NCBI GenBank assembly: GCA_046497505.1
Contig: JAWOFN010000075.1
Coordinates: forward strand, 1 to 47,581
Length of the DNA: 47,581 nucleotides
DNA from: JAWOFN01 sp046497505 [NCBI: bacterium]
GTDB taxonomy: Bacteria > Blakebacterota > Blakebacteria > Blakebacterales
Direction: 5' to 3'
The notes beneath the pieces were generated by a model, which saw nothing but the letters and a program-made list of their open reading frames with translations, was not told the DNA's origin and did not search any database. Positions 1 to 47,581 of the stretch are shown in pieces (the stretch's first letter is position 1; every line of letters begins with the position of its first letter). Position numbers and translations under genes: made by a program.

Positions 1-1
1 C

Positions 2-1084
2 ACCTTCATCCTCTTCTACGAGATCCTCACCATCGCCACCTATCCGCTGGTCATCCACAAGGAGACCCCGGAGGCGATCAGTGCGGGCAGGAAGTACCTC
101 TTCTACACCCTGACCGCGGGCGTCGCCCTGCTGGCGGGGGCGGCCTGGATCTACCGCATCACCGGGACGCTCGACTTCATGCCGGGCGGGATGCTGACCG
201 ACGTGCCCGCTTCGGCGGCCACGATCCGCTGGCTCTTCCTCCTCTTCATCGGCGGGGTGGGGGTGAAGGCGGCCATCATGCCGCTGCACGCCTGGCTGCC
301 GGCCGCGATGGTGGCCCCCACGCCGGTGAGCGCGCTGCTGCACGCGGTGGCGGTGGTGAAGTCGGGGGTGTTCGGCGTGATCCGGGTGGTGGGTTTCGTC
401 TTCGGGCCCACGGTCATGGCCCGATACGACCTGGCCCTCCCCCTGGCGGTCTTCGCCGGGTTCACCATCATCGTGGCCTCGATCCTCGCCCTGGCACAGG
501 ACAACCTGAAACGCCGGCTGGCCTACTCCACGGTGGGACATCTCTCCTACATCGTGCTGGCCGCCGCGCTCATCACTCCCGAGGCCTTCACCGGCGGGGT
601 GCTGCACATCACCACTCACGCCACGATGAAGATCACCCTCTTCTTCGTGGCCGGGGCCATCTATGCGCACGCCCACAAGAGCAACATCAGCGAGCTGGAC
701 GGCATCGGGAAGGCCATGCCGTGGACCATGGCCTCCTTCGCGGTGGGCAGTATCGGGCTGGCGGGCCTCCCGCCGGTGAACGGGTTCGTGAGCAAGTGGT
801 TCATCGGCGCCGGGGCCGCCTCCAGCGGGCAGATCGCCGCCCTGGTGGTCCTGCTGATCAGCGGCGTCCTGAACGTGGCCTACTTCTTCCCCATCGTGCA
901 CCGTGCCTTCTGGCGCCCCTCGAAGCAGTACGAGGGGCTGGGCGAGGCCTCTCCCTTCATGGTGGTGCCCCTGGTGATGACCGCCGGGCTCTCGATCCTC
1001 TTCTGCCTCTGGCCCAACGGGCTGGTCAACCTCTACGACCTGGCCGTGCTGATCACCCGGGGCGTCTTCGGAGGTGCGGTATGA
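2..1084 (+). CDS. Mrp/complex I-type proton antiporter subunit (5' partial)
   Basis: The gene enters the window already open in frame 2 and ends at TGA 1082-1084; 360 residues are visible. The protein is almost entirely hydrophobic and has the proton-channel signatures of the NuoL/M/N-MrpA/D family: the segment KAAIMPLHAWLPAAMVAPTP (about residues 89-108) followed by SALLHAVAVVKSG, and later LAYSTVGHLSYI and GLPPVNGFVSKW. Such subunits move protons or cations across the inner membrane. The next two genes overlap head to tail (ATGA at 1081, ATGATG at 1425), so this is one operon with a second large antiporter subunit. Family assignment is secure. Whether the complex is a stand-alone Mrp antiporter or a complex I/hydrogenase-like assembly cannot be decided without the upstream genes. 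Confidence 0.88.
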   Translation, partial: TFILFYEILTIATYPLVIHKETPEAISAGRKYLFYTLTAGVALLAGAAWIYRITGTLDFMPGGMLTDVPASAATIRWLFLLFIGGVGVKAAIMPLHAWLPAAMVAPTPVSALLHAVAVVKSGVFGVIRVVGFVFGPTVMARYDLALPLAVFAGFTIIVASILALAQDNLKRRLAYSTVGHLSYIVLAAALITPEAFTGGVLHITTHATMKITLFFVAGAIYAHAHKSNISELDGIGKAMPWTMASFAVGSIGLAGLPPVNGFVSKWFIGAGAASSGQIAALVVLLISGVLNVAYFFPIVHRAFWRPSKQYEGLGEASPFMVVPLVMTAGLSILFCLWPNGLVNLYDLAVLITRGVFGGAV

Positions 1085-1428
1085 AGCGCTGGCACGGGGT
1101 GGTCCTGGGCGCGCTGACCGCGGCCAGTCTGGCGGCCGAACGCCTGGCCCACCACGACCACCACTACTGGTTCACCGGCATCCCCGCCTTCTTCGTGGTC
1201 TACGGCTTCATCGGCTGCGTGGCCATCATCTACCTTTCCAAGTGGTACGGGAAGTTCTGGGTGCAGCGGAAAGAGGATTATTACGAGAAGCACGGGGACA
1301 CCGACCCCCATCGGGCCCGTACCGGCACCGACGACCCCGGTGCGGACTCGGAGCGGGGTCCCGAGGAGCGCGCCCTGGCCGGTGACCCGGAGGATGTCTT
1401 CGGGGAGGAAGGGGGGGCGGAGCGATGA
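1081..1428 (+). CDS. small membrane protein between two antiporter subunits
   Basis: A 115-residue protein whose ATG overlaps the stop of the preceding antiporter gene and whose stop overlaps the start of the following one, so it is translationally coupled to both. Residues 1-25 form a weak hydrophobic segment; a histidine-rich turn (HHDHH, about residues 23-27) leads into a clear transmembrane helix (about 31-52) and a basic/aromatic juxtamembrane stretch. The last 50 residues are polar, rich in Asp, Glu and Gly, and probably disordered. I do not recognise a named family. Its position suggests an accessory subunit of the antiporter complex. The histidine cluster at a membrane edge could bind metal or buffer protons, which is speculation. 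Confidence 0.75.
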   Translation: MKRWHGVVLGALTAASLAAERLAHHDHHYWFTGIPAFFVVYGFIGCVAIIYLSKWYGKFWVQRKEDYYEKHGDTDPHRARTGTDDPGADSERGPEERALAGDPEDVFGEEGGAER

Positions 1429-3146
1429 TGCCCCCCGCACTCATCATGATCGCGGGTGCCTTCGCCATCCCGCTGCTCCCGAAGAAGGCCCGGAGCGCGG
1501 CGGCGGTGCTCATCCCCGCAGCGGCCCTCGTCTACCTCTGGAACCTCCCCGAGGGGACCACGATCACCATCCAGGCGCTGGGGTACACCCTCCAGCCCCT
1601 GAAGGTGGACGCCCTCAGCCGCATCTTCGCCACCATCTTCGCCCTCATCGCCACCGCCGGGGGTATCTACGCCTGGCACATCCGGGACACGGGTCAGCAG
1701 GTGGCGGCCCTGGTCTACGGCGGCGGCGCGGTGGGGCTGGCCTTCTCCGGGGACCTCTTCAGCCTCCTCTTCTTCACCGAGCTCATGGCGGTCTTCTCCA
1801 CCTGCCTGGTGTGGGCCCGGAGGACCGAGGAGACCCGCCGGGCGGGCACCCGCTACCTGCTCATGCACCTGGTGGGGGGATCGTTCCTGATGGGGGGCAT
1901 CCTGCTCCACCTGGGCCGGACCGGCAGCATCGCGGTGGCCGCGATGGACCCCGCCTTCGCCTCCAGCTGGATCATGCTGGTGGGCGTGGCGATCAACGGG
2001 GCGATCCCGCCGCTGCATCCCTGGCTCCCCGACGCCTATCCGAAGGCCACCATCACCGGCGCGGTCTTCATGAGCGCCTTCACCACCAAGTCGAGCGTGT
2101 ACGTGCTGGTCCGGATGTTCGCCGGCTACGACATCCTGATCTGGTTCGGCGTGGCCATGGCCCTCTACGGGGTGGTCTACGCGGTGCTGGCCAACGACAT
2201 CCGGGGTATCCTGGCCTACCACATCATCAGCCAGGTCGGCTACATGGTGGCCGGCGCCGGCCTGGGCACCGAGATGGCCATCAACGGCGCGGTGGCGCAC
2301 GCCTTCAGCCACATCCTCTACAAGGGGCTGCTCTTCATGGGGGCGGGGGCGGCCATCTACACCACCGGGAAGAGCAAGCTCACCGAGCTGGGAGGGATCT
2401 ACCGGCACCAGAAGGCCATCTTCTGGCTCTACATGATCGGGGCGTTCTCCATCTCGGGGTTCCCCCTCTTCAACGGCTTCATCTCCAAGTCGATGGTGAT
2501 CACCGGGGCGGGGGAGGCGCACCACGTCACGGTGATGCTGCTGCTCCTGCTGGCCTCGATCGGGACGTTCCTGCACACCGGGCTGAAGCTCCCCTACTGG
2601 ACCTGGTTCGGTGAGGACCGGGGGATCGAGCCGCGGAAGGCACCGGTGAACATGTACATCGGCATGGGCGTGGTGGCCTTCCTCTGTACCTTCTTCGGCA
2701 TCGCCCCCGGCGTGCTCTACCGGTACCTCCCCTACCCGGTGCACTTCGAGCCCTACAACCTGGCCCACCTGGTGGAGACCACGCAGATCCTGATCTTCAC
2801 CTTCGCGGGCTTCTGGGTCCTGCGGTGGAAGCTGGCGGGTGAGGCGAAGCTGGCTCTGGACACCGACTGGGTCTACCGCCGGCCGGCCCCCTTCCTGCGA
2901 CGCAGGGTGGTGGAGCTCACCGACCGCTTCTTCATCGCCAGCGAGCGGTGGGGCAGGCAGGTGGCGGCCGCGGCTGCGGGGATCCTCCGCAACCCCGCAC
3001 CGGGGCTGCAGCGCCTGACCGGGGCCCCCGGACCCGATCGGGCCGGCGCGGGATACGACGCGGATGACGCCCGGCCCATCCTGGGCTCGGCCATGGTGAT
3101 GATCCTCCTGGCCATCGTGCTCTTCGGGCTGTTCAGCCTGCTCTGA
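1425..3146 (+). CDS. Mrp/NuoL-M-type proton antiporter subunit D-like
   Basis: A 573-residue polytopic membrane protein. The Proton_antipo_M core lies at about residues 110-400: the segment GDLFSLLFFTELMAVFSTCLVW, the motif IPPLHPWLPDAYPKA (about 194-208) with the channel histidine and lysine region, AFTTKSSVYVLVR, LAYHIISQVGYM, AFSHILYKGLLFMGAG and SGFPLFNGFISKS. A C-terminal amphipathic, charged region (about 475-545) is followed by a last hydrophobic helix. It starts at ATG 1425, which overlaps the stop of the 115-residue protein. With the two upstream genes it would form a multi-subunit cation/proton antiporter or the membrane arm of a larger complex. It ends 84 bases before a convergent cytochrome gene. 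Confidence 0.9.
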   Translation: MMPPALIMIAGAFAIPLLPKKARSAAAVLIPAAALVYLWNLPEGTTITIQALGYTLQPLKVDALSRIFATIFALIATAGGIYAWHIRDTGQQVAALVYGGGAVGLAFSGDLFSLLFFTELMAVFSTCLVWARRTEETRRAGTRYLLMHLVGGSFLMGGILLHLGRTGSIAVAAMDPAFASSWIMLVGVAINGAIPPLHPWLPDAYPKATITGAVFMSAFTTKSSVYVLVRMFAGYDILIWFGVAMALYGVVYAVLANDIRGILAYHIISQVGYMVAGAGLGTEMAINGAVAHAFSHILYKGLLFMGAGAAIYTTGKSKLTELGGIYRHQKAIFWLYMIGAFSISGFPLFNGFISKSMVITGAGEAHHVTVMLLLLLASIGTFLHTGLKLPYWTWFGEDRGIEPRKAPVNMYIGMGVVAFLCTFFGIAPGVLYRYLPYPVHFEPYNLAHLVETTQILIFTFAGFWVLRWKLAGEAKLALDTDWVYRRPAPFLRRRVVELTDRFFIASERWGRQVAAAAAGILRNPAPGLQRLTGAPGPDRAGAGYDADDARPILGSAMVMILLAIVLFGLFSLL

Positions 3147-3170
3147 GTCAGTCCCTTCTCCTCAGGTGAT

Positions 3171-3203
3171 AGCGGGCCGGGATGAGACCTCGACACGCCC
3201 GCT
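3171..3203. terminator. possible weak bidirectional terminator hairpin
   Basis: Between the convergent antiporter and cytochrome genes, AGCGGGC at 3171-3177 can pair perfectly with GCCCGCT at 3197-3203 across a 19-base loop. There is no T-tract on either side, so this is only a structural suggestion. Confidence 0.22.
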
Positions 3204-3229
3204 GATCCTCCGACCTCCCCGGGTAGGGC

Positions 3230-4552
3230 CTACTCGGGCTCTTTGAGGGGATGGGGTCCGCCGGGCCGCTCGATCCGGCGGATCAACAGGCCCAGTCCCG
3301 CCACCACGATCACGCTCAGCACCAGGAAGAGTCCCCATCCCCGTCGCCGGGTGTCGAACTCCTCCAGGGCGGCCGCCCCCGTCCGGTAGGCCTCCGCCGC
3401 GGCCTCCATCCCCGGGGCGGTGACCTCACGCAGTCCCGCCACCGAGAAGGTGTGCACCGCCGCGCGTCCTCGTATCAGGCTGTTCCTGGCCTGCTCGAGG
3501 GTGAGTACACCCGGTTCCACGATGACCCCCTTCCGGGCCCCCTCCTCCAGCAGCGCCCGGGCCCCTCCGATGGTCTCCTCCAGCGTGGTGAGGTCGCTCA
3601 GCATGGTCTGAGCCGTCTCCATCCCGGGGTCACCGGGAACGTGGCAGTCCGTGCACACCCCCCCCTCGTCGAGCAGCGCGTCGCTGGTGGGCTCAATGGC
3701 GTGGTTGCCGTGGCAGGCCTCGCACTGGGCCAGGCCCATGGCCTCGAAGACCGGCCCGTGGGGGGAGGAGCGGAAGTCGGCCGCGTTGCTGATGTGGCAC
3801 TGGCTGCATACCGCGCTCACCGAATCCACACCGGGCGGTGCCGCCCCGTGGTTGCCGTGACCGTCGTTGCAGGCCGGGGCGCCGGTCTCGCCCTCCTGCA
3901 GGAGGGCGATGCCGTGGACGCTCCCCTCGTACTCCTCGATCATCGCCGTGCCGTGTCCGGTCCCCTCCATGACCGCGGGGTCCGCGTGGCAGCTCGCGCA
4001 GGTGGAAGGCACCTGCCCGGGGGCCACCGCCGAGCGGGGATCGGAGGCCGGGAGGATCCGGTGGGAGGTGTGGCAGTCCACGCAGGTGGCCACGTCCTCG
4101 TCCCCCTGACGGAGGGCCTCCCCGTGGCCGCTGGTCCAGTAGAGACGCTCCTGGTCCACCCGCATCCGGGGGTCGTACCGCCGCATGTGCTCCGGGTCGC
4201 TGTGACAGCGTCCGCAGAAGTCGGGGACGTCCTCACGGGCGGGTACGCCCCGGAAGCCGGTCCCCGGTCCCTTGGCGGGGGTGTAGTCGAAGCCCTCGAG
4301 GTCGGCGGGCGGCTCGGGGTCCCCTCCGTGGCAGGCCGCGCAGCTCAGCCCCGCCTCGGCGTGGCTGCTCATCCGGAAGTCGTGGACCGGCCCGGTCTCG
4401 GCCTCCGGGCCCTCCAGGACCTGATGGCAGGTGACGCAGTTCGGCTGCGCCGCCTGGCCGGTCGGCGGCTGGCCCCGGGCCGCCTCCGGACCCGCGAGCA
4501 GGATAAGGAGCGCGCCGGCGAAGAGGGTCGGGATGTGGGATGTACGGTTCAT
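3230..4552 (-). CDS. membrane-anchored multiheme cytochrome c (eight CXXCH plus one broken site)
   Basis: A 440-residue protein starting at ATG 4552 with GGAGGA six bases upstream; a second ATG nine codons earlier lacks this site. An N-terminal signal peptide (residues 1-27) exports it. Heme c motifs are at residues 39, 71, 113, 157, 185, 249, 277 and 300. A ninth site at 228-232 reads CNDGH: the second cysteine codon is GGT (3860-3862). A transmembrane helix at about 405-425 anchors the C-terminus, leaving the hemes in the periplasm. It is the last gene of the cytochrome b-Rieske operon, 19 bases after cytochrome b, so it most likely replaces cytochrome c1 as electron acceptor of the bc complex. 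Helices between 310 and 400 may form a stalk. Exact redox partner is unknown. Confidence 0.88.
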   Translation of the reverse strand: MNRTSHIPTLFAGALLILLAGPEAARGQPPTGQAAQPNCVTCHQVLEGPEAETGPVHDFRMSSHAEAGLSCAACHGGDPEPPADLEGFDYTPAKGPGTGFRGVPAREDVPDFCGRCHSDPEHMRRYDPRMRVDQERLYWTSGHGEALRQGDEDVATCVDCHTSHRILPASDPRSAVAPGQVPSTCASCHADPAVMEGTGHGTAMIEEYEGSVHGIALLQEGETGAPACNDGHGNHGAAPPGVDSVSAVCSQCHISNAADFRSSPHGPVFEAMGLAQCEACHGNHAIEPTSDALLDEGGVCTDCHVPGDPGMETAQTMLSDLTTLEETIGGARALLEEGARKGVIVEPGVLTLEQARNSLIRGRAAVHTFSVAGLREVTAPGMEAAAEAYRTGAAALEEFDTRRRGWGLFLVLSVIVVAGLGLLIRRIERPGGPHPLKEPE

Positions 4553-4571
4553 GGGTCCTCCGCTCCCGGGG

Positions 4572-5639
4572 CTACGCATGATGGAAGAACTTCGCCCAGA
4601 CGGTGAGGACGATCATGGCGGCGAGCAGGACCGACCCCGCCCGGTTGATCAGCTTGCTCGGTTCCCCTTGGGCGGCCCGTTGGTCGAGCCACGGGACGAA
4701 GGTCCAGGCCAGTCCGATGACGCCGAGGAGCCCGAAGAGGATGAGTCTCCCGTCGATCCCGAGCAGGGTGGAGGGGAAGATCCGCAGGGCCTGGAAGACG
4801 AAGAGGAAGTACCACTCCGGTTCGATGCCGGCCGGTGCGGGCGCGATGGGGTCCGCCTTCACCCCCAGTTCCCACGGGAAGTAGAGGGAGAGGGTGCCCA
4901 GCAGGCCCAGCACGATCATCCAGACCATCAGGTCCCGCAGGATGAAGTTGGGGAAGAAGGGCATCTGCTCAGGGTCCTCCCCCTTGAGCGGGCCGCTCAT
5001 CCCCTGTCGCTGGACGAAGAGGAGGTGGAGGGCCAGGAAGAGGGTGGTGATCGCCGGCAGCAGGGCCACGTGGAACCCGAACATGCGGGTGAGGGTGGCG
5101 CCGGTGACGTGCTCGCCCCCCCGGATCATCCGCATGAGGGTCTCCCCGACCACCGGGACCACGCTCACCATCTCGGTCCCCACCTTGGTGGCGAAGAAGG
5201 CCAGCCGGTTCCAGGGGAGCAGGTAGCCGGTGAAGCCGAAGCCCATGAAGACGGCCAGGAGCACGATGCCCGAGAGCCAGGTGAGTTCACGGGGCTTCCG
5301 GTAGGCCTTCAGGAAGAAGACGCTGAACATGTGGATGAAGGCCGCCCCGATGAGCAGGTTGGCGGACCAGGAGTGGATGCTCCGTACCAGCCACCCGAAG
5401 GGGACCTCGGCCACGATGTACTGCACGCTCTCGTAGGCCTGGGCCTCGGTGGGCCGGTAGTAGAGCAGGAGCAGGATGCCGGTGGCCACCTGGATCAGGA
5501 AGAGGAAGAGGGTGATCCCGCCGAAGTAGTACCAGATGGTGTGCCGCATGGGGACGGTCTTATGCTCGGCGAACTCCCGCAGGTCGCCGATCTGGTACCG
5601 TTCGTCCAGCCAGCCGGTGACGCGTTCGACCATCCCCAT
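4572..5639 (-). CDS. cytochrome b subunit of a bc-type quinol oxidoreductase
   Basis: A 355-residue fused cytochrome b (N- and C-terminal halves in one chain), about eight membrane helices. Heme ligands are visible as the paired histidines of helix B (in RSIHSWSANLLIGAAFIH, about residues 82-98) and helix D (FHVALLPAITTLFLALH, about 188-204). The quinol-oxidation (Qo) motif PEWY is in the second half (IEPEWYFLFVFQALRI). It accepts electrons from quinol, passing one to the Rieske centre and one to the b hemes while moving protons. It lies between the Rieske gene (1-base gap to its stop) and the multiheme cytochrome c, giving a compact three-subunit complex III. Chain length is nearer to bacterial bc proteins of Gram-positive or Chlorobi type than to proteobacterial PetB of over 400 residues. 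Confidence 0.93.
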   Translation of the reverse strand: MGMVERVTGWLDERYQIGDLREFAEHKTVPMRHTIWYYFGGITLFLFLIQVATGILLLLYYRPTEAQAYESVQYIVAEVPFGWLVRSIHSWSANLLIGAAFIHMFSVFFLKAYRKPRELTWLSGIVLLAVFMGFGFTGYLLPWNRLAFFATKVGTEMVSVVPVVGETLMRMIRGGEHVTGATLTRMFGFHVALLPAITTLFLALHLLFVQRQGMSGPLKGEDPEQMPFFPNFILRDLMVWMIVLGLLGTLSLYFPWELGVKADPIAPAPAGIEPEWYFLFVFQALRIFPSTLLGIDGRLILFGLLGVIGLAWTFVPWLDQRAAQGEPSKLINRAGSVLLAAMIVLTVWAKFFHHA

Positions 5640-5640
5640 C

Positions 5641-6114
5641 TCAGGTCCTCCTGCTGACGAGCACGTCGCCTTCGCGGACCTGGACCTCCAGCGCCGGCAG
5701 GGGGCGCGGCGGAGGACCGGACACGTTGCGGCCGTTCAAGTCGAAGCGGCCGTCGTGGCAGGCGCAGTAGATCCGGGTGAGGTCGGAGCGGTATTCCACG
5801 GTGCACGAGAGGTGGGTGCAGGTGGCCAGGAAGGCCCGGAACTCCCCCTCGGGTGTCCGGACCACGATGGCCGGCTCGCCCTCGAGCAGGAAGAGCTTCC
5901 CGGAGTTGGGCGCGAATTCCTCCACGCGTCCGGCCGTCACCGCCGCCTCGGCCACACGCACGCTGCGGGGGGGGAAGATGAAGCGCCACACCGGGTAGAG
6001 GATGCTGGCCGCCAGGCCGGCCGCCCCCGTGCCCAGCAGGGCCCCGAGGAAGCCGCGGCGGCCTTCCTCCCCGCCGCGCTCGTCAGCAGGTCGCTTCTGT
6101 TCGTTCCGGTTCAT
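5641..6114 (-). CDS. Rieske iron-sulfur protein of the bc complex
   Basis: A 157-residue Rieske protein. A twin-arginine export motif (RRGFLG, residues 19-24) precedes a single helix at about 25-42 that serves as uncleaved membrane anchor. The 2Fe-2S ligands are Cys99 and His101 (CTHLSC) and Cys117 and His120 (CACHDGRFD), with 15 residues between the pairs; Cys104 and Cys119 are placed for the usual disulfide. It transfers an electron from quinol at the Qo site to a c-type cytochrome, here probably the multiheme protein encoded two genes downstream. ATG 6114 has AAGGAG five bases upstream. Head of a tight operon: Rieske, cytochrome b, cytochrome c. Confidence 0.95.
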   Translation of the reverse strand: MNRNEQKRPADERGGEEGRRGFLGALLGTGAAGLAASILYPVWRFIFPPRSVRVAEAAVTAGRVEEFAPNSGKLFLLEGEPAIVVRTPEGEFRAFLATCTHLSCTVEYRSDLTRIYCACHDGRFDLNGRNVSGPPPRPLPALEVQVREGDVLVSRRT

Positions 6115-6124
6115 GGGAGCTCCT

Positions 6125-6379
6125 TCACGAGACGTCCCCGCGCCCGTCCGGGGAGATCGGGCGCTGGATGCGGGTGTAGAAGAGGGAGATCACCACAGCG
6201 ATGACGCCCAGGCCCAGGAAGGCGGCGACGCGCAGCCCCGGATCCAGGCGCGCGAGGTCGATCACGAAGAGGTGGACCACCGTGGCCCCGAGGGTCCCGA
6301 TGGCCATCCAGCGATACGTGAAGTTCTTGAGCAGCAGGCTGAACCCGAACCAGAGGGCCGCCGCCGCGGTCCAGCTCAT
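6125..6379 (-). CDS. short DUF2339 C-terminus-like membrane protein, possibly frameshifted
   Basis: An 84-residue open frame with three hydrophobic helices (about 1-19, 23-45, 49-69). The stretch from YRWMAIGTLGATVVHLFVID through LRVAAFLGLGVIAV resembles the last helices of DUF2339 membrane proteins, which are normally many hundreds of residues long. The stop lies 10 bases before the Rieske start, as if in the same operon. ATG 6379 has no ribosome binding site, whereas ATG 6434 has a perfect GGAGGAGG six bases upstream but is in another frame; a one-base shift near 6385-6395 would join the two into a coherent 102-residue protein. So this is either a small membrane protein with an indel or a remnant of a larger gene. 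Function unknown. Confidence 0.45.
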   Translation of the reverse strand: MSWTAAAALWFGFSLLLKNFTYRWMAIGTLGATVVHLFVIDLARLDPGLRVAAFLGLGVIAVVISLFYTRIQRPISPDGRGDVS

Positions 6380-6638
6380 CGAGACGAACCGGCCCGGGAC
6401 CGCCCGGGGTCTGGGACACTCCGGGAACGGCCATGCCGTACCTCCTCCATGCGACCGCAGGGGTCACGCTCGCAGGGAGCGTAGCGCAGGCCGGGTGACA
6501 TATCAAGAGTTTCGGGGGAAGATATCGAGTACCTTCTGACCTTGTCCATCCGCCGGCCTCCCGCTATCCCGAAAAACGTATGGATGCTCCCGCCTCACAG
6601 CAGAAGGGATTCCTGAAAGGGGCCTGGCGGCAGGGTGG

Positions 6639-6940
6639 GTGATCCTCTGGGGAGCGGTGGCCGTGGTGGTCCTCCTCCGCCTGCTTCCCGTCCTCCCCGG
6701 CTACCTGTCGGCCGCCGCTGTGGGCGATCCCACGAGGCTGCCGGTCGACCTGCTCGCCGTCACGAGCGGCCGCGTGGATACGCGGTTCCTCCACGCTGCC
6801 CGGTCCCGCGGGATCCCCGTCCATGTCTGGACCCTCAACCGGGCGGAGCGGATGGTGGATCTGAGATCCTGATGCTCAGGCTCCGTCATGTATGGGACCT
6901 GCTGGAAGAGGATGCCGCCGGGACGGTCTCCGGTTTCTAG
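6639..6940 (+). pseudogene. decayed C-terminus of a glycerophosphodiester phosphodiesterase
   Basis: The frame beginning at 6639 encodes a hydrophobic stretch and then VDTRFLHAARSRGIPVHVWT LNRAERMVDL (about 6771-6863), which matches the end of GDPD-family TIM barrels (penultimate strand HVWT and following helix). It stops at TGA 6870-6872, just where the family would continue with a GVDGIITDRP-like segment. A second frame resumes with HVWDLLEED (about 6886-6912), which fits the final helix of the same family. The catalytic N-terminal half is absent and no start signal is present. I read this as a remnant with a deletion and frameshift. It ends against the stop of the opposite-strand gene at 6937. 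Confidence 0.5.
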
Positions 6941-8199
6941 CCCGGCGACGAGTCAGGGACCAGCTCGACGTCGAGTCGGCCCCCTGCCGGGTCGAGGCGG
7001 ATGGCCATCCGCGAATCGGTGAGGGAGATGTTGGGGGGTTCCACCCGGTAGACCCGGCCGGGAAGGGGCCAGATGAAGTTCTCGGGGGCATGGCGCTCGA
7101 GCCCCGACCATTCCATGTGCAGGCGCTCTCCGTCTCGCCACAGGCGATAGCTCACCCGGCCGTGGATGCTGGGGGCCGCCTCGACGACCACCTCGTTCCC
7201 GTCGGGGAGGGGGCGGAGAGCGTGCCCCGGGGCCAGGAGGAGGATGGCCCGCTGGTCGCTCACATGCAGGCTCCTCAGCAGCCAGAAGAGCAGCCCGGCT
7301 TCCACGACGGTGAGCCCGCCGTCACCGGGATCGAGGGTGTCCACCAGGTCCCACACCCGGGGGTCCCCGCGCCGCAGGAGCTGGTGGGCTGCCATGGCGG
7401 AACGGGAGAGGGGATGGTCCCCGGATCCGACCACCCCCTCCAGGGTGCGGACCAGGGGCTCGTAGTCGGGGGGGAAGGTCTCGCCGCACACCACGCTCAG
7501 GAGGATGTCGGTGAGGAGACCCTCTCCGTCTCCCTTGCCGGTGGGGGCCAGGAGGGGGAGCTCCCGGTCGGTGGCGGCGAGACCCTCCAGCGAGCGGCGG
7601 AGGGCCCGGCGGAGTTCGTGGAAGAGGATCTCACCGTCGCGTTGGATCCTCCGGCGGTGCAGCACCGCGCCGGCCCGGGCCGCCTCCTGGGCCCCCGCCA
7701 TGGCCCAGAAGGTGGCCCGGTAGCGCTTCATGGGCACGCCGTGGTCCTCCGGTTCGCCGTCGGTCCCGTCGGCGGGCATGAGGCCGGTGTGGGGGTCGGT
7801 GCCGTCGGGGGTTCGGGTGCGTTCCAGCCACCGCAGGGCCCTTCGGATCCGGCGGTAGACACCGTCCAGGTAGTCCAGGTCCTCGGTGATGCGGCCGTGG
7901 TCCACCAGCGACCAGACAGCCGCCCCTGTGGCCCCGGGACCGCTGCTGTCAGCCTCGAACCCCCCTCCCCATCCCTGATGCCTGCCGTAGCCCCTCAGGA
8001 CCCGTTCCACCTCCCTGTGACGACCCATCCGGTCCAGGGCTCCCAGCACGGGGGCGGAGGCGATGAGATCGTCCAGGCCCAGCTCATCGAGAGAGGGAGG
8101 GGAGGGGTCGCCGGCGATCCGGTCCGCCAGCCCCTCCAGGGGCCCACGGACGGCCTTCCGGAGCTGGGCGGCACCGGGGTCGGCGGGGTGGAGTCTCAT
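6937..8199 (-). CDS. uncharacterised all-alpha (six-hairpin-like) protein
   Basis: A 420-residue soluble protein without signal peptide. Most of it (about 1-320) is predicted helical with repeated helix pairs and aromatic/glycine turns such as HQGWGGGFEAD and TFWAMAGAQEAARAG, as in (alpha/alpha)6 barrels of glycoside-hydrolase or debranching-enzyme type; the last 100 residues look like beta strands. I cannot name catalytic residues, so enzyme activity is not claimed. ATG 8199 is chosen because it forms an ATGA overlap with the stop of the upstream VTT gene and has AGAAGG just before it. Last gene of the purL-purQ-VTT run and probably cotranscribed with it. Confidence 0.6.
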   Translation of the reverse strand: MRLHPADPGAAQLRKAVRGPLEGLADRIAGDPSPPSLDELGLDDLIASAPVLGALDRMGRHREVERVLRGYGRHQGWGGGFEADSSGPGATGAAVWSLVDHGRITEDLDYLDGVYRRIRRALRWLERTRTPDGTDPHTGLMPADGTDGEPEDHGVPMKRYRATFWAMAGAQEAARAGAVLHRRRIQRDGEILFHELRRALRRSLEGLAATDRELPLLAPTGKGDGEGLLTDILLSVVCGETFPPDYEPLVRTLEGVVGSGDHPLSRSAMAAHQLLRRGDPRVWDLVDTLDPGDGGLTVVEAGLLFWLLRSLHVSDQRAILLLAPGHALRPLPDGNEVVVEAAPSIHGRVSYRLWRDGERLHMEWSGLERHAPENFIWPLPGRVYRVEPPNISLTDSRMAIRLDPAGGRLDVELVPDSSPG

Positions 8200-8831
8200 C
8201 CTTCTTCTTTCGTCATGCGCCGCTCCCGGCGCCGCCACCAGAGGCCGGCCAGGACCAGCAGCGCCAGGTAGACGCCGACCGAGAGCCAGAAACCGAACCC
8301 GAGCGGCTCATCCAGGGAATCGCCCAGGCGGGCGAAGGCGAGGAGCCATGGGAGTGAGCCCGCCACCGAGCCCGCAAGGTACGGCAGGAAGGGGAGGCGG
8401 ACCACCCCCAGCAGGTAGTTCTGGGCCCCGACCGGCATGGGCACGTAGCGGGCCGCGAAGCCGGCCTGGAAGGGGGGCATCCGGTGGGCCTTCAGCAGCA
8501 TGCCCTCCCGGCCGAAACGTTCCAGGACCTGCTCTGCCTGGCGGGAGGCCATGCGCGCGGCGAGCCACCATCCCAGGGCGTGACCGGCGGCCGCGGCGGG
8601 GATGCTCCAGAGCAGGGCCCGCTCCCACCCGAAGACCAGCCCCGCCACCGTGCCGAGCACGCTGGTGGGGAAGAGGAGGTTGGAGGCGCCTGCCCAGATG
8701 AGGATGTAGATGAGCCCGCTCCATGCACCCAGGGCGTCCGCCGCGGCCTGCACCCGCTCGGGGGCCAGGGCCGGTCCGGCGGCCGCCCAGCGCAGGGCCG
8801 CCGCACAGGCCGCCAGGACGGCGGCGGCCAT
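8196..8831 (-). CDS. VTT/TVP38-TMEM64 family membrane protein
   Basis: A 211-residue membrane protein with about five or six hydrophobic segments. The central region (FPTSVLGTVAGLVFGWERAL, then the helix LGWWLAARM and FAARYVPMPVGAQNYLLGVV) carries the glycine-rich and Arg-Pro features of the VTT (SNARE-associated, TVP38/TMEM64, DedA-related) domain. Members are linked to lipid scrambling, polyprenyl-lipid recycling or selenite transport; which applies here is unknown. The first ATG after the purQ stop is used; only CTG codons lie between. The stop overlaps the start of the following gene, so they are translationally coupled. Confidence 0.75.
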   Translation of the reverse strand: MAAAVLAACAAALRWAAAGPALAPERVQAAADALGAWSGLIYILIWAGASNLLFPTSVLGTVAGLVFGWERALLWSIPAAAAGHALGWWLAARMASRQAEQVLERFGREGMLLKAHRMPPFQAGFAARYVPMPVGAQNYLLGVVRLPFLPYLAGSVAGSLPWLLAFARLGDSLDEPLGFGFWLSVGVYLALLVLAGLWWRRRERRMTKEEG

Positions 8832-8873
8832 CAGCAGGCGGAGCAGGGGACGGAGGGCGGGACGCCTCGTGGC

Positions 8874-9707
8874 TCAATCCCCCCGGAGGTGGGCCGCCGC
8901 GTTCCGGAAGACCTGCAGTCCGGGTCCCTCGGCGGGCAGCGTGCCCTCCCGTTCCTGCCGGGGCCAGTCCGGGTGCAGGTAGGGGGTGTGATAGGCCTCG
9001 GGATGGGGCATGAGGCCGAAGATGCGTCCGGTGGGGTCGCAGAGGGCCGCCACCCCCCCGGGCGAGCCGTTGGGGTTGTGGGGGAAGGTCTCGGTGGGCT
9101 CGTCGTCGGGGCCGATGTAGCGGAGGGGCACCAGGCCCTCGGAGTCCAGGTGCCGCGCGAGCTCCTCACTGGAGGGGACCACCTTCCCCTCGCCGTGACG
9201 TACCGGCATCTCGATGCGGCCGATCCCCCGGGTGAACACGCAGGGGCTGTCCTCCTCGCCCGCCATGCGGACCCACCCGCCGTGGAAGACACCCCGCCGG
9301 TTGGTGGTGACGGTGACGACCTGCTCGCCGTCGGGATGCAGCCGGGGGAGCAGTCCCATCTTGGTGAGGGTCTGGAAGCCGTTGCAGACCCCCAGCAGGA
9401 GCCCGCCCCCGTCCACGAAGTCGCCCAGCGAGGAGGGGAGGCGGTGGGCCAGCCTGATGCTCAGTACCTTCCCGGCACCCAGGTGGTCGCCGAAGGAGAA
9501 GCCGCCCACCATGATGACCATCCCGTAGTCCTCGAGGCGGACCTCCCCCGCCAGCACGTCGTTGATGTGGACCAGGTCGGGGTCCATGCCCGTCACCCGG
9601 CAGACGTGGGCGGTCTCCGCCTCGCAGTTCAGACCGAAGCCTGTCGGGATGAGCACCCGGGGGCGCACGCTCTCCTCCATCTCGCTCCCCTGCTGTATCT
9701 GCGCCAT
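8874..9707 (-). CDS. purQ: phosphoribosylformylglycinamidine synthase, glutaminase subunit PurQ
   Basis: A 277-residue class I glutamine amidotransferase. The nucleophile elbow GVCNGFQ (about residues 106-112) and the catalytic His-Glu pair in MPHPEAY (about 233-239) are present, and the N-terminus has the PurQ-type TGFGLNCEAET and GGFSFGD segments. It releases ammonia from glutamine for the PurL step of purine synthesis. At 277 residues it is longer than the 220-residue Bacillus-type PurQ, matching the form that pairs with large PurL proteins. It begins 1 base after the purL stop; GGAG lies seven bases before ATG 9707. Confidence 0.93.
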   Translation of the reverse strand: MAQIQQGSEMEESVRPRVLIPTGFGLNCEAETAHVCRVTGMDPDLVHINDVLAGEVRLEDYGMVIMVGGFSFGDHLGAGKVLSIRLAHRLPSSLGDFVDGGGLLLGVCNGFQTLTKMGLLPRLHPDGEQVVTVTTNRRGVFHGGWVRMAGEEDSPCVFTRGIGRIEMPVRHGEGKVVPSSEELARHLDSEGLVPLRYIGPDDEPTETFPHNPNGSPGGVAALCDPTGRIFGLMPHPEAYHTPYLHPDWPRQEREGTLPAEGPGLQVFRNAAAHLRGD

Positions 9708-9708
9708 C

Positions 9709-12700
9709 TCAGAACTCCGCCAGGGGCGCCTTCCACCCCTGCTTCAAGGTCATGACGTCCTCGTCCACCAGCGTCCGCTCTCCCCGCCGAAGGAGCAGGC
9801 GGGGCTCGGGGGTGACGATCCCGATCCGGGCGAGGGGCTCGCCGCTCAGGGTCTCCTCGAAGGCCTCGGCGTCCTCATCCCGTACGGTGACGAAGAAGCG
9901 GCCGGCGCTCTCGCTGAAGAGCAGCCCCCAGCTGTCGGGGTCCTCCCCCCCGGCGGGGGGGACCGGGAGCAGGTCCAGGTCGACATCGAGCCCCAGTCCG
10001 GCTCCGAAGGCCATCCATGCCAGGGCCGCGGACGAGCCCCCCAGGGAGGGGGTCTTCACGCTCTGGGTGAGACCTCCGGAGATGGCCGAGGCCAGCTTCC
10101 CGTACCGGGCGGCGAAGGCCTCCGGGTCCACCGCGGGGAGGAGGCCCCCGACAGCGGCGTCCGGTGCCCTTCCTCCCCTCCGGTCCGCCCAGCGAGCGAA
10201 CTCGGAGGCGCCCAGTTCCTGGCGGGTGGTACCCACCGCGTACACCAGGTCCCCGGCGGCCTTCGGCTCGGGGGTGGAGGCCCGTCTCACGTCGTCGATG
10301 CGTCCCATCACGCTCACCAGGAGGGTGGGGGGGATGCTGATCTTCACGCCGCCCCGGGTCGAGTCGTTCTTCATGGAGTCCTTCCCCGAGATCAGGGGGA
10401 CCCCGAAACCCACGCATCCCCGGTGGAGCCCCTCACAGGCGCGCACCAGCTGGGCCATCTTGTAGCGTCCGTCGGGGGTCTGCTCGCTCAGCACGGGGTC
10501 CGGCCAGCAGAAGTTGTCGAGGGCGGAGATGGTGCCGGGACGGGCCCCGCCGGCGATGACCCGACGGACCGCCTCGTCCACCACGGCCAGGGCCATGCCC
10601 CGGGTGTCGATGTCGCTGTAATAGGGGTTCACCCCCTCGGCCAGCACCACGCCCTCGGGTCCCTCGTAATCCACCAGGAAGACGGTGGCGTCGGCCGGGA
10701 CGTCGGCCCCCGCGCCGGTGAACGGCTTGATCACGGTACGGCCCTTCACCTCGTGGTCGTACTGCCGGCACTTGGTCTCCTTGCTGGCCAGGTTCTCTCC
10801 CCGGAGGATGTCGGTGAGCACGCGGAGGGGGTCATCCTCCACAGGGCCGGTGTCCCGCACCCGCGGAGGTTCCCAGCGGGCGGGGAGGTGGGGCTGGGGC
10901 CAGCCTTCGTGGAGGAAGTCCATGTCCAGCAGGGCCACGGTACGATCCCCGTAGCGCACGTGGAAGTAGCCGGAGTCGGTGAAGGTGCCCAGGGGGGTGG
11001 CCTCCACCTCCCTGCGATCGGCCAGTTCCAGGAAGGCGTCCAGCTTCTCGGGGGGCACGGCCAGGGTCATCCGTTCCTGGGCCTCGGAGAGGAGGATCTC
11101 CCACGGCTCGAGCCCCGGGTACTTGAGGGGGGCCTTCGCCAGGTCCAGCTCGGCGCCGCCGGTCCCCTCGGCCATCTCCCCCACGCTGGAAGAGAGCCCG
11201 CCCGCCCCGTTGTCGGTGATGCTGTGATAGAGGAGCGCGTCGCGGGCCTCCAGCAGGAAGTCGGTCATCTTCTTCTGGGTGATGGGGTCCCCGATCTGGA
11301 CCGCCTGGGTGGGGGACTCCTCGTGGAGTTCCTGGCTGGAGAAGGTGGCGCCGTGGATGCCGTCCGCCCCGATGCGTCCGCCCACCATGACGATCACGTC
11401 CCCCACCTCCAGGATCTTCTCCTCGGAGGGTCTTCCGTCGGGCAGCTCGGCGGGCATGATGCCCACCGTCCCGCAGTAGACCAGCGGCTTGCCCAGGTAG
11501 CGCTCGTCGAAGAGTTCCCAGCCCCGGCCATAGGGGATGCCGGACTGGTTGCCCCCGTCGATGACCCCCTTGTGCACCCCGTCCCGGATCCGGCGGGGGT
11601 GCATGAGTCCCTCGGGCACCTCCCCGGCGTGGAAGGGGCTGGCGAAGCAGTACCCCCAGGTGTTCACCAGCAGATCGGCGCCCCGGCCGGTCCCGAAGGG
11701 GTCGCGGTTCACCCCCACGATACCCGTGATGGCCCCGCCGTATGGGTCGAGGGCGCTGGGGGTGTTGTGGGTCTCCACCTTGAAGACCAGGTTCGTCCCC
11801 TCTTTGAAGCGGACCACCCCGGCGTTGTCCTTGAAGACCGAAAGGAGCCAGTCCACCTCCCGGGCGACCTCGTCGGTGGTGCCCCGGATGTACCGGGTGA
11901 AGAGTCCCTCCTCGAGGGTCCGCCGTTCCCCGGTCTCGGTGTCCTCGTACTCCACCCGGCTGTTGAAGATCTTGTGCTTGCAGTGCTCCGACCAGGTCTG
12001 GGCCAGGGTCTCCATCTCGACGTCGGTGGGGTGGGGGCCCAGGCCCGCCTCCCGCCGCCGGGGATTCTCCGCCTGCGCCGCGAAATGGGCCCGGATGGTG
12101 CGCATCTCCTCCAGACTCAGGGCCCACAGACTCTTCCGGCTCAGGGCCAGCAGTTCGCTGTCAGGGAGGTCCAGGTCGAAGGCGGCCACCTCCGCCCCGG
12201 TCGGACTCCCGGCCCGGGGGGCCTCGGTCTCCCACGGCTCGGAGCGCCACTGTTCGAAGGAACGGATCCGGATGCTGTGGATCAGCGGGTTGGCCAGCAG
12301 GCCCTCGGCCAGCCGGCCGGCCTCCTCACGGGAGACCTCCCCTCTCAGCAAATAGAGGGTGGAGGTGAAGACCCTGTCATCCTCCTCCAGCCGGCGGCCC
12401 AGGAGGTCGCTGAGGGCGGTCCGGGCGGAGGTGCCCACGTTGTCGGTGACCCCGGGCTTGTAGCCGACCTGCACGGCCCACCGGAAGGGGCGGGCCGGGG
12501 CGGCGCCCAGGTGGGCCCGCTGGACCACCGGGTCTTCGAAGGCGGCGGCGGTCCGCTCCGCCTCCCGGGGGGAGATGTCGCTGTCCACCAGGTAGACGTC
12601 ACGGGTCTCCACCTCCTCGAGGCGGATGCCCAGGTCGCGGGCCGCCCGCACCGTCACACCCTCGCCCCGGGCGTCGCGTGCCTCGGGGAGGAAGGCGATC

Positions 12701-12756
12701 TCGATCCGGTAGGGCCGTTCGGCTTCGGGGACCGGAGGTGTGATGGGTTCGGTCAT
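9709..12756 (-). CDS. purL: phosphoribosylformylglycinamidine synthase, large PurL with PurS-like N-terminus
   Basis: A 1015-residue protein. Residues 15-165 contain two PurS-like alpha/beta halves (for example the segment YKPGVTDNVGTSARTALSDL). A linker follows, then the PurL signature TLAQTWSEHCKHKIF (about 255-270), the ATP and substrate loops FKVETHNTPSALDPYGGAITG and VGGRIGADGIHGATFSS, and a second AIRS-like half with ISGGLTQSVKTPSLGG. It converts FGAR to FGAM using ammonia from PurQ. No separate purS is present, and the fused domain can substitute for it. ATG 12756 is chosen by the start of homology. It lacks a ribosome site but has a promoter-like TATCTT seven bases upstream. An in-frame ATG at 12792 is the alternative. 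Confidence 0.92.
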   Translation of the reverse strand: MTEPITPPVPEAERPYRIEIAFLPEARDARGEGVTVRAARDLGIRLEEVETRDVYLVDSDISPREAERTAAAFEDPVVQRAHLGAAPARPFRWAVQVGYKPGVTDNVGTSARTALSDLLGRRLEEDDRVFTSTLYLLRGEVSREEAGRLAEGLLANPLIHSIRIRSFEQWRSEPWETEAPRAGSPTGAEVAAFDLDLPDSELLALSRKSLWALSLEEMRTIRAHFAAQAENPRRREAGLGPHPTDVEMETLAQTWSEHCKHKIFNSRVEYEDTETGERRTLEEGLFTRYIRGTTDEVAREVDWLLSVFKDNAGVVRFKEGTNLVFKVETHNTPSALDPYGGAITGIVGVNRDPFGTGRGADLLVNTWGYCFASPFHAGEVPEGLMHPRRIRDGVHKGVIDGGNQSGIPYGRGWELFDERYLGKPLVYCGTVGIMPAELPDGRPSEEKILEVGDVIVMVGGRIGADGIHGATFSSQELHEESPTQAVQIGDPITQKKMTDFLLEARDALLYHSITDNGAGGLSSSVGEMAEGTGGAELDLAKAPLKYPGLEPWEILLSEAQERMTLAVPPEKLDAFLELADRREVEATPLGTFTDSGYFHVRYGDRTVALLDMDFLHEGWPQPHLPARWEPPRVRDTGPVEDDPLRVLTDILRGENLASKETKCRQYDHEVKGRTVIKPFTGAGADVPADATVFLVDYEGPEGVVLAEGVNPYYSDIDTRGMALAVVDEAVRRVIAGGARPGTISALDNFCWPDPVLSEQTPDGRYKMAQLVRACEGLHRGCVGFGVPLISGKDSMKNDSTRGGVKISIPPTLLVSVMGRIDDVRRASTPEPKAAGDLVYAVGTTRQELGASEFARWADRRGGRAPDAAVGGLLPAVDPEAFAARYGKLASAISGGLTQSVKTPSLGGSSAALAWMAFGAGLGLDVDLDLLPVPPAGGEDPDSWGLLFSESAGRFFVTVRDEDAEAFEETLSGEPLARIGIVTPEPRLLLRRGERTLVDEDVMTLKQGWKAPLAEF

Positions 12757-12763
12757 GCAGCTC

Positions 12764-12769
12764 AAGATA
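12764..12769 (-). promoter_or_regulatory. possible -10 element for a leaderless purL mRNA
   Basis: On the minus strand TATCTT ends seven bases before ATG 12756, with TGAACA 17 bases further upstream as a weak -35. Transcription would start at or next to the initiation codon. There is no Shine-Dalgarno sequence here, which fits leaderless translation, but the match is weak. Confidence 0.28.
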
Positions 12770-12856
12770 GTACGGGGGGCCGTCGTGTTCATCCCTTTCC
12801 GTGCCCGTCTCCCGTCCCCTGCGGTGCCGGCGGGGGGCGGGGAGATCCGCTCGCCC

Positions 12857-12924
12857 GTACGATCACGTACTACGGGTACGATTGTTTCCTCCGGGCAAGT
12901 ACGATAACGTAACAACTAGTACGG
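12857..12924. promoter_or_regulatory. array of GTACG repeats, including GTACG-N4-CGTAC palindromes
   Basis: In the 441-base divergent gap between purL and the sigma-54 gene, GTACG recurs at 12857, 12876, 12899 and 12919, spacings of 19, 23 and 20 bases, so about two helical turns each. The first copy is a perfect palindrome GTACGATCACGTAC (12857-12870); the third, GTACGATAACGTAA (12899-12912), differs in one arm base; the second and fourth are half-sites. The array centre lies about 235 bases upstream of the -24/-12 promoter at 13123, a usual distance for the enhancer sites of sigma-54 activators. The same palindrome form occurs immediately upstream of the activator gene at 15482. Inferred role: binding sites of that activator. 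The rest of the gap shows no gene. Confidence 0.55.
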
Positions 12925-13122
12925 CTTCGGGACACCCCGGGATCCGCATGCCGGCAGGGGCCGAGAGGGATCGGTGCCTTCTCCCTCACCGAAGACGAAA
13001 TGTGCCCGCCGGGGCTGATCCCTGTAAGTAATTGACGGACATATGGTTGCATGTTCCCTCGATCGGCTCCTCCGCTGCCGACCCCCGACGGAGGGGAAGC
13101 GGGGGCCTCCGCATCCGGGATG

Positions 13123-13139
13123 TTGGCACGGGGATTGCA
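13123..13139 (+). promoter_or_regulatory. sigma-54 (-24/-12) promoter
   Basis: TTGGCACG, four bases, TTGCA: an exact match to the RpoN consensus, with GG at 13125-13126 and GC at 13137-13138 separated by the required 10 bases. Transcription would begin near 13150, about 48 bases before the ATG of the membrane protein at 13198. A sigma-54 activator gene with a GAFTGA motif lies just downstream on the other strand, supporting function. Confidence 0.85.
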
Positions 13140-13197
13140 AGTTTACCTGGAGTGAATGCAGACGGACACACATCAGCCCGGAGGAGATGAGGCCCCC

Positions 13198-13779
13198 ATG
13201 AGTACCATCACCGCGATCAGCATGGCGAAGGCCGTGAGCGCACGTCGGGCCCGGTGGCAGTGGGTCGCGGCCGCGGGCACGGTGATCGCGCTGGGCGGGA
13301 TCCTCGTGGGAGCCACCCCTCTCTCCGCCCATGTGCCCCTGCCGAGCTGGGCCCTGGCAGCGCTGGCGCTCCTGGGCCTCGGGCTGATGGGGACCGCCGG
13401 CCTGCGGCTGGTCTCCCTGCGTCCCGGCACAGCGGGTCCCGCGTCGAGGGAGGAGGAACGGGAACTCCCGTCGGACTCCTGGACCTCCCTGGCGCAGGCG
13501 ATGGGATCGGTCCGCTCGGGCAACATGCCCGTGCTGCAGGTGCCGGAGGACGCGGGTGAGACCGAGCGCGCGGCGTTCGAGCGTTCCAACGAGGCGTTTC
13601 AGTTCCTCGCGAGGCGGCAGAGAGTGATCAGGGCTGCCCTCGACGAGCTTCGCGGGGAACTGAACAATTACTACAGGTACCTGACCAAGAGTCAGGTGGG
13701 TCTTATCGGGGCCAATAGCGTGGCTGAGCGGCTCGAACAATTCGACGAGCGGCTGGCGAAGATCCGTTCGGCCATGTGA
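13198..13779 (+). CDS. unknown two-helix membrane protein under sigma-54 control
   Basis: A 193-residue protein I do not recognise. A basic N-terminus (residues 8-20) is followed by two transmembrane helices (about 22-41 and 50-75) joined by a short loop, then an acidic linker (about 85-115) and a charged helical C-terminal domain (about 118-193) rich in Arg, Glu and Leu that may form a coiled coil. The arrangement suggests both termini are cytoplasmic. ATG 13198 is chosen over the upstream in-frame ATG 13156, because the latter would lie only about six bases from the predicted sigma-54 start site and has no ribosome site; GATGAGG precedes 13198. It is convergent with the activator gene at 13939-15471. 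No paralogue or partner gene is visible. Confidence 0.75.
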   Translation: MSTITAISMAKAVSARRARWQWVAAAGTVIALGGILVGATPLSAHVPLPSWALAALALLGLGLMGTAGLRLVSLRPGTAGPASREEERELPSDSWTSLAQAMGSVRSGNMPVLQVPEDAGETERAAFERSNEAFQFLARRQRVIRAALDELRGELNNYYRYLTKSQVGLIGANSVAERLEQFDERLAKIRSAM

Positions 13780-13938
13780 CGGGCCCCGATATCCTTCAAG
13801 TCCGGCCGGGAGCCGCCGGTTCGACCCTGGGCTCTCGGTGCCCCGACCGGATCGGGACGCGTCCTGGATCGGTGAGGATTGCACCCCCTCCCCGGCCGGG
13901 ACGCGTTCCTCTATCGTACCCGGTCCTCCCGGGGCCCC

Positions 13939-15471
13939 TCATCGATTCACCCGCCAGCTGGGGTGGGTGATGCCGTACTTGGAGATCTTGTAGTTCAGCG
14001 AACGGCGGCTGATGCCCAGCAGCCGGGCCGCACGGCTCTGGACGTGGCCGGTGGACTCCAGGGCCCGTACGATGGCCTGCCGCTCCACCTCCTCGAGGTC
14101 GAGGACCGCTCCCCCCTCCCCCTCCGCGGCGCCGGTCGTCTCCATCGCCTCCTCCCGGTCCGCTCCGGGACGCCCGGGGTCGCCGCCCCCCCTCTCCCCG
14201 CCCGCCGGCTCCGGCTCGGGGAAGGAGGGTTCGGGGCCCCCGCGCTGCAGCTCCTCGGGGCGGCGGGGAGGCCGGTGGAAGATGGAGAGGTCCTCCCTGC
14301 GGATGCGGGGACCCTCGGATAGGAGGACGGCCTGCATCACCGTGTTCTCCAGTTCCCGCACGTTCCCCGGCCAGGGATAGGTCCGCATGAAGGCCAGGGC
14401 GTCTTCGCCCAACTCCAGCTCCGGACGTTTCTCCTCGAACTGCGCCTTCTTCAGGAAGAAGCGGGCCAGCAGGGGGATGTCGCTCGTCCGCTCCCGCAGC
14501 GGGGGGATCCGGATGGTGACCACGTTGAGCCGGTAGTAGAGGTCTTCCCGAAAGGTGCCCCTGCGCAGGGCATGCTCCAGGTCCCGGTTGGTGGCGGCGA
14601 TGATGCGCACGTTCACCCGGATCAGACGGGTGCCTCCCACACGTTCGAACTCCTGGGTCTGGAGGACCCGGAGCACCTTGGCCTGGATGCCCGGGCTCAT
14701 CTCTCCGATCTCGTCCAGGAAGAGGGTGCCGCCGTGGGCCTGTTCGAAGCGTCCGATCCGCTGCCGCACCGCGCCGGTGAAGGCCCCCTTCTCGTGGCCG
14801 AAGAGGTCGGATTCCAGCAGGGTGTCCTGGAGGGCGGCGCAGTTCACCTTGATGAAGGCCTGGTCCCGGCGGGGTGAGTTGTAGTGGATGGCCGCGGCGA
14901 TGAGCTCCTTGCCCGTGCCCGTCTCCCCGGTGATGAGGACCGGCGAGGTGCTGGGCGCCACCTTGCGCACCTGGGTGAAGACCCGCTCCATCCCGGCACT
15001 CTCCCCCACGATGTCGTCGACCTCGAAGATGTGGCCGCTCTTGCCCCGGTAGTAGTTCCGCTGGGCCAGCCAGCTGTAGGTCTCGCACGCCTTCTGGGCC
15101 CGCAGTCCCAGCTCCTCGACGCTCAGGGGGGCGCGCACCGCGTCGTGGACGCCGGCCGCGGTGACGCGGTCCAGGGCCTCCCCGTCCGGGACGTTGAAGA
15201 GGAGCAGCCGGGTCTGCGTGCTGGAATCGAAGGTCTCCTCGATGAACTCGCTCACCCGGCCGTCCGGTCCCTCCCCTTCCCCGGCCTCGGAGGTGAGCAG
15301 CCGGTAGTCCGCCGCCGCCACCCCGAAGACCAGCTGGGCCACCAGGCGGCGGAAGGCCTCCCAGTGGGGAGCGTGCACCAGGTATTCGGAGGATTCGCCC
15401 GCGAGGCGGGCGAGATCGTCCCGGAGCCGGGTATCGTCGGTGAGCAGCAGGGTCGGGCAGGTGAGTTCCAT
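13939..15471 (-). CDS. sigma-54-dependent activator with a degenerate receiver domain
   Basis: A 510-residue enhancer-binding protein. Residues 1-125 resemble a response-regulator receiver (LLLTDD at 8-13; helix and strand spacing), but the conserved lysine after strand 5 is arginine (RAP, 113-115) and no clear phospho-acceptor Asp follows strand 3. The AAA+ core has Walker A GETGTGKE (182-189), GAFTGA (229-234) for sigma-54 contact, and Walker B GGTLFLDE (247-254). An acidic Pro/Gly-rich linker (about 405-460) leads to a Fis-type helix-turn-helix ([20 protein letters not shown]). It probably activates the -24/-12 promoter at 13123 and regulates itself through the palindrome at 15482. With no usable phosphorylation site, control is likely by protein contact or expression level. 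GAGAGG precedes ATG 15471. Confidence 0.9.
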
Positions 15472-15481
15472 GCCTCTCAGT

Positions 15482-15495
15482 GTACAAAAACGTAC
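15482..15495. promoter_or_regulatory. GTACA-N4-CGTAC palindrome at the activator start
   Basis: GTACAAAAACGTAC lies 11 bases upstream of the activator ATG (15471). It has the same 5-4-5 architecture as the perfect palindrome at 12857-12870, with one mismatched arm base. Its position over the promoter or leader suits autoregulation by the encoded factor. The 36-base gap to the next upstream gene contains nothing else notable. Confidence 0.5.
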
Positions 15496-15531
15496 TTCAC
15501 CGGGTCAACGCCGGCTTCCGGCCGGCCCCGC

Positions 15532-16278
15532 TCACCCGCCCCCTTCATCGTCCCCCTCGACCCTTCGGTCCCGGCCGCCCTCACCTCCCTCCCCTTCCTG
15601 CTCCCCCTCCTCCTCCGGCCCCTCGAGGAGGAGGTCGGCCGAGGTGCCGGAGCGGTCCTTGAACTGCTCGGCCAGGCTCTCGGGGACGGGGAGGTCGGAG
15701 AGGCCCACCATGAGGAGGGCCTCGATGACCGCGGCCCCGATGAGCAGGGGTACCGCGGCCTTCAGGAAGAAGGCGGTGGCCCAGGTGGGATCGGCGAGCA
15801 GGTCGAACCAGCCCAGGCCCGCCCGGAAGGCGGTGGCCTGGAGAGCGGCGGCCGAGGCGGTGATCACCGCGGGGAGTTCGATCCAGGCGTGAGGCATGAG
15901 CAGGGCGAGCCACGCCTTCCCTCCCCCCAGACGCTGGGCCATCACCCCGGTGTTGACCCCCACGGCCAGCAGGAGGAGCAGGCTCAGGGGGGGGATGCGG
16001 CAGGCCGCGACGATGAGGCCGGTGGAGAGGATGTTCACCGCCGAGATGAGGGCCACCAGGCCGGGGATACTCCGCCGCCGGGAACCCAGCCACGCTTCGA
16101 GGCGCCGCAGGACGTACCGTCCCCAGGCCGCGGCCCAGCGGATGTCGCGCCGCTCCGCCGTCATCCCCAGGGCCAGCCCGACTGCGAAAAGGACCGCCGC
16201 CGCGGCCACGGCCGCTCCGTCCAGGGGCCCCCAGACGAAGCCCCACGGCCTGGCCATCCACCACAATACCGTTGACAC
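15532..16278 (-). CDS. SpoIIM (DUF95)-like membrane protein
   Basis: A 248-residue protein with about five hydrophobic segments between residues 18 and 210 and a highly acidic, Gly/Glu-rich tail (about 215-248). The segment MPHAWIELPAVITASAAAL (about 129-147) is the hallmark of the stage II sporulation protein M family, which also occurs widely in non-sporulating bacteria with unknown roles in the membrane. GTG 16278 is preferred: AGGAGG lies seven bases upstream; the first ATG is seven codons later without a ribosome site. It follows the sigma-54 activator gene on the same strand in the reverse order of transcription, so it would be transcribed first, and is divergent from greA. Confidence 0.68.
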   Translation of the reverse strand: MSTVLWWMARPWGFVWGPLDGAAVAAAAVLFAVGLALGMTAERRDIRWAAAWGRYVLRRLEAWLGSRRRSIPGLVALISAVNILSTGLIVAACRIPPLSLLLLLAVGVNTGVMAQRLGGGKAWLALLMPHAWIELPAVITASAAALQATAFRAGLGWFDLLADPTWATAFFLKAAVPLLIGAAVIEALLMVGLSDLPVPESLAEQFKDRSGTSADLLLEGPEEEGEQEGEGGEGGRDRRVEGDDEGGG

Positions 16279-16331
16279 CCCTGTCCTCCTGCCTTTGACT
16301 GTCCTCGAAGGGCGGCTCCGCCGCCCGGAAG

Positions 16332-16364
16332 GGCATCGCCGCGAGCCACGGCGCTGCCTTTTTT
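16332..16364 (+). terminator. intrinsic terminator in the greA upstream region
   Basis: GGCATCGCCG (16332-16341) pairs with CGGCGCTGCC (16349-16358), nine of ten pairs, across a seven-base loop, followed directly by six T (16359-16364). It is the only hairpin plus T-run of this quality I find in the window. It points at greA, starting 150 bases before its ATG, yet no plus-strand gene precedes it. It may therefore act as a leader attenuator or produce a short RNA. A TTGACA at 16272-16277 could be part of an upstream promoter, but its -10 is poor. Confidence 0.65.
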
Positions 16365-16482
16365 GTCGGCGGCGCCCCCATCCGACGCGCTGCCCCCACC
16401 TGCGGCTTTCCTGACCGGGGAAGCCGTTTTCTGTTGGCCGCGTGCCCCGTCCCGCGGGACGGAACCACGACCGGGGAAGACG

Positions 16483-16956
16483 ATGGCGAGACCGAACTAC
16501 ATGAGCTCGGAAGCGATCGAGGAGCTCAAGGAACGGCTGCATCATCTGAAGTTCGTGCGTCGTCCGGAGGTGAGCAAGGCCATCGAGACGGCCCGGGCCC
16601 ACGGCGACCTGAGTGAGAACGCCGAATATGACGCGGCGAAGGAGGAACAGGTCCAGCTGGAGCGTCGGATCGCACAGCTGGAGATGGACCTGGCCAACGC
16701 CCGCCCCATCGAGGAGATGGACATCCCGGCGGACACGTGCTACATCGGGGCCACCGTCACGCTGGTGGACCTCGAAGACGGATCCGAGGAGACCTACACC
16801 CTGGTCTCCCCCCCGGAGGCCGACCCCCGGAAGGGCAAGCTGAGCGTGGAGAGCCCCATCGGGAGGGGGCTGCTCGGGAAGAAGGCGGGGGAGGAGGCGG
16901 AGATCGACATTCCCGCCGGGAGGGTGAGGTACCGCATCGAGCGCGTGGATCGCTGA
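16483..16956 (+). CDS. greA: transcription elongation factor GreA
   Basis: A 157-residue protein of normal GreA length. The N-terminal coiled coil (about residues 7-80) carries the tip motif with acidic residues, GDLSENAEYDAAKEEQ (about 40-55), which reaches into the RNA polymerase secondary channel and stimulates transcript cleavage at stalled complexes. The C-terminal FKBP-like domain ends with SPIGRGLLGKKAGEEAEI. ATG 16483 has GGGGAAG five bases before it; longer in-frame versions upstream have no homology. Single-gene unit, divergent from the SpoIIM-like gene, with an intrinsic terminator in its upstream region. Confidence 0.96.
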   Translation: MARPNYMSSEAIEELKERLHHLKFVRRPEVSKAIETARAHGDLSENAEYDAAKEEQVQLERRIAQLEMDLANARPIEEMDIPADTCYIGATVTLVDLEDGSEETYTLVSPPEADPRKGKLSVESPIGRGLLGKKAGEEAEIDIPAGRVRYRIERVDR

Positions 16957-17049
16957 CCCCGTCAACTCCCCCCATCGGGCGGCTCGGGGCGCCGTGAGGC
17001 CATGATCGGGACGCGGCGAGGGAGCGGTTCCCGGACCCCGGAGTCTGGA

Positions 17050-17078
17050 TTGACCGGTGTTCGCGGGTCGCGTATGTT
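17050..17078 (+). promoter_or_regulatory. vegetative-type promoter of the GTPase-carbamate kinase operon
   Basis: TTGACC (17050-17055), a 17-base spacer and TATGTT (17073-17078). Predicted start near 17085, leaving a leader of about 180 bases before GTG 17264. Confidence 0.55.
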
Positions 17079-17093
17079 TATCGCGTGACGATC

Positions 17094-17162
17094 GTCCCCT
17101 GACACCGATCGGGGGACCCAAAGGGGTCCGCCGTGGACCGCCGACGGGAGCGACGACTCCCG
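17094..17162 (+). promoter_or_regulatory. structured leader with mutually exclusive hairpins
   Basis: Within the 307-base gap before the GTPase gene, four perfect stems can form: A, GTCCCC 17094-17099 with GGGGAC 17112-17117; B, GGACCC 17114-17119 with GGGTCC 17124-17129, loop AAAG; C, GGTCC 17125-17129 with GGACC 17135-17139; D, CGGGAG 17145-17150 with CTCCCG 17157-17162. A shares bases with B, and B with C, so they exclude each other in a chain, as in attenuators and riboswitches. No known riboswitch consensus is recognised. About 85 bases separate D from the ribosome site AGGAGG at 17250. Confidence 0.45.
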
Positions 17163-17263
17163 AATGAGATGCACCCGCCTTCGGCATCAGCGCCTTGGCA
17201 CTGCTCCACTGCCACTGACTGCGTCCTTTAGAAGACAAGCATGTGGACCAGGAGGGTACTTCT

Positions 17264-18580
17264 GTGAGTACGCGTAAGCGCGTCGTCATCATGGGAGCCG
17301 CTGGTAGGGACTTCCACAACTTCAACAGCGTGTTCCGGGACGATGAGGCCTCCGAGGTCGTCGCCTTCACCGCCGCCCAGATCCCGGACATCGAGGGTCG
17401 GGTCTATCCCGGCGAACTGGCCGGCGAGTTCCACCCGGACGGGATCCCCATCCTGGCCGAAGAGGACCTGCCGGACCTCATCGACGAACGGGACGTGGAC
17501 CAGGTGGTCTTCGCCTACAGCGACGTGAGCCATGAGTACGTGGGTCACAAGGCCGCCATCGTCAATGCCGCCGGCGCCGATTTCGTCCTCATCGGCACCC
17601 GTGACACCATGCTCGAGGCCTCCGTGCCCGTGGTGGCCGTGTGTGCCGTCCGCACCGGGTGCGGGAAGAGCCAGACCACCCGTCGGGTGGCCAAGCTCCT
17701 GCAGGAGGCGGGCAAGGAGGTGGTGGTCATCCGTCACCCGATGCCGTACGGTGACCTGGTGAAGCAGTCGGTCCAGCGCTTCGAGACGATCGAGGACCTG
17801 GAGAAGCACGACTGTACCATCGAGGAGATGGAGGAATACGAGCCCCACATCGTGAACGGCATGACGGTCTACGCCGGGGTCGACTACCATGAGATCCTCG
17901 AACAGGCCCAGGAGGAGGCGGACATCATCCTCTGGGACGGCGGGAACAACGACACCCCCTTCTACCGGCCGGACCTCCACATCACCGTGGCGGACCCGCA
18001 CCGTCCGGGGCACGAGATGAGCTACTACCCGGGCGAGACGAACCTCAGGATGGCGGACGTGGTGGTCATCAACAAGGAGGTCACAGCCGACTACGCGGAC
18101 ATCGAGGAGGTGCGGGCCAACGTCCGGGAGGTCAACCCGGACGCGGTGATCATCGACGGCGCCTCCCCGATCTTCGTGGACGATCCCGCGATCATCGCCG
18201 GCAGGCGGGTACTGGTGGTGGAGGACGGACCCACCCTCACCCACGGTGAGATGACCTACGGCGCCGGGGTGGTGGCGGCGGAGCGCTACGGCGCGGCCGA
18301 GCTGGTCGACCCCCGTCCCTTCGCGGTGAGGAGCATCGCCGAGACCTTCGAGAAGTACCCGGAGATCGGCTTCCTGCTGCCCGCCATGGGCTACGGTGAG
18401 GACCAGATGAAGGACCTGGAGGAGACGATACGGAACTCCGACGCCGAGGCCGTGATCATCGGCACGCCCATCGACCTGCGCCGGGTGATCGGGATCGACC
18501 AGCCCAGCGTGCGTGTGCGGTACGAGCTGCAGGAGATCGGCAGCCCGGACCTGAACGACGTGCTCCAGCGCGTCCTGTAG
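17264..18580 (+). CDS. COG2403-type GTPase / cyclic 2,3-diphosphoglycerate synthetase-like
   Basis: A 438-residue cytoplasmic protein. Residues 5-115 look like a nucleotide-binding Rossmann domain (VVIMGAAGRDFHNFN; LIGTRDTML). A P-loop NTPase domain follows, with GCGKSQTTRRVAKLLQEAGK at 132-151 and RHPMPYGD (157-164), the acidic loop ILWDGGNND and VVINKEV as a possible base-recognition motif. This order is that of COG2403, related to archaeal cyclic 2,3-diphosphoglycerate synthetase, whose bacterial role is unknown. GTG 17264 is chosen for AGGAGG eight bases upstream; a GTG seven codons earlier has none. Carbamate kinase starts 13 bases after the stop, so the two are almost certainly one operon and may share a substrate such as an acyl phosphate. 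Confidence 0.7.
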   Translation: MSTRKRVVIMGAAGRDFHNFNSVFRDDEASEVVAFTAAQIPDIEGRVYPGELAGEFHPDGIPILAEEDLPDLIDERDVDQVVFAYSDVSHEYVGHKAAIVNAAGADFVLIGTRDTMLEASVPVVAVCAVRTGCGKSQTTRRVAKLLQEAGKEVVVIRHPMPYGDLVKQSVQRFETIEDLEKHDCTIEEMEEYEPHIVNGMTVYAGVDYHEILEQAQEEADIILWDGGNNDTPFYRPDLHITVADPHRPGHEMSYYPGETNLRMADVVVINKEVTADYADIEEVRANVREVNPDAVIIDGASPIFVDDPAIIAGRRVLVVEDGPTLTHGEMTYGAGVVAAERYGAAELVDPRPFAVRSIAETFEKYPEIGFLLPAMGYGEDQMKDLEETIRNSDAEAVIIGTPIDLRRVIGIDQPSVRVRYELQEIGSPDLNDVLQRVL

Positions 18581-18593
18581 AGGGGGCCGTACC

Positions 18594-19547
18594 GTGAACG
18601 AGAACGACGGCCTGCTCGTCGTGGCCCTGGGCGGCAACGCCATCACCCAGGAACAGGACACGGGCACCATACCGGAGCAGTTCGAGAACACGCACCGCAG
18701 CCTCAGTCCCATCGCCGACCTCATCGCCTCCGGGCGGAAGGTGGCGCTGACCCACGGCAACGGTCCCCAGGTGGGGAACTACCTGATCCGCGTGGAACGG
18801 GCGAAGGACGAGGTCCCCTGGCTCCCCCTCTCGATCATCGTGGCCGACCTGCAGGGGGGCATGGGGTACATGATAGGCCAGGTGCTGAGCGAGCTGCTCA
18901 GCGAGCGGGGCGTGGAACCGTACGTGACCACGGTCCTGACCCAGGTCGAGGTGGATCCCGACGACCCCGCCTTCGAGGACCCCTCCAAGTACGTGGGCCC
19001 CTTCTATACGGAGGAGGAGGCCAGGCGGCTGGCGGAGGATCGCGGGTGGGACGTGAAGGAGGACAAGGGGAGGGGATGGCGCCGCGTGGTGCCCTCTCCC
19101 TGGCCCCTGAAGATCGTCGAGGCCCGCGTGGTCAACGACCTCATCGGGAAGGGTGCCACGGTCATCGCCGCCGGCGGCGGGGGGATCCCCGTGCGCCGTT
19201 CCCCCAAGGGTTTCCTGGAGGGACTGGACGCGGTGATCGACAAGGACCGGGCCTCCGCCGTGCTGGGGGAGGACATCGGTGCCCCCGATCTCCTCATCCT
19301 GACCGGTGTGGACCGCGTGGCCCTGGATTTCGGGTCCCCGCAGCAGCGTGACCTGGCCCGGATGACCCTGAGCGAGGCGGAACGCTACCTGGCCGAGGGG
19401 CATTTCCCCGCCGGGAGCATGGGACCGAAGATCGAAGCCGCCATCCACTTCCTGGAGCAGGGCGGCGAACGGGTGTTCATCGGGGCGCTGGACCAGGCGA
19501 AGGAGATCCTGGACGGACGCGCCGGCACCATCATCGAACACGGCTGA
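18594..19547 (+). CDS. arcC: carbamate kinase
   Basis: A 317-residue amino-acid kinase-fold protein. Characteristic segments are LVVALGGNAI (8-17), LTHGNGPQVGNYL (52-64), the carbamate-kinase-specific WRRVVPSPWPLKIVE, VIAAGGGGIPV, IDKDRASAVL, LILTGVDRVAL and GSMGPKIEAAIHFLE near the end. It interconverts carbamoyl phosphate plus ADP with carbamate plus ATP, usually making ATP. GTG 18594 follows the GTPase stop by 13 bases. No carbamoyltransferase or arginine deiminase gene is in the window, so the source of carbamoyl phosphate is not shown here. Confidence 0.95.
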   Translation: MNENDGLLVVALGGNAITQEQDTGTIPEQFENTHRSLSPIADLIASGRKVALTHGNGPQVGNYLIRVERAKDEVPWLPLSIIVADLQGGMGYMIGQVLSELLSERGVEPYVTTVLTQVEVDPDDPAFEDPSKYVGPFYTEEEARRLAEDRGWDVKEDKGRGWRRVVPSPWPLKIVEARVVNDLIGKGATVIAAGGGGIPVRRSPKGFLEGLDAVIDKDRASAVLGEDIGAPDLLILTGVDRVALDFGSPQQRDLARMTLSEAERYLAEGHFPAGSMGPKIEAAIHFLEQGGERVFIGALDQAKEILDGRAGTIIEHG

Positions 19548-19843
19548 CCTGCATATCGCAGGTCGCCGGGGGCCCGCGGTCGCCGTCAATGTACGGAGAA
19601 CCGCTGAGTCCCGACCGCGGTCAGAGGCCCTCGCGCCCCTGCCGCGGAGCAGACCGGGGTGCGGGATATCCCCGTCACCGCCGGTACGACCCGCTCCGGG
19701 ACCCGCTATGTCGGGTCCGGGGTATCGCAGGATGGGTCTGTATAGACAGGGGGAGGCAGGGGCGAGATCCGTCCCGCCTCATCAGACTCAGATCGGTGCC
19801 GTATCCGGGATCCCCGGCGGCACCTGGAACGGAGGATTCGGAT
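19548..19843. other. 296-base gap before the NYN gene
   Basis: No open frame with homology or a ribosome site. A perfect seven-base-pair hairpin, GGACCCG 19699-19705 with CGGGTCC 19712-19718, is present but has no T-tract. No convincing promoter was found. Confidence 0.4.
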
Positions 19844-20416
19844 ATGCCGCTCAAGGCAGGTCTGTATGTGGACGCGGCCAACCTGTATCGCAAAGACGGC
19901 CCTTCCATCAACTACAGAGTGCTCAAGGTGTTCTCGACCAAGGACTGGGAGCTGCTCCGCTGCAACGCGTATGTCACGGTGGACCCCGACAACCCGAAAC
20001 CGGTGAAAGGTTTCATCTCCGCGCTCAGGGACATCGGGTTCAAAGTGATCGAGCGTGAGTGGTCACGGTCCGCCGACGGACGGGTGAAGGCCAACATGGA
20101 CATGGAACTGGCCGTGGACATGCTGACCCAGGCCGAGAACCTGGACGTCATCGTGCTGGCCTCAGGGGATTCGGACTTCGTCCGACTCGTCCGGGCAGTC
20201 CAGAACCTGGGGAAGCGTGTGGAGGTGGTGGCCTTCCAGGACCGGATCGGTTTCGATCTCATCAAGGAAGCCGATGCCTTCACGGCGCTGGAGTCCCTGG
20301 AGGATATCTTCCTGAACGAGCCGGACCCGCCCCAGCCGATGGACAACGAAACGCCTGCGCTGAAGAAGCAGCAGGTATCGAAAGAGTCCAGCTCCGGAAG
20401 GTACTTCCGGCGCTGA
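19844..20416 (+). CDS. NYN-domain (LabA/DUF88) putative ribonuclease
   Basis: A 190-residue protein with the PIN-like NYN fold: [10 protein letters not shown] at 6-15 gives the first catalytic Asp, [13 protein letters not shown] (about 82-94) the middle acidic pair, and [12 protein letters not shown] (about 104-115) the last Asp cluster. The C-terminal 40 residues are polar and probably disordered. NYN proteins of this type are metal-dependent RNases or RNA-binding regulators; the target is unknown. ATG 19844 has GGAGG eight bases upstream; earlier in-frame starts lack both ribosome site and homology. It stands alone between arcC and sucC. Confidence 0.85.
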
Positions 20417-20533
20417 CCATCTCCCGCCCGATGAGGCGGCGGAACGCGGAGGGTGGACCGTTCCGCCGGTCCCGATCGACTGCCCCCGGGGGTACGGGAG
20501 TGCACATGCTGACACCTGGAAAGGAACGCAGCC

Positions 20534-21697
20534 ATGAAGGTGCATGAGTTCCAAGCCAAGGAGGTACTCCGGCAGTACGGCGTGACCGTACCGGAGCATC
20601 GCGTGGCCACCACACCGGAAGAGGCCGAGCAGGCCGCGAGAGACCTGGGTGGGGGGACCGTGGTGGTGAAGGCCCAGATCCACGCCGGGGGGCGGGGCAA
20701 GGGCGGCGGTGTGAAGGTGGTCCCCGGACCCGCCGAGGCCCGCGAGGCGGCCGAGTCGATGCTGGGCAGGCCCCTGGTGACCCACCAGACCGGCCCCGAG
20801 GGCCAGGTGGTCCGCCGGGTGCTGGTCGAAGAGGGGGTGGACATCGCCTCCGAACTCTACGCCGGCATCGTGCTGGACCGGGCAGCGGAGATGCTCGTCT
20901 TCATGGCGAGCGCCGAGGGGGGGGTGGAGATCGAGGAGGTGGCCTCGAAGACCCCGGAGAAGATCGTCAAGCGCTGGTTCAACGTGGACGGCGGGCTGCG
21001 GGGTTTCCAGGCCCGGGACCTCGCCTACCAGGTGGGTCTGGAGGGCCGGCAGGCCATGAACGCGGCGAAGTTCTTCATGGCCCTCGCGAAGGCGTTCGTG
21101 GAGACCGACGCCAGCCTGGCGGAGATCAACCCCCTGGTGGTCACCGGTTCGGGGGACGTCGTCGCCCTGGACGCCAAGATCAACTTCGACGACAACGCCC
21201 TCTACCGGCACAAGGACATCGCGGCCTATCACGACCCCGACGAGGAGGACGCCCTCGAGGTCGAGGCCCACGAGTACGACCTGAACTACATCAAACTCGA
21301 CGGCACCATCGGCTGCATGGTGAACGGGGCCGGTCTGGCCATGGCCACCATGGACCTGATCAAGTACGCCGGTTCCGAACCCGCCAACTTCCTGGATGTG
21401 GGAGGTGCGGCGAACGTGGAGACGGTGGCCAACGGGTTCAGGATCCTGATGAGCGATGAGAACGTGAAGGGCGTGCTCATCAACATCTTCGGCGGCATCG
21501 TACGCTGCGACCGGGTGGCCCAGGGCGTGGTGGAAGCGATGGAGAAGGTCGAGGTGGACGTACCCGTCGTTGTCCGTCTCGACGGGACCAACGCCGAGGA
21601 GGGCGCGAGGATCCTCAGGGAGTCCGATCTGGACTTCCTGGTGGCCGAGGACTTCAAGGACGCGGCCGACAAGGCTGTCGCCGCCCTCTCCAGCTAG
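20534..21697 (+). CDS. sucC: succinyl-CoA synthetase (ADP-forming), beta subunit
   Basis: A 387-residue ATP-grasp protein starting [17 protein letters not shown], the typical SucC N-terminus. The nucleotide loop [20 protein letters not shown] (about 43-62), the metal-binding ITEINPL equivalent LAEINPLVV and the C-terminal CoA-ligase domain with [19 protein letters not shown] and [16 protein letters not shown] are all present. With SucD it converts succinyl-CoA to succinate while forming ATP in the citric acid cycle. AAGGA lies before ATG 20534. sucD begins 13 bases after its stop. Confidence 0.97.
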
Positions 21698-21710
21698 AAG
21701 GAGCCGAACC

Positions 21711-22580
21711 ATGAGCATCCTCGTCGACAAGGACACCCGGCTCCTGGTACAGGGGATCACGGGGAGTGAGGGGACCTTCCACACCGAACAGATGCAGGAG
21801 TACGGCACGAACGTGGTGGCCGGCGTCACCCCGGGCAAGGGGGGACAGGAGCACCTGGGCGTGCCCGTCTACAACACGGTCTGGGAAGCGGCGGACGACA
21901 CCGGGGCCGACGCCTCGGTGATCTTCGTGCCGCCCCCGTTCGCCGCCGACGCCATCGAGGAGGCGGCGGATGCAGGCGTCGAGCTGATCGTCTGCATCAC
22001 CGAGGGCATCCCGGCCATCGACATGGTCCAGGCCAAGCGGGCCGTGGAGGCCGTGGACGTACGGCTGGTGGGCCCGAACTGTCCCGGTGTGATCACCCCG
22101 GGTGAGGCGAAGATCGGCATCATGCCGGGCTTCGTGCACCAGCCGGGCCGCGTGGGCATCATCAGCCGCAGCGGCACCCTGACCTACGAGGCCGTGGGGC
22201 AGCTGGTGGCCGAGGGGCTGGGGCAGTCCACCGCCATCGGCATCGGCGGGGACCCCATCATCGGGTCCACCTACCTGGACCTGCTCCCCCTCTTCGCCGA
22301 GGACGACGGTACCGACGCGGTGGTCCTCATCGGGGAGATCGGGGGCACCGCGGAGCAGGAAGTCGCGGCATGGATCGCCGAGAACTTCGACAAGCCGGTG
22401 GTGGCGTTCATCGCCGGGCAGACGGCCCCCCCCGGACGCCGTATGGGTCACGCAGGTGCGATCATCAGCGGCGGCAGCGGCACGGCGGAGGAGAAGATGG
22501 ACGCCCTGCGGGACGCGGGGGTCCACGTATGCGAGTCGCCCGCGGTCATCGGCAGCACGGTGGCCGAGGCGCTGGGCTAG
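21711..22580 (+). CDS. sucD: succinyl-CoA synthetase, alpha subunit
   Basis: A 289-residue protein with the SucD CoA-binding N-terminus ([15 protein letters not shown], then the segment [20 protein letters not shown]), the central VGPNCPGVI and [11 protein letters not shown] segments, and the phosphorylated histidine in [10 protein letters not shown] near residue 247. It forms the catalytic phosphohistidine intermediate of succinyl-CoA synthetase with SucC. AAGGAG precedes ATG 21711. Normal length. Confidence 0.97.
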
Positions 22581-22636
22581 GTCAGCGCCGTCGACAGAGA
22601 GATGACCCGGAAGAACCGTTTCGAGAAGGGTAGGAG

Positions 22637-23068
22637 ATGGAGAGGACCTGCATGCTCATAAAGCCCGACGGGGTCTCCGGCGGGCACATCGGGGAGATCA
22701 CGGCACGCATCGAGGAGGAGGGGTTCGCGATCCGGGGACTCCGGATGCTCCGCCTCAGCCGGACCGAGGCGGAGGCGTTCTATGCCATCCACGCCGAGCG
22801 TCCCTTCTTCGGTGAGCTGGTGGATTACATGACCGGCGGACCGATCGTGGCCCTGGCCCTGGAGCGCGAGGACGCCGTCGGATATCTCCGGGAGGTCATC
22901 GGCGCCACCGACCCGGCGGAGGCCGCGCCGGGTACCATCCGGGCCCTCTTCGGTACCGACGTGGGGGTCAACACCGTGCACGGGTCCGACTCCCCGGAGA
23001 ACGGGGTGCGTGAGACCCTCTTCTTCTTCCCCGAGGGGGAACTGGCGGACCTGGGGGGCGACCTGTAA
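22637..23068 (+). CDS. ndk: nucleoside diphosphate kinase
   Basis: A 143-residue protein. The active-site histidine is His115 in NTVHGSDSPE, with the family's N-terminal LIKPDGV loop (7-13) and the RPFF motif (55-58). It transfers gamma-phosphate from ATP to other nucleoside diphosphates. GAAGGG lies about seven bases before ATG 22637. It is 56 bases after sucD and may be cotranscribed with sucCD, since succinyl-CoA synthetase produces its phosphate donor. Confidence 0.96.
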   Translation: MERTCMLIKPDGVSGGHIGEITARIEEEGFAIRGLRMLRLSRTEAEAFYAIHAERPFFGELVDYMTGGPIVALALEREDAVGYLREVIGATDPAEAAPGTIRALFGTDVGVNTVHGSDSPENGVRETLFFFPEGELADLGGDL

Positions 23069-23160
23069 GACCGCGCCGGCACCCGGAGGGTCCCGCACAC
23101 ACCCCCTCCGGGCAGGGGGATCGGGGTATCTGAGGAGACCGGGAGGGGCCGCCCGGCAGG

Positions 23161-23188
23161 TTGACTGCCGGAGCAGGCCCCTTATATT
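23161..23188 (+). promoter_or_regulatory. vegetative-type promoter of the lipid synthesis cluster
   Basis: TTGACT (23161-23166), 16-base spacer, TATATT (23183-23188). Five of six matches at each hexamer make it the best housekeeping-type promoter in the window. Start expected near 23195, about 20 bases before the YceD-type gene. Confidence 0.65.
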
Positions 23189-23216
23189 GATAATCTTGTC
23201 TCAAAGGGGGGGTATC

Positions 23217-23744
23217 ATGGCAAAGGTCGACCGGCCGTTCACCGTGGATCTCCGCGGTCTCTCCGAAGGCCGCCATGAACTCACCCTCGTCGAGCCCGGA
23301 TCCAGCCTCGACCTGCCGGAGGACGAGCTGTGCATCGAGGGGGACGTGACCCTCGACCTCGTCCTCTCCCTCACCGGCCGCGTCATCACGGCACGGGGCA
23401 CGGTACGCGCCGAACCGGAGATGACCTGCGCCCGCTGTCTCGAGCCTTTCACCGGCGAGCTCGAAGCGAGTTTCGACGTCGTTCTCCGCGCGGCCGAGGG
23501 GGGGATCGAACTGGAGGACGAAGAGGATACGCCCGCTGTCCTGGGGGAGGACTGGGTGGCCTTCGACCTCTCCGTCCGTGAGGCGCTGCTCCTGGCCGTG
23601 CCCATGAAGCCGCTGTGCCGTCCCGACTGCCAGGGGCTCTGTCCCCGGTGCGGCACCAATCTGAACGAATCGACGTGCGACTGTGCGCCCGAACCCGCCG
23701 ATCCGCGGTGGGAGGACCTGCGGTCGCTGCTCGAAGAGCAGTGA
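23217..23744 (+). CDS. DUF177 (YceD) family protein
   Basis: A 175-residue protein of the DUF177 family. Two cysteine pairs are visible: CARCLEPF (about 69-76) and, near the C-terminus, the set CRPDCQGLCPRCGTNLNESTC (about 138-158, Cys at each end), both suggesting zinc binding. It lies directly before rpmF, the conserved arrangement of yceD and rpmF; in plants and cyanobacteria relatives affect 23S rRNA accumulation, but the bacterial role is not settled. ATG 23217 is 20 bases after the predicted transcription start and has a purine-rich GGGGGGG before it. Confidence 0.88.
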   Translation: MAKVDRPFTVDLRGLSEGRHELTLVEPGSSLDLPEDELCIEGDVTLDLVLSLTGRVITARGTVRAEPEMTCARCLEPFTGELEASFDVVLRAAEGGIELEDEEDTPAVLGEDWVAFDLSVREALLLAVPMKPLCRPDCQGLCPRCGTNLNESTCDCAPEPADPRWEDLRSLLEEQ

Positions 23745-23756
23745 GGAGAACGGACT

Positions 23757-23939
23757 ATGGCCGTTCCGAAGAGGAAATCATCGGTCTCCAGGAAGAACAA
23801 GCGACGCAGCCATCATGCACTCAAACCCGCCAACCTGAGTACCTGCGACCACTGCGGTCAGCCGAAGCTCTCCCACCGCGCGTGCCCGAGCTGCGGTTAC
23901 TACCGCGGTCGCCAGGTCATCTTCCCGCGTGAGGTCTGA
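23757..23939 (+). CDS. rpmF: 50S ribosomal protein L32
   Basis: A 60-residue basic protein starting MAVPKRKSSVSRKNKRRSHH, the L32 signature, with a zinc ribbon formed by CDHCGQP and CPSCGYY (about 30-48). Complete zinc-binding version. Twelve bases after the DUF177 gene and 38 before plsX, the common order in bacteria. Confidence 0.97.
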   Translation: MAVPKRKSSVSRKNKRRSHHALKPANLSTCDHCGQPKLSHRACPSCGYYRGRQVIFPREV

Positions 23940-23977
23940 GTACCCACGGACGGCAGCCCCCGTCGGGTACTGACCGC

Positions 23978-24991
23978 ATGCGGATCGCCGTGGACGCCAT
24001 GGGGGGCGACCACGCCCCCGAACGGATCGTAGCCGGAGCGGTGGAGGCTGCCGCCGGAGCCGGCGGACGGTTCGAAGTGGTACTCGTGGGCGATGAGCTG
24101 CTCATCACCGAGCGGTTCTCCCACATGCTCCACGGCCTCCCCATCGAGATCGTCCACGCCCCCGAGATCATCGAGATGGACGAGGCCCCCGCCGCCGCCA
24201 TGCGGCGGAAGCGGGACGCCTCCATCCCGGTGGCGATGCGGCTCCACCGGGACGGGGAGGTGGACGCGGTGGTGAGTGCCGGCAACACCGGCGCCGCCAT
24301 GGCGAGCGCCCTGCTGACCCTGGGCCGCCTGAGAGGGGTGCATCGCCCGGCCATCGCCAGCCTCCTCCCCTCCGAGGAGGGGGCCACGCTGGTCCTGGAC
24401 GTCGGGGCCAACCCCGCCGTCTCCGCGGAGAACCTGCTCCAGTTCGCCCTGATGGGGTCCCTCTACACCGAGTACGTCTTCGATGTGGATTCCCCCCGGG
24501 TGGGGCTGGTGAACATCGGGGAGGAGGAGAACAAGGGGACCGAGACGGCGGTCCGGGCCCATGCCCTGCTGAAGGCCAGCGGCCTCAACTTCGTGGGCAA
24601 CGTCCAGGGGAGGGACATCCTGGCAGGCGGCCTCGACGTGGCGGTGTGCGACGGGTTCACCGGGAACGTGATCCTCAAGTTCGCCGAGGGGATCGTCAGC
24701 CTGCTGACCGCGGGGGTGAAACGAGGGCTCTCCAGGAGCCCGGTGGCGAAACTGGGCGCGGTGCTCATGAGCCCGGTCTTCCGCCAGCTGAAGAAGGACC
24801 TGGATTACGAGGAGTACGGCGGTGCCCCGCTCCTGGGTATCGACGGGGTGGTCATCATCGGCCACGGCCGATCGTCCGCGAAGGCCATCCGGAACGCCGT
24901 GAGGGGGGCCTCCCGCATCGTCGCGGAGGGGCTGAACGACCACATCAAACTCAGATTGGATGAGATGCATGCAGCCGAGCTTCCCTCCTGA
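23978..24991 (+). CDS. plsX: phosphate acyltransferase PlsX
   Basis: A 337-residue cytoplasmic enzyme that makes acyl-phosphate from acyl-ACP, the first step of the PlsX-PlsY route to phosphatidic acid. Family segments are present: the start RIAVDAMGGDHAPE, DAVVSAGNTGAAMA (about 92-105), LVLDVGANP, CDGFTGNVILKFAEG and YGGAPLLGIDG. fabH begins inside its last 23 bases. The ribosome site before ATG 23978 is weak, suggesting coupling to upstream translation. Confidence 0.95.
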   Translation: MRIAVDAMGGDHAPERIVAGAVEAAAGAGGRFEVVLVGDELLITERFSHMLHGLPIEIVHAPEIIEMDEAPAAAMRRKRDASIPVAMRLHRDGEVDAVVSAGNTGAAMASALLTLGRLRGVHRPAIASLLPSEEGATLVLDVGANPAVSAENLLQFALMGSLYTEYVFDVDSPRVGLVNIGEEENKGTETAVRAHALLKASGLNFVGNVQGRDILAGGLDVAVCDGFTGNVILKFAEGIVSLLTAGVKRGLSRSPVAKLGAVLMSPVFRQLKKDLDYEEYGGAPLLGIDGVVIIGHGRSSAKAIRNAVRGASRIVAEGLNDHIKLRLDEMHAAELPS

Positions 24992-25976
24992 GGCACGGGG
25001 CGCGAGCCGTATCGTGGGGACGGGCCGGTACGTGCCGGAGAAGGTCCTCACCAACCACGACCTGGAAGAGATCGTGGACACCTCGGACGAGTGGATCACC
25101 TCCCGCACCGGCATCAAGCGCCGCCACGTCGCGGCGGACGATGAAGCCACGAGCGATTTGGCCGCGAAGGCTCTCACCGACGCCCTCGAGGACGCGGGGA
25201 TGGAGACCGGTGACCTGGACGCGGTCATCGTGGGTACCGCCACACCCGACAGGCTCTTCCCCAGCACCGCCTGTATGGTCCAGCAGCACCTGGACCTGGA
25301 CCGCATCCCCGTCTTCGATGTCTCGGCGGCGTGTTCCGGTTTCATCTACGGGAGCATGCTGGCCAACAGCCTCATCGCCACCGGTCCCTTCGAGCATGTG
25401 GCGGTGGTGGGGGCGGAGACCCTCACCCGCCTGGTTGACTGGACCGACCGGACCACCTGCGTGCTCTTCGGAGATGGGGCGGGGGCGGCCGTCTATGGTC
25501 CCGGTGACGGTGAGAGCGGTGTGCTCGCCGCCTGTGCCGGCGCCGACGGGAGTCTGGCCGACCTGCTGAAGCTCCCCGCCGGCGGGACCCGGATGCCCGC
25601 CACCCCCGAGACGGTGGCGGCCGGCCAGCACTTCATCTACATGGAGGGTTCGGAGGTCTTCAAGTCGGCGGTCCGGGCCATGGTCCATTCTGCCGAGCGC
25701 GGCCTGGAACTCTCCGGGCTCACCCCCGACGAGGTGGACCTCTTCATCCCCCACCAGGCCAACATCCGGATCATCGATGCCACCGCCAGGCGGTTCGACA
25801 TCCCCGGCGAGCGCGTGTTCGTGAACATCCATGAGTACGGGAACACCTCGGCGGCGAGCATCCCCATCGCCCTGGACGAGGCCCGGGAAGAGGGTCGCGT
25901 CGGGGAGGGGACGAAGGTTATGATGGTCGCGTTCGGTGCCGGCTTCACCTGGGGTTCCCTGGTGGTCTCGTTCTGA
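24969..25976 (+). CDS. fabH: beta-ketoacyl-ACP synthase III
   Basis: A 335-residue thiolase-fold enzyme that starts fatty acid synthesis by condensing acyl-CoA with malonyl-ACP. The catalytic triad is visible: Cys122 (VSAACSGF), His in PHQANIRII and Asn in GNTSAAS. ATG 24969 is chosen because GGATGAG lies just upstream; an in-frame ATG three codons earlier has no such site. Overlaps plsX by 23 bases. Confidence 0.94.
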   Translation: MQPSFPPEARGASRIVGTGRYVPEKVLTNHDLEEIVDTSDEWITSRTGIKRRHVAADDEATSDLAAKALTDALEDAGMETGDLDAVIVGTATPDRLFPSTACMVQQHLDLDRIPVFDVSAACSGFIYGSMLANSLIATGPFEHVAVVGAETLTRLVDWTDRTTCVLFGDGAGAAVYGPGDGESGVLAACAGADGSLADLLKLPAGGTRMPATPETVAAGQHFIYMEGSEVFKSAVRAMVHSAERGLELSGLTPDEVDLFIPHQANIRIIDATARRFDIPGERVFVNIHEYGNTSAASIPIALDEAREEGRVGEGTKVMMVAFGAGFTWGSLVVSF

Positions 25977-26055
25977 GTCTCCCGGCACACCACACCGGAC
26001 CGATGTCCGCCCGGCACCTCGAGGACCATTCACCCGCACAGGGTCGGAACGCGTC

Positions 26056-27006
26056 ATGAACCGACGTATCGCATTCCTGTTCCCCGGCCAGGGGGCACAG
26101 TATGTGGGCATGGGGAGGGACCTGTACGAGAACGGTCCGTCCCGTGTCCGTGAGCTCTATGAGGAGGCGTCCGAGGTGCTGGGCACGGACATCGCCCGCA
26201 TCTCCTTCGAGGGGCCCGAAGAGGAGCTGCTCCAGACGGTGAACACCCAGCCGGCCATCCTCGTGCACAGCGTGGCGGTGGCCGAACTGCTCCGCTCCGA
26301 GGGGGTCACACCCGATTTCTCCGCCGGGCACAGCCTGGGGGAATACTCCGCTCTGGTCACCGCCGGGGCCTTCGACTTCGCCGATGCTCTCAAGGTCGTG
26401 AAGGTGCGGGCGGAGACGATGCAGTCCGCCGGGGAGGAGAACCCCGGGGAGATGGCCGCGGTGCTCGGACTCGACTCGAAGAAGGTCCGCAAGGCGTGCG
26501 AGAAGGCCTCGAAGGTGGGTACCGTACAGCCCGCCAACTACAACGCACCGGACCAGACGGTCATCAGCGGGGAGAAGAAGGCGGTGAAGAAGGCGGGGCA
26601 GCTCTGCAGGGATGCCGGGGCGAGACGGGTGCTGGACCTGAAGGTCCACGGCGCCTTCCACTCTCCCCTCATGGAGCCGGCGGTCGAGTCCCTCCGGCAG
26701 ACCCTCCGGCGGGCACGGATGGGACAGGCGGACGTACCGGTGGTGAGCAACGTGACCGCCCGGCCGGCCGTGCGTCCCGAGGAGATCCGGGAGCTGCTGG
26801 GCCTGCAGATCATCTACCCGGTCCGCTGGTTCGAGTCGATGGAGGAGCTCGACCGGATGGGGACGAGTTCCTACATCGAATGCGGCCCGGGGACGGTGCT
26901 GAAGGGGCTGCTGAAGCGGACCGTGGAGGATACCACGGTGGCCAGCGCGGCCGCCCTGGAGGAGATCGCGGCCGCGGTGAAGTCCCTGGAAGGAGGAGGG
27001 AGCTGA
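26056..27006 (+). CDS. fabD: malonyl-CoA:ACP transacylase
   Basis: A 316-residue enzyme with the nucleophile Ser93 in GHSLGEY, the N-terminal FLFPGQGAQ loop, the catalytic histidine in VHGAFHSPLM and QNFNAP-like NYNAPDQTVISG. It loads malonyl groups onto ACP. An 80-base gap separates it from fabH; its stop overlaps the fabG ATG (TGATG), so these two are translationally coupled. Confidence 0.96.
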   Translation: MNRRIAFLFPGQGAQYVGMGRDLYENGPSRVRELYEEASEVLGTDIARISFEGPEEELLQTVNTQPAILVHSVAVAELLRSEGVTPDFSAGHSLGEYSALVTAGAFDFADALKVVKVRAETMQSAGEENPGEMAAVLGLDSKKVRKACEKASKVGTVQPANYNAPDQTVISGEKKAVKKAGQLCRDAGARRVLDLKVHGAFHSPLMEPAVESLRQTLRRARMGQADVPVVSNVTARPAVRPEEIRELLGLQIIYPVRWFESMEELDRMGTSSYIECGPGTVLKGLLKRTVEDTTVASAAALEEIAAAVKSLEGGGS

Positions 27007-27746
27007 TGGGTACCGAGCTGCCGGTGGCCGTGGTCACAGGCGCCAGCCGGGGGATCGGCCTGGCCGTGGCCCGGCGCCTGGCCCACGACGGCTTCCATGC
27101 CGTGTGCGCGGCCACCAGCGAGGAGAACGCGCGGACGGCGGTGGAGATCATCCATGAGGAGGGGGGCTCCGCCGAGGCCCACGGGCTGGACATCTCGGCG
27201 GCCGAGGAGTTCGAGGCCCTCATCGGCGGCGTCGCGGCCGAACACGGCCGGGTGGACGTGCTGGTGAACAACGCCGGCATCACCCGGGACGGGCTGCTCA
27301 TGCGCATGAAGCCGGAGGATTGGCAGCGGGTGCTCCAGGTGAACCTCACCGGCACGTTCAACGGTATCAAGGCGGTCAGCCGGACGATGATGAAGCAGCG
27401 GTCAGGTGTGATCGTCAACCTCACCAGCGTGGTGGGACTCATGGGCAACCCCGGCCAGGCCAACTACGCCGCCAGCAAGGCGGGGGTGGTGGGACTCACC
27501 AAGAGTGCCGCCAAGGAACTCGGTTCCCGGGGTATCCGCGTCGTCGCGGTGGCCCCCGGCTACATCGAGAGCGACATGACTGAGGACTTGACCGACGAGG
27601 TCAAGAACGCCTATCTCCAACAGGTGCCTCTGGGCAGGCCCGGGCGCCCGGAGGACGTGGCATCGGTCGTGGCCTTCCTGGTTTCTGCCCGGGCGGGCTA
27701 CATCACAGGCCAGGTCGTCCAGGTGGACGGCGGGCTCTATACCTGA
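27006..27746 (+). CDS. fabG: 3-oxoacyl-ACP reductase
   Basis: A 246-residue short-chain dehydrogenase. NADPH loop TGASRGIG (11-18), NNAG (about 88-91), catalytic Ser in NLTSVVG and Tyr-Lys in YAASK (about 155-159), and the SDR-family C-terminus VDGGLYT. It reduces 3-oxoacyl-ACP in elongation. Starts within the fabD stop; acpP follows. Confidence 0.95.
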   Translation: MGTELPVAVVTGASRGIGLAVARRLAHDGFHAVCAATSEENARTAVEIIHEEGGSAEAHGLDISAAEEFEALIGGVAAEHGRVDVLVNNAGITRDGLLMRMKPEDWQRVLQVNLTGTFNGIKAVSRTMMKQRSGVIVNLTSVVGLMGNPGQANYAASKAGVVGLTKSAAKELGSRGIRVVAVAPGYIESDMTEDLTDEVKNAYLQQVPLGRPGRPEDVASVVAFLVSARAGYITGQVVQVDGGLYT

Positions 27747-27779
27747 TACATCCCTTCGATCATGAAGCGGGAGGAACAG

Positions 27780-28019
27780 ATGGCCAGCATCGAGGAACGG
27801 GTCAAGAACATCATCGTCGAGCAGCTCGGCGTGGACGCCGCCCAGGTGACCACCGAGGCCTCCTTCGTGGAGGACCTGGGAGCCGACTCCCTGGACACCG
27901 TGGAGCTGGTGATGGCGTTCGAGGAGGAGTTCGACCTCGAGATCCCGGATGAGGACGCCGAGAAGATGCAGACGGTGGGAGACGCCGTCGCGTACCTCGA
28001 CGAGCACCTGAGCAGCTGA
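27780..28019 (+). CDS. acpP: acyl carrier protein
   Basis: A 79-residue acidic helical protein. Phosphopantetheine attachment site Ser37 in [13 protein letters not shown] 27780 is chosen for GGAGG six bases upstream; an ATG six codons earlier would add a basic extension unlike the family. Central carrier for the surrounding fab enzymes. Confidence 0.97.
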
Positions 28020-28042
28020 ACTTCCCAGGCAGGGCGAGCAGC

Positions 28043-29290
28043 TTGCCGCGCAGGGTCGTGATCACGGGGCTGGGCACCATCGCCCCCAACGGGACCACCA
28101 CCGACCGGGTGTGGGAGAACGTGCTGGACGGGGTCTCCGGCATCGGGCCGGTGGACCTCTTCGATGCATCCGAGCTGCCCACCCGCATCGCGGGCCAGGT
28201 GCCGGAGTTCGATCCGGGCACCGTCATGGACCGCAAGGAGATCCGGCGCTCCGACCGCTTCCTGCAGCTGGCCAACGTGGCCTGCGCGGAAGCGCTGGAA
28301 GACGCGGATATCGACTCCGGGAAAGCGGACCCCTTCCGTGTGGGTGTGGTGGTGGCCTCGGGGGTGGGGGGGATCGGGGTGCTGGAGGAGCAGACCCGGA
28401 CCCTGCTGGAGAAGGGACCGGGACGGGTGAGTCCCTTCTTCGTCCCCATGATGATCATCGACATGGCGGCGGGGGATCTGAGCATCCGTCACGGATTCAA
28501 GGGGCCCAACTACGCCACCGTCTCCGCCTGTTCGAGCGCGGGACACGCCCTGCTCGATGCCTACAACCTGATCCAGCTGGGCTATGCGGACGTGATGCTC
28601 GCCGGGGGTGCCGAGGCGTCGGTGACCCTTCTGGCCATGGCCGGGTTCTGCCGGATGAAGGCGATGAGCACTCGGAACGAGGAGCCGGAACGGTCCAGCC
28701 GCCCCTTCGACGCGGGGCGTGACGGTTTCGTGATGAGTGAGGGGGCGGGGATCACGGTCCTGGAGAGCCTGGAGCACGCCCGGGCCCGCGGAGCGAGGAT
28801 CTACGCCGAGTTCCTGGGAGGCGGCATGAGTGCCGACGCCCATCACATGACCGCCCCCGACCCCGAGGGGGAGGGTGCGGTGCAGAGCATGCGGACGGCA
28901 TTGGAGATGGCCGGGGTGGAGCCGGAGGAGGTGGGCTACATCAACGCCCACGGGACCTCCACCGTCTACAACGACGCCATCGAGAGCAAAGCCATCGAGC
29001 GTGTGTTCGGGGAGCATGCCTCCGAGCTGAACGTGAGCAGCACGAAGTCGATGACGGGGCATCTGCTGGGTGCCAGCGGGGCGCTGGAGTTCAACCTGCT
29101 GACACTCGCGGTCCGCGATGGTAAGATCCCCCCGACCATCAACTACGAGACCCCCGACCCCGATTGCACGCTGAACTATACCCCCAACGCCTGCATCGAG
29201 CGGGCGGTGGGGGTGGGGCTCAGCAACAGCTTCGGATTCGGGGGCCACAACGTGACCCTCGCAGTGAGGCGATTCCACGAGGAGTCTTGA
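28043..29290 (+). CDS. fabF: beta-ketoacyl-ACP synthase II
   Basis: A 415-residue elongating condensing enzyme. Catalytic Cys in VSACSSAGHA (about 164), His in NAHGTSTVYND and second His in SMTGHLLGASG; C-terminal GFGGHN motif present. The only plausible start for the family N-terminus RRVVITGLG is TTG 28043 (or GTG 28058), 23 bases after acpP; the ribosome site is weak, so efficient initiation may depend on acpP translation. Normal length. Confidence 0.95.
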   Translation: MPRRVVITGLGTIAPNGTTTDRVWENVLDGVSGIGPVDLFDASELPTRIAGQVPEFDPGTVMDRKEIRRSDRFLQLANVACAEALEDADIDSGKADPFRVGVVVASGVGGIGVLEEQTRTLLEKGPGRVSPFFVPMMIIDMAAGDLSIRHGFKGPNYATVSACSSAGHALLDAYNLIQLGYADVMLAGGAEASVTLLAMAGFCRMKAMSTRNEEPERSSRPFDAGRDGFVMSEGAGITVLESLEHARARGARIYAEFLGGGMSADAHHMTAPDPEGEGAVQSMRTALEMAGVEPEEVGYINAHGTSTVYNDAIESKAIERVFGEHASELNVSSTKSMTGHLLGASGALEFNLLTLAVRDGKIPPTINYETPDPDCTLNYTPNACIERAVGVGLSNSFGFGGHNVTLAVRRFHEES

Positions 29291-29312
29291 CCCCCGCCGC
29301 CTCTGGCGGCGA

Positions 29313-30110
29313 CTGACGAAGAGGGACCGGAGCGATGCGCGGGCGTCGGCTGAGACGCTGCAGCGCGAGCTCGGTCACCGGTTCCGCGATCCGGAGCTCC
29401 TGGAGGAGGCCCTGTCCCACCGTTCCTTCGTGGGAGCCAGGGGTGAGGACCGTCTCGAATCGTATGAACGGCTGGAGTTCCTGGGCGACGCGGTCCTCGA
29501 CCTGGTGGTGGCCGAGGAACTCTTCCGCCGCTACTGCGACAAGTCGGAGGGGGAGCTGACCCAGCTCAAGTCCCTCCTCGTCTCCCGCCCCATACTCCGG
29601 AAGACAGCCGTCGACCTGGGCATCGGGGAGGCCCTTTTCCTCTCGGAGAACGAGGAATCGATGGGCGGCCGCCGACGGGCCAGCATACTGGCCGACGGGT
29701 TGGAGGCGGTCCTGGGCGCCCTCTACCTGGACGGCGGGTACGACCGGGTACGGTCGGTGGTGGTCGAGCGGCTGGTCACCAAACTCCCCGAGGTGGTGCG
29801 CCAGCCCGATAACCGCAACTACAAGAGCATGCTCCTGGAGTATGTCCAGAAGCAGAAGAGGGGACACCTGCATTACCGCACCAAGCGGGAGCAGGGACCG
29901 GACCACAGCAAGACCTTCACCGTGGAGGTCCTCCTGGACGGGAAGGTCCTGGGAGAGGGTACGGCCGACTCGAAGAAGCAGGCACAGCAGCTGGCGGCCC
30001 GGATGGCCCTGCACCGGCTGGGGGTCCCCCCGGGCGATCCCCTGAACGGTCCCCCCCCGGAGGGGGGGCCGCAGGGTGAGGGGACCGGCACGCGAAGGGG
30101 GACGTCGTGA
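29313..30110 (+). CDS. rnc: ribonuclease III (start uncertain)
   Basis: RNase III endonuclease for double-stranded RNA in rRNA maturation and mRNA control. The nuclease signature ERLEFLGDAVLDL and the second acidic site ADGLEAVLGALYLDGG are followed by a C-terminal dsRNA-binding domain (NYKSMLLEYVQ to SKKQAQQLAARMAL) and a disordered Gly/Pro tail. The frame contains the family N-terminus LQRELGHRFRDPELLEEALS upstream of the first GTG (29430), which lies inside the conserved HRSFV. Between TGA 29265 and that point there is no ATG, GTG or TTG. CTG 29313 is given here as a provisional start. ATG 29335 has a good purine-rich site but is one base out of frame. Conserved acpP-fabF-rnc order. Confidence 0.85.
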   Translation: MTKRDRSDARASAETLQRELGHRFRDPELLEEALSHRSFVGARGEDRLESYERLEFLGDAVLDLVVAEELFRRYCDKSEGELTQLKSLLVSRPILRKTAVDLGIGEALFLSENEESMGGRRRASILADGLEAVLGALYLDGGYDRVRSVVVERLVTKLPEVVRQPDNRNYKSMLLEYVQKQKRGHLHYRTKREQGPDHSKTFTVEVLLDGKVLGEGTADSKKQAQQLAARMALHRLGVPPGDPLNGPPPEGGPQGEGTGTRRGTS

Positions 30111-30955
30111 GGGGATCGGAAGAGAGATGGCGCCTCATCGTCGACGGCGCCGGCAGGGGGGACTGGAACATGGCGGTGGACGAGGCGCTTCTTCAGGAGG
30201 GCATCAGCAGCGGCATCCCCCCCACCCTGAGACTCTACTGGTGGGACCCCCACACCCTGAGCCTGGGAGCCAACCAGGATGCGGCCGGTTCGGTGGATTG
30301 GGAGGCCCTGGCCCGTGACGGCTACGGAGCGGTCCGCCGTCCCACCGGCGGCCGCTCCATCCTCCACGCGCAGGAACTGACCTACAGTGTGACCGCCCCT
30401 TCGCCCCCGGGGGGCACCCTCGCCGCCTACCGGTGGATCGCGGCGGGGCTGGAGGCGGGGCTGGAAGAGGCGGGGGTCCAGGTGGGCCTGGAACGGTCCC
30501 GGAGGTCCGGGGCATCCGGGATCGGGACCCGTCACCCCTGCTTCGCTGCGGCGGGCCGATACGAGCTGGTGGACGGGGCGGGCCGCAAGGTGGTGGGGAG
30601 CGCACAGCGCCGCCGCCGCGGCTGGCTGATGCAGCACGGTTCCATCCTGCTGGGTCCGGAGCACCTGCGTCTGCCCCGCTACCTGGCGGGGAACGACGGG
30701 GAGGCGGAAGCAGAACGGTTGTCCCGCGTCACCGTGGACTGTGCTACCCTGCTGGGGCGTCCTGTCGCCGCCGAGGACCTCACCGGGCCGTTCGCCGAGG
30801 GGTTCGCCCGGGGGATGGGCGTGGAACTGCAGCCGGGGGACCTCGAGCCCTCCGAACGGGAGCGGGCCGAGGAGCTCCGTACCCGACGTTTCTCAACCGA
30901 GTCGTGGACCCGGGAAGGCCGGCGGGAAGAGACCGGAAGCCGGGCGGGAGCCTGA
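30107..30955 (+). CDS. lipM: octanoyltransferase LipM-type (lipoate ligase family)
   Basis: A 282-residue protein of the biotin/lipoate A/B ligase fold. Motifs: RRPTGGRSILHAQELTYSV (about 77-95), then HPCFAAAGRYELV with the cysteine used as nucleophile in LipM, and KVVGSAQRRRRGWLMQHGSI, with the lysine typical of the family. It most likely transfers octanoyl from ACP to lipoyl domains, in keeping with its place beside acpP and fabF; a lipoate-protein ligase role is the alternative. GTG 30107 overlaps the rnc stop (GTGA). The last 30 residues are charged and not conserved. Confidence 0.8.
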   Translation: MRGSEERWRLIVDGAGRGDWNMAVDEALLQEGISSGIPPTLRLYWWDPHTLSLGANQDAAGSVDWEALARDGYGAVRRPTGGRSILHAQELTYSVTAPSPPGGTLAAYRWIAAGLEAGLEEAGVQVGLERSRRSGASGIGTRHPCFAAAGRYELVDGAGRKVVGSAQRRRRGWLMQHGSILLGPEHLRLPRYLAGNDGEAEAERLSRVTVDCATLLGRPVAAEDLTGPFAEGFARGMGVELQPGDLEPSERERAEELRTRRFSTESWTREGRREETGSRAGA

Positions 30956-30964
30956 GGGGAGAGC

Positions 30965-32668
30965 ATGCGACGTATCCTCCCATACGGGCTGGTGGGCCTG
31001 GTCGTCCTGCTGCTGCTCGGCGGCGCGGGTCCCTCCGATCCCCTCTCGGGGCCGGGGTGGGTCCGCGGTGGGCCCCTCCCTCAGCCCAGGGGGGAACGGG
31101 TGCTCCACATCGGGCTCGTGGGGCGCGGCCGGTTCCACCCCCTGCCGCCGGCCCTCATGGAGGAGGGACCGGAGCGGTGGGTCATGGAGCAGGTCTACGG
31201 GCCCGGCCTCCATGCCCGGGGGCGGAACGGTCTTCCGGACAGCCGGACCGTCCTCACCGCGGAGATCATCGACGGGGTGCGGCCGGGGTGGACCTTCTAC
31301 ACCCTCTACCCCGAGATCCGCTACCAGGACGGGACCCTGCTGCGCCTGGAGGATATCCGCAGCACCTACCATCTCTACCGTGACATGGCCCGAGCGGGGG
31401 ACGCGGGCCTGGATCCCGCCTTCGCCTTCCTCGACTCGGTCAGTCTCGGACGGGACCTCAACCGGGTGGGGCTGGTCATGCCCGCCCGTTTCGGTGACCA
31501 GGCCCACCGATTGGCCGCCAGCACCCCCCTGCATCCGGCCATGCTCCGGGGTCTCCCCGAGGGTCCTCAGGAGGTCCGGGCCACCCTCGAGAGCCGTGAT
31601 ATCGTCGCCCTGGGATCGTACCGTCTCTCCTTCGATGTCCGGGGGGAGCGGGAGGGGAGGAGCGTGCAGGGTTCGGAGGTCATCATGCGGCTCGAGGCGG
31701 ACGACACCGGCCCCATGCCCGACCCGGAGGTCCGGAGGGTCGTCATCCATCTCTTCCCGAACGACCAGGAACTGGTCCGGGCCTTCGTCACGGGTCGGAT
31801 CCAGGTGGCGCGTCTTCCCAGCTACGCCGCGCAGAGTCGTCTGAGGGAGGAGATGAGCGGCCAGGAGGACCGGGGCTTCATCAGCCGGTTCTTCCACCAG
31901 CGGGACCACTTCATCTTCCTGGCTTTCAACAACGCCTTCCAGCCCCTCCGGTCCGCCCCCATGCGGCGTGCCCTGGCCTATGCGGTGAACCGTGAGGCGA
32001 TGAAGCACCCGGAGCTGCGCGAGGTGGACGTGGTGAGCGACGTGCCCCTGCTTCCCGGCACCCCCTTCGGCAGGACCGTCCAGTACACCTATCGCCCGCG
32101 CCATGCCGCGGTCCTCCTGAGGGAGGCGGGCTACACGATGCGGGGCGGGGAACTGGTGGACGAGGCGGGAAGCACGGTGCTCTTCAACCTCATCTACCCC
32201 GGCACGGGTCGCCATTTCGAGCAGATCGCACGGCGGATCAAGGTGGACCTGCAGAGTGTGGGGGTCATGGTGAACGCCGAACCCCTCTGTCCCGAGGAGA
32301 TCGATGAGCGGCTCCGCGAGGGGAACTACCAGATGGCCCTCTCCGAGATGAGCCTCCCCCCCACATCCGAGGCCCTCCTCCGCCTCTTCCACAGCGACAA
32401 CGCCGCCACGGGGGTCAACTTCACCCGCTACCGCAGCCGCACCTTCGATTCCAACATCGAGGCTGCGGTGGTGCGTTCCGACATCGAGGAACCCGATCCC
32501 TACTATCGGGGGGCCGTGGAGCGCATCCAGGAGGACATCCCCCTGATCCCCATCTACTTCGAGAGACGAAGCTACTACGCCTTCGACACGACCGTGCTGG
32601 ACGCGGGCAGCGTGGGAAGGATCAGCCGCCAGCTGGAACCCCTGGCCCGCTGGAGGTGGAGCCGGTGA
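30965..32668 (+). CDS. family 5 extracellular solute-binding protein (peptide-type), orphan
   Basis: A 567-residue protein with an N-terminal hydrophobic signal (about 5-22, no lipobox cysteine). The SBP family 5 pattern is visible: PEIRYQDGTLLRLEDIRSTY (about 117-136), the middle segment FIFLAFNNAFQPLRSAPMRR with VNREAM, and PLIPIYFERRSYY at the end. It would bind an oligopeptide or similar ligand in the periplasm. No permease or ATPase genes are near. The stop overlaps the start of a periplasmic-sensor histidine kinase, so it may deliver ligand information to signalling rather than to transport. It begins 9 bases after lipM. Confidence 0.82.
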   Translation: MRRILPYGLVGLVVLLLLGGAGPSDPLSGPGWVRGGPLPQPRGERVLHIGLVGRGRFHPLPPALMEEGPERWVMEQVYGPGLHARGRNGLPDSRTVLTAEIIDGVRPGWTFYTLYPEIRYQDGTLLRLEDIRSTYHLYRDMARAGDAGLDPAFAFLDSVSLGRDLNRVGLVMPARFGDQAHRLAASTPLHPAMLRGLPEGPQEVRATLESRDIVALGSYRLSFDVRGEREGRSVQGSEVIMRLEADDTGPMPDPEVRRVVIHLFPNDQELVRAFVTGRIQVARLPSYAAQSRLREEMSGQEDRGFISRFFHQRDHFIFLAFNNAFQPLRSAPMRRALAYAVNREAMKHPELREVDVVSDVPLLPGTPFGRTVQYTYRPRHAAVLLREAGYTMRGGELVDEAGSTVLFNLIYPGTGRHFEQIARRIKVDLQSVGVMVNAEPLCPEEIDERLREGNYQMALSEMSLPPTSEALLRLFHSDNAATGVNFTRYRSRTFDSNIEAAVVRSDIEEPDPYYRGAVERIQEDIPLIPIYFERRSYYAFDTTVLDAGSVGRISRQLEPLARWRWSR

Positions 32669-34501
32669 GCGATCGGCCCCGGGCACCGAAACAGCAGCTG
32701 CCCCTGGTGGGGGGTCTCTTCCGCAGGCTCTTCCTGCACCACCTGGTCCTGGTCACCGTCCCCATCGTGATCCTGGGCCTGCTGCTGGTGCGTATCGCGG
32801 AGAACTCCATCCGTCAGACCCAGGCGGAGGACAACCAGGAGATCACCCTCCGGGCCCAGGGACAGATCCTGGACTACCTCAAGTTCGTGGAGGGGCAGCA
32901 CTATCTCACGGCGCTGAGCATCGAGAACCTCATCGGACCGGGTGAGGAGGGCCCGCGCTTCAACACGCTGGCCATCGACAACTTCCTGAACCAGGCCGCC
33001 ATGGACCCGGATGCCACCATCTTCAGCGACCTCTATGCCCTGGGACCCGACATGGAGCTGGTTGCCACCACCGATTTCACCATCCAGGACGCCTCGGGGC
33101 TCGGGGCCCGGGTGACCGAGGCGGCACGTACGGCCCTGGGCGGGGTCCCCAGGACCCTGCCGGTGCTCATCGAGGGGACCAGCCGGCTGCCCACCGTGGT
33201 GAAGGCCCTTCCCCTGACCGTTCGGCAGGAGGTGGCCGGGGCGCTGGTCGTGAAGGTGAACATCCACGAGATGTGGGACCTCATCGACCGGATCGAGGTG
33301 GGGGAGCGGGGCCGGGCCTTCCTGGTGAACCAGGAAGGGGTCCTGATCGCCCACGAGGACAAGTCGCTGGTCTACGGGCAGGCCGACTACTCGCACCTGG
33401 AGAGCGTGAGCGCCGCGCTCTCCCGGGAGGAGCCGGGCCAGGTGGACACCGAGCAGGCGGGTGAGGAGAGCGAGCCGATGATGGCGGCCTACGCCCCCAT
33501 CCGTGATGCCGGCCTGGTCTGGGGATTGATCATCCATCGTCCCCTCGCGGAGGTCCAGGCCGTGGTGGGACGGATGCGTCTCCAGATCCTCACGGTCATC
33601 TTCATCGGGATCGCCCTGGCCCTGATCTCCACGCTGGTCTACACCCGCCGCCTCATCCGGCCCATCGGGACCCTGGTGGACGGTGCCAACCGGCTGAGCC
33701 AGGGCGACCTGAGCTACAAGATCCCCGTGGCGGGCCGGGACGAGCTGGGGACCCTGGCCGCCGAGTTCAACCTCATGGCCGAACGCCTCAGCCGCATCCA
33801 GGAGCGCCTGCGCCGTGCGGAGCACCTGGACACGCTGGCCAAGTTCTCCAGCGTGGTGGCCCATGAGATCCGCAACCCCCTCAACGCCATGCAGATCAAC
33901 CTGCACCTGCTGGAGGAGCGGCTGGACGAGGAGGACCAGGAGTACCTGGATGTCATAGGCGGGGAGATCCGACGGCTGGAGAACCTGGTGCGGGAGTTCC
34001 AGGACATCTCCCGGCCCCCCGCCCTCTCGCTGCAGTCGACGGACGTGAACGAACTGCTGTCCGACCTCGTCAACTTGCAGAGGGGGACGGCCGACAAACA
34101 GGATGTGGAGGTGAAGAAGGACTTCGATCGGCAGCTTCCGAGGATCCAGGTCGACCGGAACCGCATCACCCAGGCCGTCCTGAACCTGGTGCTCAACGCC
34201 TTCCAGTCCATGCCGGAAGGGGGGGAACTCACCCTCCGGACACGGCCGCGGGAGGATGGGCGCCCGGGGATTTCCATTCAAGTTTCGGACACGGGTGAGG
34301 GTATACCCGAAGAGAAGGTGAGCAAGGTGTTCGATTTCTACTACACCTCCCGTGATTCGGGCTCCGGTCTCGGATTATCCATCGCGCAGCAGATCGTGGA
34401 CGAACACGGGGGACAGATCACCCTGGACAGCGAGATCGGCGAGGGAACGACGATCACGATCCGTCTTCCTGCCCGACCGCCGGAGGATGGTCCCCCAGCA
34501 C

Positions 34502-34518
<17 letters not shown>
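32665..34518 (+). CDS. dCache-HAMP sensor histidine kinase
   Basis: A 617-residue membrane kinase. Transmembrane helices at about 22-44 and 305-327 enclose a 260-residue periplasmic sensor of dCache type (AFLVNQEGVLIAHED in its second half). HAMP follows (328-380), then HisKA with His400 in VVAHEIRNPLNAMQ and an ATPase domain with NLVLNAFQSM, DTGEGIPEE and GSGLGLSIAQQIV. GTG 32665 overlaps the binding-protein stop (GTGA) with GGAGG eight bases upstream. Cognate regulator is almost surely the NtrC-type protein encoded next, whose start lies inside this gene's end. Confidence 0.93.
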
Positions 34519-35889
<1,371 letters not shown>

Positions 35890-35890
<1 letters not shown>

Positions 35891-36822
35891 TGCCGTCCTC
35901 CCGGTGCAGGTTCCTCCCGGCCCTCATGCTGCCCCTGCTGCTCCTCGCCCTGCCGGCGGGTGCGGGAGCCCAGAACTCCTTCCCGATCACCGACCTGCTG
36001 CCCCTTCCCCGGGGCTCCGCGATGGGGGGACAGGTCCTCTCGGGCGACCTGCTCGGTCTGAGCGTCGATCCCGCCGGGGCGGCCGGTGGGACCCGGGCCG
36101 AGGCCGCCGCGGGCAGCGACGTCTTCGGTCTCTCCTGGGCGGCCGTGGCGGGCCGTTTCCGATTCTCCGGGCATCACGTGGCGCTCTCCTTCGCCAGCCT
36201 CTCCTACAACACCCAGCGCCGCACCGCCCTGGACGACCGTCTGGGCATCTTCGGGGGGGAGTTCACCCCCGGTGAGGCGGCCCTCACCGCCGCCACCGTG
36301 CTCCTGGACGAGGAGGGACTCACGGTGGGGGCGGGGGCCACCTTCCTGAGTGCCCGCATCGAGAACGCCGCGGCCCTGGGCCTGGCGGGCGCGGTCTCGG
36401 TACGCAGGATGTGGGAACGGTTCGAACTCCGGGCAGGGGTATCCAACCTGGGGGCAGTGCTGGAGCCCTTCGCGTCGGAGCGGGGTACCGAGCTGCCCGC
36501 GCGCGTTCGCGCGGGCGGGGCCTGGCTGACCCCCGGAGGGGAGTGGGAATTCAGCGCCGAGACGGCATGGTTCTTCGGTGAGGAGCGGATGCGGGCCGGA
36601 GGCGGGGTCGAGTGGCGCCCCATTTCGGAAGGAGCGATCCGGCTGGGCATGCTGCGGGGGGATGCGCTGGGCACCTTCTCGGGCAGCGCCCTGGCCGAGA
36701 CGGGGCTCACGGCGGGCCTGGCCTGGTCCTTCGGCGAGTGGGGTTTCGCCTACACCTGGCGTCCCGGTGACGTGCTGGGCGGCGGGCATCTCTTCTCCCT
36801 CCTCTGGGTCCCCATCGCCTGA
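35890..36822 (+). CDS. PorV/PorQ-like outer-membrane beta-barrel protein
   Basis: A 310-residue exported protein with signal peptide (1-27, ending GAGAQ). The mature part starts with a PLPRGSAMGG segment and continues as alternating beta strands with repeated aromatic-glycine pairs, ending in a strand with terminal hydrophobic residues (LFSLLWVPIA), as expected of outer-membrane barrels of the PorV/PorQ (UPF0164-related) group. These occur in Bacteroidota and relatives, some with type IX secretion; no secretion genes are in the window. ATG 35890 overlaps the regulator stop (TGATG), so it belongs to the binding protein-kinase-regulator operon and may be part of the sensed or regulated process. 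Confidence 0.65.
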
Positions 36823-36960
36823 CCGATCGGGAAGAGGTCCCTCCCTCCTTTCCCTCGGGGCGTCCGCCGGTTACCATCCATCCGAGCCCGCCCCCCTGTA
36901 TCCGAGCACGGCGGACCGCGTCCCCGACGGTGACGCGGCATCCCGCCGGGGATCGAAGCC

Positions 36961-38118
36961 ATGAGAGATCACAGCGCCCAGCCTGACGATCACTGCCTGC
37001 CCGGCGGAGCGGCTGCCCGCCTCTTCTTCGTCCTCCTCCTCGTCCTCCTCCTCTCCGGGGTGCCGGCCATCACCCTCTCCTCCAGCGGTCCACCCGCCGG
37101 GAACGAGAGGGCGGGAGAGCCGGTCCGGATCATCCTCCTCATCGCCGACGGGGCGGGCGCGGCGCAGTGGACCTCCGCCTTGCTCAGCGCCGGCTCCCTG
37201 CACACGGCGGCGCTGCCCGTGGGGGGCATGGCGGACACCCGGGCCGACCCCCAGATCGTCACCGACAGCGCGGCGGCGGCCACCGCGCTGGCCTGCGGCA
37301 TCATGACCTGCAACGGGGCGATCGGTATGGATGGGGAGGGCCGGCCGGCGGAGACGGTCCTGGAACGGGCCGAGGCCCGGGGGATGGCCACCGGCCTGGT
37401 GGCCACCAGCAGCCTCACCCACGCCACCCCGGCCGCCTTCGCCGCCCACCGGCCCAGGCGCGGCATGCTCCAGGAGATCGCCGAGGACATGGCACGGCAG
37501 CCGATGGAGGTCATGCTGGGGGGAGGGAGGGGACATTTCGACGGGAGCCGGCGCCGGGACGGCCGGGACCTGCTGAGCGAGTACGGATGGCGTGAGGGTA
37601 CGGTGGTCACCGACCCCCTCCTCTTCGAGACCCTCGACCTCGATGGGGTGGAGCGGCTGGCCGGGCTCTTCGCCGCCGACCACCTGCCTTCGATCTCGGA
37701 GGGCCGGCGCCCCTCCCTGGCGGCGATGACCGCCGCGGCGCTCGAGGTGCTGGACGCCGACCCGGACGGGTTCTTCCTGATGGTGGAGGGCTCGCAGCCG
37801 GACTGGCGCTGTCACGACCGTCGTCCCCTGGAGGAGGTGGCCGCGGAGATGCTCGACTTCGATGGGGCGGTGGGGGCCGCCCTGGCCTACCAGGCGGAGC
37901 GTCCGGGGACCCTCATCGTGGTCACCGCCGATCACGAGACGGCGGGACTCTCCCTCCATCCGGACGGCCGGGAGGGGATGGAGGCCCGCTACGGTTCCGG
38001 GGCCCACACCCCCTCCCTGGTCCCCCTCTTCGCGGGGGGACCCGGAGCCGGGGCCTTCGGGGGGCTCAAACCCCTCTGGCGTATCGGCCGGCTCCTGCTG
38101 GAAGCGGTGGATCGGTGA
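36961..38118 (+). CDS. alkaline phosphatase (PhoA superfamily)
   Basis: A 385-residue exported or membrane-anchored enzyme (hydrophobic helix about 20-42). Catalytic and metal residues are in place: Asp63 in IADGAG, nucleophile Ser103 in VTDSAAAATAL, Glu-Asp-His in MVEGSQPDWRCH, Asp-His in VTADHETAGLS, and the distal His in GSGAHTPS. It hydrolyses phosphate monoesters in the periplasm using two zinc ions and one magnesium or calcium ion. It is 138 bases after the PorV-like gene and possibly transcribed separately; no convincing promoter was found in the gap. Confidence 0.9.
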   Translation: MRDHSAQPDDHCLPGGAAARLFFVLLLVLLLSGVPAITLSSSGPPAGNERAGEPVRIILLIADGAGAAQWTSALLSAGSLHTAALPVGGMADTRADPQIVTDSAAAATALACGIMTCNGAIGMDGEGRPAETVLERAEARGMATGLVATSSLTHATPAAFAAHRPRRGMLQEIAEDMARQPMEVMLGGGRGHFDGSRRRDGRDLLSEYGWREGTVVTDPLLFETLDLDGVERLAGLFAADHLPSISEGRRPSLAAMTAAALEVLDADPDGFFLMVEGSQPDWRCHDRRPLEEVAAEMLDFDGAVGAALAYQAERPGTLIVVTADHETAGLSLHPDGREGMEARYGSGAHTPSLVPLFAGGPGAGAFGGLKPLWRIGRLLLEAVDR

Positions 38119-38184
38119 ACCCGGTCCCCAGCCCGGTCAGGCAGGTGGGGGACGACCAGCGGAACGGGCGGACGCGCCGGCGGG

Positions 38185-39099
38185 TCAGTCCACGGTGAGG
38201 CTGGTGATACGGGAGGGCAGCTCGGCATGCTCCTGGAACCCCTCCTCGCTGCCTGCGAAGACGAGGCCGTCCGCCCGCCCGACATAGACCCTCCCGTCGG
38301 GTGCCGCGGTCACCGCGGTGATGGCTGCCTGGTCCGGCTCCATGACCCGCTCCCAGCGGGGCACCTTCTTCGGCAGCCGGTAGAGGGCGGCATTGGCCTG
38401 GCGCACCCGGTCCCAGTAGGGGGGAGGGTCCTCGGCCACCCCCATGTAGAGGCTCCCGTCCCTGGCCTCGGTCAGGCACATGGGATACTTGTGGAGCAGG
38501 CCGCCCATGACGGTCCGCCAGTCCTCGCCGTGGTCCTCGGTGACGAAGAAACCGGCACCGCTCGCAGCATAGACCACGCCCTCCTTCTTCGGGCAGACCA
38601 GGGCATGGATGTCCCGGTCCAGGGAGGTGCGGACCCACGTCTTCCCCCCGTTCCGGCTCCGCAGCACGCCCCCCTCGTCCAGCCCCTCGATCCCGGCGTA
38701 GACGATGTCGGGTTCCTTCGGGGAGAAGGTGAGGGCCCTCACGTAATGGTCGTCGGGGAACTCGTTGTTGGCGGCGTTGTGGATGCGCGAGCGGTAGTGC
38801 CAGCGTCTGCCCCCGTCGTGGGTGGCCGCCATTCCCACAGGGCGGGAGCCCGCCAGCACGAACTCGGGGTCCTCCGGCGAGGGGGCGAAGACCTCGAAGG
38901 AGCCCTCCGCGACGCTCCCCAGCTGCCCGTCGGCGTAGCGGAAGAGCTCGCCGGCGTGGAGGGTGCCGATGATGAGGGCGCCGTCCGCCATCACCGCCAC
39001 GTCCCGGACGTCCAGGTCGCCCACCACACGCTGGTCCGGGAGACGGTACACCCCCTGTTCGGTGCCCGCGTACACGACATACTTCTTTTTAGAACCCAT
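38185..39099 (-). CDS. BNR/Asp-box beta-propeller protein
   Basis: A 304-residue protein without signal peptide. It contains repeated Asp-box-like turns: THDGGRRWHY, SRNGGKTWVRT, TEDHGEDWRT, spaced about 50 residues apart with intervening VYAG strands, so a sialidase- or Ycf48-like propeller. The repeats give fold, not function; no sialidase active site is seen. ATG 39099 has no ribosome site, and a -10-like TATGTT ends eight bases upstream, suggesting a leaderless mRNA. Confidence 0.72.
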   Translation of the reverse strand: MGSKKKYVVYAGTEQGVYRLPDQRVVGDLDVRDVAVMADGALIIGTLHAGELFRYADGQLGSVAEGSFEVFAPSPEDPEFVLAGSRPVGMAATHDGGRRWHYRSRIHNAANNEFPDDHYVRALTFSPKEPDIVYAGIEGLDEGGVLRSRNGGKTWVRTSLDRDIHALVCPKKEGVVYAASGAGFFVTEDHGEDWRTVMGGLLHKYPMCLTEARDGSLYMGVAEDPPPYWDRVRQANAALYRLPKKVPRWERVMEPDQAAITAVTAAPDGRVYVGRADGLVFAGSEEGFQEHAELPSRITSLTVD

Positions 39100-39107
39100 A
39101 CTACGTA

Positions 39108-39135
39108 AACATACGCAGGGAGCCGCGGATTTCTA
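39108..39135 (-). promoter_or_regulatory. putative promoter for a leaderless propeller mRNA
   Basis: Minus strand: TAGAAA (39135-39130), 16-base spacer, TATGTT (39113-39108), then eight bases to ATG 39099. The -10 hexamer is identical to that of the promoter at 17073. Confidence 0.4.
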
Positions 39136-39176
39136 CACGATTCCGAATCGGGGAACAGCGCCGGAAGGCCCTGCGC

Positions 39177-39452
39177 TCATCCCCCGGCACCGGAGAAGCT
39201 GGCGTCCTGGACGATATGCCAGCTCACCCCGTCGGGACTCGGGAAGGTGCACCCCTCGGCATAGATGGAGACGAAACCGTCGATGTCCCCGGCGCTCCAC
39301 GCCTCTGCCTGGCCCTGGAGGAGGGACACGACCTCCTGGACGGCCTCCTCCTCCATCTCCAGCACGCTCTGTCCCGGCTGGCCGCAGGCGGTGAGCATGC
39401 CGGTCAGCAGGGCCGGCAGGATGAAGATCCGGGCAGAGAGGGGATCGGTCAT
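39177..39452 (-). CDS. small lipoprotein with truncated SnoaL/DUF4440-like domain
   Basis: A 91-residue protein. The N-terminal signal ends in a lipobox, LTAC (about 20-23), so it should be lipidated and exported. The mature part begins with the helix EEAVQEVVSLLQGQAEAWSA and GDIDGFVSIYAEGCTF, typical for the first half of a DUF4440/SnoaL-like cone, but the chain stops where the family normally has about 60-80 more residues. GGAG precedes ATG 39452. It follows the LACTB-like hydrolase by 9 bases, so they are cotranscribed. Truncated relic or minimal form cannot be told apart. Confidence 0.6.
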   Translation of the reverse strand: MTDPLSARIFILPALLTGMLTACGQPGQSVLEMEEEAVQEVVSLLQGQAEAWSAGDIDGFVSIYAEGCTFPSPDGVSWHIVQDASFSGAGG

Positions 39453-39461
39453 GGGATGCTC

Positions 39462-40598
39462 CTATCTGTTCGTCTCGAACGCCCCCGCCCGGTGGAAGTA
39501 GCGGGTCACCCCCTCCACGATCCGGCCCAGGCCCGCGCGGTGGTTGGCCACCACCGCCACGGCGAACCCCTGGTCGGGATACCGGATGAAAAGGGTGTTC
39601 GCCCCCACGCTGCCGCCGGAATGGGAGACCTGGCGGACCATCCGGCCGTCGGCCAGTTCCACCTCGCGTACCCGCCAGGAGAGACCGTAACCTCCCAGCG
39701 ACCCGTCCTTCAGGCGCTGGTTGGTGTACATCGAGTCGATGGTGGCGGGCTCCAGCAGCTTCCCCCGGGCATAGGCGATGTGGAGGCGGCAGAGGTCCTC
39801 CACCGTGGAGGTGATCCCGCCACCGGCGTACTTGTTGGAGAGGTCCACGTAGGGGGCGTTGACCAGGTTCTCCCGGGAGTCCCGCTCGTACCATCCCGCC
39901 CGCCCCCGCTGGATCTCAAGCGGGTCCTCCATGCCGGTGCTGTTCATCCAGGCCGGCTCGTAGATGTGCCGGGTCATGTACTCCTCGATCGGCATCCCTC
40001 CCGTGTTCTCCACGATGTTGGCGACCAGGTTGAAACCGTAGGTGCTGTAGGAGTACTGCGTGCCCGGCTCGAAGAGGAGGGGATCGTCCTTGAAGATCCC
40101 CATGGGGCCCTCCAGGTCGTCGTAGCGGATCATGCTGAGGAACTCGCCCCCCCGGTAGTGGCGGATTCCCGAGGTGTGGGTCAGCAGGTTGCGGACCGTG
40201 ATGGTACCCTTCTCCTTCCGGGGCCAGGAGGGGATGTAGGTGCGGATGTCCTCGTCCAGGTCCACCGTTCCCTGTTCCCAGAGCTGCATGAGAGCGGTGC
40301 CCACCACCGGCTTGCTCACGCTGCCGATACGGTAGACGGTCGACCCGGTCGCCAGGTCGCCCGACTCGACGTGGGCCACCCCGAACCCCTCTGACCAGAC
40401 CAGCTGGTCGTCCACCGCCACGGCGATGGAGAAGCCGGGCATCGGCTGGCGCTCCAGTTCCGTTTGGCAGAAGGCGCGCACCGAATCGAGCACCGCGCCG
40501 GTCTGGGCGGCGGCCGGCAGGGTCAGGGCGAGGGTGAGGAGCAGGGCCAGGGCCGTCGCGGAGCGGGTGCGGCGGATGCCGGGACCGGAGCCTGTCAT
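39462..40598 (-). CDS. secreted serine hydrolase, LACTB/class C beta-lactamase type
   Basis: A 378-residue protein with signal peptide (1-31, ending PAAAQ). Catalytic Ser93-Val-Ser-Lys96 (GSVSK) is followed by LLTHTSGIRHY and YSYSTYGFNLV, which resemble the LACTB branch of the family, and HSGGSVGANT near the end as third motif. Such enzymes are peptidases or esterases more often than true beta-lactamases; substrate unknown. ATG 40598 is chosen for AGGAGG seven bases upstream and the signal peptide that follows; a longer frame upstream has neither. Confidence 0.88.
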   Translation of the reverse strand: MTGSGPGIRRTRSATALALLLTLALTLPAAAQTGAVLDSVRAFCQTELERQPMPGFSIAVAVDDQLVWSEGFGVAHVESGDLATGSTVYRIGSVSKPVVGTALMQLWEQGTVDLDEDIRTYIPSWPRKEKGTITVRNLLTHTSGIRHYRGGEFLSMIRYDDLEGPMGIFKDDPLLFEPGTQYSYSTYGFNLVANIVENTGGMPIEEYMTRHIYEPAWMNSTGMEDPLEIQRGRAGWYERDSRENLVNAPYVDLSNKYAGGGITSTVEDLCRLHIAYARGKLLEPATIDSMYTNQRLKDGSLGGYGLSWRVREVELADGRMVRQVSHSGGSVGANTLFIRYPDQGFAVAVVANHRAGLGRIVEGVTRYFHRAGAFETNR

Positions 40599-40681
40599 GG
40601 GAGGTCCTCCTGATGGGGATCGGCTTGCGTTTCCCGCCCATTTCACACCACCGGCCGGGGAGCCGTCAACAGGCCGGAGAG

Positions 40682-40710
40682 TGAAAAGCACGGCCGCAGG
40701 GGCGTATACT
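40682..40710 (+). promoter_or_regulatory. possible promoter for the truncated secreted protein
   Basis: TATACT at 40705-40710 is a good -10; the -35 TGAAAA (40682-40687, 17-base spacer) is poor. It lies in the 204-base divergent gap. Confidence 0.3.
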
Positions 40711-40802
40711 GCATCGAGGACCGCACGGTCCCGCCCCCCGGGAGCCGCAGGCCCGCGGCCCGGGATCCGGCACCCGTGCCCCCGACCTGAAGGAGATCGG
40801 CT

Positions 40803-41084
40803 ATGACCTCCCCCCTCCGGAACACCCTCTCCGTGCTGCCTGCCTCCGCCTCGATGATGGCAGCCCTCGTACTCCTCCCCGGCACCGTCCGGGCCCAGGG
40901 GGACTTCGAAGGACACTGGGAGGGAGCCATCGAGCTGCCAGGTGCCGAGCTGGAGATCCTCAGCCGCTGGATCATGGAGCGCTTCGGGGGCTGCGACCGC
41001 CCGGGGCAGATCGCAGGAGAGCGGGGCTCGGTGGCCGTGCCGTTTTGTGCTCTGGCACAGCGGGGTGGGGCGTTACCTTGGTAG
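40803..41084 (+). pseudogene. truncated N-terminus of a secreted protein
   Basis: A 93-residue frame with a strong ribosome site (AAGGAG seven bases before ATG 40803), a signal peptide ending VRAQ (about 29-32) and a mature start GDFEGHWEGAIELPGAELEI that resembles the first beta strands of secreted alpha/beta hydrolases or similar proteins. After about residue 52 the sequence loses any recognisable pattern and stops shortly before mnmA. I read it as the 5' end of a gene whose body was deleted, though expression of a short product is possible. Confidence 0.45.
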
Positions 41085-41116
41085 CTCCCGGGGTCGGGAG
41101 GTCCCCGGAAGCCATC

Positions 41117-42292
41117 ATGACGATCGATATCCCGAATAAGGAGATCCCATCCGCGTCCCCCGCACGGCGCGGTGTGGTGGCGGTGGCCATGAGCGGCGGG
41201 GTGGATTCCTCGCTTACGGCTCTGCTGCTGGCCGAACAGGGCTACGAGGTCATGGGGTTCACCCTGCTGCTCCACGACGAGGGAGACGGTATCTCCGCCG
41301 AGGGGGCGGGGCGGGAACGGCGCTGCTGCGCGGCCACGGGGGCGGCCCGGGCGCGGCAGGCGGCACTCCGCGCGGGCGGCTGGCACCGGGTGCTGGACGC
41401 CCGGGAGGCCTTCCGGGCGTCGGTCATGGAGGACTTCAAGCGGCAGTACGCCCTGGGCCGCACCCCCAACCCCTGCGTGCGCTGCAACACGTATGTGAAG
41501 TGGGGGCTGCTCATCGAGCACGCCCGCCGTCTGGGGGCCGACTGGTTCGCCACGGGCCACCACGCCCGGGTGGTCCGGGAGGGGGGGCATACCCTCCTCA
41601 AGCGGGGGGCGGACCGGCAGAAGGACCAGGGATATGCCCTCTGGGGCATCCCGCGCCGCAGCCTGGAGCGGACCCTGCTGCCGGTGGGCGAGTTGGACAA
41701 GTCCCGAGTGAGGGAACTGGCCGGGAGGTGGGGGCTGGCCGCCGCGGGGGTCCCCGACTCCCAGGAGATCTGCTTCATCCCCTCCGACGACTACCGGCAC
41801 TTCCTGAGGGACCGGGTCCGGCGGGATCGGGAGGCGGGCAGCCTTGACGAGGAGCTGGAACGTGCCCTGCGGCCCGGGGAGATCGTGGACGAGGAGGGGA
41901 AGGTCGTGGGCCGTCACGACGGGACCGCCCTCTATACTGTGGGACAGCGCCGCGGTCTGGGTGTGGCGGCGGGGCGCCGGCTCTACGTGCACGCGACCGA
42001 CCCGGAGAGGGGGACGGTCCGGATCGGGGGGGAAGAGGGGCTCCTGACCCCCTCCCTCACCGCCTCCGGGGCCAACTGGGTCTCCATCGACCCGCCGGCG
42101 GAGCCTTTTCGGGCCGATGTCCAGATCCGCTACAACGGCACCCCGGCCGCCGCGCGGATCGACCCCGCCGGCAGCGGGACCTTCCGGGTGCTCTTCGACG
42201 GGCCGCAGCGGGCCGTGACACCGGGACAGTCGGCGGTCCTCTTCGACGGGGACGTCGTCCTGGGCGGAGGCGTCATCGAGAGCGTCCCCTGA
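41117..42292 (+). CDS. mnmA: tRNA-specific 2-thiouridylase MnmA
   Basis: A 391-residue enzyme for sulfur insertion at U34 of Lys, Glu and Gln tRNAs. ATP-binding loop AMSGGVDSS (24-32), nucleophile Cys120 in NPCVRCN, and the second catalytic Cys in SQEICFIP (about 216). The central and C-terminal beta domains (YTVGQRRGLGV) are present. The N-terminus is about 15 residues longer than in E. coli. ATG 41117 follows GGTCGGGAGG at moderate distance. Downstream genes through bshC are closely spaced on the same strand. Confidence 0.95.
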   Translation: MTIDIPNKEIPSASPARRGVVAVAMSGGVDSSLTALLLAEQGYEVMGFTLLLHDEGDGISAEGAGRERRCCAATGAARARQAALRAGGWHRVLDAREAFRASVMEDFKRQYALGRTPNPCVRCNTYVKWGLLIEHARRLGADWFATGHHARVVREGGHTLLKRGADRQKDQGYALWGIPRRSLERTLLPVGELDKSRVRELAGRWGLAAAGVPDSQEICFIPSDDYRHFLRDRVRRDREAGSLDEELERALRPGEIVDEEGKVVGRHDGTALYTVGQRRGLGVAAGRRLYVHATDPERGTVRIGGEEGLLTPSLTASGANWVSIDPPAEPFRADVQIRYNGTPAAARIDPAGSGTFRVLFDGPQRAVTPGQSAVLFDGDVVLGGGVIESVP

Positions 42293-42311
42293 GCCGCATG
42301 GAACGAGGGAC

Positions 42312-43244
42312 ATGGACGAGAACGCACAGCCTACCCTCCGGCACCGCCTGGAGTACGTCTTCCTCAAGGTCATGGAGGGGCTGGCATCCCGCCTGCCCCG
42401 GCCGCTGGCCCGGGCCCTGGCCTGGAAGGTGGCCCTCCTGGCCTTCGATGTCCTCCGCATCCGCCGGGGTGTGACCCTGGACAACCTCCTCCACGCTTTC
42501 CCCGACGAGGGCCCCCGCTGGCGGCGCCGTGTGGGACGCCGCGCCTACTTCAACCTGGCCCTGGTGGGACTGGAGATGCTCCAGGCCCGGCGGATGGACC
42601 GGGAGCGTCTGCTCCGGATGGTGGATATCCAGCCGGGGGACGAGGAGGTGGTGCGCGGGGCCCTGGCGGAGGGGAGGGGGGCTGTGCTGGTCGGCGGGCA
42701 CTACGGCAACTGGGAGCTGATGGCGGCTCGGACCGCCCAGCTGGCGGACCCGTCCGTGGTGATCGTCCAGGACCAGCGCAACCCCCTCATGGACAGAGAC
42801 CTGAAGGAGACACGCCGCAGGCTCGGGTTGGAACTGGTGGGACGGGGGGCCGGGGTCCGGAGGGTACTCAAGACGCTGAAGGGAGGAGGCGCGGTGATGA
42901 TGCTGGCGGACCAGGACGCCGGCACGGACGACCCGATGTGGATCGAGTTCTTCGGACGTCCCGCCTCCGCCTACCGTGGGCCGGCCGCCTTCTGCCTGCG
43001 TTCCGGGGCGCCGATGGTGGGCGGGTGGATCCACCGGGAGGGGGATCGCTACGTGATCCGCTACCGGCGGCTCGACCGGGAGGCGCTGGGACCGCTGGGC
43101 GAGGACGCGGAGGAGGATGATAAGATCCAGGCCCTCTCCGAGGCCTTCCTGGGATGGCTGGAGGAGTGTGTCAGGGAGGACCCGACCCAGTATCTCTGGC
43201 TGCACCGGCGCTGGAAGAGCCAGCCGCCGGTGTCCACCTACTGA
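42312..43244 (+). CDS. LpxL/HtrB-type lipid A acyltransferase
   Basis: A 310-residue protein with an N-terminal membrane-associated helix and the HX4E catalytic motif His130-Glu135 in GGHYGNWE. Further family segments are VGRGAGVRRVLKTLKGGGAV, DQDAG and the C-terminal WLHRRWK. It adds a secondary acyl chain to lipid A (or a related lipid) on the inner face of the inner membrane, which shows the cell makes lipopolysaccharide. Followed by a heptosyltransferase, also for LPS core assembly. Confidence 0.88.
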   Translation: MDENAQPTLRHRLEYVFLKVMEGLASRLPRPLARALAWKVALLAFDVLRIRRGVTLDNLLHAFPDEGPRWRRRVGRRAYFNLALVGLEMLQARRMDRERLLRMVDIQPGDEEVVRGALAEGRGAVLVGGHYGNWELMAARTAQLADPSVVIVQDQRNPLMDRDLKETRRRLGLELVGRGAGVRRVLKTLKGGGAVMMLADQDAGTDDPMWIEFFGRPASAYRGPAAFCLRSGAPMVGGWIHREGDRYVIRYRRLDREALGPLGEDAEEDDKIQALSEAFLGWLEECVREDPTQYLWLHRRWKSQPPVSTY

Positions 43245-43269
43245 ACCCCCGCCGGGAGGGCGATCGGAC

Positions 43270-44439
43270 GTGAGTCCCCGCACCGACATCCCCATGCCCT
43301 CCCCCCGGGAGGGGAAGGTGCCGCAGCCCCCATCCGCGGGGGGGCTGGTCGTCGTGCAGACCGCCTTCCCCGGGGATGTGATCCTCATCGGCGGCCTGAT
43401 CCGGTCGATCCGGGAGGGTTGGCCCTCCCTCCCGCTGGCCCTGGTGGTACGCCCCGACACCGCCCCCCTGGCCCGGATGATGGACCCGGACCTGGAGGTG
43501 CTGGTCTTCGACAAGCGGGGCGGGGGCGGGGGACCGGACCGGGAGGATGAGGAGCGCGGGGGCCTCGACCAGGCAGGGCTCATCCGCCGGCTGCGGGAAG
43601 GACCCTGGGAGGGGGTCCTGCTCCCCCACCGGTCCGCCCGGTCGGCCTGGATCGCCCGCCGGGCGGGCCTGGCCCCCCGGGTGGGCTTCGGGCTGACCCC
43701 CACCGCCCTCCTCTACACCCGGAGCGTGCCGTACCGCAGGGGCATCCACGAGATCGAGCGGGCCTTCGACCTGCTCGGCGCCCTCGCCCGGACCTGGCAG
43801 GCGGACCTGCCCCCCTTCCGCCTCCCCCTGCTCCAGATCACGCCCCGGGGGACAGAGGAGGCGGAGGACTTCTTCGCCGGGATGGGGGACCCGGGGACGC
43901 CCCTCCCCTTCGCCGCCCTGGCCCCCGGTTCGGTGTGGGCCACCAAGCGCTGGCCCGAGGGATACTGGGCCCGCCTGGCCGGCATGCTGGGAGAGGGGGG
44001 TCTGGAGGTGGTCCTCATCGGCGGCCCCGCGGACGCGGGACGATGCAGGCGCATCGCGGAGAGGGCGGGTGCGGGACACGCGGCGGCGGGGTCCCTCTCC
44101 TGGGAGGGTACCGCGGCCCTGCTGGACCGGGCCCTGCTGCTGGTATCGGGCGATTCCGCCCCCGTGCACCTGGCCGGCGCGGTACGCTGCCCGGTGGTGG
44201 CCCTCTTCGGTCCCACCGTGCCCGGGTTCGGGTTCGCCCCCATCGGCGCCGGGAGCCGGTCGGTGGGTATGCCGCTGGGGTGCCGTCCCTGCCGGCTCCA
44301 CGGAAGCGGGGCCTGCCCCGAGGGGCACTTCCGCTGCATGTACGATATGAGTCCGGAACACGTGGCCGACGCGGTGGCCGATACCCTCGAGGCGCTCCAC
44401 GGCTCCTCGGATCCCCCCAGCGAGGACGACGATGTCTGA
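43270..44439 (+). CDS. heptosyltransferase (glycosyltransferase family 9)
   Basis: A 389-residue GT9 protein. N-terminal GLVVVQTAFPGDVILIGGLI (about 24-43) is the usual acceptor-side start with the catalytic Asp in GDV; the C-terminal half has APGSVWATKRWPEGYWARL, VLIGGPADA and the nucleotide-sugar loop VSGDSAPVHLAGAV, then VALFGPTVP. A cysteine-rich end (LGCRPC, GACPEGHFRCM) is common in WaaF-like members. It probably adds heptose to LPS core. GTG 43270 has GGGAGGG about ten bases upstream. Stop overlaps the methyltransferase start. Confidence 0.88.
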   Translation: MSPRTDIPMPSPREGKVPQPPSAGGLVVVQTAFPGDVILIGGLIRSIREGWPSLPLALVVRPDTAPLARMMDPDLEVLVFDKRGGGGGPDREDEERGGLDQAGLIRRLREGPWEGVLLPHRSARSAWIARRAGLAPRVGFGLTPTALLYTRSVPYRRGIHEIERAFDLLGALARTWQADLPPFRLPLLQITPRGTEEAEDFFAGMGDPGTPLPFAALAPGSVWATKRWPEGYWARLAGMLGEGGLEVVLIGGPADAGRCRRIAERAGAGHAAAGSLSWEGTAALLDRALLLVSGDSAPVHLAGAVRCPVVALFGPTVPGFGFAPIGAGSRSVGMPLGCRPCRLHGSGACPEGHFRCMYDMSPEHVADAVADTLEALHGSSDPPSEDDDV

Positions 44440-45214
44440 AGTCTGGTACGAACGATGGTTCGGTGAGAGCTACCTCGACGCCTACTATCACCGGGACCGG
44501 AGCGAGGCCCGGCGTTTTGTGGAGACTCTCCTGGACCGGCTGGAGCTTTCCGAGGGGGCCCGGGTCCTGGACGTGGCCTGCGGGTCGGGACGCCACGCCC
44601 TGCAGTTCGCCCTGGCCGGCCACCGGGTCACCGGGGTCGACCTCTCGCTTTTCCTGCTTCAGCAGGGGAGACACGCCCTCCGGCAGTGCGTCGAGGAACG
44701 AGAGACGGGGGAGGACCCCCCGGATCTCCTCCTGGTCCAGGGGGACATGAAAGAGCTTCCTGTGAGGCGTGAGCCGGGGAGGGCCGACCTGGTGGTGAAC
44801 CTCTTCACCGCCTTCGGCTACTTCGAGACCGAGGAGGAGGACGCAGCCGCCCTGGAGGAGATGGCCCTGGCCCTCAAGCCGGGCGGCCTGCTGGTCCTGG
44901 ACTTCCTGAACCGGTCCCGCATCGTGGAGGACCTGGTGGAGGAGGACGGGGAGTACCGGGAGGGGCTTCACATCAAGTCGGAACGCCGCCTCACCGACCT
45001 CGACCGCAGGGTGGAGAAGACCATCACCCTGGAGTACGCGGACGGCCGGGTGGAATCGCACACCGAGTCGGTCCGTCTCTATTCCCGGGACGACCTGGAG
45101 CGCCTGGCGCGCTACACGGGACTGGTCCCGGAGACCTTCTGGGGAGACTACGACGGCGGGGAGCACACCCCCTCCAGCCCCCGGTGCATACTCGTGGCGC
45201 GCCGACCCCTGTGA
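44432..45214 (+). CDS. class I SAM-dependent methyltransferase
   Basis: A 260-residue Rossmann-fold methyltransferase. SAM motif I VLDVACGSGRHALQFA (about 45-60), VTGVDLS (66-72), the acidic GDMKELP, and the motif IV region ADLVVNLFTAFGYF (about 118-131), characteristic of a subgroup often found beside bacillithiol or LPS genes without known substrate. Its first eight bases overlap the heptosyltransferase gene, and bshC follows after 40 bases. Confidence 0.85.
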   Translation: MSEVWYERWFGESYLDAYYHRDRSEARRFVETLLDRLELSEGARVLDVACGSGRHALQFALAGHRVTGVDLSLFLLQQGRHALRQCVEERETGEDPPDLLLVQGDMKELPVRREPGRADLVVNLFTAFGYFETEEEDAAALEEMALALKPGGLLVLDFLNRSRIVEDLVEEDGEYREGLHIKSERRLTDLDRRVEKTITLEYADGRVESHTESVRLYSRDDLERLARYTGLVPETFWGDYDGGEHTPSSPRCILVARRPL

Positions 45215-45254
45215 GGAGCGGCGGCCTCCCTACCACCCGGCAGGGGACGAAGAC

Positions 45255-46862
45255 ATGACTCGACTCTTCAAGGATTATCTCGACCGGAGCTCCGGGGTGC
45301 TCCGCTTCTACAGCGGGGACTGGGGAGAGGAGGGATCCTGGGAGGCGGCCGCCCGGAGGGCGAAGGATCACGACGGCCCCCGGGAGGAGACGGCCGGGGT
45401 GCTCCGGGCGTCCAATGAGGCCTGGCTCACCGGGGAGGCCTCCGCACGGCTTCGGGCCGTGGCCGAGGGGAGGGGGACGGCAGTGGTGGGGGGCCAGCAG
45501 GCGGGCCTTCTGGGAGGACCGCTCTACACGCTGCACAAGGCCCTCACCCTCCTGAGCCTGGCCGATGCGGCCGAGTCCCTCACCGGGGGTCCGGTGCTCC
45601 CGGTCTTCTGGGTCGCCTCCAACGACAGCGACCTGGAGGAGGCGGGGAGGACGGCCATGGTGGGTCCCGACCACCGGCTCCAGACCTTCCGGATCCACAG
45701 CACCCCTCCCATGGAACCCTACCGGGGATGGCCGGTGGGGCGGATCCCCCTGGGCGAGACCGCCGACCTGCTCCTGAAGTGGACCCGTCGACACCTGCCC
45801 GAGACGGAGTTCAGGGAGGACCTGCTGGAGACCATAGCCTCCGCTTACCGCGCCGAGGCCACCGTGGCGGGGGCCTTCTTCCACTTCATGGGGAGCTGGC
45901 TCGGGCCCCTGGGTCTGGTGCTGCTCGACCCCCTGGACCCCCGTTTCAAGCCCCTGGCGTATCCCCTCTACCGGCAGGTGCTGGAGGACCCGGGATGTGC
46001 CGGACGGTCCCTGCAGCAGACCGGCGGGGAGCTGAAGGAGGCGGGCTACCACCGCCAGCTCCACATGCCCTCCGACCGCATCCCCCTCTTCGCGACCGGG
46101 GAGGGGGACCTCCGGCGTCCCCTCGTACCCATCGACGGTTCCGATACGGAGGTGGAGGTGGCGGGGGTGGGACCGGTAGGGGTCTCCGAGCTGCTCGACC
46201 CCGACGCTCCCTGGTCCCTCGACCCGAACGCGGCCCTCCGCCCCGTGCTCCAGGACCACCTGCTCCCTACCGCCGGCTTCGCGGCCGGCCCCGCGGAGAT
46301 CGCCTACTTCGGGCAGCTGGGTCCCCTGTACGAGGACCTGGAGGTGCCCCGGCCCCTGGCCGTGCCCCGCGATCGGGTGGTCCTGGTACCCCGCACCGCT
46401 GCCCGTGTGCTGGAGAAATACTCCCTGGCGGTCATCGACTTCGAGGAGGGGCCGGAGCACGCTGCGCGCAAGGTGGCCCGCGACCTCTTCCCCGAGGACC
46501 TGGAGCGTGCTTTCGAGCGGACGGAGGAGGCGATCCTGGGACGGATGGAGAGTCTCAAGCAGCGGGTCATCAACTTCGACGAGACCCTCGAAGCTCCCTT
46601 CGACACCTCGGCGGGACGGATGGCCGGCGAGCTGCGCAGGCTGAGGGAGAAGGCGATCTCGAACCAGAGCCGTGAAGAGGAGATCGTCCGGCAGCAGACC
46701 GAACGGGCGGCCGTCTGGCTCTATCCCGACCGGCGGCCCCAGGAGCGGGTCCTCAACCCCCTCCCCTTCGCCGTGCGCCACGGCATGGAGGGGCTGCTGG
46801 AGATCCTCACCGAACCGTCCTTCGAACTCAGGGACCGCGGCATCCGGATCCTGGAGCTGTAG
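45255..46862 (+). CDS. bshC: bacillithiol biosynthesis cysteine-adding enzyme BshC
   Basis: A 535-residue protein of full BshC length. GGQQAGLLGGPLYTLHKAL (79-97) is the nucleotide-binding signature; FWVASNDSDLEEA (118-130) corresponds to the usual FWVA-(E/D)DHD segment but has Ser where His is normal; YFGQLGPLYEDLEV and the long C-terminal coiled coil (about 410-490) are present. BshC joins cysteine to GlcN-malate in the last step of bacillithiol synthesis. No bshA or bshB in the window. The substituted histidine may mean altered activity. Confidence 0.88.
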   Translation: MTRLFKDYLDRSSGVLRFYSGDWGEEGSWEAAARRAKDHDGPREETAGVLRASNEAWLTGEASARLRAVAEGRGTAVVGGQQAGLLGGPLYTLHKALTLLSLADAAESLTGGPVLPVFWVASNDSDLEEAGRTAMVGPDHRLQTFRIHSTPPMEPYRGWPVGRIPLGETADLLLKWTRRHLPETEFREDLLETIASAYRAEATVAGAFFHFMGSWLGPLGLVLLDPLDPRFKPLAYPLYRQVLEDPGCAGRSLQQTGGELKEAGYHRQLHMPSDRIPLFATGEGDLRRPLVPIDGSDTEVEVAGVGPVGVSELLDPDAPWSLDPNAALRPVLQDHLLPTAGFAAGPAEIAYFGQLGPLYEDLEVPRPLAVPRDRVVLVPRTAARVLEKYSLAVIDFEEGPEHAARKVARDLFPEDLERAFERTEEAILGRMESLKQRVINFDETLEAPFDTSAGRMAGELRRLREKAISNQSREEEIVRQQTERAAVWLYPDRRPQERVLNPLPFAVRHGMEGLLEILTEPSFELRDRGIRILEL

Positions 46863-47032
46863 CCCCGATCCGCCCCGGCCGCGCCGGCGGACCGTAATGT
46901 CCTGTCGGTGGGGGGCCGGTGTCCGCTACGATGATGCAGACCGGCTCAAGGTCCGGGCGGTACGATGAAGCATCCATCATCATCCATGGTCCGGTCACCG
47001 ACCCGCTGGACCGTCGCATCGGAGGGATCTGC

Positions 47033-47389
47033 ATGAAGTCCATCAACGAGGCAGGATGGGAGCGCATCCTCCGCGCTGTCGCGGGGGTCGTGTTCCTCTA
47101 TCTGGGGTTCAGCGGCGTGGTGACGGGGGTGTGGGGGGTGGTACTCATCATCATCGGCATCGTGATGCTGATCACCGGCCTGGTGGGCTGGTGCCCGGTG
47201 TACGCGGTCCTGGGCACCGGGACGAAGAAGATGGAGATGGAGGAGAGGGTCCCGACCGGCGGGGGGGACCAGCCTTACTTCGGGGAGGGTCCGGGCGAGC
47301 CGGAGGAACCTTCCGGGGGATCACCGGAGGAGCCGGAGCGGGAAGAGCCCCCATCGGATGAGCGTACACCCGGTTCGGGGGGCTTCTGA
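47033..47389 (+). CDS. DUF2892 (YgaP-like) small membrane protein
   Basis: A 118-residue protein. Two transmembrane helices (about 11-30 and 34-52) and GLVGWCPVYAVLGTG (49-63) define the DUF2892 family, also found as the membrane anchor of rhodanese YgaP. The C-terminal half is a Gly/Pro/Glu-rich disordered tail unlike the family. GGAGGG lies six bases before ATG 47033. The preceding 170-base gap has TACGAT twice (-10-like), without clear -35 boxes. Confidence 0.85.
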   Translation: MKSINEAGWERILRAVAGVVFLYLGFSGVVTGVWGVVLIIIGIVMLITGLVGWCPVYAVLGTGTKKMEMEERVPTGGGDQPYFGEGPGEPEEPSGGSPEEPEREEPPSDERTPGSGGF

Positions 47390-47406
47390 TCCCTTCCGGC
47401 GGGTCT

Positions 47407-47489
47407 CCCTCCCGGACTCCTTCCGGGAGGGTGTGAGATCACACCGGCCGGACCCCGGCGTCCGGCCGGTGCTCCCCGCTGATGCGGGG
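47407..47489. terminator. cluster of four hairpins after the last gene
   Basis: Consecutive perfect stems: 47407-47416 with 47422-47431 (10 bp); 47430-47436 with 47439-47445 (7 bp, loop of two); 47442-47452 with 47461-47471 (11 bp); 47474-47479 with 47484-47489 (6 bp, loop TGAT). Neighbouring stems share end bases. None has a T-tract. On the minus strand an open frame ends at 47516, so this may lie between convergent genes and act as a bidirectional terminator. The rest of 47390-47581 shows nothing else. Confidence 0.5.
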
Positions 47490-47581
47490 GCGCGCTCTTC
47501 CATCCGGAGGAGGGGTCAGTGCCCCCCGCTCCCGGCCGCGGTGTCCGGCACGGCGGGCCGGGGATATTCCCTCCCGTGCTT

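What the first reader, a model, noticed from the sequence alone, without database searches (positions are those of the whole stretch)
12757..15495. Self-contained sigma-54 module controlling an unknown membrane protein
A consensus -24/-12 promoter (13123-13139) drives a 193-residue two-helix membrane protein of no recognised family. The convergent neighbour is a sigma-54 activator. Promoter, target, activator and candidate enhancer sites are all within 2.7 kb with no other genes. The promoter and the activator motifs are seen directly; their functional link is inferred. The layout recalls PrsR-type control of PEP-CTERM genes in other bacteria, but no exosortase or PEP-CTERM signal is present, so this may be a separate system.
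Basis: partly seen in the sequence, partly recalled or inferred. Interest (0 to 1): 0.72.

Follow-up and report, generated by a model that had tools for sequence, protein, structure and literature searches.

The report
Sigma-54 gene carrying hidden structured RNA
A bacterial gene that is probably switched on by its neighbouring activator encodes a small membrane protein, and the end of its message also folds into a conserved RNA shape, so one controlled transcript may yield both a protein and a regulatory RNA.

Summary
The -24/-12 site (13124-13139) is an exact match, unique in the window. All four held genomes of the one phylum I could reach carry the 193-aa protein (51-57% identical), a like promoter and the same convergent activator. 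Three enhancer-like sites lie upstream in all five, stepped 22/19 bp in four and 19/23 in the window; the outer pair beat 500 of 500 shuffles in each. The activator-target link is well supported, not shown by experiment. PrsR/PEP-CTERM kinship is not supported.

Alifold z is -9.0, against -2.0 to +1.2 in 24 control windows. Fourteen pairs show two-sided changes, synonymous sites are unusually conserved, and Rfam has no match. Most likely the message is dual: a two-helix membrane protein plus a 3'-end-derived RNA, as in sigma-54-driven glnA/GlnZ. Release and targets are inferred. Evidence rests on five sequences.

The parts
12857..12870 (+). enhancer-like site A, GTACGATCACGTAC
12876..12889 (+). 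enhancer-like site B (weak, placed by eye)
12899..12912 (+). enhancer-like site C, GTACGATAACGTAA
13124..13139 (+). -24/-12 sigma-54 promoter; start predicted near 13150
13198..13779 (+). 193-aa two-helix membrane protein; last 33 codons also under RNA constraint
13679..13916 (+). conserved structured RNA (alignment window 13660-13916), single locus per genome
13679..13697 (+). P1 hairpin, inside the coding sequence
13705..13790 (+). P2 long rod, coding sequence paired with 3' UTR across the stop codon (13777-13779)
13800..13853 (+). P3 covarying stem, 3' UTR
13854..13909 (+). P4 terminator-like hairpin with conserved UGCACCC loop
13939..15471 (-). sigma-54 activator with degenerate receiver-like N-domain
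15482..15495 (.). palindromic copy of the enhancer motif before the activator start (this genome only)
15532..16302 (-). SpoIIM-like membrane protein gene upstream of the activator (start approximate)

Best explanation
A sigma-54 activator with a degenerate receiver-like domain is encoded behind, and in the relatives overlapping, a SpoIIM-like membrane protein gene. It binds three sites about 145-270 bp upstream and fires the -24/-12 promoter of the convergent gene, its only target that I could find. The transcript makes a 193-aa two-helix membrane protein. Its last ~33 codons, stop codon and 3' UTR also fold into a structured RNA of about 240 nt that ends in a terminator-like hairpin. Most likely RNase E/G or RNase III frees this 3' end as a stable RNA that pairs in trans through exposed conserved loops such as UGCACCC, so that one signal yields a protein and a regulatory RNA. 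Shown by comparison: promoter, sites, pairing of activator and target, RNA structure, extra constraint on the codons. Inferred: binding, release, trans action, and the signal.
For: Promoter, sites and activator in 5 of 5; one clear activator orthologue per relative, 62-64% identity against at most 52% for other activators. RNA: alifold -168.8, z -9.0 against 200 column shuffles, plus strand better than minus (-146.4); z -2.0 to +1.2 in 24 control windows (13 activator sense, 7 antisense, 4 ORF body). 14 pairs with changes on both sides, 0 of 500 shuffles as high, 1-5 in slid versions. Same codon in 205 of 289 synonymous-capable comparisons in the last 33 codons against 333 of 767 before; none of 358 scored activator windows exceeds 0.64 against 0.71. 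One full-length locus per relative. P4 loop pattern once per relative. RNase E/G in 4 of 4 relatives, an RNase III gene in the window. Precedent: GlnZ from sigma-54-driven glnA mRNA, RNase E sites flanking the stop codon (PMC9731577, passages).
Against: No transcript data. Five sequences in about three lineages: G001/G002 and G003/G004 are close pairs. With synonymous codons redrawn, the rod is clear in the window (0 of 500 as stable) and G004 (10 of 500) but weak in G001 (52), G002 (33) and G003 (30); for the whole RNA 1, 64, 33, 25 and 5 of 300 (window, G001-G004). The coding part alone has z -2.9 and at least one of 300 column shuffles was as low. Further pair types do not exceed shuffles (110 of 500). 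No Hfq in 4 of 4 relatives. The consensus terminator scan found none in window or L001; the loop is 9 nt and the window's U-tail weak. No target known. G001 has 16 strong activator hits, so cross-talk is possible. Six off-locus near-matches of the site motif against 1 for the reversed control; none has a convincing promoter or second site.
Confidence: 0.5

Rival explanations
1. The RNA acts only in cis. The folded 3' end of the message sets its stability or translation, or pairs with a read-through transcript of the convergent activator gene, and is never released as a separate RNA.
For: P2 pairs codons with 3' UTR across the stop codon, so translation and folding must compete. The genes converge within 160 bp, so activator transcripts could run into the RNA. 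No Hfq in 4 of 4 relatives.
Against: P3 and P4 lie wholly in the 3' UTR and have a loop sequence conserved beyond what a terminator needs, once per relative.
Confidence: 0.3
2. An ordinary sigma-54 target gene. The RNA signal is only a strong terminator plus codon preference at the end of a conserved protein tail.
For: The tail is also the best conserved protein part, 0.88 amino-acid identity against 0.51 before it. Codon-redrawn nulls are weak in three genomes.
Against: Activator windows of up to 0.93 amino-acid identity do not reach the same codon conservation. z -8.9 against 24 ordinary windows. Two-sided changes in P2, P3 and P4.
Confidence: 0.08
3. A Psp-like feedback loop: the membrane protein, or the SpoIIM-like protein, binds and restrains the activator until the membrane is stressed. 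This could hold together with either RNA reading.
For: The activator lacks a canonical receiver and overlaps a membrane protein gene in 4 of 4 relatives; its target is a membrane protein. The Psp comparison is recalled.
Against: The activator misses the PspF model, 297.7 against 443.55 bits. No test of binding. The protein could not be modelled (pLDDT 47.4).
Confidence: 0.15
4. A PrsR-type control of surface proteins.
For: Single-gene target with a large intergenic region, enhancer-like motif and -24/-12 (PMC1569441, passages).
Against: TIGR02915 missed, 353.3 against 502.6. Exosortase 0 of 4 relatives. Nearest kinase gene found is 17 kb away beside its own regulator.
Confidence: 0.02

Closest known systems
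glnA/GlnZ of enterobacteria (PMC9731577; passages read)
   Same: sigma-54 promoter with an enhancer-bound NtrC-family activator; [quoted passage not shown]
   Different: GlnZ works with Hfq and stems from a metabolic enzyme gene; here Hfq was not found in 4 of 4 relatives, the fold covers about 33 codons, and the protein is an unknown membrane protein. Release is not shown here
mRNA 3'-end-derived small RNAs such as CpxQ and RsaC (PMC9438474; passages read)
   Same: 3' end of a regulated mRNA; RsaC is freed by RNase III from a double-stranded structure
   Different: release and targets not shown here; long structured overlap with coding sequence
PrsR/PEP-CTERM control (PMC1569441; passages read)
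   Same: single-gene target, large intergenic region, activator motif plus -24/-12
   Different: no exosortase in relatives, activator below TIGR02915 cut-off, no adjacent kinase
OLE RNA with membrane protein OapA (PMC12265935, PMC11332333; listing and abstract openings only)
   Same: a structured RNA linked to a membrane protein
   Different: no Rfam match in the window; about 240 nt rather than about 600; overlaps the protein's own codons; sigma-54 promoter

Membership tests
sigma-54 activator (NtrC-type) | sigma-54 interaction AAA+ domain with GAFTGA loop | tested here: met
   PF00158 246.7 bits; GAFTGA in window and G001, GSFTGA in G002-G004 (motif name recalled)
sigma-54 activator (NtrC-type) | Fis-type HTH | tested here: met
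   PF02954 59.3 bits, cut-off 22
phosphorylatable response regulator | canonical receiver domain | tested here: not met
   no PF00072 hit in 5 of 5 N-domains; Asp55 invariant, acidic pair not conserved, Arg where a Lys is usual (residue roles recalled); receiver-like fold only from a low-confidence model, pLDDT 58.9
sigma-54 promoter | GG and GC at -24/-12 spacing | tested here: met
   5 of 5 genomes
sigma-54 promoter | RpoN-dependent transcript start near 13150 | not testable with these tools
   no RNA data; RpoN in 4 of 4 relatives
PrsR/PEP-CTERM system | activator above the TIGR02915 cut-off | tested here: not met
   353.3 against 502.6 bits
PrsR/PEP-CTERM system | exosortase in the genome | tested here: not met
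   PF09721 0 of 4 relatives; window's own genome not held
PspF/PspA | activator above the TIGR02974 cut-off | tested here: not met
   297.7 against 443.55 bits
mRNA 3'-end-derived small RNA | intrinsic terminator at the 3' end | tested here: inconclusive
   strong conserved hairpin, T-run clear in G001 and G002 only; consensus scan found none
mRNA 3'-end-derived small RNA | processed fragment with trans targets | not testable with these tools
   needs RNA-seq, Northern blot, target assays
known Rfam RNA family (including 6S, OLE) | covariance-model match | tested here: not met
   0 at gathering score in the window; only sub-threshold matches at E<=10 for window, L001 and L021 stretches

The most novel reading that the evidence does not exclude
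The locus encodes a membrane ribonucleoprotein: the two-helix protein, through its conserved basic C-terminal stretch, binds the structured RNA encoded in the 3' end of its own gene, partly by the very codons for that stretch. This would be an OLE-like membrane RNA particle induced on demand by a dedicated sigma-54 activator in a poorly sampled bacterial phylum.
Probability: 0.1. Interest if true: 0.85.

Novelty: new variant of a known kind. Interest (0 to 1): 0.6.

Why it matters
It gives a structured RNA without a match in Rfam 15, conserved in all members reached of a poorly sampled phylum, with its control circuit laid out in about 2.7 kb. It would extend dual-product sigma-54 messages (protein plus 3' RNA), known from enterobacteria that use Hfq, to a lineage where Hfq was not found. 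The RNA shares about 100 nt with coding sequence, so protein and RNA evolve under joint constraint. The activator and its apparently single promoter also make a compact, testable regulatory pair.

Tried and rejected
Fold of the 193-aa protein: AlphaFold2 on two sequences gave mean pLDDT 47.4, so no fold search was run with it. Solved-structure profile search: best E 0.84. PHROGs: one weak hit (E 0.036) in 1 of 5 members. Plasmids and phages: no match to the protein. Viral contigs: pattern hits but no relative, no match to an RNA pattern. Plasmids with the L001 RNA: none. 6S RNA: RF00013 found in 0 of 4 relatives, so a 6S copy elsewhere could not serve as contrast. tRNA or tmRNA: none in the window. 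A sigma-70 promoter inside the ORF end to drive the RNA alone: 0 found in window and L001 stretches. A GGGUG/CACCC loop-loop pair between P3 and P4 was seen by eye in the relatives but not in the window, and is not claimed. A second target of the activator in G001: the promoter-like site in L038 (1 mismatch, 200 bp from a motif hit) lies, read by eye, inside a coding frame, and the motif hit is isolated. Naming the phylum: one paper names a sister MAG of the same series, from Guaymas Basin hydrothermal sediment, of another lineage; the accession stem is in no held paper.

Limits: the genome-contig scan used six exact peptide patterns and found one relative; the phylum search then found four genomes, so absence elsewhere is not shown. 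No metagenome scan was available. In one search only 150 first-look candidates per genome were scored, of 178-504. One search left out activator windows with under 150 comparisons; one search left out windows with over 60 gaps in a row of the alignment. I found no report of this RNA or circuit in the papers listed, which cover open-licence papers only and did not search for it by name.
Full report
OBSERVATION. The -24/-12 site at 13124-13139 is an exact consensus match and the only exact one in the window. By itself this is weak: in the four relatives the exact pattern occurs 9 times against 13 for the reversed control. The downstream ORF 13198-13779 encodes 193 aa, with hydrophobic regions at about 21-44 and 46-74 and no Pfam or NCBIfam family above cut-off. 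The convergent ORF 13939-15471 is a sigma-54 activator. A start near 13150 follows from the usual spacing and was not measured.

RELATIVES. The window's own genome is not held. One genome-contig scan found one relative, MAG contig JALGVQ010000014.1. Its phylum has 4 genomes in the collection, and 4 of 4 encode the protein, 53-58% identical over the matched part; over the whole alignment 51-57%. The SpoIIM-like gene and greA follow on the activator side in 4 of 4; purL is seen on the other side in the two relatives whose contigs reach it, G002 and G004. In G002 the gene is split over two contigs that overlap by 114 identical bases.

REGULATION. A promoter TGGCA[CT]N5TTGC[AG] stands before the gene in 5 of 5. 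Three sites lie upstream. Start-to-start steps are 22 and 19 bp in 4 of 4 relatives and 19 and 23 in the window; the sites start at -143 to -191 from the promoter in relatives and -225 to -267 in the window. The middle site is weak and was placed by eye. A matrix made from the outer sites of the other four genomes finds the outer pair in each held-out genome, with 0 of 500 shuffles as high in all five; spacing and register were learned from all five. At most one mismatch gives 10 motif hits in the 4 relative genomes: 4 at this locus (G001 two, both exact; G002 one; G003 one; G004 none) and 6 elsewhere, against 1 for the reversed control. The 6 others are isolated sites; the best nearby promoter-like match, in L038, lies inside what reads by eye as a coding frame, so I do not count it as a target. 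One activator per relative is clearly orthologous, 62-64% identity; other activators reach at most 52%. G001 has 16 strong activator hits and one weak one. RpoN is present in 4 of 4. In the 4 relatives the SpoIIM-like stop overlaps the activator start as ATGA (sequence; I checked the frame by hand coordinates). In the window a 60-bp gap holds a palindromic copy of the site motif (15482-15495), which suggests autoregulation in this genome.

ACTIVATOR INPUT. The N-domain has no Pfam match above cut-off in 5 of 5. A low-confidence model (pLDDT 58.9) matches receiver folds; one match has E below 0.001 (FixJ, 4.5e-4, TM 0.49). Asp55 is invariant, the upstream acidic pair is not, and Arg stands where a Lys is usual (residue roles recalled). 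So it is probably a degenerate receiver, and phosphorylation is doubtful.

THE HIDDEN RNA. The intergenic region was unexpectedly conserved. Aligning 13660-13916 with the four relatives gives a consensus fold with P1 (13679-13697), P2 (13705-13790, spanning the stop codon 13777-13779), P3 (13800-13853) and P4 (13854-13909). The alifold energy is -168.8, against -117.6 +/- 5.7 in 200 column shuffles, z -9.0. The 3' UTR alone gives z -7.0; the coding part alone -2.9, with at least one of 300 shuffles as low. The minus strand gives -146.4. The same test on 24 windows of neighbouring coding sequence (13 activator sense, 7 antisense, 4 ORF body) gives z -2.0 to +1.2, and -8.9 for the RNA on repetition. 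Pair counts: 89.9% of 406 cells form standard pairs; 14 pairs have changes on both sides, 0 of 500 shuffles as high, 1-5 in slid versions. One measure, further pair types, is not above its shuffles (110 of 500 as high). The structure counted was derived from these sequences, which favours it over slid versions.

CODING CONSTRAINT. Among identical amino acids with synonymous choices, the same codon is used in 205 of 289 comparisons in the last 33 codons and 333 of 767 before them; no other window of that length in the ORF exceeds 0.51. In 10 of 10 genome pairs the tail exceeds the body, in 9 of 10 it exceeds the activator; none of 358 scored activator windows exceeds 0.64, against 0.71. A stricter null that redraws synonymous codons gives rod z -3.5 (window), -1.3, -1.5, -1.7 and -2.2 (G001-G004), so the coding part is strong in the window and G004 and modest in the others. 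Upstream codons differ mostly at third positions (0.374, 0.281, 0.568 per codon), so the ORF is a real gene.

IDENTITY. Rfam gives no match at gathering score in the window and only sub-threshold ones at E<=10 for stretches of window, L001 and L021. A covariance model finds one full-length locus in each of 4 relatives, plus the split-contig piece in G002 and two weak antisense hits of the hairpin itself; 150 first-look candidates per genome were scored. In the window it finds one full-length match and two weak partial ones. The P4 loop pattern GAGGNNTGCACCCCCTC occurs once per relative at up to one mismatch, at this locus, with 1 hit for the reversed control in G001, so it is not a common terminator repeat.

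MECHANISM. No RNA data exist here. RNase E/G is present in 4 of 4 relatives, an RNase III gene lies in the window at 29430-30110, and Hfq was not found in 4 of 4. The closest worked precedent is glnA/GlnZ: sigma-54 promoter, NtrC, and an RNA released from the mRNA 3' end by RNase E at sites flanking the stop codon (PMC9731577, passages). RsaC shows release by RNase III (PMC9438474, passages). I therefore favour a dual-product message, with cis action as the main rival. The bold reading, a membrane RNP, rests only on co-encoding and a basic C-terminal stretch (11-13 K/R against 7-8 D/E in the last 60 residues).

KNOWN SYSTEMS. PrsR control is alike in layout only (PMC1569441, passages): TIGR02915 is missed and exosortase is found in 0 of 4. 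The window's second activator (34352-35890) also misses TIGR02915, 411.2 against 502.6.

JUDGEMENT. Circuit real: about 0.9. Structured RNA real: about 0.9. Released trans-acting RNA: about 0.5. All comparative evidence rests on five sequences in roughly three lineages.

Noticed in passing
32656-34518 (+) and 34352-35890 (+): A histidine kinase (dCache, HAMP) followed by a second sigma-54 response regulator with a canonical receiver; kinase homology continues in syntenic order in G001 and G002, and each of those contigs also carries an activator hit near that end.
   Followed up: partly
15482-15495: Palindromic copy of the enhancer motif directly before the activator start; absent from the corresponding place in the 4 relatives, where the SpoIIM-like gene overlaps the activator.
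   Followed up: partly
15471-16302; relatives L017, L019, L020, L021: SpoIIM-like membrane gene overlaps the activator start (ATGA) in 4 of 4 relatives; it may be the sensor or a partner.
   Followed up: partly
activators in L019, L020, L021: The sigma-54 contact loop reads GSFTGA instead of GAFTGA in three of five orthologues.
   Followed up: no
9709-12915 (-): Large PurL-type protein with a PurS-like region within it (PF02700 and two AIRS_C stretches).
   Followed up: no
relatives G001-G004: Hfq and 6S RNA found in 0 of 4 genomes with the standard models; completeness of these genomes is not told.
   Followed up: no
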